From positions 1-48,792 of the forward strand of contig JACCWM010000131.1 in NCBI GenBank assembly GCA_013697635.1: 48,792 bases of DNA, in the 5' to 3' direction. Positions 1 to 48,792 of the stretch are shown here, in pieces. Each line of letters starts with the position of its first letter. Positions within the stretch are counted from its first letter, which is position 1. The DNA comes from Lujinxingiaceae bacterium (GTDB lineage: Bacteria; Myxococcota_A; Bradymonadia; Bradymonadales; Bradymonadaceae). Position numbers and translations under genes: made by a program. The notes below the pieces were generated by a model. The model saw only the letters and a program-made list of their open reading frames with translations. It was not told the DNA's origin and ran no database searches.

Positions 1-51
1 CTTCACCAAGGTCCGCGCATTCGTTATCGGCTGCAAACTGGTCGCACTGGG

Positions 52-438
52 TCAACCTCGCTCCCAGGGGACGAGGATATCGGTGACCATGGGATAGTGG
101 CGGACGTTGAAGGTTAGGAGTCGTGCAGCGAGGCTGCGGGCGCTGGCTGCGATGACGGCGTCGGCGAGGCCGGTGCCGTGAGTTTTGCCATATTGATTTC
201 GAAAGGCTCCGGCGGCTCGAGCGAGCTCGCCATCTACGTCGACGACCTCAAAGAGAGTCAGAAATTCTCGTAGGGCCGGCTCTTCGGATTCTCGCAAACC
301 GGCGTAGAGCTCGGCGACAGTGATCGCCGATACGTACCACTCCTCCTCGTCGACCGCCTCGAAGTACGCCGCTGCTTTCGGGCGGCCTCGAAGGAATTCG
401 ATCAGCACGTCCGTGTCAAAGAGGAGGGCTTCAGCCAT
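52..438 (-). CDS. vapC: VapC-type PIN-domain ribonuclease toxin
   Basis: A 128-residue PIN-domain protein, the usual size for a VapC toxin. These are Mg-dependent endoribonucleases that typically cut tRNA or rRNA and are held inactive by the partner antitoxin. Visible PIN features are the N-terminal acidic strand LLFDTDVLIEFL, the mid-protein acid in ITVAELYAG, the third acid in GLADAVIAA, and the late NVRHY segment. I chose the ATG at 438 (protein begins MAEALL) rather than one six codons upstream because it overlaps the antitoxin stop by 8 bp, giving the translational coupling normal for such pairs. All acidic positions look intact, so it is probably functional. Its RNA target cannot be read from the sequence. 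Confidence 0.85.
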   Translation of the reverse strand: MAEALLFDTDVLIEFLRGRPKAAAYFEAVDEEEWYVSAITVAELYAGLRESEEPALREFLTLFEVVDVDGELARAAGAFRNQYGKTHGTGLADAVIAASARSLAARLLTFNVRHYPMVTDILVPWERG

Positions 439-670
439 CGCTGCGCTCCCATTCACTTCGCAGCTCGCGAAGGTCGGGGAGCTCCTCGCGGTCGCTCCAG
501 ATTCCGAAGGCCTGCTCCAGTTGACGCGGTCGTCTCGTGGTCGCGGTCGCCTCCAGGTAGCTGTCGATCGCCTCTCGAATCAGCTCGCTCTGAGAGCGAC
601 CGGTCCTCTCGGCCAGCTCCTCGAGGCTCTTCTTTTCGTCGGTTGTTAGATAGACCTGGGTTCGAATCAT
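431..670 (-). CDS. Ribbon-helix-helix VapB-type antitoxin
   Basis: A 79-residue protein beginning MIRTQVYLTTDEKK. The N-terminal beta strand plus two helices (LEELAERTGRSQSELIREAI) is the classic ribbon-helix-helix fold of CopG/VapB-type antitoxins. It should bind DNA as a dimer and neutralise the toxin with its C-terminal tail, here charged and Trp-containing (FGIWSDREELPDLRELRSEW). I chose ATG 670 because a GGAGGT Shine-Dalgarno lies 5-6 bases upstream; longer frames to 739 would place the start inside the promoter. The stop overlaps the toxin start. Regulation is probably autorepression through the double palindrome directly upstream. Confidence 0.85.
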   Translation of the reverse strand: MIRTQVYLTTDEKKSLEELAERTGRSQSELIREAIDSYLEATATTRRPRQLEQAFGIWSDREELPDLRELRSEWERSDG

Positions 671-681
671 CGGCCACCTCC

Positions 682-707
682 TGTATACAGCAAGTGTATA
701 CATTATA
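682..707 (-). promoter_or_regulatory. Promoter and double-palindrome operator of the toxin-antitoxin operon
   Basis: Two copies of the perfect palindrome TGTATACA lie at 682-689 and 695-702, 13 bp start to start. On the minus strand a perfect TATAAT -10 box occupies 702-707, touching the second palindrome. No good -35 box is visible. The palindromes therefore cover the expected transcription start, where a bound ribbon-helix-helix dimer pair would block initiation. Autorepression is inferred from the family and geometry. Confidence 0.7.
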
Positions 708-834
708 AATTGAAGTGCAAGGAGGCCAGAACGTGGCATCAGGCAGACGTGGTCTTAAACCTGGATCATCGACGAAGCGATCGTGGCATTGGGGGGTGTT
801 TGTTTTGAGGGGCTTTGAATTGAAAGGAGAAATT

Positions 835-862
835 GAATCGGAAATCGGAAACCGGGAATCGG
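835..862. repeat. Heptanucleotide tandem repeat (4 copies)
   Basis: Four head-to-tail 7-mers of pattern RAAYCGG: GAATCGG, AAATCGG, AAACCGG, GAATCGG. They lie in the gene-free stretch (671-885) between the antitoxin and the downstream end of a membrane protein gene, followed by a G-rich run. Function unknown. Confidence 0.7.
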
Positions 863-885
863 AAAAGTTTGGGGGAGGGGGGATG

Positions 886-1413
886 TTACTTCACGGCGTT
901 CTTCTTCTCCGAATCGAAGACGGCGACGGTGAGCAGGCCCAGGCCGATGAGGAATAGGATTCCGGAGAAGGCCAGTCCGAAGTAGAAGCTGTCTCGTTCG
1001 AAGGTCATGCTGAGGTGCTCCTCGGAGGGGTCGGCGAAAAAGGCGTTGACCCGATCGGCGGCGACCTCGGCGTTTCGCCTGATCTCGGGTGTGCACTCCA
1101 GGCTATAGAGGGTGACGTCTTTGGGGTTGCCAGGCTGGCTGAACTTTGCGCCGCAGAATTTTTTTGACTTTCCAGATCCGACGCTGCTTGTTCGCTCGAA
1201 GGAGGTCACGGATTCGATGGCGTGGAAGGGAAAATCGCGCCGGGTGGCCTCGGAGAAGCGGGGGACCTTGATGATATGACAGACGCCGGCCTCGGGCCTG
1301 CTACGGGTGCACTCGAAGCGTTGCTCCTCGAGGGTGGTGTCGAGGCCATAGGCGCCGCCGCCGATGAAAGCTACGCCGGCTCCTGCGAGTATGATGCGTC
1401 CTATGAAGCTCAT
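886..1413 (-). CDS. Two-helix membrane protein of unknown function
   Basis: A 175-residue protein, family not recognised. An N-terminal hydrophobic helix (about residues 4-24, FIGRIILAGAGVAFIGGGAY) is followed by a polar domain of about 110 residues with several Cys, then a second helix near the C-terminus (about 145-168, FGLAFSGILFLIGLGLLTVAVF) and a short basic tail. Two helices around one soluble loop suggest an inner-membrane protein with a periplasmic domain. The start at 1413 (MSFIGR) puts the first helix right at the N-terminus; an upstream start at 1476 would add 21 polar residues and neither has a strong ribosome binding site. It stands alone, with no gene for over 400 bp upstream. 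Confidence 0.6.
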   Translation of the reverse strand: MSFIGRIILAGAGVAFIGGGAYGLDTTLEEQRFECTRSRPEAGVCHIIKVPRFSEATRRDFPFHAIESVTSFERTSSVGSGKSKKFCGAKFSQPGNPKDVTLYSLECTPEIRRNAEVAADRVNAFFADPSEEHLSMTFERDSFYFGLAFSGILFLIGLGLLTVAVFDSEKKNAVK

Positions 1414-1851
1414 GGGGTTATCTCGGTTGCTGACGTTATGCGAGCGCTTTGGCGAGGTGAGACGGTGACCCACCATGGGCGAGTGATTCTTGAGGAGGTC
1501 GTTCGGGGCTTTCGAAGCGGTGGTGGTCAGGGCAAACCCATGCTCTTGCAGGCTCAGCTCTCCTAATCCCTGCCCGAGACCATCGGGGGCCCCCCTGTGT
1601 CAGGATAGTTGTGGCCTCTACCAAATGTGGACTGAGCAGGGCGACGTTCCGCCAAGAATGACGACCGCTCCGAGGCCAACCATATCACTCCTTCTCGTCT
1701 CGGCGAACGGCGCGACTTCTCTGGCATAACGAGCTCCTAGATGGCATGATGAACACCCGGTTGGCCTTAACTCCGTAAGCACTGAAACTCTTTTTTCTCG
1801 TGAGCAATGTTAACTGTAATCGCGACCGCATCGCGCTAGTTGGAGTAAATC
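1414..1851. other. Gene-free stretch
   Basis: 438 bp with no frame that looks coding on either strand; short open frames here lack family resemblance and ribosome binding sites. The only clear signal is a GGAG about 7 bases before the ATG at 1852. It presumably carries promoters for the genes diverging on each side. Confidence 0.5.
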
Positions 1852-3288
1852 ATGCTGCGTTTTTTTTATGGCGTAATGATTTTGTGGGGACTCGCTGTCA
1901 TGGCTTGCGACGGGGACGAACAAAATGCTCAGGGCGTACGCGACGATGCCGTCTTGGTCGTCGATACGGGGCCTTATGGGCCAACCTCGACCAGCGCATC
2001 GGCTTTGGGCTCTTCTCCGCGGTCTCCGAGGGGGATCGAGTGGCCTTGCTCTTCGGTTCCTCCATTGACGGCTTCGTAGATCGCACCAACTCGGGAACCG
2101 GTGCCTATGAGGGCGACTATGGAGCCCGGCGAGGAGCGCCTTCATATTTCGGCGCGCTCCTGTCAGGTCACCGCGGAAGACCCCTTGGGACTGGAATGGT
2201 GTCACCAGGGCAACGGCGTAGGGAGATGCTCGAGCAGCCTCGATTGTGAAATGGTGCCAGAGGTGTGCAACCTGACCGAGCCTCGCTGTGTCAGCTGGAC
2301 TTCGCCCGGAAAGGTCAACCAGCACTTCCTGGCTGAAGGGATTGTCTCGCAAGGTCGACGCTCGTTAATGGGCGAGACCTTCCTCTCCGATTTACTTCTG
2401 ATTAACGCCGACAACGACGCGGTGGGCTTGCGCACTCGCCTCGCCCGCTTCAGAGGCCCGGACGACTTCGTCGAGGTGCTCATCCCCTCGACGGTTTGTC
2501 TCGACGGCTCCAAGACGTGCGTCTACCGAGACTACGCAGAATTTCACGGCGGGCTAACAGCCCTTTTGAAGCTCAGCGGTGGTAAGTATCTGGGCATCTA
2601 CTCCGTCAACGACGACCATGAGCGCCACACGGTCCTCAAGTACTATGCCCTGGTTGTGAATCCTCAGGAGCGTCCGATCGCGGACATCCCGCCGTCACCA
2701 CGCACCGACATCTTTCTCGGCTGCCAGACGCCTCCGCCCCAGGCGACGCCCTTCGAGGGTACGTTGGCCCAGATGGCGGCCTGCCCAGTTCGAGTCGGCG
2801 GCTTCGGGCCTCATCCTACAAGCCCCGGCGAAGAGCTCGGTCCCGTGGTGAGTTGGCACATTCTCGTCGAGGCCTGGTTCAGGGCACCGGCGGCTGCCCG
2901 CGCCGAGGTGACGACTCGTTTTGAAGACGAGGGTTGCGCCGCCTTCGAGCTCACCTTGGATTTGTATCCGCCGGGCTTTCCCTTCGCCACGGGCACCGAA
3001 GACGGATGCACCGGCAGCCAGATAGGCGCACCGACGAGCTGCGAGGGCGATATCCTCAAGAGCTGCAGTGCCGCCGTGGACTGTGCAGCCCTGGGGGTTC
3101 AATGCGCCTTCGAGTTCGTAAACTACTGCGGACCCAAGAGCGAGTGTAACATCGGCGGCACGGCCAAGCGGCTTTGTCAGGGCGAGTTTCTCTTCTATGA
3201 GGTCTTCGGGGCCTTCCGCACTCTGGATTGCTCCGAGCTTGGAATGACCTGCTCCGAGCGTCCTTTTGGTGACTGCGTGGTGCCCTAA
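1852..3288 (+). pseudogene. Lipoprotein gene with two compensating frameshifts
   Basis: The gene opens with GGAG, ATG 1852 and a lipoprotein signal peptide ending in the lipobox LAVMAC. The frame used from 1852 hits a stop at 2077-2079. A continuous product can be followed by moving to the next frame near 1975 (NLDQRIGFGLFSAV, then GSSIDGFVDRTNSGTG) and back near 2110-2120, after which the frame is open to 3288. This fits a one-base loss followed by a one-base gain. The restored protein would be about 478 residues, with a Cys-rich C-terminus (at least ten Cys after about residue 390). The family is not recognised. It is either a real pseudogene or two homopolymer sequencing errors; G-runs sit at both sites. 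Confidence 0.6.
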
Positions 3289-3325
3289 ACACGGCGACGG
3301 CCGCCACCTCAAGGGACACGACTTT

Positions 3326-3487
3326 TCCATCATGCTCTTCGCCGTGGTGGCCGCATTTAGAGCCCTGGGAATTTTAGCCCTGGAGGTTCTGGTGGCCGAT
3401 TTGCTTGTCTTCGCCGGCCAGATCCTCATAGGCCTGGTGATCTTTGGCGTCGGCCTGTTGCTGGCCAACTGGGCCGCCCGCATGGTC
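3326..3487 (+). pseudogene. Fragment of a mechanosensitive-channel-type transmembrane helix gene
   Basis: About 54 codons read as two hydrophobic stretches, IMLFAVVAAFRALGILALE and LLVFAGQILIGLVIFGVGLL, ending ANWAARMV. This resembles the conserved TM-helix repeat found in bacterial MscS-related proteins. No credible start or channel domain is attached: the reading frame continues into sequence that codes in another frame for Sel1 repeats. Best read as a remnant joined to its neighbour by deletion. Assignment rests on pattern resemblance only. Confidence 0.4.
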
Positions 3488-3504
3488 ACCATTACGAGCG
3501 CGCC

Positions 3505-4155
3505 GTGCAGCTCTACGGATATTCGTGTGCGGTTGACATGCCTGCTTCTTGCTTCAGCCTCGGGCTTGGCTATGCACCGGGTCGAGGCATCGAGCAAGAT
3601 TGGGCGCGCGCCCGGGAGCTCTACGAATTTGCCTGCACCCGCGAGCATCACTCCGCGTGCACGAATCTTGGCGTCATGATGCTCAACGGCCAGGGGGGGC
3701 CGGTGGATCTGATACGTGGCATCGAGCTCCTCGAACAACAGTGCGATACGAACAATGATCCATGGGCTTGCGGCAGCCTGGGCCATCAATATTCGATCGG
3801 GCGGGGCCTTCCCAAAGATCCCTGCCGCGCAAGGGAACTCCACGAGAGATCTTGCGCGGTCAATCACAACCACATCGGCTGCTCCAACCTGGGTGATTCA
3901 CTCGTTCATGGCGATTGTGGCACCAAAGACATCGCACGGGCGCGTGCCCTGCTCGAGACTACCTGCACGGAGTTCGGCAGTGGCTGCGCTACTCTTGGCC
4001 AGCTCTATGAGAAGGGAAATGGTGCAGGGTCTCGTGCATGGCATGCACGTTCACCGTACGGCCCCCTTTGGCTGCGGTACATTGTTCACGAAGCGGACAG
4101 GTCGCGCAGTGTGCTCCGAAGTGAGCGCGGCTGGAACCATCAGCCTGGGGTTTGA
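3505..4155 (+). pseudogene. Truncated Cys-rich Sel1-repeat protein
   Basis: Sel1-like repeats of about 36-40 residues with paired Cys, as in HcpA-type secreted repeat proteins: for example CFSLGLGYAPGRGIEQDWAR, ACTNLGVMMLNGQGG, CGSLGHQYSIGRGLPKD, GCSNLGDSLVHGD and GCATLGQLYEKGNG. The repeat frame is already open upstream at 3481 (HYERAVQLYGYSC), so the true N-terminus and any signal peptide are missing. Repeat homology stops at base 4023 and the frame then runs on through unrelated sequence, which codes on the other strand for a transposase fragment. Broken at both ends, it is probably not a functional export product. Confidence 0.6.
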
Positions 4156-4225
4156 GCTTGGCCGTACTACCTTGCGGACAGCTCACCTCGTTTTGTTCGA
4201 GATCTTGGCCCAGTTGTGCAGAGAT
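4025..4225 (-). mobile_element. IS1182-type transposase remnant
   Basis: On the minus strand a short frame reads LEQNEVSCPQGSTAKLKP, then CATCPLREQCTAAKGGRTVN and VHAMHETL. The CPxG, CxxCPxxxxC and GGRT..V pattern is the Cys-containing zone of IS1182-family DDE transposases. About 55-65 residues remain of a protein normally near 450-550 residues. It begins one or two bases after the last Sel1 repeat codon on the other strand, marking a recombination or insertion-scar junction. No terminal inverted repeats were found. Bases 4226-4357 hold nothing recognisable. Confidence 0.5.
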
Positions 4226-4357
4226 CAATGACGAAGGGTCAGCAAGGCTACACATTGCGCGAGCGCGCGCAGCTTCCCCCCGAAGCGGACGAATCTGCGA
4301 ACGCCAGCTGGGCATGTCAAGGCGTTTGGTCGTGAAGTGCTGTGTGATCTTGGCGGT

Positions 4358-6604
4358 TTAGCGGGCATTTGCCAGGGTGATGACCACGGATTTGGAGGCC
4401 GGCGTGTTGCTGCGCGTGGCGACGTGGTCGATCGGTACGAGCACGTTGGCCTCGGGAAAATAGGTGGCCGCGGAGCGCCGTGGCATGTCGTAGGCGACGA
4501 TCGTGAAGCCGGGGGCAATGCGCAGCTCGCCGGCGAAGTGGCTGTGGAGGTCGACGCTTTGCTCGGGCTCAAAGCCGAGCTCGGCGATGTCTTCGGGGTT
4601 GAGCAGCACGATGCGCCGCGCGTTTTTGATGCCACGGTAGCGGTCGTCGAGGCCGTAGATGGTGGTGTTGTACTGGTCGTGGCTGCGAATGGTCATCATG
4701 AGCAGTTGGCCGGGCAGGAGCACGTCGTCGGGCAGGCGATGTACGGTGAAGTTGGCCTTTTGGGTGGCCGTCTCGAAGCGGCGCTCGCGGGCGGCGTTGG
4801 GCAGGGTGAAGCCAAAGGGGGTGCGCACGCGCTGGTTGAAGTCTTCGAAGCCGTCGATCGTGCGCTCGATCAGATCGCGGATGCGATCGTAGTCGTCGAT
4901 CAGCGACTGCCAGTCGAGCGCGCAGTCGGCAAGCGTTGCCATGGCGAGCTTTGCGACGATGGCCGGCTCGCTGAGCAGGTGTTCGGAGGCCGGCGCGAGG
5001 CGCCCGCGCGAGGCATGCACGACGCCCATCGAGTTCTCGACGGTGACAAACTGGGGCTTTGAATCCTGCAGATCGGTCTCGGTGCGGCCCAGACAGGGCA
5101 GGATCAGCGCCGTGTGGCCGCAGACCAGATGCGAGCGGTTGAGCTTGGTGGAGACGTGGGCGGTGAGGCGACAGCGGCCGAGCGCCTCGGCGACGAGCGC
5201 GGTGTCGGGCGTCGCGCTCAAGAAATTGCCGCCCATGCCCAAAAATACGTGGGCGCGCCCGTGGTGCATGGCCTTGATCGCCTCGACGGTGTCAAAGCCG
5301 TGCTCGCGAGGAGGGGCGAAATCAAAGGTTTTGCCCAGCCGGTCGAGAAAAGCTGCGGGTGGGCGCTCCCAGATGCCCATGGTGCGGTCGCCCTGCACGT
5401 TGCTGTGGCCGCGCACCGGGCAGGCGCCGGCGCCGGGGCGCCCGATCGCGCCGCGCAAGAGCAGCAGGTTGATCACCTCCTGGATGTTGGCCACGGCGTT
5501 TTTGTGCTGGGTGAGGCCCATCGCCCAGCAGCAGATCATGTTCTTTGCGCCCCCGATGATGTCGGCGGCGGCGCGGATGTCCTGGCGGCTGATGCCGCTT
5601 TGGGCGATGATTTCGGTCCATTTAACCTGTTGTAAAGCTTGGGTAAATTGTTCGAATCCCGCCGTGTGCTCCGCGATGAATGCGTGGTCGAAGACCTCGC
5701 CGGGGCATCGTTGCTCCTCGTCGAGCAGCTCGCGCATGATGCCCTTGAGTAGGGCAACGTCGCCGTTGATGCGCACCTGCAGGTAGAGATCCGTGAGCTC
5801 GGTGGCGGAGCTAAACGGCTGTTTGGGGTGCTTGAAGCGGACGAGGCCGGCCTCTTTGAGCGGATTGATGCTGATGATCTTGGCGCCGCGTCGCTTGGCG
5901 GCCTGCAGGCTGCTGAGCATGCGGGGGTGGTTGGTGCCGGGATTTTGGCCCAAGATGACGATCACATCGGCGAGCTCGAAGTCCTCGAGGGACACGGTGC
6001 CTTTGCCCACGCCGAGCGCTTCGACCATCGCGACGCCGCTGGACTCGTGGCACATGTTTGAGCAGTCGGGCAGGTTGTTGGTGCCAAAGAGGCGCACGAA
6101 GAGCTGGTAGAGAAAGGCCGCCTCGTTGCTGGTGCGCCCGGAGGTGTAGAAGATCGCTTGGTCGGGCTGCTCGAGGGCGCGAAGCTCGGAGGCGATCAGG
6201 GCGAAGGCCTCGGGCCAGCTGATTGGCTCGTAGTGGTCGCTTTGTGGGCGGCGCACCATCGGCTGGGTGAGGCGTCCCTGGTTGCCCAGCCAGTGGTCGC
6301 TTTGCTCGAGCAGGGCGGAGATCGGCCATTGGGCGAAGAATTCGGCGTCGATGCGCCTGTTGGTCGCCTCGTCGGCGACGGCTTTGGCGCCGTTTTCGCA
6401 GAACTCGCCGATCGTGGGGTGCTGGGGATCGGGCCAGGCGCAGCCAGGGCAGTCGAAGCCGCCCGGTTGGTTGACGCGGTAGAGCGCGCGCGCGGCGCGA
6501 ATCGGGCCCATCTGCTCGAGGGCGTGGCGTGTCGAGGAGAGCACGGCGTCGATGCCGCCGGCCGCTTTGGGGTAAGGGTGGCTGGTCTTTTTGTCGTCGG
6601 TCAT
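4358..6604 (-). CDS. FdhF/YdeP-family molybdopterin oxidoreductase
   Basis: A 748-residue molybdopterin-dependent oxidoreductase of the YdeP type, related to formate dehydrogenase alpha subunits. Features in order: FDCPGCAWPDP (50-60), an N-terminal Cys motif; the catalytic-domain start near YEPISWPEAF (125-134); the cofactor-binding region with NNLPDCSNMCHESSG (176-190); GQNPGTNHPRML; the P-loop-like GACPVRGHSNVQGDRTMG; and a C-terminal molydopterin-dinucleotide-binding barrel around SHDQYNTTIYGLDDRYRG. The start at 6604 (MTDDKK) was chosen because its ATG overlaps the fdhD stop as ATGA; the open frame further upstream lies inside fdhD and is not coding. Its physiological substrate is not known for this family. 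Confidence 0.88.
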   Translation of the reverse strand: MTDDKKTSHPYPKAAGGIDAVLSSTRHALEQMGPIRAARALYRVNQPGGFDCPGCAWPDPQHPTIGEFCENGAKAVADEATNRRIDAEFFAQWPISALLEQSDHWLGNQGRLTQPMVRRPQSDHYEPISWPEAFALIASELRALEQPDQAIFYTSGRTSNEAAFLYQLFVRLFGTNNLPDCSNMCHESSGVAMVEALGVGKGTVSLEDFELADVIVILGQNPGTNHPRMLSSLQAAKRRGAKIISINPLKEAGLVRFKHPKQPFSSATELTDLYLQVRINGDVALLKGIMRELLDEEQRCPGEVFDHAFIAEHTAGFEQFTQALQQVKWTEIIAQSGISRQDIRAAADIIGGAKNMICCWAMGLTQHKNAVANIQEVINLLLLRGAIGRPGAGACPVRGHSNVQGDRTMGIWERPPAAFLDRLGKTFDFAPPREHGFDTVEAIKAMHHGRAHVFLGMGGNFLSATPDTALVAEALGRCRLTAHVSTKLNRSHLVCGHTALILPCLGRTETDLQDSKPQFVTVENSMGVVHASRGRLAPASEHLLSEPAIVAKLAMATLADCALDWQSLIDDYDRIRDLIERTIDGFEDFNQRVRTPFGFTLPNAARERRFETATQKANFTVHRLPDDVLLPGQLLMMTIRSHDQYNTTIYGLDDRYRGIKNARRIVLLNPEDIAELGFEPEQSVDLHSHFAGELRIAPGFTIVAYDMPRRSAATYFPEANVLVPIDHVATRSNTPASKSVVITLANAR

Positions 6605-7464
6605 GGCTGGCTCGCGCAGGGCGTGATGCGCTCGGGGGCGTTGTAGATGTTGAAGCGTTGGTCGCGCACGAAGCCAAGCAGGGTCATGGCGTGCTCGTGG
6701 GCCAGATCGACGGCCAGGGTCGAGGGTGCGCCAACGGCGACGACGATCGAGATGGCGGCCATCAGGGCTTTTTGGATGATCTCGAAGCTGGTGCGGCCGC
6801 TGACGACGAGGATGTGGTCGTCGAGCCGGCTTTGGCCGGCGAGCAGGGCCTGGCCGATCAGTTTGTCGAGCGCGTTGTGGCGGCCAACATCTTCGCAGAT
6901 GGCGATGAGTTCGGCCTTCGGGGTGAACAGTGCGGCGGCATGCAAACCGCCGGTGAGCTCGAAGCATCGTTGGGCGGTGCGCAGGCGTTGGGGCAAGGCG
7001 TGGATAAGCGCCTCGCTGATCGTCGGGCCGGCGGCCAGCGTGGGGCAGCCCTGGGTGCGAAGCGCCTCGAGGCTGGCCTTGCCGCAAACGCCGCAGCTCG
7101 AGGTGGTGTAGAAGTTGCGGTGCAGGCGCGCGGCGTCAAAGCGGGTGTCGGGGCTCAGCGTGACGCGCACGATGTTGGGGTTGGGAGCGTCGCTCTTGGG
7201 ATCAATGCAGTAGGCGATCTCGGCGATATCGGCCGGCTTGCGCACGATGCCTTCACTGAAGAGAAAGCCGGCCGCGAGTGCGAAATCATCGCCGGGGGTG
7301 CGCATTGTGATCGAAATGCTCTTCTGGGCGAGGCGGCCGGCGAGCTCGAAGTTCAGGCGTATCTCGAGGGGCTCCTCGATGGCGAGTAGGTCGGGTTCGC
7401 TGGTGCGCCCTGCGGGCGAGACACGATCAACGTGGACGCGATTGGCCTGTGGATCTGTGGTCAC
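6601..7464 (-). CDS. fdhD: FdhD sulfurtransferase / formate dehydrogenase accessory protein
   Basis: A 287-residue FdhD, full length. FdhD passes sulfur from a cysteine desulfurase to the molybdenum cofactor before it enters the oxidoreductase. The active-site pair is visible as CGVCG (Cys124, Cys127), followed by the conserved ELTGGLHAAAL (169-179) and EDVGRHNALDKLIG (191-204) segments. The start is a GTG at 7464 without a clear Shine-Dalgarno, so it could be slightly different. It overlaps the oxidoreductase gene by 4 bp and follows mobA by 64 bp. The order guanylyltransferase, sulfurase, enzyme indicates one Moco-maturation operon. Confidence 0.92.
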   Translation of the reverse strand: MTTDPQANRVHVDRVSPAGRTSEPDLLAIEEPLEIRLNFELAGRLAQKSISITMRTPGDDFALAAGFLFSEGIVRKPADIAEIAYCIDPKSDAPNPNIVRVTLSPDTRFDAARLHRNFYTTSSCGVCGKASLEALRTQGCPTLAAGPTISEALIHALPQRLRTAQRCFELTGGLHAAALFTPKAELIAICEDVGRHNALDKLIGQALLAGQSRLDDHILVVSGRTSFEIIQKALMAAISIVVAVGAPSTLAVDLAHEHAMTLLGFVRDQRFNIYNAPERITPCASQP

Positions 7465-7528
7465 GAGGAGGCTCTGGGTTGGAAAGTCCGAATAGTATCA
7501 CCAAGTCGGCTGTTAGTTTGGGTGCGAG

Positions 7529-8113
7529 TCAATCGGCTCGGGCTGCCTTCCAATAGATGTCGAGATCCTCTTTTGTGTTGATGGATTTGGCCCTGTGCCA
7601 GTCGGCGGGCAGGGGTAAAGCCCGCGCGCTGACCTGATCGAGCAGTCTCCACAGGGCATGTTCGGACTGTGCGAAAGCCTCGGCCACGGCTTTTAGAATC
7701 GATGCGTTGTAAAGCGCAAACACGGGCTCCCAGCGCTCTGATCGAAAGGCCACTGCGCCGGCGCCGGGCTCGATGTTGGCCACGAGTTGTTCGACCCAGT
7801 GGTGGTCGAAGCCGAGAAAGTCGCATGAGACGTAGAAGAGCCAGGAATCGTCGGCGACGTCTTCGAGGGCTGCGTGCAGACCGCTCAAGGGCCCGAGTCC
7901 GGGGCGCAGGTCGGCGATGGTGCGAAAGCCCAGGTCGGCGAATTTGGCCGGCCGATCGGCGACGACGGTGATGGTGCTGGCCACGGGTTGCAACCGAGTG
8001 GCGACGTGTTCGATGAGCGTGCGCCCGTCGGGTAACACGGCGCGGGCCTTGTCGCGACCAAAGCGGCTGCTGGCACCGCCGGCAGTGATGTAGACGGGAA
8101 CGATAGCATTCAT
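7529..8113 (-). CDS. mobA: Molybdenum cofactor guanylyltransferase
   Basis: A 194-residue MobA. It transfers GMP from GTP to molybdopterin to make the bis-MGD cofactor used by the YdeP-type enzyme two genes downstream. The nucleotide-binding start is plain: YITAGGASSRFGRDKARA (about residues 8-25) matches the family AGGxSxRxGxDKA signature. GLGPLSGLHAAL and the acidic YVSCDFLGFD (CDxP-like, here without the Pro) follow. The start at 8113 (MNAIVPVY) places the first strand directly before the P-loop; a TTG nine codons upstream is less likely. It is the first gene of the operon mobA-fdhD-fdhF and is divergent from the histidine kinase gene. Confidence 0.88.
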   Translation of the reverse strand: MNAIVPVYITAGGASSRFGRDKARAVLPDGRTLIEHVATRLQPVASTITVVADRPAKFADLGFRTIADLRPGLGPLSGLHAALEDVADDSWLFYVSCDFLGFDHHWVEQLVANIEPGAGAVAFRSERWEPVFALYNASILKAVAEAFAQSEHALWRLLDQVSARALPLPADWHRAKSINTKEDLDIYWKAARAD

Positions 8114-8206
8114 GGTTCGAAGCTCGCGGTTAGGCTTCAAGAAGTCTTGCCCCTTGTGGCCCCCAGAGCACGATTGGTGGGCCGTCGATATAGCGTCAGG
8201 TGATTC

Positions 8207-9367
8207 ATGCTCGATGACAAATTCGTCCTGGTCTTGGAAAACGAAGCTGGCCGCGCGCCAAGGATCGGCGCCTACCTCGAGCGCGAGCTCTCGACCGGTC
8301 AGGTCTTGAGCGCTTCATCTTCTCGAACTCTAGCGCAGGCCCTCGAGCAGCGCACCTTTGATCTGGCCGTGGTGTCCTTGCCGCTCGATTGGGGCGAGGC
8401 AAGCGAGGTGCTCGACACGATCGGGAGCCATCATGAGCGCTGTCCGATCATCCTGGCGCTGGCGCCAGCCATCGCCCATGAGGCGGTGAAGGTCATGCGC
8501 CTGGGGATCGACGATTGCGTGCTCTTGACGGCCAACGAGAACACTTTCTTTCACTTGTTGCACAACTCCATCGTGCGCATGGAGAACGCAGCGAAGGCGG
8601 CGGTTCATCCCGAGCGCGACGAGCACGTCTATATCATGGGCCAGCTCGCAAGCACGGTCGCCCACGACTTCAACAACCTGCTCACGATCATCCATGGCTA
8701 CAGCCATCTGGCCATTCGCGTGCTTCGCGATGGCAAGGACCCCAGCCTGATCGCCACCTATCTGGAGAAGATCGCCGATAAGACCACGCGTGGCAGCGAG
8801 TTGGTCGACAAGATCATGCGCTTTACGCGCAAGCCCAAATCACAGCCTGTGGTGCTCAACGTCACCGAATTTCTGCGCGATATGAACGACATGTTGCGCC
8901 AGGTGATCGGCGAGGGCATCGAGCTCGACGTCGAGCTCGATGCGCAGTCCGCGCCTGTTTTTATCGATCCCAAGGCGCTGGAGTTGGTGTTGATGAACCT
9001 GGTGGACAATGCCTGCGACGCGATGCAAGGGCGTGGCAAGCTGACGATCGAGACAGCGGTGGTCGCGCTTGACAAAGAGGAGTCACGCAAGCGCGACATG
9101 CCACAAGGTCGCTATGTTGCACTGCGGGTCAGCGATACGGGTGCAGGCATGGATGAGCGCATGACTTCGCAGATCTTCGATGCCTTCTTTACCACCAAGC
9201 AGCTCGGCGCCGGCACGGGTCTAGGCCTTGCCAGCGTGCAATCGAGTGTTCGCGAGCACGACGGCCACATTTTTGTCCAGAGCACGCCCGGCCAAGGCAC
9301 GACCTTTGAGATATTGTGGCCGTGCCACGATATGGCGTCCAACCAATCGCTGGCTGAGCCGCGCTAG
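8207..9367 (+). CDS. Sensor histidine kinase with degenerate N-terminal receiver domain
   Basis: A 386-residue cytoplasmic kinase without transmembrane helices. Residues 1-125 look like a receiver fold (FVLVLENE at strand 1, FDLAVVSLPLDW at strand 3), but the phosphoacceptor Asp is replaced by Ser57, so this domain should not accept phosphate. The H-box STVAHDFNNLLTIIHGY places the phosphorylated His at 153. The HATPase domain follows: N-box LVDNACDAM (Asn268), G1 SDTGAGMD (309-316), F-box FDAFFTTK and G2 GTGLGLASV (337-344). No response regulator gene is adjacent. Its stop codon shares CTAG with the stop of the convergent coaBC gene. Confidence 0.88.
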   Translation: MLDDKFVLVLENEAGRAPRIGAYLERELSTGQVLSASSSRTLAQALEQRTFDLAVVSLPLDWGEASEVLDTIGSHHERCPIILALAPAIAHEAVKVMRLGIDDCVLLTANENTFFHLLHNSIVRMENAAKAAVHPERDEHVYIMGQLASTVAHDFNNLLTIIHGYSHLAIRVLRDGKDPSLIATYLEKIADKTTRGSELVDKIMRFTRKPKSQPVVLNVTEFLRDMNDMLRQVIGEGIELDVELDAQSAPVFIDPKALELVLMNLVDNACDAMQGRGKLTIETAVVALDKEESRKRDMPQGRYVALRVSDTGAGMDERMTSQIFDAFFTTKQLGAGTGLGLASVQSSVREHDGHIFVQSTPGQGTTFEILWPCHDMASNQSLAEPR

Positions 9368-10563
9368 CGCGATTTTTGGATCGCTGCGGCCACCTGCAGG
9401 ATGCGTGTTGCAAGCTCCTCTTTGGTGGCCGGGCCAACTTCCATGCTGGATTCGGCGGTCAAGATCACGACGCTGGAGCTGTCGGCGCCAAATGCCGAGT
9501 CTGGACCGCCGATCTTGTTGGCGACGAGCATGTGGGCCTGCTTTCGTTGCATCTTGGCGAGGCCTCGCTCCTTGATGTAGTCGGATTCGGCGGCAAAACC
9601 AACGAGCAGTGGGCCGCTGGCATCGCTGCCGCCAAAGCGGGCGCCGAGCTCGGCCAGAATATCAGGGTTGGCTTCGAGCTCGAGGGTGGGGGAGATCGAG
9701 GATTTTGTTTGTTTTGAGTCGTTTACGATCTTTGGGCGCCAGTCGGCGACAGCGGCGGCCATGACGACGATGTCCATGGATTCGGCGCGAGTCGTGATCG
9801 CGGAGTGCATTTCGCGAGCCGTGTTGACGGGGATCGATTCGACACCTGCCGGCGCGCGCAGCGTCGTGGGGCCTGCGACCAGGGTGACGCGCGCGCCCAT
9901 GCGATGGGCGACGCGGGCCAGCGCAAAGCCCATCTTGCCGGTGGAGGGGTTGGAGAGAAAACGTGCGGGATCGATGGCCTCGCGGGTGGGTCCGGCGCTG
10001 ATCAGTACACGGTGGCCGGCGAGCAGTTGGGGAGCGCGCGCGCGGTCGAGGGCCTCGAGCACGACCTCGGGATCGGGCAGCCGGCCGGCGCCAACCTCCT
10101 TGCAGGCGAGCTCGCCGCTATCAGGGTCGACGACGTGGTAGCCTGGATGCTCGGCGAGCATCGCGATGTTTCGCTGGACGAAAACATGGCCCCACATCTG
10201 GGTGTTCATCGCCGGTGCGATGACCACGGGCGCGCGCGTGGCGAGCAAGACGGTGGTGAGCAGGTCGTCGCTCATGCCGGCGCACAGGCGCGCGATGAAG
10301 TTTGCGGTCGCCGGGGCGACGAGCACCACGTCGGCCCAGCGGGCGAGCTCGATGTGGCCGATCTCGCTCTCGTAGTTGGGATCGAAGATCTCGGTGCCCA
10401 CAGGGTTGCCGCTCAAGACCTGGAAGGTCAGCGGTGTGATGAACTCGCGGGCGCCGGCGCTCATCACCACGCGAACCTCGTCGCCTCGCTTGACGAGCGC
10501 GCGCGTGATTTCGGCAGCTTTGTAGGCGGCGATGCCTCCGGTGACACCCAGTAACACTTTCAT
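9364..10563 (-). CDS. coaBC: Bifunctional phosphopantothenoylcysteine decarboxylase / phosphopantothenate-cysteine ligase
   Basis: A 399-residue CoaBC (Dfp), full length. The N-terminal CoaC flavoprotein half begins VLLGVTGGIAAYKA and carries the catalytic His in GHIELARWAD (His70), the PAMN motif (117-120) and the substrate-clamp Cys in LACKEVGAGRLPDP (Cys154). The CoaB ligase half starts near residue 182 with HRVLISAGPTREAIDP, then FLSNPSTGKMG, AAAVADWRPK and LVGFAAES. Together they convert 4'-phosphopantothenate plus cysteine to 4'-phosphopantetheine through CTP-activated ligation and decarboxylation. It lies 32 bp downstream of the Nudix CoA-hydrolase gene, so CoA synthesis and turnover genes are probably co-transcribed. 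Confidence 0.95.
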   Translation of the reverse strand: MKVLLGVTGGIAAYKAAEITRALVKRGDEVRVVMSAGAREFITPLTFQVLSGNPVGTEIFDPNYESEIGHIELARWADVVLVAPATANFIARLCAGMSDDLLTTVLLATRAPVVIAPAMNTQMWGHVFVQRNIAMLAEHPGYHVVDPDSGELACKEVGAGRLPDPEVVLEALDRARAPQLLAGHRVLISAGPTREAIDPARFLSNPSTGKMGFALARVAHRMGARVTLVAGPTTLRAPAGVESIPVNTAREMHSAITTRAESMDIVVMAAAVADWRPKIVNDSKQTKSSISPTLELEANPDILAELGARFGGSDASGPLLVGFAAESDYIKERGLAKMQRKQAHMLVANKIGGPDSAFGADSSSVVILTAESSMEVGPATKEELATRILQVAAAIQKSR

Positions 10564-10595
10564 GGCACAAGCTCGAGAATTCTGGCGGTCAACGG

Positions 10596-11201
10596 TCAGG
10601 ACGCACTCAAATATTGCAGAAAAAGGTGCAACATGAAACCTGTCGCGCCCCAGATTACATGACCTTCGTAGTCGTAGAAGTGGATCGGATAGGTCACACC
10701 CATGAACTCGCGGTCTTCGAGGCGGTAGATGCGCTCGTCGGCCAGCGCGCGCAAGGGCGCGATGATCAGGGTGTCGATCTCGTGAGGGTTGGCGATCAGG
10801 GTGTAGGGTTGGACAAATTCGCCGACAAAGGTCGAGACCCGGTAGCCGGTGATCGTGGGCAGGCTGAGCAGCGCGCCGTAGACTTCGACGTGGCTGGGGG
10901 CAAGCGCTATCTCCTCGCTGGCCTCGCGAAGCGCAGTGTGCAGCAGGCTGGGATCTTCGAGGTCGGCGCGCCCACCGGGAAAGCTGATCTCGCCGGAGTG
11001 CTCGCGCAGCCCGATGGCGCGCTTGGTGAGCACGAGGTGCATCTCTTCGTCCTGCTCGGTCAGGGCCATGAGCACGGCGGCATCGGTGAGCTCGGCGTGC
11101 TCCAAGACGTGTCGATCGAGCCAGACGTGGTGGGGCTCCAAATTGAGCTGGCGCAAGCGCTTGCGCACAGAAGCGGGCGCAAAACGGTCGCCGGCGCTCA
11201 T
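10596..11201 (-). CDS. Nudix hydrolase, probable CoA pyrophosphatase
   Basis: A 201-residue Nudix hydrolase of the NudL/YeaB type. The Nudix box is clear: FPGGRADLEDPSLL, then LREASEEI (about 75-99), preceded by the CoA-type signature LREHSGEISFPGG. Enzymes of this type split CoA and its derivatives into 3',5'-ADP and 4'-phosphopantetheine. Its ATG at 11201 overlaps the upstream PCC-domain gene stop (ATGA), and coaBC follows closely. This neighbour strengthens the CoA assignment over other Nudix substrates. The longer conserved C-terminus (YPIHFYDYEGHVIWGATG) also fits the NudL group. Confidence 0.85.
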   Translation of the reverse strand: MSAGDRFAPASVRKRLRQLNLEPHHVWLDRHVLEHAELTDAAVLMALTEQDEEMHLVLTKRAIGLREHSGEISFPGGRADLEDPSLLHTALREASEEIALAPSHVEVYGALLSLPTITGYRVSTFVGEFVQPYTLIANPHEIDTLIIAPLRALADERIYRLEDREFMGVTYPIHFYDYEGHVIWGATGFMLHLFLQYLSAS

Positions 11202-12115
11202 TTTCTCACCCGCACCTGGAACACCTTGCGACCCTCTTCTTCGCCTTTGAAGACGATCTCGCAGACGGCGAGGGCGAGCTTTCGGATCTTGCCGCGAGGC
11301 AGGCGGATGTGGGCATAGTCGTCGTCCTCGATCTTCATGACGCGGCAGCGTCCAAGCTTGGGATGGTCGAGGATGTCGCCCGGGGCCATCGCCGGATCGG
11401 TGGATTCGTCGTCATCGAGGCCCAGATCGACGGCGGTGTTCTGTCGTGTACCGGAGCGTGGGGCGAGGCGCGAGCTGGCCGGTTTGGCCTCGTCGCTCTT
11501 GGCCATGGCCTCAGACCAGGACATGCCGGTTGCCGGTCGTGGTGGTGCGGCGGGCGCGGCCGGTGCGGTGGTCGTGGCGGGCGGCGGTGCGGGCTGAGCG
11601 GCACGCGAGGCGGGCGCGGCCTCGGGCGCGCGTGGAGCGGGCGGTGGCGCGCTCGAGGGGCTTGAGGCAATGCTCTCGATCGCGTCGAGCACGAGCAGGC
11701 CGCGCAGGGGATCGAGGCGCCGAGAGATGCGAAGGTCGGCGAAGACGTCGATGACGAACTCGCACGACGCCACGCTTGCCGCGCGCAGTTGGCCTGAGAC
11801 GATCTGGTGGCCAAGCGGGCCGGCGACGCTGAGCAGGGAGTCGAGGCGCAAAATGATCTCGCTGCCCATCGTCGAGATGTTGCCTTGCAGACTGACGAGC
11901 TCGAAGTCGCCGTCGCCGTTGAGCACTTCGACATAGCGCTTGGAGCGCGAATCGAAGCGCACAAGCTCGACGTTTTGGAAGCTTCCCACGGCCCGGATCT
12001 CTCCGGCCCGCACGTTGTTCGACTTGCATAGCGAGGTCAGGGCGTTGACGAGCTCCTCGCCAGCATCAAGACTTCCAATGAGGCGATGGGAAGTGTGCGA
12101 GTGTTCGAAAATCAC
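11198..12115 (-). CDS. PCC/DUF296-domain protein with C-terminal small beta domain
   Basis: A 305-residue protein in three parts. Residues about 5-140 form a PCC (DUF296) domain: HRLIGSLDAGEELVNALTSL and VRAGEIRAVGSFQNVELVRF match this fold, found in plant AT-hook proteins and in stand-alone bacterial proteins of unsettled function. A low-complexity Ala/Pro linker (about 145-200) follows. The last 60 residues (DILDHPKLGRCRVMKIEDDD onward) look like a small KOW/CarD-like beta barrel. I chose the GTG at 12115 because AGGA lies 6-7 bases upstream and the PCC fold begins there; open frame continues upstream without homology. It overlaps the Nudix gene by 4 bp. Confidence 0.65.
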   Translation of the reverse strand: MIFEHSHTSHRLIGSLDAGEELVNALTSLCKSNNVRAGEIRAVGSFQNVELVRFDSRSKRYVEVLNGDGDFELVSLQGNISTMGSEIILRLDSLLSVAGPLGHQIVSGQLRAASVASCEFVIDVFADLRISRRLDPLRGLLVLDAIESIASSPSSAPPPAPRAPEAAPASRAAQPAPPPATTTAPAAPAAPPRPATGMSWSEAMAKSDEAKPASSRLAPRSGTRQNTAVDLGLDDDESTDPAMAPGDILDHPKLGRCRVMKIEDDDYAHIRLPRGKIRKLALAVCEIVFKGEEEGRKVFQVRVRK

Positions 12116-12248
12116 GGCGATCCTGTGGGCTTGGATAGGTAGGGAAAAACGACTTGAAACCTGTGCGCCAAGTCCGCTTTGCAGGCCGGCTCTTTGGGGG
12201 CGCGAATCTCGCATATCTTCAGGTCCTGAGCAACCCGCCGATCGCTCT

Positions 12249-13733
12249 TTAGTGAAGCTGAGGTAGCTCGCCGTGCTTGCCCGGGCGCTCTTTGGTACCC
12301 GTCGAACGCGCGGTTTGTTCCGGGAAGATGTGTTCTTTCCATGCGTTGAAGCCGCCGGCAAAGTTGATCACCTTATCAAAGCCGTGGGCGAGCAAGGCGC
12401 TTGCAGCGATGCTGGAGCGATTGCCAGAGGAGCAGTGAACGACCACGGGGCGATCGCGCGGGATCATGTCGAGATCTTTGATGATGCGCCCGGCGAAGAC
12501 GTGCACGGCGCCAGGTATGTGGCTGTGGTCGTATTCTGCGTTTGAGCGCACGTCGACAAAGACGGCCTCGTCCTGCTCCCAAATATGGAAGGCCTCGTCG
12601 GCATCGATCCTTGGCACGGATCCAAAGTCGGCGATCTCGGCGATGTCGTCCAGGTCGGTGATGTAGCCGATGACGTCGTCGTGTCCGATGCGAAGCAGCT
12701 TTCGCATCAGCTCCTCGGCTTCGTCGCGTGTGGCGGCGAGCAAGATCAGCGGGCGGTAATAAGGCAGCATCCAGCCGGCCCAGGTGGAGAACTTGTAGCC
12801 ATAGGGTACATGGAAGGAGGCCTTGAGGTGGCGGGTTGCGAAGGCCTCCTTGCTGCGCGTATCGACGAGCAGCGCGCCGCCCTCGGTGAGTTTCTTGCCA
12901 AATTCGCCAGGGGTAAGCTTGGTGGGAAGCGGAACGCCGCCCAAAATGGTCATGCCGTCGCGGTTGAGCTGCTTCATCTTGGCAAAATACAGGGGCGCCT
13001 CGGGCTGTCCGGCCAGGAGTCTGTCGGCGAAGCTCTGGCGCTCGTTTCGCCGAACGAGTTCGCCCCACCATCGATGCTTGAGTTCATAGGCGACCGTGGA
13101 GACCGGGATCGCGCTCAAGCTTTTGCCGCATGCCGAGCCAGCGCCGTGGCCGGGCCAGATTTGCAGGTGAGCGGGGAGCTCGAGAAACACGCGGCGCAGG
13201 CTCTCAAAGAGAGCCTCGGCGCCGGCTTTTGCCTGACCGGGGCCGCTGCCGAGCTCTTCGAGCAGGTCGGGGCGACCGAGGTCTTCGACGAAGACGAAGT
13301 CGCCGCTGAGCATCATCATGGGCTCCTGGGAGACGTCCGGATCGGTGATCAGAAAGACGAGATGTTCGGGCGTGTGACCGGGCGTGTGGCGAACCGAGAT
13401 GCGCACGTCGCCGACAAAGAAGGTGTCGTTGTCGACGAGTCCGACATGAACAAAGCCGCTCAAGCCTTTGTACTTCCAGCGCGCATCGCCCTCCTCGGAG
13501 AGATAGAGCGTCGCCCCGGTGGCGTGGGCAAGCTCGCGCGCACCCGAGAGGAAATCGGCGTGGACGTGGGTCTCGGCGACAGCGGCGATCGTCAAGCCGT
13601 GGCGGCGTGCCGTCTCGAGGTAGATGTCGACGTCGCGGCGAGGGTCGACGACCAGGGCCTGATGCGTGCGCGTGCAACCGACCAGATAGGAGGCCTGGCC
13701 AAGATCCTCGTCGTATATCCGGTAAAACTGCAT
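12249..13733 (-). CDS. Persulfide dioxygenase-like MBL protein fused to two rhodanese domains
   Basis: A 494-residue fusion. Residues 1-250 are a metallo-beta-lactamase fold of the ETHE1/persulfide dioxygenase group, with the metal motif ETHVHADFLSG (54-64), HTPGHTPEHL and SGDFVFVEDLGRPDL. Residues about 275-370 form a first rhodanese domain whose catalytic loop lacks Cys (PLILLAATRDEA), so it is probably structural. Residues about 385-475 form a second rhodanese with Cys434 in VVHCSSGNRSS, the sulfur-carrying residue. The predicted role is oxidation of glutathione persulfide to sulfite and sulfur transfer in sulfide detoxification. The product looks cytoplasmic. The start ATG 13733 gives a full MBL N-terminus. 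The next gene is 133 bp downstream, so co-transcription is uncertain. Confidence 0.85.
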   Translation of the reverse strand: MQFYRIYDEDLGQASYLVGCTRTHQALVVDPRRDVDIYLETARRHGLTIAAVAETHVHADFLSGARELAHATGATLYLSEEGDARWKYKGLSGFVHVGLVDNDTFFVGDVRISVRHTPGHTPEHLVFLITDPDVSQEPMMMLSGDFVFVEDLGRPDLLEELGSGPGQAKAGAEALFESLRRVFLELPAHLQIWPGHGAGSACGKSLSAIPVSTVAYELKHRWWGELVRRNERQSFADRLLAGQPEAPLYFAKMKQLNRDGMTILGGVPLPTKLTPGEFGKKLTEGGALLVDTRSKEAFATRHLKASFHVPYGYKFSTWAGWMLPYYRPLILLAATRDEAEELMRKLLRIGHDDVIGYITDLDDIAEIADFGSVPRIDADEAFHIWEQDEAVFVDVRSNAEYDHSHIPGAVHVFAGRIIKDLDMIPRDRPVVVHCSSGNRSSIAASALLAHGFDKVINFAGGFNAWKEHIFPEQTARSTGTKERPGKHGELPQLH

Positions 13734-13954
13734 GGTCGTCTCTCCTACAAACGCTGATTTCGTGTTGAAACCGGATGTGCTGGCCAGAACCTACGCGCTC
13801 GTCGCGACCAATCAAGGCGCTAAGCGATCGTCGCCAGCGGCCGGCTAGTGCCTGGACACGTTGATCCTGGGCGCGTACAACATGAAAGCATAGAGCATTC
13901 GATCATGGGCAGCGTGCCACGGTGTGCGCTTGCCCCGAACCATGGACAGAAGAG

Positions 13955-15019
13955 ATGACGTACAAAGCTCAGAGTACGCTGGCGCGTGTGCCGGCCTCAA
14001 TCGCCGATGCTGGCGGCCAACCGCGCTTTGGGACCTTTGAGGGCGAGCTGGTCACGGTCGATCTGTCGCGGCTGCGGGCGCCGTTTCAGCTGCCGATCCA
14101 CCGACGCATTCTCAAGCACAAGCGCTGGCAGTATGCGGCGATCGCCACCGAGGAGGTGCTTGTCGTCATGGCGGTCATTGACGCGACGTATGCAGCCAGC
14201 GGTTTTATCTATGCGATCGATCGGGTGCAAAAGCGTGTGCTCTTCGATCACAGCTTCATGGGGCTGCCCGGCTTGCTGGTGCACGTCGGCGATCAGCCTG
14301 GCGCCGGCCACGACTCACGTTTTCGCACGCTGGGCGCGCATATGGGCACTCACCGCGGCTATGGGACGAAGCCCTATGTCGTTGAGGCCGACATTGCGCG
14401 CATGCGCACGCTTCACAAGCCCGGGGTGCGCCTTCGCGGCGAAGTGGTGACGGACGCGGGGGGCCCGGCGCTGACCGTGATCGCGCCAGTGCCCGAGGGC
14501 GTGGTCAATATCACCCAGAAGTGGCTGGGCCTACCCACTCAGGGTGTGCTCGAGGTCGGCAGTCGTCGCTTTTCGCTCGACGGCGGCCTGGCCGGTCTCG
14601 ACTACACACAGGGTTATCTGGCGCGTCGCACGAGCTGGCGCTGGGCGCTGGCGTTGGGGCGTTTGGCCGACGGCACGTCGCTTGGGATCAACCTCGTCGA
14701 GGGCTTTAACGAGTCCAGTGAGGTGGCCAACGAAAATGCCTTGTGGCTGGGCGATCGGTTGATTCCGCTTGGGCGAGCGCGCTTTGAATTCGACAAGGGT
14801 GATCCCGGGGCGCCGTGGCGCATCACGACCAGCGATGGTGTCGTCGATCTGAGCTTCGAGGCGATCCATGTGCACACCGAGCACCGCGATCTCAAGGTGC
14901 TCACGAGCTATTTTGTGCAGCCGTGCGGTCTTTTTGAGGGCACGATCAAGGTCGACGGCCACGTCTTTGAGGTGCACGCCTTGGCCGGCGTAACCGAGGA
15001 CCAGGACGTCTACTGGTAG
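13955..15019 (+). CDS. DUF2804 family protein
   Basis: A 354-residue protein matching the DUF2804 pattern, a beta-rich family without an established function. Recognisable segments are FGTFEGELVTVDLSRL near the N-terminus, QKWLGLPTQGVLEV in the middle, and GLDYTQGYLARRTSWRWAL with SLGINLVEGFNES, which carry the family's conserved Trp and Asn residues. No signal peptide or membrane helix. I chose the ATG at 13955 (MTYKAQ); a GTG at 13922 in the same frame would add 11 residues including two Cys. It precedes chaC on the same strand by 84 bp, with a small hairpin between, so co-transcription is possible but not certain. Confidence 0.75.
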   Translation: MTYKAQSTLARVPASIADAGGQPRFGTFEGELVTVDLSRLRAPFQLPIHRRILKHKRWQYAAIATEEVLVVMAVIDATYAASGFIYAIDRVQKRVLFDHSFMGLPGLLVHVGDQPGAGHDSRFRTLGAHMGTHRGYGTKPYVVEADIARMRTLHKPGVRLRGEVVTDAGGPALTVIAPVPEGVVNITQKWLGLPTQGVLEVGSRRFSLDGGLAGLDYTQGYLARRTSWRWALALGRLADGTSLGINLVEGFNESSEVANENALWLGDRLIPLGRARFEFDKGDPGAPWRITTSDGVVDLSFEAIHVHTEHRDLKVLTSYFVQPCGLFEGTIKVDGHVFEVHALAGVTEDQDVYW

Positions 15020-15020
15020 C

Positions 15021-15047
15021 AGGATTGGTCAATCCTTGAAGTTCAAG
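15021..15047 (+). terminator. Small tandem inverted repeats between DUF2804 gene and chaC
   Basis: AGGATT-GGTC-AATCCT (15021-15036) is a perfect six-base-pair hairpin starting two bases after the stop codon. It is followed by the near-palindrome CTTGAAGTTCAAG (15035-15047). No T-run follows, so intrinsic termination is doubtful. Confidence 0.25.
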
Positions 15048-15103
15048 AGATAAGCGCGTCTGAGTTTTCTGCTGTTTATGAGCTCGGCCGCAGAGGATTT
15101 ATC

Positions 15104-15640
15104 ATGTGGATCTTTGGATATGGCTCGATCATCTGGAAGCCGGGCTTCGTCTTTGTCGAGCGTCACCCGGGCTTTATTCGGGGTTGGAGCAGGCGCTTTT
15201 ATCAGGGCTCGCTCGATCACCGCGGCGTGCCGGGGCGACCTGGGCGCGTGGTGACCTTAATCGAGCAGCCGCAAGCGGTGTGCTGGGGCATGCTCTTTCG
15301 TATCGAAGGCAGCGAAGCCGAGCGGGTGTTGGGTGAGCTCGATCAGCGCGAGCAGGGCGGCTATGAGCGCTTTGTCGAGCCGGTGTTCGACCACCGCGAG
15401 GTTGCGCTGGCCGAGGCGCTGGTTTACGTGGCAACGCCGGCCAACCCCCATTATTTGGGAGCCGCGAGCGAGGCTGAGATCGCGCGTCAGGTCTTGGAAG
15501 CCGTCGGGCCGAGCGGGCCCAATCTGGAGTACGTGCTCGAGCTTGGCCGGGCGCTTCGCGCAGCCGAGTTCGACGACCCCCACGTCTTTGCCGTCGAGGC
15601 GCACATCCTGGCGCTGCTCGCTGGTGACACAACACCTTGA
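15104..15640 (+). CDS. chaC: Glutathione-specific gamma-glutamylcyclotransferase
   Basis: A 178-residue ChaC-family enzyme. It releases 5-oxoproline and Cys-Gly from glutathione in the cytoplasm. The substrate-binding loop GYGSIIW (5-11) and the catalytic Glu in LDQREQGGYER (Glu83) are both present; the latter context is typical of the ChaC rather than the GGCT subgroup. The length is close to the usual 180-230. It starts at ATG 15104, at the edge of the first strand, and ends 18 bp before a strong terminator. Glutathione turnover here may relate to the persulfide dioxygenase gene 1.4 kb away, whose substrate is glutathione persulfide, but they are not in one operon. Confidence 0.9.
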   Translation: MWIFGYGSIIWKPGFVFVERHPGFIRGWSRRFYQGSLDHRGVPGRPGRVVTLIEQPQAVCWGMLFRIEGSEAERVLGELDQREQGGYERFVEPVFDHREVALAEALVYVATPANPHYLGAASEAEIARQVLEAVGPSGPNLEYVLELGRALRAAEFDDPHVFAVEAHILALLAGDTTP

Positions 15641-15657
15641 GTTGAGTGCTCAGAGAC

Positions 15658-15687
15658 AAAAAGGAGGGCCCGAGGGCCCTCCTTTTT
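15658..15687. terminator. Bidirectional intrinsic terminator
   Basis: Perfect hairpin: AAAAAGGAGGGCCC, a GA loop, then GGGCCCTCCTTTTT. The A-run on one side and T-run on the other let it end transcripts from chaC (plus) and from the secreted-protein gene (minus) that converge here. Confidence 0.92.
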
Positions 15688-15713
15688 GTTGATCGATGAT
15701 GCAACGCTCCGAT

Positions 15714-16529
15714 TTACTGCGTGTTCACGGCCGTGCGGGTGGGACCAGCCGAATAGCCAGCGAGCTGATTGTCACAAAGCGGGGCGCTTAGGCGATGGTC
15801 GCAAGGCGCACCGATAAGGCAAAATAGAAATGAGGTGCAATCACATGCGCCGGCACAGTTGCGCACCCTGATGCCGTTGCAGGCATTGCTGCAGCTGTCA
15901 ACATTACCCTGGTAGGCGCGGCACTTGTCGCTCGACATCAGGGTGCCGACCTCGTTTTCGCAGAAAACGTTGGAGACGCGGTACAGGGGCACGGCACCGG
16001 CGAGCTTGTCTGCGTTGATCGCGTTGTCCTTGATCATCGCACGGCCAATGCTGTCGACATCTCCAGCGTTGACGTAGGCGGTGTCGTATTCTGCTTTCAA
16101 CTCGGCGGCCGTCTTTCCCTCGAATTGGGCGGCGTTGTCGGCGTTGGCGGCGTTGGCGGCGAAGCCCGCATAGGGCACCGAGCCAAGCGAGAGCAAGGGT
16201 TGCATCTCGGCGTCATTGCCGATGCGCACGCCCAGTGCGACGTCGGTATTGTTCTTGAAGATCAGGAGATTAAGCGTCTGGACGCTGCCCAGAAAGTGGG
16301 TGAACTCGCCACCGGCAACCTCAACGCGCGCCTCTTCGCGAAAGAGCTGCGCATTCGATGCGTCATAAAGGGTGAAGGTGACGTTGACGCCCGTGTTGAT
16401 CAGCGCCCCGTTGCTGTCGGTCAAGATGCCCTGAATGGGAATCAGTGCCGGAGCCTCGGCGGCGGCCATCGCTGGCATCAGACAAAGGGTTGCTACGGCG
16501 GCGATGATGAGCTTCGCTGTGAATTTCAT
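15714..16529 (-). CDS. Secreted Cys-rich protein of unknown function
   Basis: A 271-residue exported protein. A classical signal peptide covers residues 1-24 (LIIAAVATLCLMPAMAAAEA). The mature part begins IPIQGILTDSNGALINTGVN followed by a beta-rich region (FTLYDASN, REEARVEVAGG), a pattern common in proteins with carboxypeptidase-regulatory or tail-fibre-like folds. Then comes an Ala/Asn/Asp-rich stretch near NAANADNAAQF and a C-terminal domain with about 14 Cys in the last 85 residues, suggesting disulfides outside the cytoplasm. The family is not recognised. It lies 68 bp downstream of a small lipoprotein gene on the same strand, probably as one unit, and ends at a shared bidirectional terminator. 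Confidence 0.65.
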   Translation of the reverse strand: MKFTAKLIIAAVATLCLMPAMAAAEAPALIPIQGILTDSNGALINTGVNVTFTLYDASNAQLFREEARVEVAGGEFTHFLGSVQTLNLLIFKNNTDVALGVRIGNDAEMQPLLSLGSVPYAGFAANAANADNAAQFEGKTAAELKAEYDTAYVNAGDVDSIGRAMIKDNAINADKLAGAVPLYRVSNVFCENEVGTLMSSDKCRAYQGNVDSCSNACNGIRVRNCAGACDCTSFLFCLIGAPCDHRLSAPLCDNQLAGYSAGPTRTAVNTQ

Positions 16530-16597
16530 TTCTTACTCCAAATGGTTCTAAGAACGCGTCATTATGATTAATTATCAATTGGAAAATGCGGGGTCGG

Positions 16598-16963
16598 TCA
16601 CTGGTCGACGCTGCCGCCGCCTAGATGAAGCTTGTAGTTGTCACTGGTGCCACCGGGCTTGACGCCGCCAATGGAGAGCCGCAAATGGTAGCTCTCCGAG
16701 GACGTCTCGCCACCGCCGGCGGTGATGGTCGTGATCGAGGGGAGCACCTGACCTGGAACGATGGGGCCGGTATCCGTGTCGTCGCCAACATCGGGTTGGT
16801 TGTTGTTTTGGTTGTTTTCGTTGTTTTGGTTGTTTTCGTTGTTGCTCGTGTTGTTGGCCTTCTTGGTGGGTTTGGCCGAGTTGTCCGACAGGTTGCAGCC
16901 GGCGAGCGCGAGCCCAGCACTCAGGAAAACAAAAACGAGGAGTTTGGTAAGCTTATGGTTCAT
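16598..16963 (-). CDS. Small lipoprotein with Asn-rich linker
   Basis: A 121-residue lipoprotein. The signal peptide ends in the lipobox LALAGC, followed by a highly biased linker of NNENNQ units (about residues 35-55) and an Asp/Thr stretch. The C-terminal domain (about 60 residues) is Gly/Ser-rich with a doubled motif, YHLRLSIGGVKPGGT and NYKLHLGGG. I chose ATG 16963 because AAGGAA lies 8 bases upstream; an ATG six codons earlier is the alternative. It is followed by the Cys-rich secreted protein gene. The repeated YxLxLxxGG motif suggests a small beta domain, perhaps an assembly or surface-display partner; function unknown. Confidence 0.65.
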   Translation of the reverse strand: MNHKLTKLLVFVFLSAGLALAGCNLSDNSAKPTKKANNTSNNENNQNNENNQNNNQPDVGDDTDTGPIVPGQVLPSITTITAGGGETSSESYHLRLSIGGVKPGGTSDNYKLHLGGGSVDQ

Positions 16964-17119
16964 CACTTCAGGTTCCTTCACTGATCAGGGGCAGATTGTT
17001 GGAGACTCGGTCTGCCTAGGGTATCAATATTTAGCGGCTTCACAGTACATGGCCTACGGTAGAACAAGCCACCGAAACTTTTCAAGCATTCTCTGAAGAT
17101 CAGAAAGAAGCGGTGTAAA

Positions 17120-18301
17120 TCAGTCGTTTCGAAGCCTCGTGAGCAAAGCCATGACGCCGGCACGCTCGGCGTAGGCCGCGTCGAGCTGCTGGCAGCGCTC
17201 AAAGAGCACGATGGCGAGCTCGACGTCCTTGGCGCCTCGATGGGCGAACATGCCAAGCTCGAAGGCGTGGGCCGCGGTGATTTGGGGATGGGCAGCGAGC
17301 TTGCGTAGTTCGCGCTGCAGCACGTGGCGCTCGGCGCCAGCGAGGCGATCTGCGTTGAACAGGCCGACGGCGGCGTTGATGTTGTCGGCCTCGATGGTGA
17401 GCGCGCGCTCGAAGAGGGCGCGCGCTTGGCCGTGGTGATCGGCTCCGCGCGAGAGTGCAATCTGGCCCTGGGCGACGAGCACGGCGGTCGATGGCTGCGG
17501 CTGGGGCGCGGCCTGCTCAACGTCGGGTGCAGTTTGCTCGGCTTCGACTTGGGCTTGGGCTTGGGCCTCGATCGCCTCAGCGACGGCGTCGATCTCGGGC
17601 TGGGCTGGCTCCTGCTCAACGTGAAGTGCCTGAACCTGCTCGCTGGTGGCCGCGTCGGGCTCGGTGGCAAGGCGCTGCTCGATCAGCTCGATCTGCTGGC
17701 GCAAGATCCGGGCATTGAAGCCTTTGAAGCTGGCAAATCCCGGATCGATGGCGAGCACCTTGTTCCAACTCGCCACGGTCTGCAACGCTGCCGGCGTGGA
17801 CTTCTGGGCATCGGGAAGCCAGTAGGCGCCATCGAGCAGCCAGGAGATCGCCGCTTCGGGGCGCTCCTTCAAGAAGCGGTCGATAAGCTCGCGGGCGAGC
17901 TTCTTTTGTCCGGACTGCATCCACGCCCAGGCCAGCGAGGGCGCCGCCGGGCTCGACAGGCCGTGTTTGGCGACATCGGTCTGGTAGAGAGCCACGATCT
18001 CGAAGTAGCGTCCCGAGACGACATGCACCGACTCGATCTGCTCGAGGCGTGCCTCGACATCGGGGCGCCGCAGCAAGATGTCGGCGTTGCCTTGAAAGCC
18101 GTCGATGATCGGCTTGTAGCGCGCGATCTCCTCGGCCGAGAGCTCGGGCAGCGGCGCGGTGAGTGTCTTTGGAGCGATCAGGTTGGGCTGAATCGGCGAG
18201 AAATGCACGGCGCCGTCCGCCGCAGGGAGCACCCCCTCGCCGCAGGCCCACAGGGCGGCGACAAGGCTCAGGGCGATGATCGGCAATGCGCGCTGTTTCA
18301 T
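17120..18301 (-). CDS. Lipoprotein with TPR-like helical repeats
   Basis: A 393-residue lipoprotein, lipobox AALWAC, anchored after residue 18. The mature protein has TPR-like helix pairs in two blocks (about residues 75-195, for example SLAWAWMQSGQKKLARELID, and 270-380, for example GQARALFERALTIEADNINA). These are separated by an acidic Gln/Glu/Ala-rich low-complexity linker (about 215-265). TPR lipoproteins usually act as scaffolds in outer-membrane complexes. The start at 18301 (MKQRAL) is preceded by GGAG at a good distance; the ten codons further upstream lack this. It is transcribed away from folK, 79 bp apart. Confidence 0.7.
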   Translation of the reverse strand: MKQRALPIIALSLVAALWACGEGVLPAADGAVHFSPIQPNLIAPKTLTAPLPELSAEEIARYKPIIDGFQGNADILLRRPDVEARLEQIESVHVVSGRYFEIVALYQTDVAKHGLSSPAAPSLAWAWMQSGQKKLARELIDRFLKERPEAAISWLLDGAYWLPDAQKSTPAALQTVASWNKVLAIDPGFASFKGFNARILRQQIELIEQRLATEPDAATSEQVQALHVEQEPAQPEIDAVAEAIEAQAQAQVEAEQTAPDVEQAAPQPQPSTAVLVAQGQIALSRGADHHGQARALFERALTIEADNINAAVGLFNADRLAGAERHVLQRELRKLAAHPQITAAHAFELGMFAHRGAKDVELAIVLFERCQQLDAAYAERAGVMALLTRLRND

Positions 18302-18380
18302 CTCGTCTCCACGATCTTCATCTGGTAGCACTCTGGGGTGCTCGACGTCTTCAGCCGAGGCAAATTAAGGAGCAGCTCGC

Positions 18381-18908
18381 TTGGTTCGAAACAACACCAC
18401 CGATAAGGGCTGGCACCGGGTCTATCTCGGTCTGGGGTCCAACGTTGGCGAGCGCGCCGACAGGCTTTGTGAGGCGATCGAGCACCTCGAGGCGCTCGCC
18501 AGCAGTCGGCTGCTCGCTGCCAGTGAGTTCTACGAGAGCGAGCCACGCTTTGTCGAGGAACAACCGGATTTCGTCAACGCCTGCGTCGCCCTGGAGACCA
18601 AGCTGTCAGCGCACGCGCTGCTCGACGCGCTCTTGGATATCGAGCAGGCGATGGGTCGGGTGCGCACGCAGCCCAAGGGGCCCAGGGTGATCGACCTGGA
18701 CATCCTGCTCTACGACCAGGAACAAATCAACGACGCCGGTCTACAAATTCCCCACCCTGGCCTGGCCGAGCGCGCATTTGTGCTGGTGCCGCTCACCGAG
18801 ATCGCCCCTGAGGTGATGCATCCCGTCCTGGGCTTGTCGATCGAGCAGTTGGCTGAGCGCTGCGCGGATCGGGGCTGGATCAAGCGCTTCGTTAGCCGGC
18901 GCCCATGA
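18381..18908 (+). CDS. folK: 2-amino-4-hydroxy-6-hydroxymethyldihydropteridine pyrophosphokinase
   Basis: A 175-residue HPPK, the folate-pathway enzyme that moves pyrophosphate from ATP to 6-hydroxymethyl-7,8-dihydropterin. The N-terminal YLGLGSNVGER (15-25) and the Mg-binding GPRVIDLDILLYD (100-112, Asp105 and Asp107) are intact, as is the Arg-containing MGRVRTQPKG. The start is a TTG at 18381, supported by AAGGAG eight bases upstream; there is no ATG before the conserved strand. It overlaps the convergent transporter gene by 17 bp. No other folate gene is nearby. Confidence 0.93.
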   Translation: MVRNNTTDKGWHRVYLGLGSNVGERADRLCEAIEHLEALASSRLLAASEFYESEPRFVEEQPDFVNACVALETKLSAHALLDALLDIEQAMGRVRTQPKGPRVIDLDILLYDQEQINDAGLQIPHPGLAERAFVLVPLTEIAPEVMHPVLGLSIEQLAERCADRGWIKRFVSRRP

Positions 18909-19839
18909 GGATCATGGCCACGCCGATGCACATCACGGCGGCGCCGAAGAGGCGTCGCCAGATGTCGCGCTCGCCAAACAAGAAGTAGCCGGCCAAGATG
19001 GCGATCGTCACGCCCAGCGCGCGCTTGACCGTCTCGACGTAGGCGACGTCGATGTAGTCGTAGGAGCCGAGCTGCAAGATCATCGCGCCGACGGCCAAGA
19101 AGGCGCAGGCAAAGAGCAATGCGGGAACGGCGCGCGTCTCCTCCCAGAGCTTGCCGGCGCCGCCATCGCGCACGATGCAGGCGCCGGCAAAGAGCACACC
19201 GACGCATGCGGCCAGAAACAAGGTGTGCCAGGTGGGGCTCGAGACGCCCGATGCGGCCTTATCGAGCACCGGCGTGAAGCTCCACAGCAACGCCACGATG
19301 AGCATATAGAAGCTGCCACGCTCGCTCCAAAGCGCCTTGAGCGGCGCGAGCACGCCATGGGCGCTGTCGCCGGGGTTCATGCAAAAGGCGCCCACGCACA
19401 CGACCAAAATGCCGGCCCATCCCCAGTTGGTGGGCACCTCCCCGATCGTGACGAGGGCAACCAGGGCGGTAAACACCGGCGTAAAGGCCAGGTAGGGCGC
19501 GGTCAGGCTGAGCGGCGAGAGCTGCACTGAGCGCAAAAACAGATAATTTGCGAACAAGTTGAGCGTGACCGAAGCCAGCGCCGGCAGCAAGTAGGCCAGA
19601 CTTATGCTTGGAAAGCCGCTCAAGACCAGCGTCAGCAGGCCTTCTTGGGGAGCATCGGCGCCCAGCAACTCACCGGCGATGAGCATTGGCAACAAGATCG
19701 GCACGTTGAAGAGCATCATCGCGGCGACGGCCGCCATGGCGGTCATGCCGCGCCCCAACTGCTTGCGCGCGACGTCGAGCACAGCCCAGCAGGTGGCTGA
19801 ACCCAGGGCGAGCAGAAATCCGATGGTCAAGCCTGTCAT
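18892..19839 (-). CDS. EamA-type drug/metabolite transporter
   Basis: A 315-residue inner-membrane protein with about ten hydrophobic helices in two similar halves, the EamA/DMT arrangement (first half residues 1-150, second 165-315). Segments such as FLALGSATCWAVLDVARKQL and TAPYLAFTPVFTALVALVTI, then WAGILVVCVGAFCM, follow the family's half-repeat pattern. Substrates of this superfamily range from amino acids to nucleotide sugars; none can be assigned here. Its 3' end overlaps folK on the opposite strand by 17 bp. The gene upstream, for the C25-like surface protein, lies 81 bp away on the same strand. Confidence 0.82.
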   Translation of the reverse strand: MTGLTIGFLLALGSATCWAVLDVARKQLGRGMTAMAAVAAMMLFNVPILLPMLIAGELLGADAPQEGLLTLVLSGFPSISLAYLLPALASVTLNLFANYLFLRSVQLSPLSLTAPYLAFTPVFTALVALVTIGEVPTNWGWAGILVVCVGAFCMNPGDSAHGVLAPLKALWSERGSFYMLIVALLWSFTPVLDKAASGVSSPTWHTLFLAACVGVLFAGACIVRDGGAGKLWEETRAVPALLFACAFLAVGAMILQLGSYDYIDVAYVETVKRALGVTIAILAGYFLFGERDIWRRLFGAAVMCIGVAMILMGAG

Positions 19840-19920
19840 GGGTAGGACAATCTGCTTTCGACGCGGGTAAGGCCGCCGATGAAATTCTTAAAGAACCGGG
19901 CGTGCGCGAGTGTTGCTCGC

Positions 19921-22104
19921 TTAGCTCATGCGCGTTTTTCGCGAGGAGCGCAAGACGATCAACCCAAAAAGCAAGCCGAGCATGACCGCCGGAAGCGGGA
20001 TGCTGCCCGTGCCCGAGGTGGCGCATCCAAAGCAGCTGATCGAGCCGCCTCCCATCGCCGACGGGTCCAATTTATGGCCCGGCTTGGGCTTGTCTTGGGC
20101 ATCGTGCTCGCTGTGCGCATCGGCAAAATCAACGCTGGCGTCGTCGCTATTCCCAACGTCGCCCGGGGTGTGGCCGGCGTCGACGCCCGGGGTGTGGCCA
20201 GTGTCGTCGCCCGGGGTGTGCCCGGTATCGTTGCCCGGGGTGTGGCCAGTGTCGTCGCCCGGGTTTCCGGCGTCGTCGCCCGGGTTTCCGGTGTCGGGAG
20301 CAGTGTTGCCTGCATCGTCGCCGTTGCCGACATCCTCGCCACCGGGATCGGTGGGGAGCGCAGCGGCGGTCGCGGTGGCAAAGCTCGCGAGCGAGAGATT
20401 GAGATAGCTGCCGCTGCTCGTGTTTTCGAGAACCACAGCGCGCACCGCGAAGCGGTCACCCTGGACGTAGGCCAGGTCGCTTGCGATGTCGGTCGCCGTG
20501 ACGTGATTGGGCAGAACGCGGCTCATCACGCCGTCGCTGCTCACACGGTAGATGTAGTAGCCTCGCACGGTCTGGCTCGAGGCGTTGAACTTGAAGTTGG
20601 TGCCGCCGCCGGCAATCGGCGTGACGACGAGGCTCGAGGGCGGCACAACGGCATGCAGGCGCAGCGACGGGTCGCCCATCAGCGCCATGTGGGTGCGGCC
20701 CGTGCTGGCCCAGCCCGAGTGCATCGGCGTATACAAGGTGGTGTTGTTCATCGAGGCGCGAACGCTGTAGCCGATCGGCTGGCCCACGCCCATGTGGTGA
20801 AAATAGTAGTTGGGGATGCCCGACCAGGCGTTGGTCAGGGCGGCGCCGCGGCCAATAAAGGCGCGAAGAAAGTTGTTCTTGTTGTCCCAGTCGCCAAAAT
20901 AGCTGCCAAAGGTCATGTTGAAGACGCTGCCCGGCGCCGTGGTGGCCAACTCGGCGGTGGTCCCGATGTTGCCCGCGCCGTTGTAGCTGCCCTCGTTGTC
21001 CTGGGTGCCGCCGGCGGCGCCATAGGCCCACAAATAACTCTCGTTGTTGAGCAGCGTGAGCATGCTCGAGCCGTGTGGGTGGGCCTGGGTGATCTGGCCG
21101 TGGCCGACGAGCGCGGCCTGGGTGCGCAGACCCGACGATGAGAGCGGGTACTCAAGATACTGGAAGTTGTCGAAGAAGAGCGCGCGGCGCGTCGGATTGC
21201 TCTGGCGGATCTTGAAGGCGTGGGCCTTGTTGAGATAGGCGCGCGTGAGCTCGAGCTCGCTTTGGGTCAAGGTCGGCAGATTGAAAAAATCGACGCGGCC
21301 CACCGAAAGCTCGACCTCCGAGGGCAGCGTGCTCTGGTCGAACTTGCCGTCGCCGGGCACGTTGGTGTTCGAGGCTCGCCCGGCGTTCTTGTTGACCGAG
21401 GTGTCGGTCCAGACGCCATCGAGGTCGCCATAGTAGGCATCGGCCGGCCACGCGCCCTGATGCTCGTTGTGCCCGTCCGGGGCGATGTTGCCCGAATACG
21501 GCACGGGAATGTGGCCCAGCAGATAGACCGCGTGATTGAGCGAAGGTGCGGCAGCGACCGTCGTCTGGATGAGCGTGCGCACCGAGGGCACCGTGGCGCT
21601 TCGCTCGACGTTGTGCCGGGCCACGCGCCAGCCGTCGGCCTCGAGGTCCGCAATCAAGGTGGTAATCTCGCTGGCAAGCCCGCTGGCAAGCGTTGCGTCG
21701 ACGAGCAAAATCATGCGACCACGCGCCTCGAGTGGGGCCACCTCGACGCCGGCCGCCACATAGCCTGTACCGTTGCCGTTGCCGCTGCGCGTGACCTTGT
21801 ATTCGTAGGCGACGCCCAGCTCAACCGTGGTGTCCTCATGGGAGGTGGCTGAGCCACCCAGCGTCGCGATCGTTGCGCCAAAGGCTGTGTCCGAAAACTT
21901 TTTGCGGGCGATCAGATAGCCGGTGGCCCCGGTGTGCGCCGGCCAGGACAGCGTGACGCGAAGCGGCTGGCTCGAGGCCTGCGCGCTGACCTGGACGGCG
22001 GACTTCTGCGCGTTGGTCTGGGCCACGGCAGACGAGGCCGCCAGGCACGTTGCAAAGGCCAAAGCCGTACAAAACACAAAAGACTTCAGCACGTGGGCAA
22101 CCAT
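19921..22104 (-). CDS. Large surface protein with C25-like (gingipain-like) core and MYXO-CTERM-like anchor
   Basis: A 727-residue exported protein. The signal peptide (about 1-29) is followed by a fibronectin-III-like module (RVTLSWPAHTGATGYLIARK). The central region (about 130-520) resembles peptidase family C25: LLGHIPVPYSG, WPADAYYGDLDGVW, ELSVGRVDF, VGHGQ and the terminal GDPSLRLH. The position where gingipains have the catalytic Cys reads FNMTFGSYFGDWDN, without Cys, so activity is doubtful. A Pro/Gly/Asp/Thr linker with GHTPGDDT repeats leads to a C-terminal CFGCATSG, a hydrophobic helix and an Arg/Lys tail, like MYXO-CTERM sorting signals. The start at 22104 has GAGG upstream. Confidence 0.6.
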   Translation of the reverse strand: MVAHVLKSFVFCTALAFATCLAASSAVAQTNAQKSAVQVSAQASSQPLRVTLSWPAHTGATGYLIARKKFSDTAFGATIATLGGSATSHEDTTVELGVAYEYKVTRSGNGNGTGYVAAGVEVAPLEARGRMILLVDATLASGLASEITTLIADLEADGWRVARHNVERSATVPSVRTLIQTTVAAAPSLNHAVYLLGHIPVPYSGNIAPDGHNEHQGAWPADAYYGDLDGVWTDTSVNKNAGRASNTNVPGDGKFDQSTLPSEVELSVGRVDFFNLPTLTQSELELTRAYLNKAHAFKIRQSNPTRRALFFDNFQYLEYPLSSSGLRTQAALVGHGQITQAHPHGSSMLTLLNNESYLWAYGAAGGTQDNEGSYNGAGNIGTTAELATTAPGSVFNMTFGSYFGDWDNKNNFLRAFIGRGAALTNAWSGIPNYYFHHMGVGQPIGYSVRASMNNTTLYTPMHSGWASTGRTHMALMGDPSLRLHAVVPPSSLVVTPIAGGGTNFKFNASSQTVRGYYIYRVSSDGVMSRVLPNHVTATDIASDLAYVQGDRFAVRAVVLENTSSGSYLNLSLASFATATAAALPTDPGGEDVGNGDDAGNTAPDTGNPGDDAGNPGDDTGHTPGNDTGHTPGDDTGHTPGVDAGHTPGDVGNSDDASVDFADAHSEHDAQDKPKPGHKLDPSAMGGGSISCFGCATSGTGSIPLPAVMLGLLFGLIVLRSSRKTRMS
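20158..20298. repeat. 24-bp tandem repeats encoding GHTPGDDT-type linker
   Basis: About four 24-bp units with core GCCCGGGGTGTGGCC, followed by two to three 21-bp variants with core GCCCGGGTTTCC. They encode on the minus strand the GHTPGxDx and NPGDDAG linker of the C25-like protein. Such arrays can change copy number by slippage. Confidence 0.75.
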
Positions 22105-22205
22105 GGTGGACCTCAAGTCAGCACAGAGCATCAAAATCAATCATCAAAGCCAATCTCTATTTGCTGCCAGAGGAGTCTAGAACAATACGCTGAGAACTGC
22201 CACGT

Positions 22206-22685
22206 TCAGGCGAAAATCACCTGGCGGATCACCGCGCCCGCAAACCCTCGGTGGGTCAGATAACGGTAGGCCTTCTGGCGCTCTTTGGGGGTAAGCCTCG
22301 CCAGCGCGCCGAACTTCGCCTCGAAGCGCTTTTGGCACAGCTCGAACCAGCTCGTTTCCTGCTCGATCATGGCCAGCGACTCGGCGATTAACGCCTGGTT
22401 GATGCCGCGCGCGCTCAACTTGTGCGCGATTTGCATCGGTCCCCAGCCCTTTCGCGCCAAAATAGCGCCTTGAAGCTCGGCAAAGCGCGCATCGTTGAGG
22501 TAATCGCGCTCGCGCAGGTCGGCAAAAGCCTCGTCGATCAGGGCGTCGTCGACCGATTTTCGGCGCAGCTTCTCGCGCAGCTCGCCCTCGGCGTGGTCGC
22601 GCCGGGCCAGATAGCTTATCGCCATCTCGAAGACGTCGAGCGCGCTGAGTATGGGGGCGTCATCGCCATTTTTGGATTGATTCAT
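22206..22685 (-). CDS. recX: Regulatory protein RecX
   Basis: A 159-residue RecX, an all-helical modulator that caps RecA filaments and limits recombination and SOS signalling. The three tandem three-helix repeats are visible: AISYLARRDHAEGELREKL, FADLRERDYLNDARFAELQG with GWGPMQIAHKLSARGI, and LTPKERQKAYRYLTHRGF near the end. Length is typical. It stands apart from recA, which is not in the window. It is divergent from the small membrane protein gene at 22812. Confidence 0.88.
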   Translation of the reverse strand: MNQSKNGDDAPILSALDVFEMAISYLARRDHAEGELREKLRRKSVDDALIDEAFADLRERDYLNDARFAELQGAILARKGWGPMQIAHKLSARGINQALIAESLAMIEQETSWFELCQKRFEAKFGALARLTPKERQKAYRYLTHRGFAGAVIRQVIFA

Positions 22686-22811
22686 GGGCGTCTAGATTAT
22701 CCCTGCGTTGCTCGAAAGATGACGAGTCGCTATGCTGCGCGCCAATCTGTCCGGGCAGTCGATTTTTAGTCTGACCCGGCCATTGGTGCAAGAGGCGCCA
22801 GGAGAGAGCTT

Positions 22812-23057
22812 GTGAGCGAAGTAGAAGAACCCCAACAAGAGACATCACCGACCACGCTGCGCTTTGGCAAGCCCACGATCATTTTGGCCGCGGCCTTGCT
22901 CTTGCTGCCGGCGTTGATTCCATTGTGGTACGCCTTCCAGGCCGAAACCCAGCAGATGTTCTTCTTTCTGCTGGCCTTTAGCGTCGGCATTCTTGTTGTC
23001 AACGCGCTCCTGCTGTATGTGATTTATCGCTGGCTGTTGTTGGTTGCTCGCGGCTGA
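22812..23057 (+). CDS. Small two-helix membrane protein
   Basis: An 81-residue protein beginning at a GTG with AGGAG seven bases upstream (22800-22804), a strong site for such a short gene. After a 22-residue acidic/polar N-terminus come two hydrophobic helices (about 24-44 and 49-77, the second FFFLLAFSVGILVVNALLLY). The family is not recognised. It lies between recX (divergent) and the GT2 glycosyltransferase gene (72 bp downstream, same strand), so it could belong to that operon as a small membrane partner. Confidence 0.65.
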   Translation: MSEVEEPQQETSPTTLRFGKPTIILAAALLLLPALIPLWYAFQAETQQMFFFLLAFSVGILVVNALLLYVIYRWLLLVARG

Positions 23058-23128
23058 AGCATTGCATTGGCCCTTGCACCCCCCGCATACCCCTTACCGA
23101 CTGTCCAACTTCGGGAACTCGAGTCGTC

Positions 23129-23887
23129 ATGGCAACGAAGAAAAAAACGAAGGTCAACGCGGACCAACCCGTTGAGCTGTCCATCGTCATCCCCATCTAC
23201 AACGAAGAGGGGATTTTGTCGGCTTCGGTCGCCGACTTAACCGAGAAGCTCGACGCCGACGAGCGTTTGAGAGGTCGCAGCTATGAGCTGATCTTGAGCG
23301 AGAACGGCTCGACGGACAACACCGTCGCCGTCGCCGAGGAGCTCGCCACGCGCCACCCCCAGCTTCGCTTGTTGCACTCGAGCGAGCCCAACTACGGGTT
23401 GGCCATGCGCCGCGGGATCCTCGCCGCCAAGGGCGAGATCGTGCTCTGCGACGAGATCGACCTGTGCGACGTGGATTTTTATGCCCGCGCGCTCGAGAAG
23501 ATCGAGGGCGAGGGCTACGATCTGGTCGTGGGCAGCAAGGCGCTCGATCGCTCGCTCGATCACCGACCGGCCTTTCGCCAATTGGCAACGCGCGTGCTCA
23601 ACGGCTTGTTTCGCGTCTTCTTGGATTTTCACGGCACCGACACCCACGGCCTCAAGGCGTTTCGCCGCGAGCGTCTGCTCTCGGTGATCGATCGCTGCGT
23701 GGTCGACAAGGATCTTTTCGCCTCGGAGTTCGTCATTCGCGCCGAGCGCATGCACTTTCGCATGACCGAGATTCCGGTGCACATCGTCGAGAAGCGAAAG
23801 CCCTCGATCAACCTGATCCGGCGCGTGCCCAACGTGCTCAAAAATATCGGTCGGCTGGTATGGGTGATTCGCATCACCAACCGCTGA
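23129..23887 (+). CDS. Family 2 glycosyltransferase
   Basis: A 252-residue GT-A-fold glycosyltransferase of the dolichyl-phosphate mannose synthase type. The nucleotide-sugar strand LSIVIPIYNEE (17-27), the SENGSTDNT loop (57-65, Asp63) and the acidic metal site CDEIDLCD (107-114) are visible; the last deviates from the usual DxDLQD. There are no C-terminal membrane helices, unlike ArnC. It is followed two bases later by a NodB-type deacetylase gene, which would act on the sugar it transfers. The pairing resembles ArnC-ArnD logic (transfer to a polyprenyl carrier, then deacylation), but donor and acceptor are unknown. Confidence 0.82.
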   Translation: MATKKKTKVNADQPVELSIVIPIYNEEGILSASVADLTEKLDADERLRGRSYELILSENGSTDNTVAVAEELATRHPQLRLLHSSEPNYGLAMRRGILAAKGEIVLCDEIDLCDVDFYARALEKIEGEGYDLVVGSKALDRSLDHRPAFRQLATRVLNGLFRVFLDFHGTDTHGLKAFRRERLLSVIDRCVVDKDLFASEFVIRAERMHFRMTEIPVHIVEKRKPSINLIRRVPNVLKNIGRLVWVIRITNR

Positions 23888-23889
23888 AA

Positions 23890-24834
23890 ATGGGTCAGGC
23901 CTGCGTCTCGGTCGATCTCGACGGCCTGCGCTGCTACCGGGACATCCACGGTCTGAGCGCGCCGCGCGCGCAGCTCAACGGCGGCCAGGGCGCTGACGCT
24001 GCTTACAGCATCGGCGTTCGCCGCTTGCTCGATTTTTTCGACGCCGAGCGGCTGCCCGCCACGCTCTTCGTGATCGGGCGCGATCTCGAGGTCGACGCCC
24101 ACAGCTCCCTACTCCTCGAAGCCCACGAGGCCGGCCATGAGCTGGCCAACCACAGCTATTCGCACCATTATGACCTGCGCACGCGCCCTTTGGCCGAGCA
24201 AGAGCGCGAGATTGCCCGTTGCGAGGAGGCGATCTTGGAGCTCACCGGGCGCAAGCCCACAGGTTTTCGCACGCCCGGCTACAACGTCGACGCCTCGCTG
24301 CTCGCGATCTGTCGCAGCCGTGGCTACCTCTACGACTCCTCGATCTTTGCCTGTCCGCCCTATTACCTGGCCAAAGGCGCGGTGATGAGCTGGCTCAGCC
24401 TGCGCGGTCGCCCCAGCCGCAGCCAGATGACCCGGCCTCAGACCCTGCTCGCGCCGCTTGCTCCCTACTTTCCCGACGAAAAACGCTTCTGGCGCGACTC
24501 GCAACGAGGCTACGGCCTGCTCGAGATGCCCATGGCCGTTGTACCTGGCGTGCGCTTTCCGATCATCGGCACCAGCCTGCATCTGCTCAAAGAGCTCGGC
24601 TTTGACGCCGTCTACCCGCTGATTCGCCGCGCCCAGCCTCGCCATTTCAATCTGGAATTTCACGCCATCGACTTCATGGACTCAAACGACGAAGGCGTCG
24701 CCGATCTGGTCGGCATCCAACCCGACCTGGCGGTGCCCTGGACCACCAAACGCGCCCGCTACGCCCATGTCTTTGCTCGCCTTCGCGAGCACTACCGCTT
24801 CGCCACGCTCGAAGACACCGCGCGCAGCTTTTAG
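23890..24834 (+). CDS. NodB-type polysaccharide deacetylase
   Basis: A 314-residue carbohydrate esterase 4-like deacetylase. Motif 1 is SVDLDGL (7-13, catalytic-base and metal Asp), motif 2 is HELANHSYSHH (83-93, metal His88 and His92), motif 3 is GFRTPGYN (125-132). Later regions VVPGVRFPIIGTSL and FNLEFHAIDF fit the end of the fold. There is no signal peptide, so it acts in the cytoplasm, like ArnD, rather than on the wall. I chose the ATG at 23890, two bases after the glycosyltransferase stop; an in-frame ATG at 23860 overlaps that gene and is possible. A long open frame upstream is a shadow of the glycosyltransferase gene. Confidence 0.82.
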   Translation: MGQACVSVDLDGLRCYRDIHGLSAPRAQLNGGQGADAAYSIGVRRLLDFFDAERLPATLFVIGRDLEVDAHSSLLLEAHEAGHELANHSYSHHYDLRTRPLAEQEREIARCEEAILELTGRKPTGFRTPGYNVDASLLAICRSRGYLYDSSIFACPPYYLAKGAVMSWLSLRGRPSRSQMTRPQTLLAPLAPYFPDEKRFWRDSQRGYGLLEMPMAVVPGVRFPIIGTSLHLLKELGFDAVYPLIRRAQPRHFNLEFHAIDFMDSNDEGVADLVGIQPDLAVPWTTKRARYAHVFARLREHYRFATLEDTARSF

Positions 24835-24873
24835 TACCAACCTCGACGACGTCGAGAGTCGGATCGTCAAGCA

Positions 24874-24935
24874 ACGACGCCAAAGGTCGGGGTGTCAGGG
24901 GGCCCGACTATGCGAATTCTGTGGGCGTCGTTTTA
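24874..24935. terminator. Nested hairpin followed by a short T-run
   Basis: Outer stem ACGACGCC (24874-24881) pairs with GGCGTCGT (24924-24931). An inner stem GTCGGG (24886-24891) pairs with CCCGAC (24903-24908). TTTTA follows at 24931-24935. It lies between two convergent genes, where a terminator is expected, but the long branched loop is unusual. Confidence 0.35.
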
Positions 24936-24956
24936 GCGCACACGGTAGGCAGGGTC

Positions 24957-25652
24957 TCAGTCGTCCGAGCGCTTGGGAAACGAGAGCAGCCGGCCCTTGC
25001 GCGAGGTGGGCTCGTGGTTGTGCTCGAAGCGCCGGTTGACGGGCATCAACCAGCGCAGCGTCTTGATCGCGATCGCCAGGGACTTCTCGTGGTCGACGGC
25101 GATGACCAGCTCGAGCTCATCTTCGTCGTCGGGATCGGCGCCGTCGGGTGTGCGGATATCAATCGGCGTTGCGCGCAGCCTCGGCCAGGAGTCGCTGATT
25201 GGGTCGTAGTATTCGAGCTCAAGATCGAAGCTCTCGCGCAGGGCAAAGCGCGCCACCGAGATGCGGCTCTCCAAATCTGCGGCGAACATCATGTCGAGCT
25301 CGGGCGTGTCGCTGGTGATCGCTGGCGCGTCGTCGTCGCGCTGCAGGGTTTCGGCGCGGCCGTCGAGCCAGAGCAGGATGCGCGCGCTCTCCTCGTCACA
25401 GTGGTGCACGACCTCCGGTGACAGCGCGGCCTCGATCACGGCGCGCAGCTTCTTGACGATCGTCGGCTTGATGCGCGTGCCGCCGCGCATGGCCACCACG
25501 TCGAGCAGACGCGCGCCGACCAGACAGGCCGTCAGCAAGGAGCCGGCATTGAGCAAAGCCGGGCGGTAATCGTCGACCAGCTCGGGGTAAAACGACTCGC
25601 GCAAATCCGCGCGCGGATCGAGACTGCGTAAATGCTGTTGCCACCTGTCCAT
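24957..25652 (-). CDS. Uncharacterised cytoplasmic protein
   Basis: A 231-residue protein without signal peptide or membrane helix; family not recognised. The N-terminal half is helical with Arg/Asp/Leu content. The C-terminal part (about 135-205) has a beta-rich pattern, FDLELEYYDPISDSWPRLRA then LVIAVDHEKSLAIAIKTLRW, loosely recalling ligand-binding WYL-type domains. This is weak and there is no DNA-binding domain to support it. I chose ATG 25652 because AAGGA then sits 8-9 bases upstream; with the ATG at 25661 the same AAGG would abut the start. Single gene, convergent with the NodB-type deacetylase gene. Confidence 0.55.
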   Translation of the reverse strand: MDRWQQHLRSLDPRADLRESFYPELVDDYRPALLNAGSLLTACLVGARLLDVVAMRGGTRIKPTIVKKLRAVIEAALSPEVVHHCDEESARILLWLDGRAETLQRDDDAPAITSDTPELDMMFAADLESRISVARFALRESFDLELEYYDPISDSWPRLRATPIDIRTPDGADPDDEDELELVIAVDHEKSLAIAIKTLRWLMPVNRRFEHNHEPTSRKGRLLSFPKRSDD

Positions 25653-25893
25653 GCGTCGCATCCTTTTTTAATCCAACGATCGTTCGGCTAAACCAACGTC
25701 GTGCTAAAACAGTTGAGCGTCTTGGGCTATGCCAAAAGAGCACGCCCCCAAAACCAAACCAGGGTAATGTGTGCGAACAATTGCATTTCTAGTCTAAACG
25801 TGGTTGACTGGCCGCCTTATTTTCGTTTTCGGCGTTTTCGGGCCGACTGCTTGATATTTTTCAATGGTTTCAATGCTTTTTGGGAGCGCATTC

Positions 25894-27411
25894 ATGCAAC
25901 GAACTTTTCAAACCCTTCTGATTATTGGTCTGCTGGCGTCTTTGAGCTTTGCTACGGGTTGCGTCGAGAGTACGCCCGACGAACTCGCGGGCAACAATAC
26001 CACGGCGACCAACGAGGACGTCGAGGCCACGCTCTCATCGCTCGACAGCCTGATTCAGGGCGCGCCCAAGAACGACAGCCTGGGCAACGAGGGCAAGTCC
26101 GATACGGTCTATCCCAAGCAGTTCTCGGATTTGGTCGCCTCTCAGTCGTCGGTCAAGAGCCAGGGCAGCCGTGGCGTCTGCTCGATCTTCTCGACGGTGG
26201 CGCTCATGGAGCACCTCTACATTTTGGAAGGCAGCACGCCCAACCCGGATTTCTCCGAGCAGTATCTGCAGTGGTCGGTGAAGTTCGAGGTCAACCAATT
26301 TCGCAACACCAGCGGCTCCAACGCCAACTACAACATTGAGGCGATCAACCGCTTTGGCATCCCCAAAGAGGGCGGCTGGCCCTATGAGACCTTCGCATGG
26401 GGCTCGACTCAGGACGCGCGTTGCACCGGCGAGGAGGACAAGCGTCCGACCGAGTGCCACACCAACGGTGTTCCACCGCAGTCGGCGCTCGACTCGGAGA
26501 AGTTCACGCTTCCTCGTGGCCGCTGGGTCTCGACGCGCACGCGCGATCTCAAGGCCTTCATGCACAGCAAGCGCCAGGCTGTGATCGTCGGCGGCACCTT
26601 CTTCTACCAGGCCTGGAATCACCGCGCCTCCGAGCTGCCCACCAACCAGGAGTACTGGCGTGAGGGCTACGTGCTCTATCCGAGCGCCGAGGACAAGACC
26701 AAGAGCCTGGCCAAGCGCGCCGGCCACTCGATTTTGATCGTGGGCTGGGATGATGAACTCGAGGTCCAGAGCCTCGACGGCCAGGGCAAGAAGGTCGTCG
26801 ACGCCCAGGGCAATCCGGTCATGGAGAAGGGCTTCTTCATCTTCAAGAATAGCTGGGGCACGGGCAGCTTCGGCGTCAACAACAAGCATGGCGACGGCTA
26901 CGGCTACATCTCCTACAAATACATCGAGGAGTTCAAGTCGGCCTATGGCAGCGACCTGCCCGTGATCGCACCGCCCATTCCCCAGATCTGTGGCCAGAAC
27001 GTCAGCTGCGAAGATCCCAGCTGCGCCGATGCTGCGGCATGCGAAGTGGTCGGCGAGGAGACCGTGCAATTTAGCACCGAGCCCTTCCTCGACATCCCTG
27101 ACAACAACGCCCGTGGCGTGACCAGCTCGCTGGTCGTCTCGGCCACCGGCACGATCAAGGGCCTGGTCGTCGACGTGCTCATCGATCACAGCTACAACGG
27201 CGATGTGCGCATCGAGCTGGTGCATCCGGACGGCACCAAGGCCGTCTTGCGCCAGGATGACGGCAAGAGTGGCAAGGACATCGATGAGAGCTATCGCGTC
27301 GAGCGCTTCGATGGTAAGAGCGTTGCGGGCACCTGGAAGCTGATCGTCACCGATACGGCGGCGATCGACACCGGCTCGCTGCTGGAGTGGGGCCTCACCA
27401 TCACCAAATAA
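25894..27411 (+). CDS. Papain-like (C1A) lipoprotein protease with C-terminal P domain
   Basis: A 505-residue lipoprotein. Signal peptide with lipobox SFATGC (Cys23) and an Asn/Thr linker. The C1 peptidase domain carries Gln and Cys96 in VKSQGSRGVCSIFST, His278 in AGHSILIVGWDD and Asn319 in FIFKNSWGTGSFG, the complete papain catalytic set. The usual CGSCWA is altered to RGVCSI. The last 100 residues form a P/Homo-B domain (DHSYNGDVRIELVHPDGTKA, then WKLIVTD and GSLLEWGLTI), more usual on subtilisin-type proteases. The start ATG 25894 has GGGAGC upstream; an ATG at 25864 is an alternative. Probably a cell-surface or secreted protease. Confidence 0.82.
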   Translation: MQRTFQTLLIIGLLASLSFATGCVESTPDELAGNNTTATNEDVEATLSSLDSLIQGAPKNDSLGNEGKSDTVYPKQFSDLVASQSSVKSQGSRGVCSIFSTVALMEHLYILEGSTPNPDFSEQYLQWSVKFEVNQFRNTSGSNANYNIEAINRFGIPKEGGWPYETFAWGSTQDARCTGEEDKRPTECHTNGVPPQSALDSEKFTLPRGRWVSTRTRDLKAFMHSKRQAVIVGGTFFYQAWNHRASELPTNQEYWREGYVLYPSAEDKTKSLAKRAGHSILIVGWDDELEVQSLDGQGKKVVDAQGNPVMEKGFFIFKNSWGTGSFGVNNKHGDGYGYISYKYIEEFKSAYGSDLPVIAPPIPQICGQNVSCEDPSCADAAACEVVGEETVQFSTEPFLDIPDNNARGVTSSLVVSATGTIKGLVVDVLIDHSYNGDVRIELVHPDGTKAVLRQDDGKSGKDIDESYRVERFDGKSVAGTWKLIVTDTAAIDTGSLLEWGLTITK

Positions 27412-27467
27412 GCCGGCGATGGGGTGCTCGGCTCGTCCACCTGAAATACGATCCGAGGCTCCAACGC

Positions 27468-28502
27468 ATGGCTGAACCCTTCGTCTTCCACTTTCGGCGC
27501 GGCGAAAACAGCGCGCCCGAAGTCATGTACATGGTCGACCTGTACTGTCGTTGCGGACTCTGTCGCCACGACCAGTACCAGCGCTTCTACCACGCCACCG
27601 CCTTTCATTCTTTCACGCTCGCGGTCTTCAACCGCCTGGTTGACGAGGCCCATCAAAAGGCCGACTACGAGTGTGAAAACTGCGGCACCATGGTCGGCGC
27701 CGATCACGTGCTCAAGGTCGCCGTCACCTACGGTTTTGTCGACGATGCCGGTATCGTGCGCGGCTACCTCGATCGCGAGAGCGGCAAGCGCCGCTACCAG
27801 CTCGTCGCGCGCCGACGCCTCGATCCCCAGGAGATGCCCCACTGGGAGCCCGATCCCGAGCTTGGCACCAGCCTCGACACGATCAGCGAGCAGAGCGTCG
27901 ATGAGCTGCTCGATCGCCCCTTCAACGCCAAGTTGGCCTGGATCGACGTCGTCGACGATTGGCTCGAAGATCCCGAAGGCGGCGCCTATGCGCGCATCGC
28001 ACCGGGCTTTTGGATCGTCGTCGACGCCTCCGAGGACGCCGCCAACGAGCTCACCGCCGAGATCGAGGACGCCCAGTTCGCCGACGGCAAGGAGCACGGC
28101 GATCTGATGATCGTGGCGCTCAGCGAGTCGGTGCCCGAGGATCTGGCCACCCACGCCCAGCCCCAGAGCATGGCCGGACGCTGGCAAACCTGGCTGCCCC
28201 AGCACATCGTCGAGGCGCTCTTGGAACAGCGCATTTGGGCAGATGCCTACATGTCGCGCTCGGCCGCGGTCGAGACGATCAAGCGCACCTTTGACACGGC
28301 CAACTTGAGCTACAGCGTCGACGTCACCGACGCCGACGTGTTCTTCTCCCAGATTACGACCCCGGGCGAAGGCGTCTACGGACGCGGCCTCTCGGTCTCC
28401 TCGGTGTTGCGCCGCGCCGTCTTCACAGGCCTGACGCCGGGCGAGGCCGCCCGGCTCACCGCCGAGGAGATCGTCGGTGTGTTGTTGCGCGTATGGAAGT
28501 GA
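27468..28502 (+). CDS. Uncharacterised protein with zinc-type Cys motifs
   Basis: A 344-residue soluble protein, family not recognised. Two Cys groups near the N-terminus, LYCRCGLCRHDQY (CxCxxC) and YECENCGTMVG (CxxC), lie about 40 residues apart and look like a zinc site. A long acidic middle (about 115-220) rich in Asp/Glu follows, then a region with APGFWIVVDASEDAANEL. The C-terminus ends with helices (LTPGEAARLTAEEIVGVLLR). No signal peptide, so cytoplasmic. I chose ATG 27468, with GAGG about nine bases upstream, since the frame further upstream overlaps the protease gene. The DUF2752 gene follows 80 bp later. Confidence 0.6.
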   Translation: MAEPFVFHFRRGENSAPEVMYMVDLYCRCGLCRHDQYQRFYHATAFHSFTLAVFNRLVDEAHQKADYECENCGTMVGADHVLKVAVTYGFVDDAGIVRGYLDRESGKRRYQLVARRRLDPQEMPHWEPDPELGTSLDTISEQSVDELLDRPFNAKLAWIDVVDDWLEDPEGGAYARIAPGFWIVVDASEDAANELTAEIEDAQFADGKEHGDLMIVALSESVPEDLATHAQPQSMAGRWQTWLPQHIVEALLEQRIWADAYMSRSAAVETIKRTFDTANLSYSVDVTDADVFFSQITTPGEGVYGRGLSVSSVLRRAVFTGLTPGEAARLTAEEIVGVLLRVWK

Positions 28503-28582
28503 GCAGGCCAATGCGTTGTTATGTTGGCTGAGTCATTTGCAAACGTGGGCTCAGTGCAGCCCCTCACGACGTTGTCAGGCTT

Positions 28583-28993
28583 ATGAAGTATCACGTCATC
28601 GAGCGCTCCGTGGGCGATGTGCCCGTCGGCGCCCTGGTCATGTTGCCGCTCTTTGCGCTGCCGCTTGGCGCCTGGGCAATCGAGAACGCGCACGTGGTCT
28701 TCTCGGTCTGCGGTATGAAGCGCCTGGCCGGGCTTCCCTGCTTGACCTGTGGCGCCACGCGCGCAACGCTGCATCTCTTTCACGGCGAGCCGTTGGCCGC
28801 GCTGTCCATGCAGCCGATGATGATCTCGTTGTACCTGCTGCTGCTGGTCTGGGGCATGATCAGCCTGGTCGGCTTCGTCAAGAACCGACGCGTCATCCTC
28901 GAGATGAGCCGCAAGGAGGACATCGCCTTTAAGGCCTCGCTTGTGCTCGTGCCCCTGATCAATTGGATTTACCTTGTGTGGGCGGGGATTTGA
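28583..28993 (+). CDS. DUF2752 membrane protein
   Basis: A 136-residue membrane protein with about three hydrophobic helices (residues 15-34, 77-100, 116-134). It carries the DUF2752 signature LAGLPCLTCGATRATLHLFHG, the CxxCGxTRA motif between helices 1 and 2. The family is widespread and of unknown function. ATG 28583 is directly before the conserved core. It follows the zinc-motif protein gene on the same strand. Confidence 0.8.
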   Translation: MKYHVIERSVGDVPVGALVMLPLFALPLGAWAIENAHVVFSVCGMKRLAGLPCLTCGATRATLHLFHGEPLAALSMQPMMISLYLLLLVWGMISLVGFVKNRRVILEMSRKEDIAFKASLVLVPLINWIYLVWAGI

Positions 28994-29107
28994 GGGCCTT
29001 CTCTCTGGCTGGTTGATCGACGCGGCCATGAACGCTAGAATCCCCCGTTGGTTGACGCCGCGCGGCTTTTCAGGGCAGGCGTTTTGTTTCAGGCCCAAAG
29101 GATGATG

Positions 29108-31078
29108 ATGTTTCGTGCATTGAACGATATACGATGCTTGCGCGCGTTGGCCTTGCTGGGTGTGCTTTTGATCGCCATGGCCGGCTGCGGCGATGAAGAT
29201 CCAGATGGTAGCGATGGCAGCGTCGGCGGTCGCGATGCACCCAATATCTCGGTCAATCCTGGAACGATCGATTTTGCCGAAGTCTCGATCGGCGCCCAGG
29301 ATCCCACCCGCTTGACGATCACCAACACCGGGCGCGGCGAGCTTCGTATCTCGAACATTGAGCTGGTCGACAACAGCGCCGACGGACTCACCGAGTTTCA
29401 TCGCGGCGAGGGTTGGAAGCGCTCGCTCAACCTCAAGAGCGGCGAGTCCCATGAGCTCGTCGTCATCTATCGCCCGCTCAATCGCACGCCCGATACCGGC
29501 TATATCGAGATCACGAGCAACAACCCGGGCGCCAACGGCGTGCTGCGCGTGCCGCTCTCCTCGCCGACGCTGGCTCCCAAGATCTTCTCGCCGAGTGTGG
29601 TGCAATTCAGCCGGGTGCCGGCCGGCCAGCGCGTCTACCAGGTGACACAGGTTCAAAACATTGGCCAGGCGCCGCTGCGAATCGACGACATCGCCCTGAC
29701 CGGCGCCGCTGACTTCACCATGTCCTTTCCCACCGCGCGCCAGGAAGGTGAGCTGGGCGATCCGGACACAGACCTTGCGCGCTGGCCGGCCACGATTGCG
29801 CCCAATGAGCAGTTTTTGGTGCGCTTTGGCTTTGAGCCCATCAATGACGAGCCGCGCCTGGCGGAGATGATCGTATTTACCAACGATCCGCTCACCCAGG
29901 AGTACGTCGTCTCCGTGTTGGGCAACAGCGGCTCGCCCTGTTTGAGCATGAACTACGAGCGCGGGCTCGATTTTGGCGCAAGCTCGATAGGCCAGGTGGC
30001 CAGTCGCACCGTGGTCATGGAGAACTGCAGCACCACGACGCCGCTTCGCATCAGCGCCATTGAGCTCGTCGACGACGCCGACGGGGTCTTCGAGCTTCGT
30101 GAGGGCAGCCTGCCCGGCGATCTGCCCGATGAAGTGCTGGTCTTGAATCCGCGCGCGAGCGTCAACTTCGCGGTCTCCTACACACCGGAGAACGAGCAGG
30201 AATCCTCGGCCCTGCTGCGTGTGAGCAGCAACGATCCGGCCAAGTCCACGCTCGAGGTGCCGCTCAGCGGCAGCGGCACCAACAACGCCTGCCCGGTGGC
30301 CGTTGCCGAGGGCCGGCTTGTAGGCTCGACGCGCTTTGTCGAGCTGTTTACCGCGCTACCGCTCAACACCGTCGAGCTCACCGGCTCGGGAAGCTACGAT
30401 CCCGATGGCAATATCCAGGGCTACGAGTGGACGGTGATCACGCGCCCGGACGGCTCGACGGCGCGGCCCAGCCCCAGCGCCGATATCATGGAGCCCACGC
30501 TCTACCTCGATCTGGCCGGCACCTACGAGATCGAGCTGGTCGTCTACGACAACCAGGGTCTGGCAAGCTGCGAGCGCTCGGTGATGACCATACACGCCGT
30601 GCCCCAGGACGACGTGCACATCCAACTGATCTGGGACGCACCGGCGGTGATCAATCCGGCCGAGGGCAACGGCACCGATCTCGACCTGCATTATCTGCAT
30701 CCGCTCGGTCGCTGGAACGAGGTGCCCTACGACATCTTCTGGAACAACCGCACCGCCGATTGGGGCCAAGCCGGCGACGTCACCGACAATCCGCGCTTGG
30801 ACATCGACGACACGTTCAAGGGCGGCCCTGAGAACATCAATCACAGCAACCTTGAGATCGGCATCGACTACGGCGTGGGCGTCTACTACTTCGCCGACCG
30901 CGGCTTTGGTGCCGCCTATGCGACCGTGCGCATCTACATCCGCGGTGAGCTGCGCTTCGAGGTCAAGAATCGCTACATGCCCGGCGAGGGCTACTTCTGG
31001 TACGCGGCGATCGTGCGCTGGCCGAGCACCGAGATCGTCCGCCGCGACCGCGTCGACTTCGGATTCCCCACCCGCTAA
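29108..31078 (+). CDS. Lipoprotein with Hydin/SPD-2-like Ig repeats and PKD-like domain
   Basis: A 656-residue lipoprotein, lipobox IAMAGC, with an Asp/Gly-rich linker. Three consecutive choice-of-anchor D (ASPM-SPD-2-Hydin) Ig-like modules follow, each marked by INFxxVxxG-type openings and NDP/NNP closings: SVNPGTIDFAEVSIGAQDP, SVVQFSRVPAGQRVYQV and GLDFGASSIGQVASRTVV, with SSNDPAKSTLEVPLSGSG ending the last. Then a PKD-like domain (GSGSYDPDGNIQGYEWTV) and a C-terminal beta domain (VHIQLIWDAP and onward) resembling LodA/prepilin-associated adhesive domains. Three consecutive ATGs (29102, 29105, 29108) follow AAAGG; spacing favours the last. Likely outer-membrane surface protein. Confidence 0.78.
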   Translation: MFRALNDIRCLRALALLGVLLIAMAGCGDEDPDGSDGSVGGRDAPNISVNPGTIDFAEVSIGAQDPTRLTITNTGRGELRISNIELVDNSADGLTEFHRGEGWKRSLNLKSGESHELVVIYRPLNRTPDTGYIEITSNNPGANGVLRVPLSSPTLAPKIFSPSVVQFSRVPAGQRVYQVTQVQNIGQAPLRIDDIALTGAADFTMSFPTARQEGELGDPDTDLARWPATIAPNEQFLVRFGFEPINDEPRLAEMIVFTNDPLTQEYVVSVLGNSGSPCLSMNYERGLDFGASSIGQVASRTVVMENCSTTTPLRISAIELVDDADGVFELREGSLPGDLPDEVLVLNPRASVNFAVSYTPENEQESSALLRVSSNDPAKSTLEVPLSGSGTNNACPVAVAEGRLVGSTRFVELFTALPLNTVELTGSGSYDPDGNIQGYEWTVITRPDGSTARPSPSADIMEPTLYLDLAGTYEIELVVYDNQGLASCERSVMTIHAVPQDDVHIQLIWDAPAVINPAEGNGTDLDLHYLHPLGRWNEVPYDIFWNNRTADWGQAGDVTDNPRLDIDDTFKGGPENINHSNLEIGIDYGVGVYYFADRGFGAAYATVRIYIRGELRFEVKNRYMPGEGYFWYAAIVRWPSTEIVRRDRVDFGFPTR

Positions 31079-31093
31079 AGCGAGCTTAAGGCC

Positions 31094-32407
31094 ATGGTCA
31101 GGGCGTGCGTCGTAGCGACAATTCTTCTGTGCGCGCTCGCCCCGACCCCACTTCGGGCGCACGGCGCGCCGCCCGCTCCGATAAAGATTGTCGGCCTCGA
31201 GCGCGACGGCGCCCCGGGCCATGACTGGGTCTTCGTCACCAACTTCGGCGTGATCACCAGCGACCAACCCGCGCGCTACATCTGTGAGGAGGCCTTCTTT
31301 GCCGGCGACAACTTTCATGTCGAGGCGCTCGGTCTGACACGCTGGACGGTGTTCACGCGAAGCGCCGTCTTGACCACCGAGGACGGCTGCAACTTCACCA
31401 AGATCTACGAGCAGAGCGCGCTCGCTGCCGGCGCCGCCTCCCACCCCCAGAGCCGCCAGGTGGTGTTCTTCTCCAATCCTGGCACGGGCGCCGAGATCTG
31501 GCACATCGACGCCACCGACACCGTCGCCAAACTCCCCCTGGCGCTCGACGCGCTGCGCCTGACCAGCGTGCGCTTTCTCGACGCGCAGACCCTGATCGCT
31601 GGCGCCTACGCCGACGCCGGCGCCGCACGCCTGCTCTTCATCGACCTGGCCCAGAACAGCGTGCGCACGGCTGAATTGAAGGCCGAATACACCTTCCCCT
31701 ACCTGCTCGCCAGCGGCGGCCAACGCTTTGTCTGGCTGGGCCGGCGCGACGGCGTGCTTCGGCTGTTCTGGGGCAGCACGACCGATCCCGAAGAGATCGT
31801 GATCGACACCGAGCGCTGGCCCACGGACGTGGCGCTGAGCGACGACGGCCGGCGCGCCTACTTCGCCGGCGTCAACGAAGAGCGCCGCGGCGTGCTCGTT
31901 GCAACCCTCGAACCACAACTGCAACTTAGCCCAACGCTCGACGATCACAGCGCAAGTTGCCTTACTATCATCGACGACAGCCTCTATGTCTGCGGCCACC
32001 ATGCGCGCGAGGGCTATAGCCTGGCTCGCTACGACGAGAGCGGCACCACCCACACGCTCGTCGATTTTCGCACCCTCGTCGGGCCACGCGCAGGCTGCGA
32101 CCCCGCAAGCCAGAGCGCGCGCACCTGCCCTGCCGTCTGGCCGGAGCTAGCCCGCTATCTCGAGATCGATATCGGCCAACCCGATCATGCAGACGACGTC
32201 GGTTTGGAGCCAGAGCCCCGACTCGACGTCGGAACCAACATATCCACTCCCCCCGACGGTGTTTCACCTGGCCCCGAACCCTCGGCCTGGTGCAGCCTCA
32301 CGGCTGCAAATCGTACCCCACCCACCAAAAACTTTGCCTTCTACGCACTCTTCGCGCTGCTCGCCTTAGTAGTTCGTACCTTGGTACGACAATTCGGCGA
32401 AGCCTGA
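31094..32407 (+). CDS. Exported propeller-like protein with C-terminal membrane anchor
   Basis: A 437-residue exported protein. Signal peptide (residues 1-22, ending LRAHG), then a long region of repeated short beta segments (VFVTNFGVITSD, WTVFTRSAVLTTEDGCNF, RFVWLGRRDGVLRLFWG, DDGRRAYFAGVNEERRG), the texture of a beta-propeller. A Pro/Asp-rich linker (about 350-395) leads to WCSLTA, a hydrophobic helix FAFYALFALLALVV and an Arg-containing tail, a possible sorting or anchoring signal. It starts 15 bp after the Ig-repeat lipoprotein gene, with AAGG before the ATG, so the two are one operon and may form a surface pair. Confidence 0.65.
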   Translation: MVRACVVATILLCALAPTPLRAHGAPPAPIKIVGLERDGAPGHDWVFVTNFGVITSDQPARYICEEAFFAGDNFHVEALGLTRWTVFTRSAVLTTEDGCNFTKIYEQSALAAGAASHPQSRQVVFFSNPGTGAEIWHIDATDTVAKLPLALDALRLTSVRFLDAQTLIAGAYADAGAARLLFIDLAQNSVRTAELKAEYTFPYLLASGGQRFVWLGRRDGVLRLFWGSTTDPEEIVIDTERWPTDVALSDDGRRAYFAGVNEERRGVLVATLEPQLQLSPTLDDHSASCLTIIDDSLYVCGHHAREGYSLARYDESGTTHTLVDFRTLVGPRAGCDPASQSARTCPAVWPELARYLEIDIGQPDHADDVGLEPEPRLDVGTNISTPPDGVSPGPEPSAWCSLTAANRTPPTKNFAFYALFALLALVVRTLVRQFGEA

Positions 32408-32516
32408 AGCGAAGCAAGCCGCGCTTGAGCAAGTAGCGGGCAGCATTTGCGGAAAACCGTCATTTTCATGACGGCCTAAAGGGCGCCATCTCCTTGTATA
32501 GTGTCGACTTTTAGTA

Positions 32517-32545
32517 TTGACACCACTTGTTTGCCGGGCTAACAA
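32517..32545 (+). promoter_or_regulatory. Candidate promoter with consensus -35
   Basis: TTGACA at 32517-32522 is a perfect -35 box. At 17 bp spacing lies TAACAA (32540-32545), a poor -10 match. It would give a leader of about 160 nt before the giant lipoprotein gene. Confidence 0.35.
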
Positions 32546-32589
32546 CCTTGAAACGAACGCGGATACGTATCTCTTGGAGAGGCGTTGTT

Positions 32590-32649
32590 GTGACCATTCA
32601 GCTTTTGAATGAGCCTTTTTGGGCGCGTTCCGCAGGCGACCCAGTTTGA
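32590..32649 (+). CDS. Possible 19-codon leader peptide
   Basis: A GTG-started frame of 19 codons (MTIQLLNEPFWARSAGDPV) with GGAGAGG seven bases upstream (32576-32582), a better ribosome site than many real genes here. It ends 63 bases before the ATG at 32713. It may be a leader peptide tuning the giant gene, or chance; there is no homology and the frame is short. Confidence 0.3.
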   Translation: MTIQLLNEPFWARSAGDPV

Positions 32650-32748
32650 AAGTGTATTATTGGCGCCGCAATTTTTGCGGCATTTGATTGAGTAGTTGAA
32701 GGAGAATTCCAGATGCGAACGAAGTGTAGATAGGCGGTATTAATTAGT

Positions 32749-35700
32749 GTGCTGTGTTTGTCAGTCACCGTCGGTTGTTCCGGCGAAGACGGACTCAACG
32801 GTAACCGTGGCGCGGACGGCGAGCAGGGCCCCATTGGCGAGGCTGGCCCGGAAGGCCCGACTGGCTTGCGCGGACTTGATGGCACGACTGGCGAAAGAGG
32901 CCTGCCTGGCACCGCCGGCATCGAAGGTCCTCAGGGCCTGCCTGGCGCACCCGGAGACGCCGGTCATACCGTGCGCTTCCTGGCCGAAGAGGCCGGCGAG
33001 AACTGCGAATTTGGTGGCCAGAAGATCCTCGTCGGCACCGAGTTCGACGAAGACGGCAACCTCGATGAGGAGGCCGAGAGCACCAGCACCCACTACCTTT
33101 GCGAAGCCGCCGCTGGTGCGGACGGCGACAAGGGCGACCAGGGCGACAAGGGCGACCAGGGCGACAAGGGCGACGACGGCGATAACGGCGATAACGGTGT
33201 CGCGCCGGTCATTCAAACCTTTCCCCTGGGCGTCGGTCACAGCGAATGCATCAACGGCGGAACGGCGGTCTACATCGGCTACCTCGATGAGAACGACGAA
33301 CTCGACCTTGCAAGCGCTGACGCAGTCTTCATCTGCAACATCAGCGTTGACGTCAGCGGCGAGGGCTCGGGCCTGACGACCGTGACCACGCCTGTTGGCG
33401 GCGGCTGCCATCAGGTTGTTTTCTTCTTTGACGACATCGCCTTTGGCGAAGTCACCGTTTGCAGCGGCGCCAAGGGTGACCAGGGCGACCAGGGCTGCGG
33501 CGTCACGATCGACGTCAGCACCGTTGCTGACAATTGCCTCGCCGGTGGATTCACGGTCACCACGACCGCAACCGGCGCAGGCTGCACCGCAGACAACGAC
33601 AGTGTCGTCCAAGTTTGCCATGGCGAGCAGGGCGACCAGGGCGAGCAGGGCTGTGCACCGACGATCACGCACACCGCCTTTGCCGTGACCAGCTCGACCG
33701 CAGGCAGCACCTGCACCGAGGGTGGTTTCACCGTCAGTGTCCAGGCTCGCGGCGGATTTCCTTGCGCCGACCAGGGTACTGCCTTGAGCTTTGACATCTG
33801 CAACGGTGTCGAAGGCGATCAGGGCAACCAGGGCGTGCAGGGCGTGCAGGGCTGCTCGCCGACGATCAGCCACACCTCTTTTAGTGGCATTTTGGGTTCC
33901 TGCACCCAGGGCGGTATCACCGTCACCAACCAGCCTCGCAACGGTTCGCCTTGCGCCAACTCCGGAACTGCCACTACCTACAACGTCTGTAACGGCGTTG
34001 AGGGCGCTCAGGGCTTCCAAGGCTGCTCGCCGACGATCAGCCACACCGCCTTTAGCGGCGTTTTGGGCACCTGCACCGAAGGCGGTATCACGGTCACCAA
34101 CCAGCCCCGCAACGGTACGCCTTGCACCAACTCCGGAACTGCCACCACCTACAACGTCTGTAACGGCGTCAAGGGCGACCAGGGCTTTCAGGGTTGTACG
34201 CCTCAGGTCAGCAATACGGCCTTTACCGGCTCGGCTGGCTCCTGCACCCAGGGCGGCTACACGATTACGACCACGCCGTTTAGCGGCACGGCCTGCACCA
34301 CGGCCGGAACCCCGAGCTCGTTCCAAATCTGCAACGGCAACCAGGGCTGCGGCGACACGATCGAGCAGAACACCCTGACCGCCGACCTCAACCGCTGCGT
34401 CTATGGCGGCAAGGAAGTCGTGATCAAGAGCTGGACCGGCGTCGGCTGCCTGACCGAGGTTACGCCTTCGGACTCCTTCGACGTCTGCTACCCGCGTGTC
34501 GAGAGCTGCAAGCTCGTTCCCTTCGGCGACTGCCGCGGCGTGGACTTCAACACCAACCCGTTCTTCGCCGGCCTCAAGGTCAACGGCGTGGTCACGATCG
34601 AGAACTTCGATCTGCGCTTCATCGACTTCTCGGCCACAAACCTGGAAGGCGCGGTTATCCGCAACGTCAATTTCGATGGCTCTGACTTCAGCGACGCCGA
34701 TCTGACCAACGCCGAACTCAACGACGTGAGCTTCAAGAACGTCGACTTCACCCGCGCGATTCTGGGCGGCGTGGGCGTGCTTACACCCAGCGTCCTCACC
34801 GGTGCATTCTGGGAATCGACGATCTGCCCCGACCTCAAGAACAGCAATGACAACAACAACACCTGCGTTAACGCGTTGGGAGTCTGTCAGTTGCGTGTCG
34901 ACGGCGTCTGCCGTGGCTTCGATCCCTATACCGGACCTCTGAACCTCTCCAATAGCGTTCTTAACGGAATGGACTTTCGCGATACGAAGTTCCCCACCGC
35001 CATGAACTTCGCCGGAACCGAGCTCAACGGAGCGATGTTCCAGGGAACTCTCCTGATCAACGCCAACCTGGCGGGCGCCAAATTGGCCGGCGCCATGTTT
35101 GACGGTGCCGATGTTAGCGGAGCGAACTTTGCCGGCGCCGAGCTCTACGATGCGACCTTCCTTCCAAGGACGTCGATCAACTACGTCGATCCCGTTGAGG
35201 TTCTCAGCCCCGCCGTCGCTGTCACCGCCATCGGTGCAGACTTTGACGCTGCCATGGTCCATCGTGTGCAGTTCGCCTCAGCGAACCTCACAGACGCGTC
35301 CTTTGTCGCTGCTGAACTCGAGGATGCCAACTTCGTCGGGACTAACTTGACAACAGCTGATCTGAGCCTCGCTTTCATCGACGAGGTCGTCTTCACCAAT
35401 GCCAACTTGACTGAGGCGAAGCTAAACAAAGCCGAGGCATTTATGGCCAACTTCAGCTCGGCAAACCTGACGGCGGCGAACCTCACGGATGCCATCATTG
35501 AGAGGGCCAATTTCTCCCAGGCGACCCTGACCAGTGCAATCTTGAGCGACGCCGAGGCACAACAAGCGAACTTCTCTCGCGCCACCATCACGCGTGCGAA
35601 TTTCGAACGTGCCAAGCTTGGCTGGACGAACTTCCAGGGTGCCACGGTGATCAATGGCACTGTTAACCCGGGTGCACGTTTTGTGGACGCCGACCTCTCG

Positions 35701-37596
35701 TTTGTCGACGCCCGTAGCTTTGAGGCAACCGCAACCAAGGCTAACTTCACCGGCTCCAACTTTGACAATGCAATCTTCCACGCAGCCAACGTGGGTGGCG
35801 CTGCAGTCCGAGCACCAATTTTCCGAGACGCAAGCTTTGTCGGGGCCAACTTCAACCCGGCAATCGACGAGCTGGCCAACACGGCCATTTACACCACGCT
35901 TCGTTGCGCGGACATTCGCGGCGCCGACTTCCAGAATGCGAAGCTTCACTACGTTCTGTTCACCGAGGGCGCTGCATCGACCGGGGGGTGCTCGAGCACT
36001 GACCTTTATAGCACGACGACCAATTTCACTGGAGCCGACCTTCGCGGGGCGACATTCAACGACAATTGGAAGTCGACCAGAGCCTCTGAAGTTCAATGGG
36101 GTGCGACGACCACTTGCCCGAACTACGGTTCTTCGAGCACTTCGGGCAACACCTGTGCAGGGGACCGCATGAACGCCTGCCGTCTCACCGACCGCACGAA
36201 CTGCAGAAATGCGGATCTTCGCGGCTATGACGGAAGCCAGACGCCTGCTTTGCTCTTCGACCTTCGTGACCGAAATTTCACAGGTTATGATTTCACGGGA
36301 GCACTCATCGAAGGCGCGGACTTCACGGAGTCAACTCTGACGGGTGCTAGTTTCAACCAGGCCATGGGTCTCAGCCCGAAGTTTGATTCGACTACACTTC
36401 GTGGCGTGAGCTTCGATGGTGCAACATTGGAAGACATCGACTTCGCGTCGGCGACGTTCGGCCTCAATGGTGCGGCCCGCGTGAACTTCACGAATGCAAC
36501 CCTGACCAATGTCCACTTCGACAACTTCCCGCTCCACGATATGACCTTCACGGGCGTTACTTTGATTGGCTCGACCCTGACCGGAGCGCTCGCCGGCGGC
36601 ACGACCAGCTTCGCTGGTGCGGACATTGTGGACTCTGCGTTCACGAGCATCACCAACCAGGCGAACTTCGCTGGTGCGGCGATTTACGGTTCGACCTTCG
36701 ATACCGTGAACTTTGTCGGCGGTTCCCTTGCCGGAGCCGAAATCTTGAACACCGTCAACACGTCCAGCTTTGTTGGCGCCGTCTTGACGGGTGTTTCGAT
36801 GGTTGATGCAAAAGTCGTTGGTGCGAACTTCAGAAACACCCAAATGAACAACGTCAACTTTACCGATGCCGACATGATCGGTGTCGACCTGCGCGGCTCC
36901 ACGTTGCTGAACGCCACGTTCACCGATGCTGACTTTTCGCAGTCCAATCTCACCAACACGGGTTCGAGCCTGACGGGTGCGACCTTCTTGAGGACCTGGC
37001 TGAACGAAACGAACCTGAGTGGTTTGAATCTGACCGGTTCGACCTTTACGAACGTCCGGCTCAATGGCACGGATCTGACGAGCGCAACGCTTCGCGATGC
37101 GACGATCACAGGTCTGGGTAACGGAACGCTCGTTGCCACCGCCAGCCTGCGTGGTGCGATCATCGACGGCACCTTCTCGAACATCGCATTTACGAACACG
37201 AATCTGTTGGGCTCGAATTTCACCAATTCGAGGCTGAACAACGTCAACTTTGCCAATGCAGTGACCATCGTCAACGTGGACGTGCTCGAGGAGCTGCGTA
37301 ATGTGAACTTCAATAACGTACTCTTCACGGGCGCTGTGAATTTCGGTAACCGCCTTATCCGCGGCGGAAGTTGGAGGTTTGCGAACCTCGAACTCGCAAT
37401 GGTCAACTTCGAAGACAACGTCTTTCAAGAAGGTACCGATCTCACCGGTATGTGTGGCCTGACCGATCAGGACGTGACCGCGAGCAACGTCTCGTTCCTC
37501 AGCACGCCGTCTCCGGCGGTGATTTGCCCCCTTGGCGGCAATCCATCCCCGCAATTGGAATGCGTGATGATTCCTGAGTGCAACCAGCCCCTGTGA
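32749..37596 (+). CDS. Giant lipoprotein with collagen-like, Cys-repeat and pentapeptide domains
   Basis: A 1,615-residue lipoprotein if started at GTG 32749. Lipobox VTVGC, then Gly-X-Y collagen-like runs (about 11-75 and 124-150, for example GDKGDQ units). Repeated Cys-rich modules of about 57 residues follow (about 185-560; SHTAFSGVLGTCTEGG, NVCNGVKGDQGFQGC). From about 582 to 1570 come three blocks of pentapeptide repeats of A(N/D)LxX type, each opened by a Cys module (CKL..GDCRGVD, CQL..GVCRGFD, CRL..TNCRNAD). A right-handed quadrilateral beta-helix rod is expected. An ATG at 32713 with AAGGAG is in frame but followed by TAG at codon 7, see findings. Ends at a strong terminator. Confidence 0.8.
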   Translation: MLCLSVTVGCSGEDGLNGNRGADGEQGPIGEAGPEGPTGLRGLDGTTGERGLPGTAGIEGPQGLPGAPGDAGHTVRFLAEEAGENCEFGGQKILVGTEFDEDGNLDEEAESTSTHYLCEAAAGADGDKGDQGDKGDQGDKGDDGDNGDNGVAPVIQTFPLGVGHSECINGGTAVYIGYLDENDELDLASADAVFICNISVDVSGEGSGLTTVTTPVGGGCHQVVFFFDDIAFGEVTVCSGAKGDQGDQGCGVTIDVSTVADNCLAGGFTVTTTATGAGCTADNDSVVQVCHGEQGDQGEQGCAPTITHTAFAVTSSTAGSTCTEGGFTVSVQARGGFPCADQGTALSFDICNGVEGDQGNQGVQGVQGCSPTISHTSFSGILGSCTQGGITVTNQPRNGSPCANSGTATTYNVCNGVEGAQGFQGCSPTISHTAFSGVLGTCTEGGITVTNQPRNGTPCTNSGTATTYNVCNGVKGDQGFQGCTPQVSNTAFTGSAGSCTQGGYTITTTPFSGTACTTAGTPSSFQICNGNQGCGDTIEQNTLTADLNRCVYGGKEVVIKSWTGVGCLTEVTPSDSFDVCYPRVESCKLVPFGDCRGVDFNTNPFFAGLKVNGVVTIENFDLRFIDFSATNLEGAVIRNVNFDGSDFSDADLTNAELNDVSFKNVDFTRAILGGVGVLTPSVLTGAFWESTICPDLKNSNDNNNTCVNALGVCQLRVDGVCRGFDPYTGPLNLSNSVLNGMDFRDTKFPTAMNFAGTELNGAMFQGTLLINANLAGAKLAGAMFDGADVSGANFAGAELYDATFLPRTSINYVDPVEVLSPAVAVTAIGADFDAAMVHRVQFASANLTDASFVAAELEDANFVGTNLTTADLSLAFIDEVVFTNANLTEAKLNKAEAFMANFSSANLTAANLTDAIIERANFSQATLTSAILSDAEAQQANFSRATITRANFERAKLGWTNFQGATVINGTVNPGARFVDADLSFVDARSFEATATKANFTGSNFDNAIFHAANVGGAAVRAPIFRDASFVGANFNPAIDELANTAIYTTLRCADIRGADFQNAKLHYVLFTEGAASTGGCSSTDLYSTTTNFTGADLRGATFNDNWKSTRASEVQWGATTTCPNYGSSSTSGNTCAGDRMNACRLTDRTNCRNADLRGYDGSQTPALLFDLRDRNFTGYDFTGALIEGADFTESTLTGASFNQAMGLSPKFDSTTLRGVSFDGATLEDIDFASATFGLNGAARVNFTNATLTNVHFDNFPLHDMTFTGVTLIGSTLTGALAGGTTSFAGADIVDSAFTSITNQANFAGAAIYGSTFDTVNFVGGSLAGAEILNTVNTSSFVGAVLTGVSMVDAKVVGANFRNTQMNNVNFTDADMIGVDLRGSTLLNATFTDADFSQSNLTNTGSSLTGATFLRTWLNETNLSGLNLTGSTFTNVRLNGTDLTSATLRDATITGLGNGTLVATASLRGAIIDGTFSNIAFTNTNLLGSNFTNSRLNNVNFANAVTIVNVDVLEELRNVNFNNVLFTGAVNFGNRLIRGGSWRFANLELAMVNFEDNVFQEGTDLTGMCGLTDQDVTASNVSFLSTPSPAVICPLGGNPSPQLECVMIPECNQPL
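33121..33198. repeat. 9/18-bp tandem repeats encoding GDKGDQ
   Basis: GACAAGGGCGACCAGGGC-type 18-bp units in three to four near-identical copies, decaying into GATAACGGC. They encode a collagen-like Gly-Asp-Lys-Gly-Asp-Gln run in the giant lipoprotein. Confidence 0.75.
33850..34359. repeat. 171-bp tandem repeats in the giant lipoprotein gene
   Basis: Three units starting at 33850, 34021 and 34192, exactly 171 bp (57 codons) apart. The first two are nearly identical at DNA level; the third is diverged, as are older units upstream from about 33460. Each encodes a Cys module ending in a short Gly-X-X collagen-like piece. Confidence 0.8.
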
Positions 37597-37627
37597 GGCT
37601 GATGCCCTCACGGGCATAGCGTAGCCC

Positions 37628-37662
37628 AACCCGCCAAAGCATTACGCTTTGGCGGGTTTTTT
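37628..37662. terminator. Intrinsic terminator after the giant lipoprotein gene
   Basis: Stem CCCGCCAAAGC (37630-37640), loop ATTAC, stem GCTTTGGCGGG (37646-37656), then six T. A preceding AA pairs with the T-run, so it can also serve the convergent TetR gene whose stop overlaps it. Confidence 0.93.
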
Positions 37663-38254
37663 ATTGCCCGGCGCCCGCCACCACGAGCGCAAAGACGCGC
37701 TCGGCGAGCTGTGTGCTGGCCTGCTTGCCCAGCGCCACCGGATAATAGACGGCCAGCGCCACCAGTACGTCGACAAGCGTGCTGGCGTCCACTCCCGCCC
37801 GCAAGCGACCCTGCCTGAGCGCCCGCTCAACCAGCGCGCTCGCCAGATCGCGCCACAAGACCAGCACTCGCTCGCCAAATGCCGCCGCGAACTCCCCCTC
37901 TCGAAGCAGCATTGCCGGCGCGATCGGCAGCACGCCGCCCGCGCCCCCGGCCAGCAGCTCATAGAATCCCACGATGAAGCGGCGAAGATCGTCGAGCGCG
38001 TCGTCGCTCGCCACGGCGGCCGGCGGCTCGAGCTCCTCGACGATCGCGTCGAGCACCATCGCGGCCTTCGAGGGCCAGCGCCGATACATCGTCGTCTTGG
38101 CCACGCCCGCGCGCTCGGCCACGTCGTTCATCGTCAGGCCGCCAAAGCCTCGCTCGCTGAGCAACTCGACGATCGCCTCGCGGATTGCCCGGTCGTGGGC
38201 CGGGTCACGTGGGCGGCCGGGGCCGCGTCGTGTCTTCTCGTCTTTGGATGCCAT
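37661..38254 (-). CDS. TetR/AcrR-family transcriptional regulator
   Basis: A 197-residue TetR-type repressor. After a basic N-terminus (KTRRGPGRPRDP) the helix-turn-helix reads LTMNDVAERAGVAKTTMYRR, then WPSKAAMVLDAI; the C-terminal part (about 70-197) is the helical ligand-binding and dimer domain. I chose ATG 38254 (MASKDE); frames to 38308 lack support. It is a single gene convergent with the giant lipoprotein gene. About 145 bp separate it from the small ORF behind the ABC1 kinase gene, on the same strand. The ligand and targets are unknown. Confidence 0.85.
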   Translation of the reverse strand: MASKDEKTRRGPGRPRDPAHDRAIREAIVELLSERGFGGLTMNDVAERAGVAKTTMYRRWPSKAAMVLDAIVEELEPPAAVASDDALDDLRRFIVGFYELLAGGAGGVLPIAPAMLLREGEFAAAFGERVLVLWRDLASALVERALRQGRLRAGVDASTLVDVLVALAVYYPVALGKQASTQLAERVFALVVAGAGQ

Positions 38255-38399
38255 TAGCCGTCTCATCGCTCGAGTCACTCGTGATCTCGAAGCTATACGC
38301 TTTGCCACAAGAGCAAATAGCTAAACAGCCCACCACCTACCAATGCGAGTTGTTCGGATCTCGAGAAGAATCGACTCGATTACGCCATCGAGTTGCTCC

Positions 38400-38501
38400 T
38401 CACCGTTGAGTTGTGGCGAGTTTTCTGAGCCGATTGCGACTGAAGATTTCGGCGAGCATCACCAAAAAGGTGAGCCCCAAAACGAGGTATACGAAGCTCA
38501 C
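38400..38501 (-). CDS. Possible 33-residue single-helix membrane protein
   Basis: A 33-codon frame, GTG 38501 to TGA 38400. It is preceded by GGAGGGG 6-12 bases before the GTG, a strong Shine-Dalgarno, and lies 15 bp after the ABC1 kinase stop. The peptide has one hydrophobic helix (FVYLVLGLTFLVMLAEIF) and a basic tail with three Arg and one Lys within RNRLRKLATTQR, oriented with the tail inside. The size and context suggest a small membrane subunit in the maeB-ABC1 operon. No family is recognised, and short length keeps certainty low. Confidence 0.5.
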   Translation of the reverse strand: MSFVYLVLGLTFLVMLAEIFSRNRLRKLATTQR

Positions 38502-38516
38502 GTCACCCCTCCAGAT

Positions 38517-39884
38517 TCAGGCCTTCGGCTCGCCGGTCAACCGGCCGCGCCGGCGCGCGGTGTCGATCGCCATGTCGCACACGTTGATCGTCGCGTCCAT
38601 CTTGGCGAGCAGGCCCTTGATCCCGCTGAGCACTCGGAAATAAGGCAGCGCTTCGGCCGGAGGCACGAGCTGAAAGAAGCTCGGATGGCGAAACATAAAA
38701 GCCTTGGCGTCGCTGCCGGGCTTCCAGTCGCCAAAGGCAAAGGGCGCGTCGCTCAAGAAGGGCGCGAGGAAAAAAGCGTGGTAGTCGCGCATCAGATCGG
38801 GATCGAGCTCGGTCTTGCCGCGCCCGTAGCCGAGCGCAAAATACAGCTCGATCGCGCGCTTGGGGTCGTCTTGCCAGCTCGCGTCGAGCACGTCGAGAAA
38901 GCCGTCGGTGAACTCCGGGCTGTAGGCTTTGACGCAGCCAAAATCGAGGATCACGATCGCGTCGTCGGCATCGAGCAAAAAATTTCCCGGATGCGGGTCG
39001 GCGTGCAGCTCGTGGCACTCGTGAAACATCCACGAGAAGATCGCCACCCAACGCCGCAATATCTCGTCACGGCGCTCGCCAGGCTCGATTCGCTCGAGCG
39101 CATCGTCGAGCTTGGTGCCCTCCATGAACTCCATGACCAGCACGCTCTTTCTGGAGTGCTCGGGATAGGGTTTTGGGCTTCGCAGCCCCTCGCGCTCCTT
39201 GATCCGATCGTAGAAGCGCGCCAGATTCTCGGCCTCGACCAGATAATCCGACTCCTGCAAGATCACGTTGCGGATCTCTTTGACGTAGGCGTCGAGACGA
39301 GTCTTCTCGATCACGGCGCGCCCGTAGCTGAGCAGGGTCGCCAGACTCTTCAGATCGCTCTCGAGCGACTCGACCACGCCCGGATACTGAATCTTGACGG
39401 CCACCTCCTCGCCGCTCTCGAGCCTCGCACGGTGCACCTGCCCGATGCTTGCTGAGCCGATCGGCGTCGGGTCGAAATACGCAAAGATCGTCTCCATCGG
39501 CCGGTCGTAGGCCGCCTCGATCTGGGCGCGCACCGTCTGATAGGTCATCGGCGGCGCCGAGCTCTGCAACGACGAGAGTTTTTCGGCCAGACCGGCCGGG
39601 ATAAGCTCCGGGTCGGCCGAGAGCATCTGGCCGACCTTCATCGAGGCGCCCTTGAGCCGGCCGAGCGCCTCGACCACCATCTCGGCCTTCTTGAGCTGAG
39701 CCTGCTGCAAGAACGCCTCGCGCTTGTCCTTGGAGGCCGAGAGCATCAAGCCCCCGATCTTGCTCGCCACGCTCGAAGCCGTCACGCGCGCGCCCATGGT
39801 GCCCAGGGTGAGCGCGCGGCTCAGCCGGCCGGTCGGCACCGCTTCACCCGTCTCACCGCCCAACTTCTCCCAGTCCTGCGACAT
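38517..39884 (-). CDS. ABC1/AarF (UbiB-family) atypical kinase
   Basis: A 455-residue protein-kinase-like protein of the ABC1/UbiB family, which supports quinone biosynthesis or lipid homeostasis. The family-specific KxGQ motif is in LKGASMKVGQMLS (about 77-89), the Ala-rich loop in IGSASIGQVHRA (about 141-152), the ATP-binding Lys in EVAVKIQYPG, the catalytic loop in ELHADPHPGNFLLD and the metal site in VILDFGCV. No C-terminal membrane helices, unlike E. coli UbiB. The ATG at 39884 has GAGGAG eight bases upstream overlapping the maeB stop, only 12 bp away, so the pair is one operon. The 33-codon ORF follows. Confidence 0.88.
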   Translation of the reverse strand: MSQDWEKLGGETGEAVPTGRLSRALTLGTMGARVTASSVASKIGGLMLSASKDKREAFLQQAQLKKAEMVVEALGRLKGASMKVGQMLSADPELIPAGLAEKLSSLQSSAPPMTYQTVRAQIEAAYDRPMETIFAYFDPTPIGSASIGQVHRARLESGEEVAVKIQYPGVVESLESDLKSLATLLSYGRAVIEKTRLDAYVKEIRNVILQESDYLVEAENLARFYDRIKEREGLRSPKPYPEHSRKSVLVMEFMEGTKLDDALERIEPGERRDEILRRWVAIFSWMFHECHELHADPHPGNFLLDADDAIVILDFGCVKAYSPEFTDGFLDVLDASWQDDPKRAIELYFALGYGRGKTELDPDLMRDYHAFFLAPFLSDAPFAFGDWKPGSDAKAFMFRHPSFFQLVPPAEALPYFRVLSGIKGLLAKMDATINVCDMAIDTARRRGRLTGEPKA

Positions 39885-39896
39885 CGTCTCAACTCC

Positions 39897-42173
39897 TCAA
39901 GTCAGGGTTTGTTGGGCCTTGAGCACGGTGATCGTCGCCAGATTGACGATCGCCGAGACCGAACTGCCAAGTTGCAAGATGTTGACCGGACGGCGCATGC
40001 CCATCAAGATCGGCCCGATGATCTCGGCCTGACCCAGCTGAGCCATGAGCTTGTAGCCAATGTTTCCCGCATTAAGTTCCGGAAAAATAAAGACATTTGC
40101 CTCGCCCTCGAGCGTCGCAAAATCAAACATCTCGGCGCGAAGCTCCGTGTCGACGGCCACATCGACCTGCATCTCGCCGTCGACCTCGAGGTCCGGGCGC
40201 AAGCGCTTGATGATGCGCGTCGCCTCGGCCACGCGCGCCGCGCTCGCATGGCGGCTGTTGCCGTAGTTGGAGTAGCTGAGCATCGCGATCTTGGGCACGA
40301 TGTCGAGCATGCGCGCCATATCCGCCGTCTTGATCGCGATCTCGGCCAGCGTCTGGGCGTTGGGCTCGATGTTTACCGTCGTGTCCGCAAAGAACAGCGT
40401 GCCCCGGCGCGTCACCACGATGTGCATGCCGGCCGCGCGCGAGACGGTGGCGTCGACCCCGATGATCTCGATCGCCGGGCGCAACGAGTCGCTGTAGGGC
40501 TTGGTCAGCCCCGAGACCACGCCGTCGGCATAGCCCGCCTGCACCATCATCATCGCATAGGGCTCGCGATGTTTCATGATGCTGCGCGCCTCGGCGATCG
40601 TCACACCCTTTCGCTGGCGCTTTCGATAGTAGCGCTCGATCAGCTCGCTGGCGCGCGGATCTGTCGAGTGGTCGAGCAAATCCATGCCCTTGAGATCGAC
40701 GTTGAGATCTGCGGCCAGCGCCCGGATGCGCGACACGTTTCCCAGCAAAACCGGAATCGCGATGCCCTCATCGACCAGAATCTGGGCGGCCTTGACGATC
40801 TTGGGCTCATAGCCCTCCGGAAAGATGATGCGCTTTGGCGCCTGCTTGGCCACGTTGATCAGCCGGCGCATCAAGGCCTTGGAGATGCCCTGCTGGCGCT
40901 CGAGCTGCTCGCGGTACGCCTCAAAGTCCGTGATCACCTGGCGCGCCACACCGGTCTCGCCGGCCGCACGCGCCACCGCCGGCGCCACGCGCAACAGCAC
41001 CCTCGGATCGAAGGGCTTGGGAATGATGTAGTTGGGTCCAAAGACGATATGCTCGCGGCCATAGGCCTCCGAGACCACTTCTGGCACCTCCTCGCGCGCC
41101 AGATCGGCGAGCGCCCAGGCCGCAGCGAGCTTCATCTCCTCGTTGATCGCGCGCGCGCTCACATCGAGCGCACCCCGAAACAGGTAGGGAAAGCCCAAGA
41201 CGTTGTTGACCTGATTGGGAAAATCGCTTCGTCCCGTGGCAACGATCGCGTCGTCACGCACGGAGAGCACGTCCGGATAGCTGATCTCCGGCACCGGGTT
41301 GGCCAGCGCAAAGATGATCGGCCGCGCGGCCATCGATGCGACCATCTCCTTGGACACGATCCCACCGGCCGACAGGCCCACGAACACATCACACCCCACC
41401 AGCGCATCGGCCAGCGTGCGCTTCTCGGTTGGCAGGGCAAACTGCGCCATGTACGGATTCATCCCCTCGGTGCGCCCCTCATAGATCACGCCGTACAAAT
41501 CGAGCATTGTAATGTTCTCGAGGCGCACGCCCAGCGCCACATAAAAGCGCGCGCACGCGATCGCCGCCGCCCCCGCCCCTGCAAACACCACCTGAACCTG
41601 GTCGATCACCTTGTCCTGCAAGGCCAGCGCATTGATCAGCGCCGCGCCGGTAATGATCGCCGTGCCGTGCTGGTCGTCATGAAAGACCGGAATGTCCATC
41701 GATTTTCGAAGTCGCTCCTCGATCTCAAAGCAGGCTGGCGCCGCGATGTCCTCGAGGTTGATCCCCCCGAAGGTCGGCTCCATCGCCTTGACACAGGCCA
41801 CGAACAGATCGACATCGGTCACGTCGAGCTCGATATCAAACGCATCGACCCCGGCCAGGCTCTTGAACAAGACGGCCTTGCCCTCCATCACCGGCTTGGA
41901 GGCCAGCGCCCCGATGTTGCCCAACCCCAGCGTCGCCGTGCCGTTGGTGATCACCGCCACCAGATTGCGCCGATTGGTATACCGATACACCGCCAGCGGG
42001 TCGGCCACGATCGCCAGACACGGCTCCGCAACCCCCGGGCTGTACGCCATCGACAGCTCCCGCTGCGAGTTGAGCGGCTTGGTCGGCACAATCTCGAATT
42101 TCCCCGGCCGCGGAAACTCGTGGTAATCAAGCGCATCTTGGGCGCGCACACTCAGGTTCGGATCTTTGGGCAT
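39897..42173 (-). CDS. maeB: NADP-dependent malic enzyme with phosphotransacetylase-like domain
   Basis: A 758-residue MaeB. Residues 1-430 are the malic enzyme: [33 protein letters not shown], the metal-binding [10 protein letters not shown] region and [11 protein letters not shown], followed by the NADP-binding [14 protein letters not shown]. Residues about 430-758 form a phosphotransacetylase-like domain ([34 protein letters not shown]), usually regulatory and acetyl-CoA sensing. It converts malate to pyruvate with NADPH formation. It heads an operon with an ABC1-type kinase gene (12 bp gap) and a possible tiny membrane ORF. Length is standard. Confidence 0.95.
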
Positions 42174-42292
42174 ATTAAAGGCATCTCACAAGGCGACAAA
42201 ACAAGGCTCAACAGACCCCACAGCCTACGCACGGATGCCCGATCCCCGCAAGCACGGCGTCGAGTTGCTTGTCCCACCCGACGTTCGCCCGC

Positions 42293-42563
42293 TCACAAGC
42301 CTTCGAACCAGTTGTCGATCACAACGCCCTCGAAATCGGAAAAATCCCGAACATTACGGCTGACCAGCACCAGGCCCCTTGTCGCGGCAATCGCGATGAC
42401 CTGGCCATCGGCAAAGCTCGGCGTGCGCCCAAGCGCCTGCAAACGCGCTCGCGATCGCCATCTGGCCATCTGCTGCGGCCATGCGATCAAGCACAAGCGC
42501 ACTTGGTTGCACCCGTAAAGGCTCCGAGACCATGTTCGTATCGAGCAGATAGCGCAACGTCAT
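42293..42563 (-). pseudogene. Decayed VapC-type PIN toxin gene
   Basis: The N-terminus is intact, MTLRYLLDTNMVSEPLRVQP through LDRMAAADGQMAIAS, with the first PIN acid (Asp8). After about residue 38 the frame is lost, and the C-terminal PIN end continues in the next frame: RTPSFADGQVIAIAATRG, then LVLVSRNVRDFSDFEGV. The whole is 271 bp against about 400 bp for a complete gene, so roughly 45-60 residues including the second acid are deleted at the shift (near 42445-42460). Non-functional as a toxin. Its ATG overlaps the antitoxin remnant stop as ATGA, the usual TA layout. Confidence 0.75.
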
Positions 42564-42781
42564 AGCTCGATGCCGCGCCCTGTATCGGTGTCCCGAACAT
42601 CGTCTAGTGCCTTGGCCCCATCCTCAGGCATTGGCCCCGAACTCTGATAAAACGCAGCCAATCGCTCCGAGAACGATGGCCCCTGCGCTTTGACCGCCTC
42701 CTCGAGCAAGTAGATCGCCTGCTGATTGAGGCTGCGCCGCTCGCGCTCGGCGACCTCGCGAAGGCCCTCTGGGTTGAGCGT
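42560..42781 (-). pseudogene. Antitoxin gene remnant (ribbon-helix-helix type) lacking its start
   Basis: An open frame of about 73 codons ending at 42560 reads LNPEGLREVAERERRSLNQQ, then AIYLLEEAVKAQ, SFSERLAAFYQSSGPMPED and DTDTGRGIEL. The first part matches the helices of RHH antitoxins; the N-terminal DNA-binding strand and the start codon are missing. A TGA precedes the frame three bases before its first usable codon (ACG). An overlapping frame (ATG at 42794) reaches the same region out of phase, consistent with a small indel. With the broken PIN gene it forms a dead TA module. Confidence 0.65.
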
Positions 42782-42886
42782 TCAAGGCATCCATTATGGA
42801 TGCTTTCTGGATACAGTTTAGTGCCATCCATCCCATCGTCAACATGTGGCAGGGCAGATCGTGGCCTACAGCGACCTTGGTGGTGG

Positions 42887-43342
42887 CTAGTTGCTGATCT
42901 GGTAGGAAACCGAGGCAGTATTGCCCGGCTTCATTGCGGAGTCGCCCGGCTTGTACTCGCCGATGTTGATGATCACGCTCTTAGTGTCGTTGGGGATTAT
43001 GCCCTGGGCGCGGAAGCCTCGGTCACCCTTGGGTGGCAAGACGGAGATGTTTTTGAGGCCGGCCGCGCTGAGCTTGGCGTTGAGATGCTCAACGACGTCG
43101 CGTACGTCGCCGCCGGTCTCGAGTGCGGTTGTGCGTTTGAACTCGCCACTCTTCATATCGGTCAAGACGACGAACTCTTTGGGCAGGGGAATCCAGTCGG
43201 GGAAGTCCTCGAGCGTGGTGCGGTACTGACGCGCGGATGCGCCGGGCGCCGACGTGGTTGCGCTAGCCGTCGGGGCCGATTTTTCGTCGCAGCCGACCAA
43301 GGCAATGGTCAGGGAGACGACAAGGACGGTGAGAATTCGCAT
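42887..43342 (-). CDS. Small lipoprotein
   Basis: A 151-residue lipoprotein with lipobox ALVGC (Cys18) and a Thr/Ser/Ala-rich linker to about residue 37. The mature domain of about 110 residues mixes alpha and beta segments (YRTTLEDFPDWIPLPKEFVV, DVRDVVEHLNAKLSAAGLKN, SVIINIGEYKPG) and has no Cys. The family is not recognised; small periplasmic lipoproteins of this texture are common and mostly uncharacterised. It is a single gene, 342 bp from the divergent CAP-domain lipoprotein gene. Confidence 0.7.
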   Translation of the reverse strand: MRILTVLVVSLTIALVGCDEKSAPTASATTSAPGASARQYRTTLEDFPDWIPLPKEFVVLTDMKSGEFKRTTALETGGDVRDVVEHLNAKLSAAGLKNISVLPPKGDRGFRAQGIIPNDTKSVIINIGEYKPGDSAMKPGNTASVSYQISN

Positions 43343-43684
43343 GGATATTCCATTGGATGGGGGTGGAGATTTTTGGGCAATTTGAATCTACGAGGCCCGA
43401 CTTGAACATATTAACGTTCGAGGGACAAGCGCGAGGCGGGGTTTGGTGTGGCTCAAGACCAGCAGGTCTGTGCGCCATGTTGGCACATGTCGGTCGGCAC
43501 GTGATCGCGATGAACAGGCGTCGCTCCGTGTCGGCACATTGTCCTACATGGGACTACACAAGCTGGTGGGCATCAGAAGCGACAAAATGCAGCGTTTGGC
43601 CTGCGCTGGCACGACAATTGATAAGGTTGGTGATCGTGTGAAATTTCAAAATTGGATCAACGACAACGATAAAGGCGCGGCGCG
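43343..43684. other. Divergent intergenic region with repeats and sigma-54-like site
   Basis: 342 bp without a gene. It holds two direct repeats of TGTYGGCACATK at 43478-43489 and 43529-43540, 51 bp apart, and a sigma-54-like element at 43607-43622. AAAGG precedes the CAP-domain gene start. Confidence 0.5.
43607..43622 (+). promoter_or_regulatory. Possible sigma-54 (-24/-12) promoter
   Basis: TGGCACGACAATTGAT matches the RpoN consensus TGGCACG-N4-TTGCW with a perfect -24 half. The -12 half has TTGAT instead of TTGCW, a change at a normally conserved base. It lies 62 bp before the CAP-domain lipoprotein ATG, and the two upstream TGTYGGCACATK repeats could be activator sites. Confidence 0.4.
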
Positions 43685-44893
43685 ATGATGACGAAACGAT
43701 GGATGCTGTGGGCAGGGGTTGCGAGTCTGATGTTTGCGGTGGGTTGTGGTGGTGCGCTCGAGCTCGAGGATTGGCAGGACGAGGAGGCTTTGGTCGAGGT
43801 CGAGGACGTGGTCGACGCCGCCGACTTGAGCGAGCACAGCTATGAACTGACGCAGTTCACCAACCGTGCGGCCGAGGCGCAGTTTTTGACGCTGATCAAC
43901 GGCGAGCGCACCAAGCGTGGCCTGGGCGCACTCAAGGTTTGTGGTGAGGTTCGGGCCGTGGCGCGCAAGTGGAGCGTGAAGATGGACGCCGACAACAAGC
44001 TCTACCACAACCCGAACTTCTCGAGTCAGATCACGCAGTGGACCGTGCTCGGCGAGAACGTCGGGCGCGGCACGGCGGTGGCCGGGCTTCACACGGCGTT
44101 TATGAATTCGCCGGGCCACCGCGCTAACATCCTCAAGCCTGAGTACACCCAGGTTGGCATCGGCGTGGAGCTTCGCGAGGGGCGCATGTGGACCACGCAC
44201 AACTTTCGTCGCCCGGCCTCGGGGGCGAGCTGTGCGGCGCTCGGTCCGGCACGCCCGGTGGTCGTTCGCGACGGGCGCTGGCATCAGCGCTACTCGCTGC
44301 TCGCTGGGGCTGCCGACCGCTCCTACGATTTCGGCCACGTCAGCGGCACGCCGGTGATGGGCGACTGGAACAAAAATGGTCTGGCCACGCCCGGCGTCTT
44401 TCGCAACGGCACCTGGCAGCTTCGTAACCCCAACAGCGGCGGCGCGGCCAGCACGAGCTTTGTCTTTGGCGCCTCGGGCGACAAGCCGGTCGTCGGCGAC
44501 TGGAACGGCGACGGCCGCACGACGGTCGGCTACGTGCGCGGCAACACCTGGTATCTTCGCAACTCCAACAGCGCCGGCCCGGCCGACATCGTCTTCAAAT
44601 ACGGCAACAGCACCGACAAGGTCGTCGTCGGTGACTGGAACGGCGACGGCAAGCAGACCCCCGGTGTGGTGCGCGGCGCGACCTGGTATCTTCGCAACGC
44701 CAACAGCGCCGGCGCCGCCAACAGCACCTTTGATTACGGCAAGAGCACCGACCTTCCGGTCGTGGGTGATTGGAACGGCAACGGCAAGCAGACCCCCGGC
44801 GTGGTGCGCGGCAACCGCTGGTACATGAAAGGTGTCGGCTACAGCTACCTCTTTGGCAAGAGCACGGACAAGCGACTGGTCGCCGGCCGCTAA
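43685..44893 (+). CDS. CAP-domain lipoprotein with C-terminal 45-residue repeats
   Basis: A 402-residue lipoprotein, lipobox FAVGC, then an acidic linker (about 25-52). Residues about 60-175 form a CAP/SCP-PR1 domain: FLTLINGERTKRGLGALKVC, LYHNPNF, LGENVGRG, FMNSPGHRANILKPEYTQVG and GVELREGRMWTTHNF, the usual CAP signatures. The C-terminal half has four 45-residue repeats centred on VVGDWNGDGKQTPGVVRG, similar to FG-GAP/VCBS-type beta-propeller blades, which in other proteins bind calcium or ligands. Likely surface or secreted. A second in-frame ATG follows the first. It stands behind a possible sigma-54 promoter. Confidence 0.8.
   Translation: MMTKRWMLWAGVASLMFAVGCGGALELEDWQDEEALVEVEDVVDAADLSEHSYELTQFTNRAAEAQFLTLINGERTKRGLGALKVCGEVRAVARKWSVKMDADNKLYHNPNFSSQITQWTVLGENVGRGTAVAGLHTAFMNSPGHRANILKPEYTQVGIGVELREGRMWTTHNFRRPASGASCAALGPARPVVVRDGRWHQRYSLLAGAADRSYDFGHVSGTPVMGDWNKNGLATPGVFRNGTWQLRNPNSGGAASTSFVFGASGDKPVVGDWNGDGRTTVGYVRGNTWYLRNSNSAGPADIVFKYGNSTDKVVVGDWNGDGKQTPGVVRGATWYLRNANSAGAANSTFDYGKSTDLPVVGDWNGNGKQTPGVVRGNRWYMKGVGYSYLFGKSTDKRLVAGR
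44357..44891. repeat. 135-bp tandem repeats (4 units) in the CAP-domain gene
   Basis: Units begin at 44357, 44492, 44627 and 44762, exactly 135 bp apart. Each encodes one VGDWNGDG-type blade of 45 residues. The second to fourth are strikingly alike at DNA level, which favours copy-number change. Confidence 0.85.
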
Positions 44894-44927
44894 CGTTTAT
44901 TGCGGCCCTCGTTGTTGGCCACGAACT

Positions 44928-45518
44928 TTAAAGCGTCTGCGCCTGAGAGGACACATCCCAGCGCTCGGCGGGCTCCAGGCTTTGCACGCCGCAAAAGGCG
45001 ATGATTCGCGCGAACTTGATGAAGATCGCGTAGACGACCTTTCCCGGTACATCGACGGCGGCAACCGTGCCGTCGCTCATGCTACGGCCAACGTGTACCA
45101 GGATGCGCAAGATACCGATCAAGCCGGGTTTGGGGTTATCGCGCAAGAAGATGGCCATGGGCATCATCTGGTCTTCCAAGCGAGGGCCGTCGAGGCTGAC
45201 GCGCGCTACGGCAGGCTCGGGGCCAGGATTGAAAAAGCGATGACCCACGCCGGGTTTGACGACCAACGACTCGCCGGCGCCCAGCACGTTCAATGTGCCA
45301 TCCAGCCAGATGTGCAACGTGCCAGACTGGACCTCGAAGGTCTCGTGCTCGTGGGGATGCATGTGAGGTTCGGGGCCCTTCTTGCCCGCAGACAAAGTCC
45401 AAAGAAAGCGATAGTGGCCATCGCTCCCGTGAGATGACTGCAGCATTTGGAAATGCTCGCCACTTCGTGGCATGGAGAGTGTAGGATAGGGTATTTTGGT
45501 GCTCACGGGTGGCTCCAT
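44928..45518 (-). CDS. Cupin-domain protein
   Basis: A 196-residue protein with a single cupin barrel. The metal site is in PHMHPHEHETFEVQSG (about 54-69: His, His, Glu), with the second motif in VVKPGVGHRFFNPGPEP. The C-terminal 70 residues have hydrophobic helices (LIGILRILVHVG, VVYAIFIKFARIIAF), so the protein may touch the membrane. I chose ATG 45518 (MEPPVS) because the region upstream, to 45605, crosses the divergent operator. Cupins vary from sugar isomerases to dioxygenases and no substrate is clear. Divergent from a TetR gene and probably its target. Confidence 0.75.
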   Translation of the reverse strand: MEPPVSTKIPYPTLSMPRSGEHFQMLQSSHGSDGHYRFLWTLSAGKKGPEPHMHPHEHETFEVQSGTLHIWLDGTLNVLGAGESLVVKPGVGHRFFNPGPEPAVARVSLDGPRLEDQMMPMAIFLRDNPKPGLIGILRILVHVGRSMSDGTVAAVDVPGKVVYAIFIKFARIIAFCGVQSLEPAERWDVSSQAQTL

Positions 45519-45539
45519 TGAATAGGCTTGAACAACTGG

Positions 45540-45556
45540 TGTTATCGCTGATAACA
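45540..45556. promoter_or_regulatory. Perfect palindromic operator between cupin and TetR genes
   Basis: TGTTATC-GCT-GATAACA is a perfect 7-bp inverted repeat with a 3-bp centre. It sits 7 bp before the TetR ATG (45564) and 21 bp before the cupin ATG (45518). This is the expected place for a TetR dimer to repress both genes. Confidence 0.75.
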
Positions 45557-45563
45557 TAGCCCC

Positions 45564-46193
45564 ATGAAAGACGTCAAATCTAAGCAGCCAAATCAATATC
45601 ATCACGGCGACCTGAGGGCGGCGCTGATCGATGGAGCCTCCTCTCTGCTCGAGGAGGAAGGTCTGGAAGGCTTGAACCTTCGGCGCCTTGCGCGCATGGT
45701 CGGGGTCTCACAGCCCGCGCTCTATCGTCACTTCGCGGGCAAAGACGAGCTCCTCGCGGCCGTCGGCGAGGCGGGCCTGATGGGCCTTGGCGAGCGCACG
45801 CGCGAGGGCTACGAGGCCGCCACCACGCGCGAGGGGCGCCTCTGCGCCGTTGGCGACTCCTACGTGCGCCATGCCCATGCTCATCCGGGCTGGTTTCGCC
45901 TCTGGTTCAGCAGCAGCGAGGCCCAACGTCGGCTGACAAGCCCGAGCACGCCTGCCGCCCTGCTGGTCATTGATCATCTCGCGCGCGCCGCCCTCGCGGA
46001 CTTCGTCTGCGAGAGCGACCCCCGCTTCGATCATCTCTTCCGTGTCATGTGGGGGCTCGTCCACGGACTCGCCGCGATCGTCGTGGATCAGCTCTTCCAG
46101 CGTGTGGACACCGATGAGGAGCGCCTCCAGGCCGCCGCCGACGCCATCGCTCACTTTGTCGCTCTGCTGGGTGCGAGCGGGCAGCCGGCTTAG
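45564..46193 (+). CDS. TetR-family regulator with WHG-type C-terminal domain
   Basis: A 209-residue TetR regulator. The helix-turn-helix is LRRLARMVGVSQPALYRHFA (about 40-59), preceded by YHHGDLRAALIDGA, the pattern of the TetR_C_33 (WHG) subgroup. Its C-terminal signature is present in VMWGLVHGLAAIVVDQLF. It is divergent from a cupin gene across a palindromic operator, 45 bp between start codons. It probably represses itself and the cupin gene until a small ligand binds; the ligand is unknown. Confidence 0.87.
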   Translation: MKDVKSKQPNQYHHGDLRAALIDGASSLLEEEGLEGLNLRRLARMVGVSQPALYRHFAGKDELLAAVGEAGLMGLGERTREGYEAATTREGRLCAVGDSYVRHAHAHPGWFRLWFSSSEAQRRLTSPSTPAALLVIDHLARAALADFVCESDPRFDHLFRVMWGLVHGLAAIVVDQLFQRVDTDEERLQAAADAIAHFVALLGASGQPA

Positions 46194-46203
46194 CGTGAGG
46201 TCG

Positions 46204-46254
46204 GGTCCCCTGAGGGACCGGCCTTGACAGCCTGCCGCCAGATTTTCAGGCAGG
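46204..46254. terminator. Two hairpins between convergent genes
   Basis: GGTCCC-CTGA-GGGACC (46204-46219) and CCTGCC-N12-GGCAGG (46231-46254) lie between the TetR and copper-monooxygenase stops. No T-run follows either, so they may be weak or factor-assisted terminators. Confidence 0.35.
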
Positions 46255-46259
46255 TGTCT

Positions 46260-47999
46260 TCAGAACTCGACGTTGCAGTTGCTGACGTTATCGTTGCAGT
46301 AGCCGCCCTCGATGCGCGGGCGCATGCAGGTCTCCAGGGCCTCGCGCTCGTCGGGGCAGGTCTCAATCAGGCACTCGTCGACGCTGCCGCCAGCCAGCGC
46401 GCCTTGTGCGCAGTTGAGCAAGCAGGGCAGGCTTGCGCGCAGCTCAACGGGGCAATAGGTGCTCGCGCAGCGCTGGGCACCGAGCAGCAGGCACTGGCCG
46501 CAGTCCATCTCCTCGGCCGCGCAGTTGAAGATGCAGCCGACACTGTAGTGATCGTCACAGTCAAAGCGGCAGGTCTTGAAGCCGTCACAAAGCTCAGAGG
46601 AAGGATCGCGTGCGACGTAAATTTCGGCGACGACCAAAAAGGCCATGCACATCTCGTCCTCGGTGCGACCGCCCCAGCGCACCTCCTTGGGCTCTTTTCG
46701 CACGCCGTCGACGAACGGCTGGTTCTCAGGGGAGTTGTCGAAGACGCAGGTCAGGCGCACGCTGTCGCCGGGCATGATGTCGACCCACTCGTCGTCACGA
46801 AAGCGGTACTCCTGCTGCCAGTTGAAGTCCCAGTCGGGGATGTCGAGCAGGCAGGTGTCGGCGCTATCGGCGCGCACGACGTCAAGCTTGACCTGCTTGG
46901 CCAGCGTATGAAGGTGCGGCGCCACGCCGAGCGCGCGCCAGGGCTTGTTCGAGCGATTCTTGAACAGCTCGACGTGCTCGGAGTGCGCCTCGCCGGCCGG
47001 GATGACGATGCTCATGTTGGCATAGGGGATACCGCGGATGCGAAGCGAGGGTGCGCTGGGCTGGGTATAGATGTGAAATTCCGGGCGCACCGGAGCCGGC
47101 GTGGTGTGCATGGTATTGAAGTGGGTCTGCATGACCAGGCGGCTGCCGCGCGGGATCAGCACGGCGGCGTCATCGGGCATGAAGATCGGTACGCTGCCCG
47201 GAACCCAGGCCCCGATCACGGTGATCGAGGCAAAGCCCGGATCGCCAAAGCACGGGTAGCCGGCGCCCTCGGAATCGCTCTCAAAGCGCTCGACCTTGGG
47301 CAGATCGTAGGCCGAGACCAGGTAGATGTTCGCATGATGGACCAGCGAGTCGTTGTCCGGGTTGACGTTGGTGCCCACCATGAAGGTGTCTTCGTCGAAG
47401 GTGGCGTCGAGCAAGAAGCAGCGGTACTCGTCGCTGTAGCTTCCGTCGGGGGTGTAGGCGGCCGAGGGGCGCGCGATCCGGCTCGGCTCACCGCGATCGA
47501 CGCGCTCGGGCGGCGCCGGGGCATCGCCCAGTTCACCCTCGAGCATGCCCTCGTCGACCCACCGGTGGAGCCATGCCTTCTCCTTCTCCGAGATCAGCCG
47601 CTCCCACTTGTAGTTGCGGCACTGCGGGTCGGGCGACCAGGGCGGCATCGAGCCGGCGTCGATGTGTGCCAGCGCGAGCACGATGTTCGCCTTCAAGTCC
47701 GCGTAGTTGTCGAGCACTCCCGGGCCGGCCCCACCCGGATAATGGCAGGTCGCACACTGGACGGCCACGATCGGCGCAATGTCCTTGTGGTAGGTCAACG
47801 GCCCCGGCAGCTCGATGGTCACGTCGGGCCAAGGTACGATCGTCGTCGTGTCCCGCGTCGCCTCGCTGACGTCGAACTCGCCCGTCGTATCCGGCGCCGG
47901 CTCAGCGCTCGACGGATCGTTTGGAGAACAGGCGATCGCAAACAACGCGATGCTCGAGAATGTCGCCAGGACAGCCAACTGCCGTGCGATCGATGCCAT
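46260..47999 (-). CDS. Lipoprotein fusing cytochrome c to a copper type II monooxygenase
   Basis: A 579-residue lipoprotein (lipobox FAIAC). A c-type cytochrome domain carries the heme motif CATCH (82-86) and a Met ligand near DAGSMPPW (114-121). Residues about 190-465 match peptidylglycine/dopamine-type copper monooxygenases: the CuH site HHANIYLV (His221, His222) with THFNT (His293), and the CuM site PHLHT (His362, His364) with TEDEMC (Met450). The C-terminus (466-579) is rich in paired Cys. The heme domain could replace ascorbate as electron donor. The substrate is unknown. It is transcribed towards the TetR gene. Confidence 0.82.
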   Translation of the reverse strand: MASIARQLAVLATFSSIALFAIACSPNDPSSAEPAPDTTGEFDVSEATRDTTTIVPWPDVTIELPGPLTYHKDIAPIVAVQCATCHYPGGAGPGVLDNYADLKANIVLALAHIDAGSMPPWSPDPQCRNYKWERLISEKEKAWLHRWVDEGMLEGELGDAPAPPERVDRGEPSRIARPSAAYTPDGSYSDEYRCFLLDATFDEDTFMVGTNVNPDNDSLVHHANIYLVSAYDLPKVERFESDSEGAGYPCFGDPGFASITVIGAWVPGSVPIFMPDDAAVLIPRGSRLVMQTHFNTMHTTPAPVRPEFHIYTQPSAPSLRIRGIPYANMSIVIPAGEAHSEHVELFKNRSNKPWRALGVAPHLHTLAKQVKLDVVRADSADTCLLDIPDWDFNWQQEYRFRDDEWVDIMPGDSVRLTCVFDNSPENQPFVDGVRKEPKEVRWGGRTEDEMCMAFLVVAEIYVARDPSSELCDGFKTCRFDCDDHYSVGCIFNCAAEEMDCGQCLLLGAQRCASTYCPVELRASLPCLLNCAQGALAGGSVDECLIETCPDEREALETCMRPRIEGGYCNDNVSNCNVEF

Positions 48000-48249
48000 G
48001 TGGAAATCTCATTTGTGTCGGAGTCATGGGCCGGTGAGACGGAAGCCACAGGCTAACTTGGCAAAGGCGGTTTTGCAAATGCGCGCCGCCTGCAGGCGCG
48101 CCGCGCACCCTTTACAGGCCGTGGTCAGCCGGCGTCAACGCCGTGGGCACTAAAGCCGCCTTGGCCCGGCCCGCCGTTGGCGCCGGCCCCTCAGGGCACC
48201 CGACCCTGCCAGAATCGATCAGCATTTTCCGAGGCACCCGCGCGTGGTG
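48000..48249. other. Gene-free stretch with a GC hairpin
   Basis: 250 bp between two minus-strand genes. It contains a perfect inverted repeat GCGCGCC-N7-GGCGCGC (48081-48101) without a T-run. Nothing else recognised. Confidence 0.4.
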
Positions 48250-48672
48250 TTATCGGCCCAGGTGCGTGGCGAAAAATGTCAGCGTGCGGGCCCAGGCGTC
48301 TTCGGCGGCGTCGGCCTTGTAGCGGGTGCCTGAGGGGTTGGCAAAGGCGTGGTCGGCGCCCTCATAGATGCGGATGTCGGCGGGCTTGCCGAGCTCTTTG
48401 AGTGCCGCCTCGAAGGCGCGTACGGAGTCGAGTGGGATGCCCTGGTCGAGGTCACCGAAGATGCCGAGTACTGGCGCCTGCAGCGCCTCGAGCGCGTGTG
48501 GGTCGGTGATCAGCCGGCCGTAGTAGATGACCGCGGCATCGACCTTGTCGGGCGCAAAGAGCGCGGCCTCAAGCGTCCAGGCCCCACCAAAGCACCAGCC
48601 CATGACACCAACCTTTGCCATACCCTGAGCTTCGAGCCAGCCCAGCGCGGCCTCAAGATTGGCCTGTGTCAA
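48250..48672 (-). pseudogene. Dienelactone hydrolase-family gene cut by an insertion element
   Basis: The C-terminal 140 residues of a DLH-type alpha/beta hydrolase. The catalytic Cys in VMGWCFGGAWT, the Asp in FGDLDQGIP and the His in EGADHAFANPSG are intact. Complete family members are about 230-290 residues, so roughly the first 100 are missing. The homologous frame stops where the sequence TGTCAAAC of an IS end begins (48667). The apparent TTG start is created by the insertion. The missing 5' part may lie on the far side of the element beyond the window. Confidence 0.75.
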
Positions 48673-48792
48673 ACGACATCAAGAATTGACCCCTCTGCGA
48701 CACGAAGAATTGACCCCCTTGGTTGATTTTAGGTGGTTGAGACGGAGGTCTCCTCCACCGGTTTGAACAGTCCACCGCGGCGCTTCTCTTTG
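48667..48792. mobile_element. End of an IS21-like insertion sequence
   Basis: From TGTCAAACGACATC (48667) to the window edge. Two copies of AAGAATTGACCCC at 48681-48693 and 48705-48717, 24 bp apart, resemble the repeated terminal motifs of IS21-type elements. The C-terminal codons of a transposition gene follow on the minus strand. The other IS end lies outside the window, so family and target duplication cannot be confirmed. Confidence 0.6.
48729..48792 (-). CDS. C-terminal end of an IS protein (probably IstB-type helper), partial
   Basis: Twenty in-frame codons before TAA at 48729 read KEKRRGGLFKPVEETSVSTT. The basic KRRGGL followed by a Pro/Thr tail fits the C-terminus of IstB-type transposition ATPases. 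The gene runs off the window edge, so the call depends on the terminal repeats beside it. Confidence 0.45.
   Translation of the reverse strand, partial: KEKRRGGLFKPVEETSVSTT

Follow-up and report, generated by a model that had tools for sequence, protein, structure and literature searches.

A large accessory gene for a surface lipoprotein with collagen-like and pentapeptide repeats has most likely been interrupted by a recent single nonsense mutation, a TAG at the seventh codon of its signal peptide. This reading is probable, and no new mechanism is needed to account for the TAG. The window, that is, the whole stretch of 48,792 nt that was analysed, corresponds to an entire contig (C190) of a draft genome of 6.2 Mb in 213 contigs. 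The sequence-only reading had described an ATG at 32713, preceded by AAGGAG (32699-32704), in frame with a gene of 1,615 codons and followed by TAG at codon 7, and the sequence agrees on every point. Translated past the TAG, the frame starting at this ATG reads MRTKCR-stop-AVLISVLCLSVTVGC. Because the same frame contains a TGA 24 nt upstream, ATG 32713 is the first start in its segment. Past the TAG, the frame remains open until TGA 37594-37596 (1,615 codons counted from GTG 32749), with gene-like codon use over these 4.8 kb. Table 1 lists the features of the site.

Table 1. Coordinates, in the window, of the interrupted signal peptide and of the frame that follows it
Feature	Position	Strand	Basis
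Shine-Dalgarno (SD) AAGGAG of the ancestral start	32699..32704	+	sequence; anti-SD duplex -8.8 kcal/mol
ATG, ancestral start codon	32713..32715	+	aligned Met is the homologues' start
In-frame TAG, codon 7	32731..32733	+	sense codon at the aligned position in homologues
Weak SD-like AGGCGGT overlapping the TAG; possible site of restart at GTG 32749	32732..32738	+	duplex -7.0 kcal/mol; function inferred only
Remainder of signal peptide: hydrophobic core and lipobox, up to Cys 32776-32778	32734..32778	+	
GTG, first canonical in-frame start past the TAG; only 10 residues to Cys	32749..32751	+	
Open frame: collagen-like repeats, DUF7151, pentapeptide repeats	32749..37596	+	Pfam

The ancestry of the signal peptide can be read from homologues in three other genomes of the same family, which start MRWKSKVGILFSSLCLAAFAAGC (G008), MSWKTRVKILASSLCLVAYAAGC (G002), and MKRKAGIFVSSFLVAAFAVAC (G017) and whose signal peptides are all intact. 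The two closest, from G008 and G002, align without gaps with the window over the first 18 residues, spanning the TAG, and both have Val at its position; in G017 too, this position is a sense codon. A profile built from the three homologues, with the window row excluded, matches the window from the first to the last profile position, starting at ATG 32713 and running across the TAG, with i-E values of 1.9e-8 for a 66-codon piece and 2.3e-5 for the whole frame. The match goes beyond chance, and nothing comparable was found in the other frames. A separate profile includes the window as an alignment row, and its E-values are partly circular for the window. Because the homologous signals are intact and align from the ATG across the TAG, ATG 32713 is, on this comparison, the ancestral start, and the TAG cuts a genuine signal peptide, in line with the earlier proposal of an amber codon inside an ancestral signal. 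The segment beyond the TAG had also been said to complete a textbook lipoprotein signal if the TAG is read as an amino acid. Its conservation among the homologues upholds the lipoprotein signal, but the lipobox, T-V-G-C, is slightly atypical at -3 (A-A-G-C or A-V-A-C in the homologues). The gene shares its signal ancestry with these lipoproteins, and its basic n-region, hydrophobic core, and lipobox Cys no longer stand in one uninterrupted frame, owing to the TAG at codon 7 and to the 10 residues left from the GTG. A stop where homologues have a sense codon is also what is expected of a young pseudogene.

The 1,615-residue frame from GTG 32749 combines a collagen-like stretch, a match to DUF7151, and long pentapeptide-repeat regions (Pfam). 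The pentapeptide-type regions match the G002 and G017 homologues; the G008 homologue is cut at a contig end, and its remainder likely sits on another contig. The named relatives that share the N-terminus are MAGs of Myxococcales. No further DNA copy of the gene was found elsewhere in the genome, where the other matches are short collagen-like stretches only, and the tested neighbour genes have no match on the contigs of the homologues, which gives no sign of synteny. The same genome encodes another collagen-like protein (L002, G000:C1) with an intact lipoprotein signal, MRSNRLVILMGFCLVALIGCGG. Two genes upstream of the interrupted gene, positions 29048-31078 encode HYDIN/ASH-type Ig domains and a PKD domain, likely in a surface protein too, and positions 25864-27411 encode a papain-family protease with a proprotein convertase P-domain at its C-terminus. 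A small hairpin, GCCGCAATTTTTGCGGC, is located at 32665-32681, 31 nt upstream of ATG 32713; its pattern is terminator-like, and one such match is about what shuffled sequence yields.

GTG 32749 is unlikely to be the proper start of the gene. Counted from this codon, the lipidated Cys is residue 10 and none of the preceding residues is basic; the very short signal of ten residues pointed out by the sequence-only reading is indeed exceptional. Among 78 genes of the same genome with a hydrophobic stretch and a lipobox, retrieved from 1.14 Mb with a home-made filter, it is the sole value below 17, the next shortest being 17; Cys distances were taken from the furthest-upstream in-frame start, a measure that tends to inflate those of the other genes. 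As a gene broken by a nonsense codon, it is of consequence chiefly for annotation: an automatic gene caller will pick this GTG and overlook both the membership in a lipoprotein family and the damage to the signal.

If the conserved signal peptide of this lipoprotein has recently acquired a nonsense codon, ribosomes initiating at ATG 32713 would produce a six-residue peptide and then terminate. A minority of them may restart at GTG 32749, which is possible because a weak SD-like AGGCGGT overlaps the TAG. The restart product would be devoid of the basic n-region and of most of the hydrophobic core, and should therefore not be efficiently exported or lipidated. We infer that the TAG is real and that export is lost; the lipoprotein would then be effectively off in the sequenced genome, the remainder of the gene not having decayed yet. 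A gene lost long ago should have gained more stops. The 1,615 codons contain no second one, which bounds unconstrained divergence since the loss to about 2.8% (95%), given that 2.2% of single substitutions create a stop. Three options follow: the gene was lost fairly recently, provided that the loss is real; selection persists; or the TAG is erroneous. The open frame and gene-like codons over 4.8 kb also fit an expressed gene or an assembly error, and together with the weak SD-like element before GTG 32749 they count against a nonsense mutation. The weights given here to the four readings are a matter of judgement.

The main rival, unlikely but to be taken seriously, is that the draft assembly of 213 contigs is wrong at this base, through base calling or consensus building, and that the real gene is intact. 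A lone stop in an otherwise clean frame of 1,615 codons with a conserved signal peptide is what such an error would look like, and the genome is indeed a draft. Against this, its estimated completeness is 99.45% and its contamination 0.66%, and the site is free of ambiguous or low-complexity sequence.

Termination at the TAG could also be coupled to a restart at GTG 32749 that yields a working protein, with MRTKCR acting as a leader peptide. Bacteria are well known to restart translation once it has terminated (review, PMC5972666), the GTG lies 15 nt past the stop, and the AGGCGGT over the TAG pairs with the anti-SD at a usable spacing, although less stably than the AAGGAG of ATG 32713 (-7.0 versus -8.8 kcal/mol). 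However, the homologues have an uninterrupted signal and no leader ORF, and the distance of 10 residues to a Cys that no basic residue precedes makes the resulting signal the only outlier of the 78. This explanation is improbable.

It is more doubtful still that programmed readthrough, amber suppression, or phase variation governs the lipoprotein. Reading through the TAG would restore the conserved signal peptide, and readthrough of in-frame stops has been argued to be possibly frequent in prokaryotes (PMC7918605). Amber recoding relies on a CUA tRNA, accompanied by PylS in the case of pyrrolysine. An amber-suppressor tRNA gene, for which the sequence-only reading had suggested a search, is not among the 44 distinct tRNAs typed in the genome: none has a CUA anticodon, in a census from which Ala-UGC and Ile-GAU, among others, are missing, probably because these two are located in unassembled rRNA operons. 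PylS was absent from the genome searched and RF1 is present, and amber suppression and pyrrolysine insertion were rejected on these grounds. So was genome-wide recoding, as TAG is an ordinary stop that terminates 152 of 614 genes (25% of stops) predicted by simple codon usage in stretches sampling 1.14 Mb, about 18% of the genome. A recurrent class of interrupted signals was likewise rejected: all but one of the 17 pattern rows in 1.14 Mb are intact from a start after the stop, and of the 614 genes only the present one has both a stop within its lipoprotein signal and no remaining intact start. The TAG is not conserved, contrary to a conserved readthrough site, since G002, G008, and G017 all have sense codons there. 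A phase-variable gene carries a repeat tract or an invertible element at its switch; no repeat or inverted repeat was found at the TAG, direct repeats being confined to the collagen-like coding region, and phase variation was rejected. A special RNA structure was rejected too, the fold around the TAG being not unusual (z -1.44). Of the explanations first offered for the TAG, a recent nonsense mutation and a sequencing error thus remain, whereas phase variation and readthrough are unsupported.

A scenario in which the species has fixed the TAG and low readthrough or coupled restart sets the amount of surface lipoprotein, as a translational dimmer within the signal peptide, is also very unlikely. 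A TAG that was fixed and still bypassed would offer a natural example, of a rare kind, in which a stop within a signal peptide exerts control.

In E. coli lacI, translation restarts after early amber mutations. The window gene likewise combines an early stop with downstream in-frame starts and an SD-like element but, unlike in lacI, a restart in a lipoprotein gene removes the signal peptide, and the product would be mislocalised. Lipoproteins from MAGs of uncultured Myxococcales (collagen-like/DUF7151/pentapeptide; SKNI01000272, SLJM01000500, SKQC01000204) align with the window over the signal peptide and the DUF7151-like N-terminus, their signal peptides being uninterrupted, unlike that of the window. 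In-frame stops in bacterial genes have already been described (Belinky et al. 2021, PMC7918605), with the same combination of a single in-frame stop, a gene-like frame, and a sense codon in homologues. In the worked example of that study, several genomes carry the stop at one and the same position, whereas the TAG of the window is found in no relative. Its authors consider many such stops to be short-lived.
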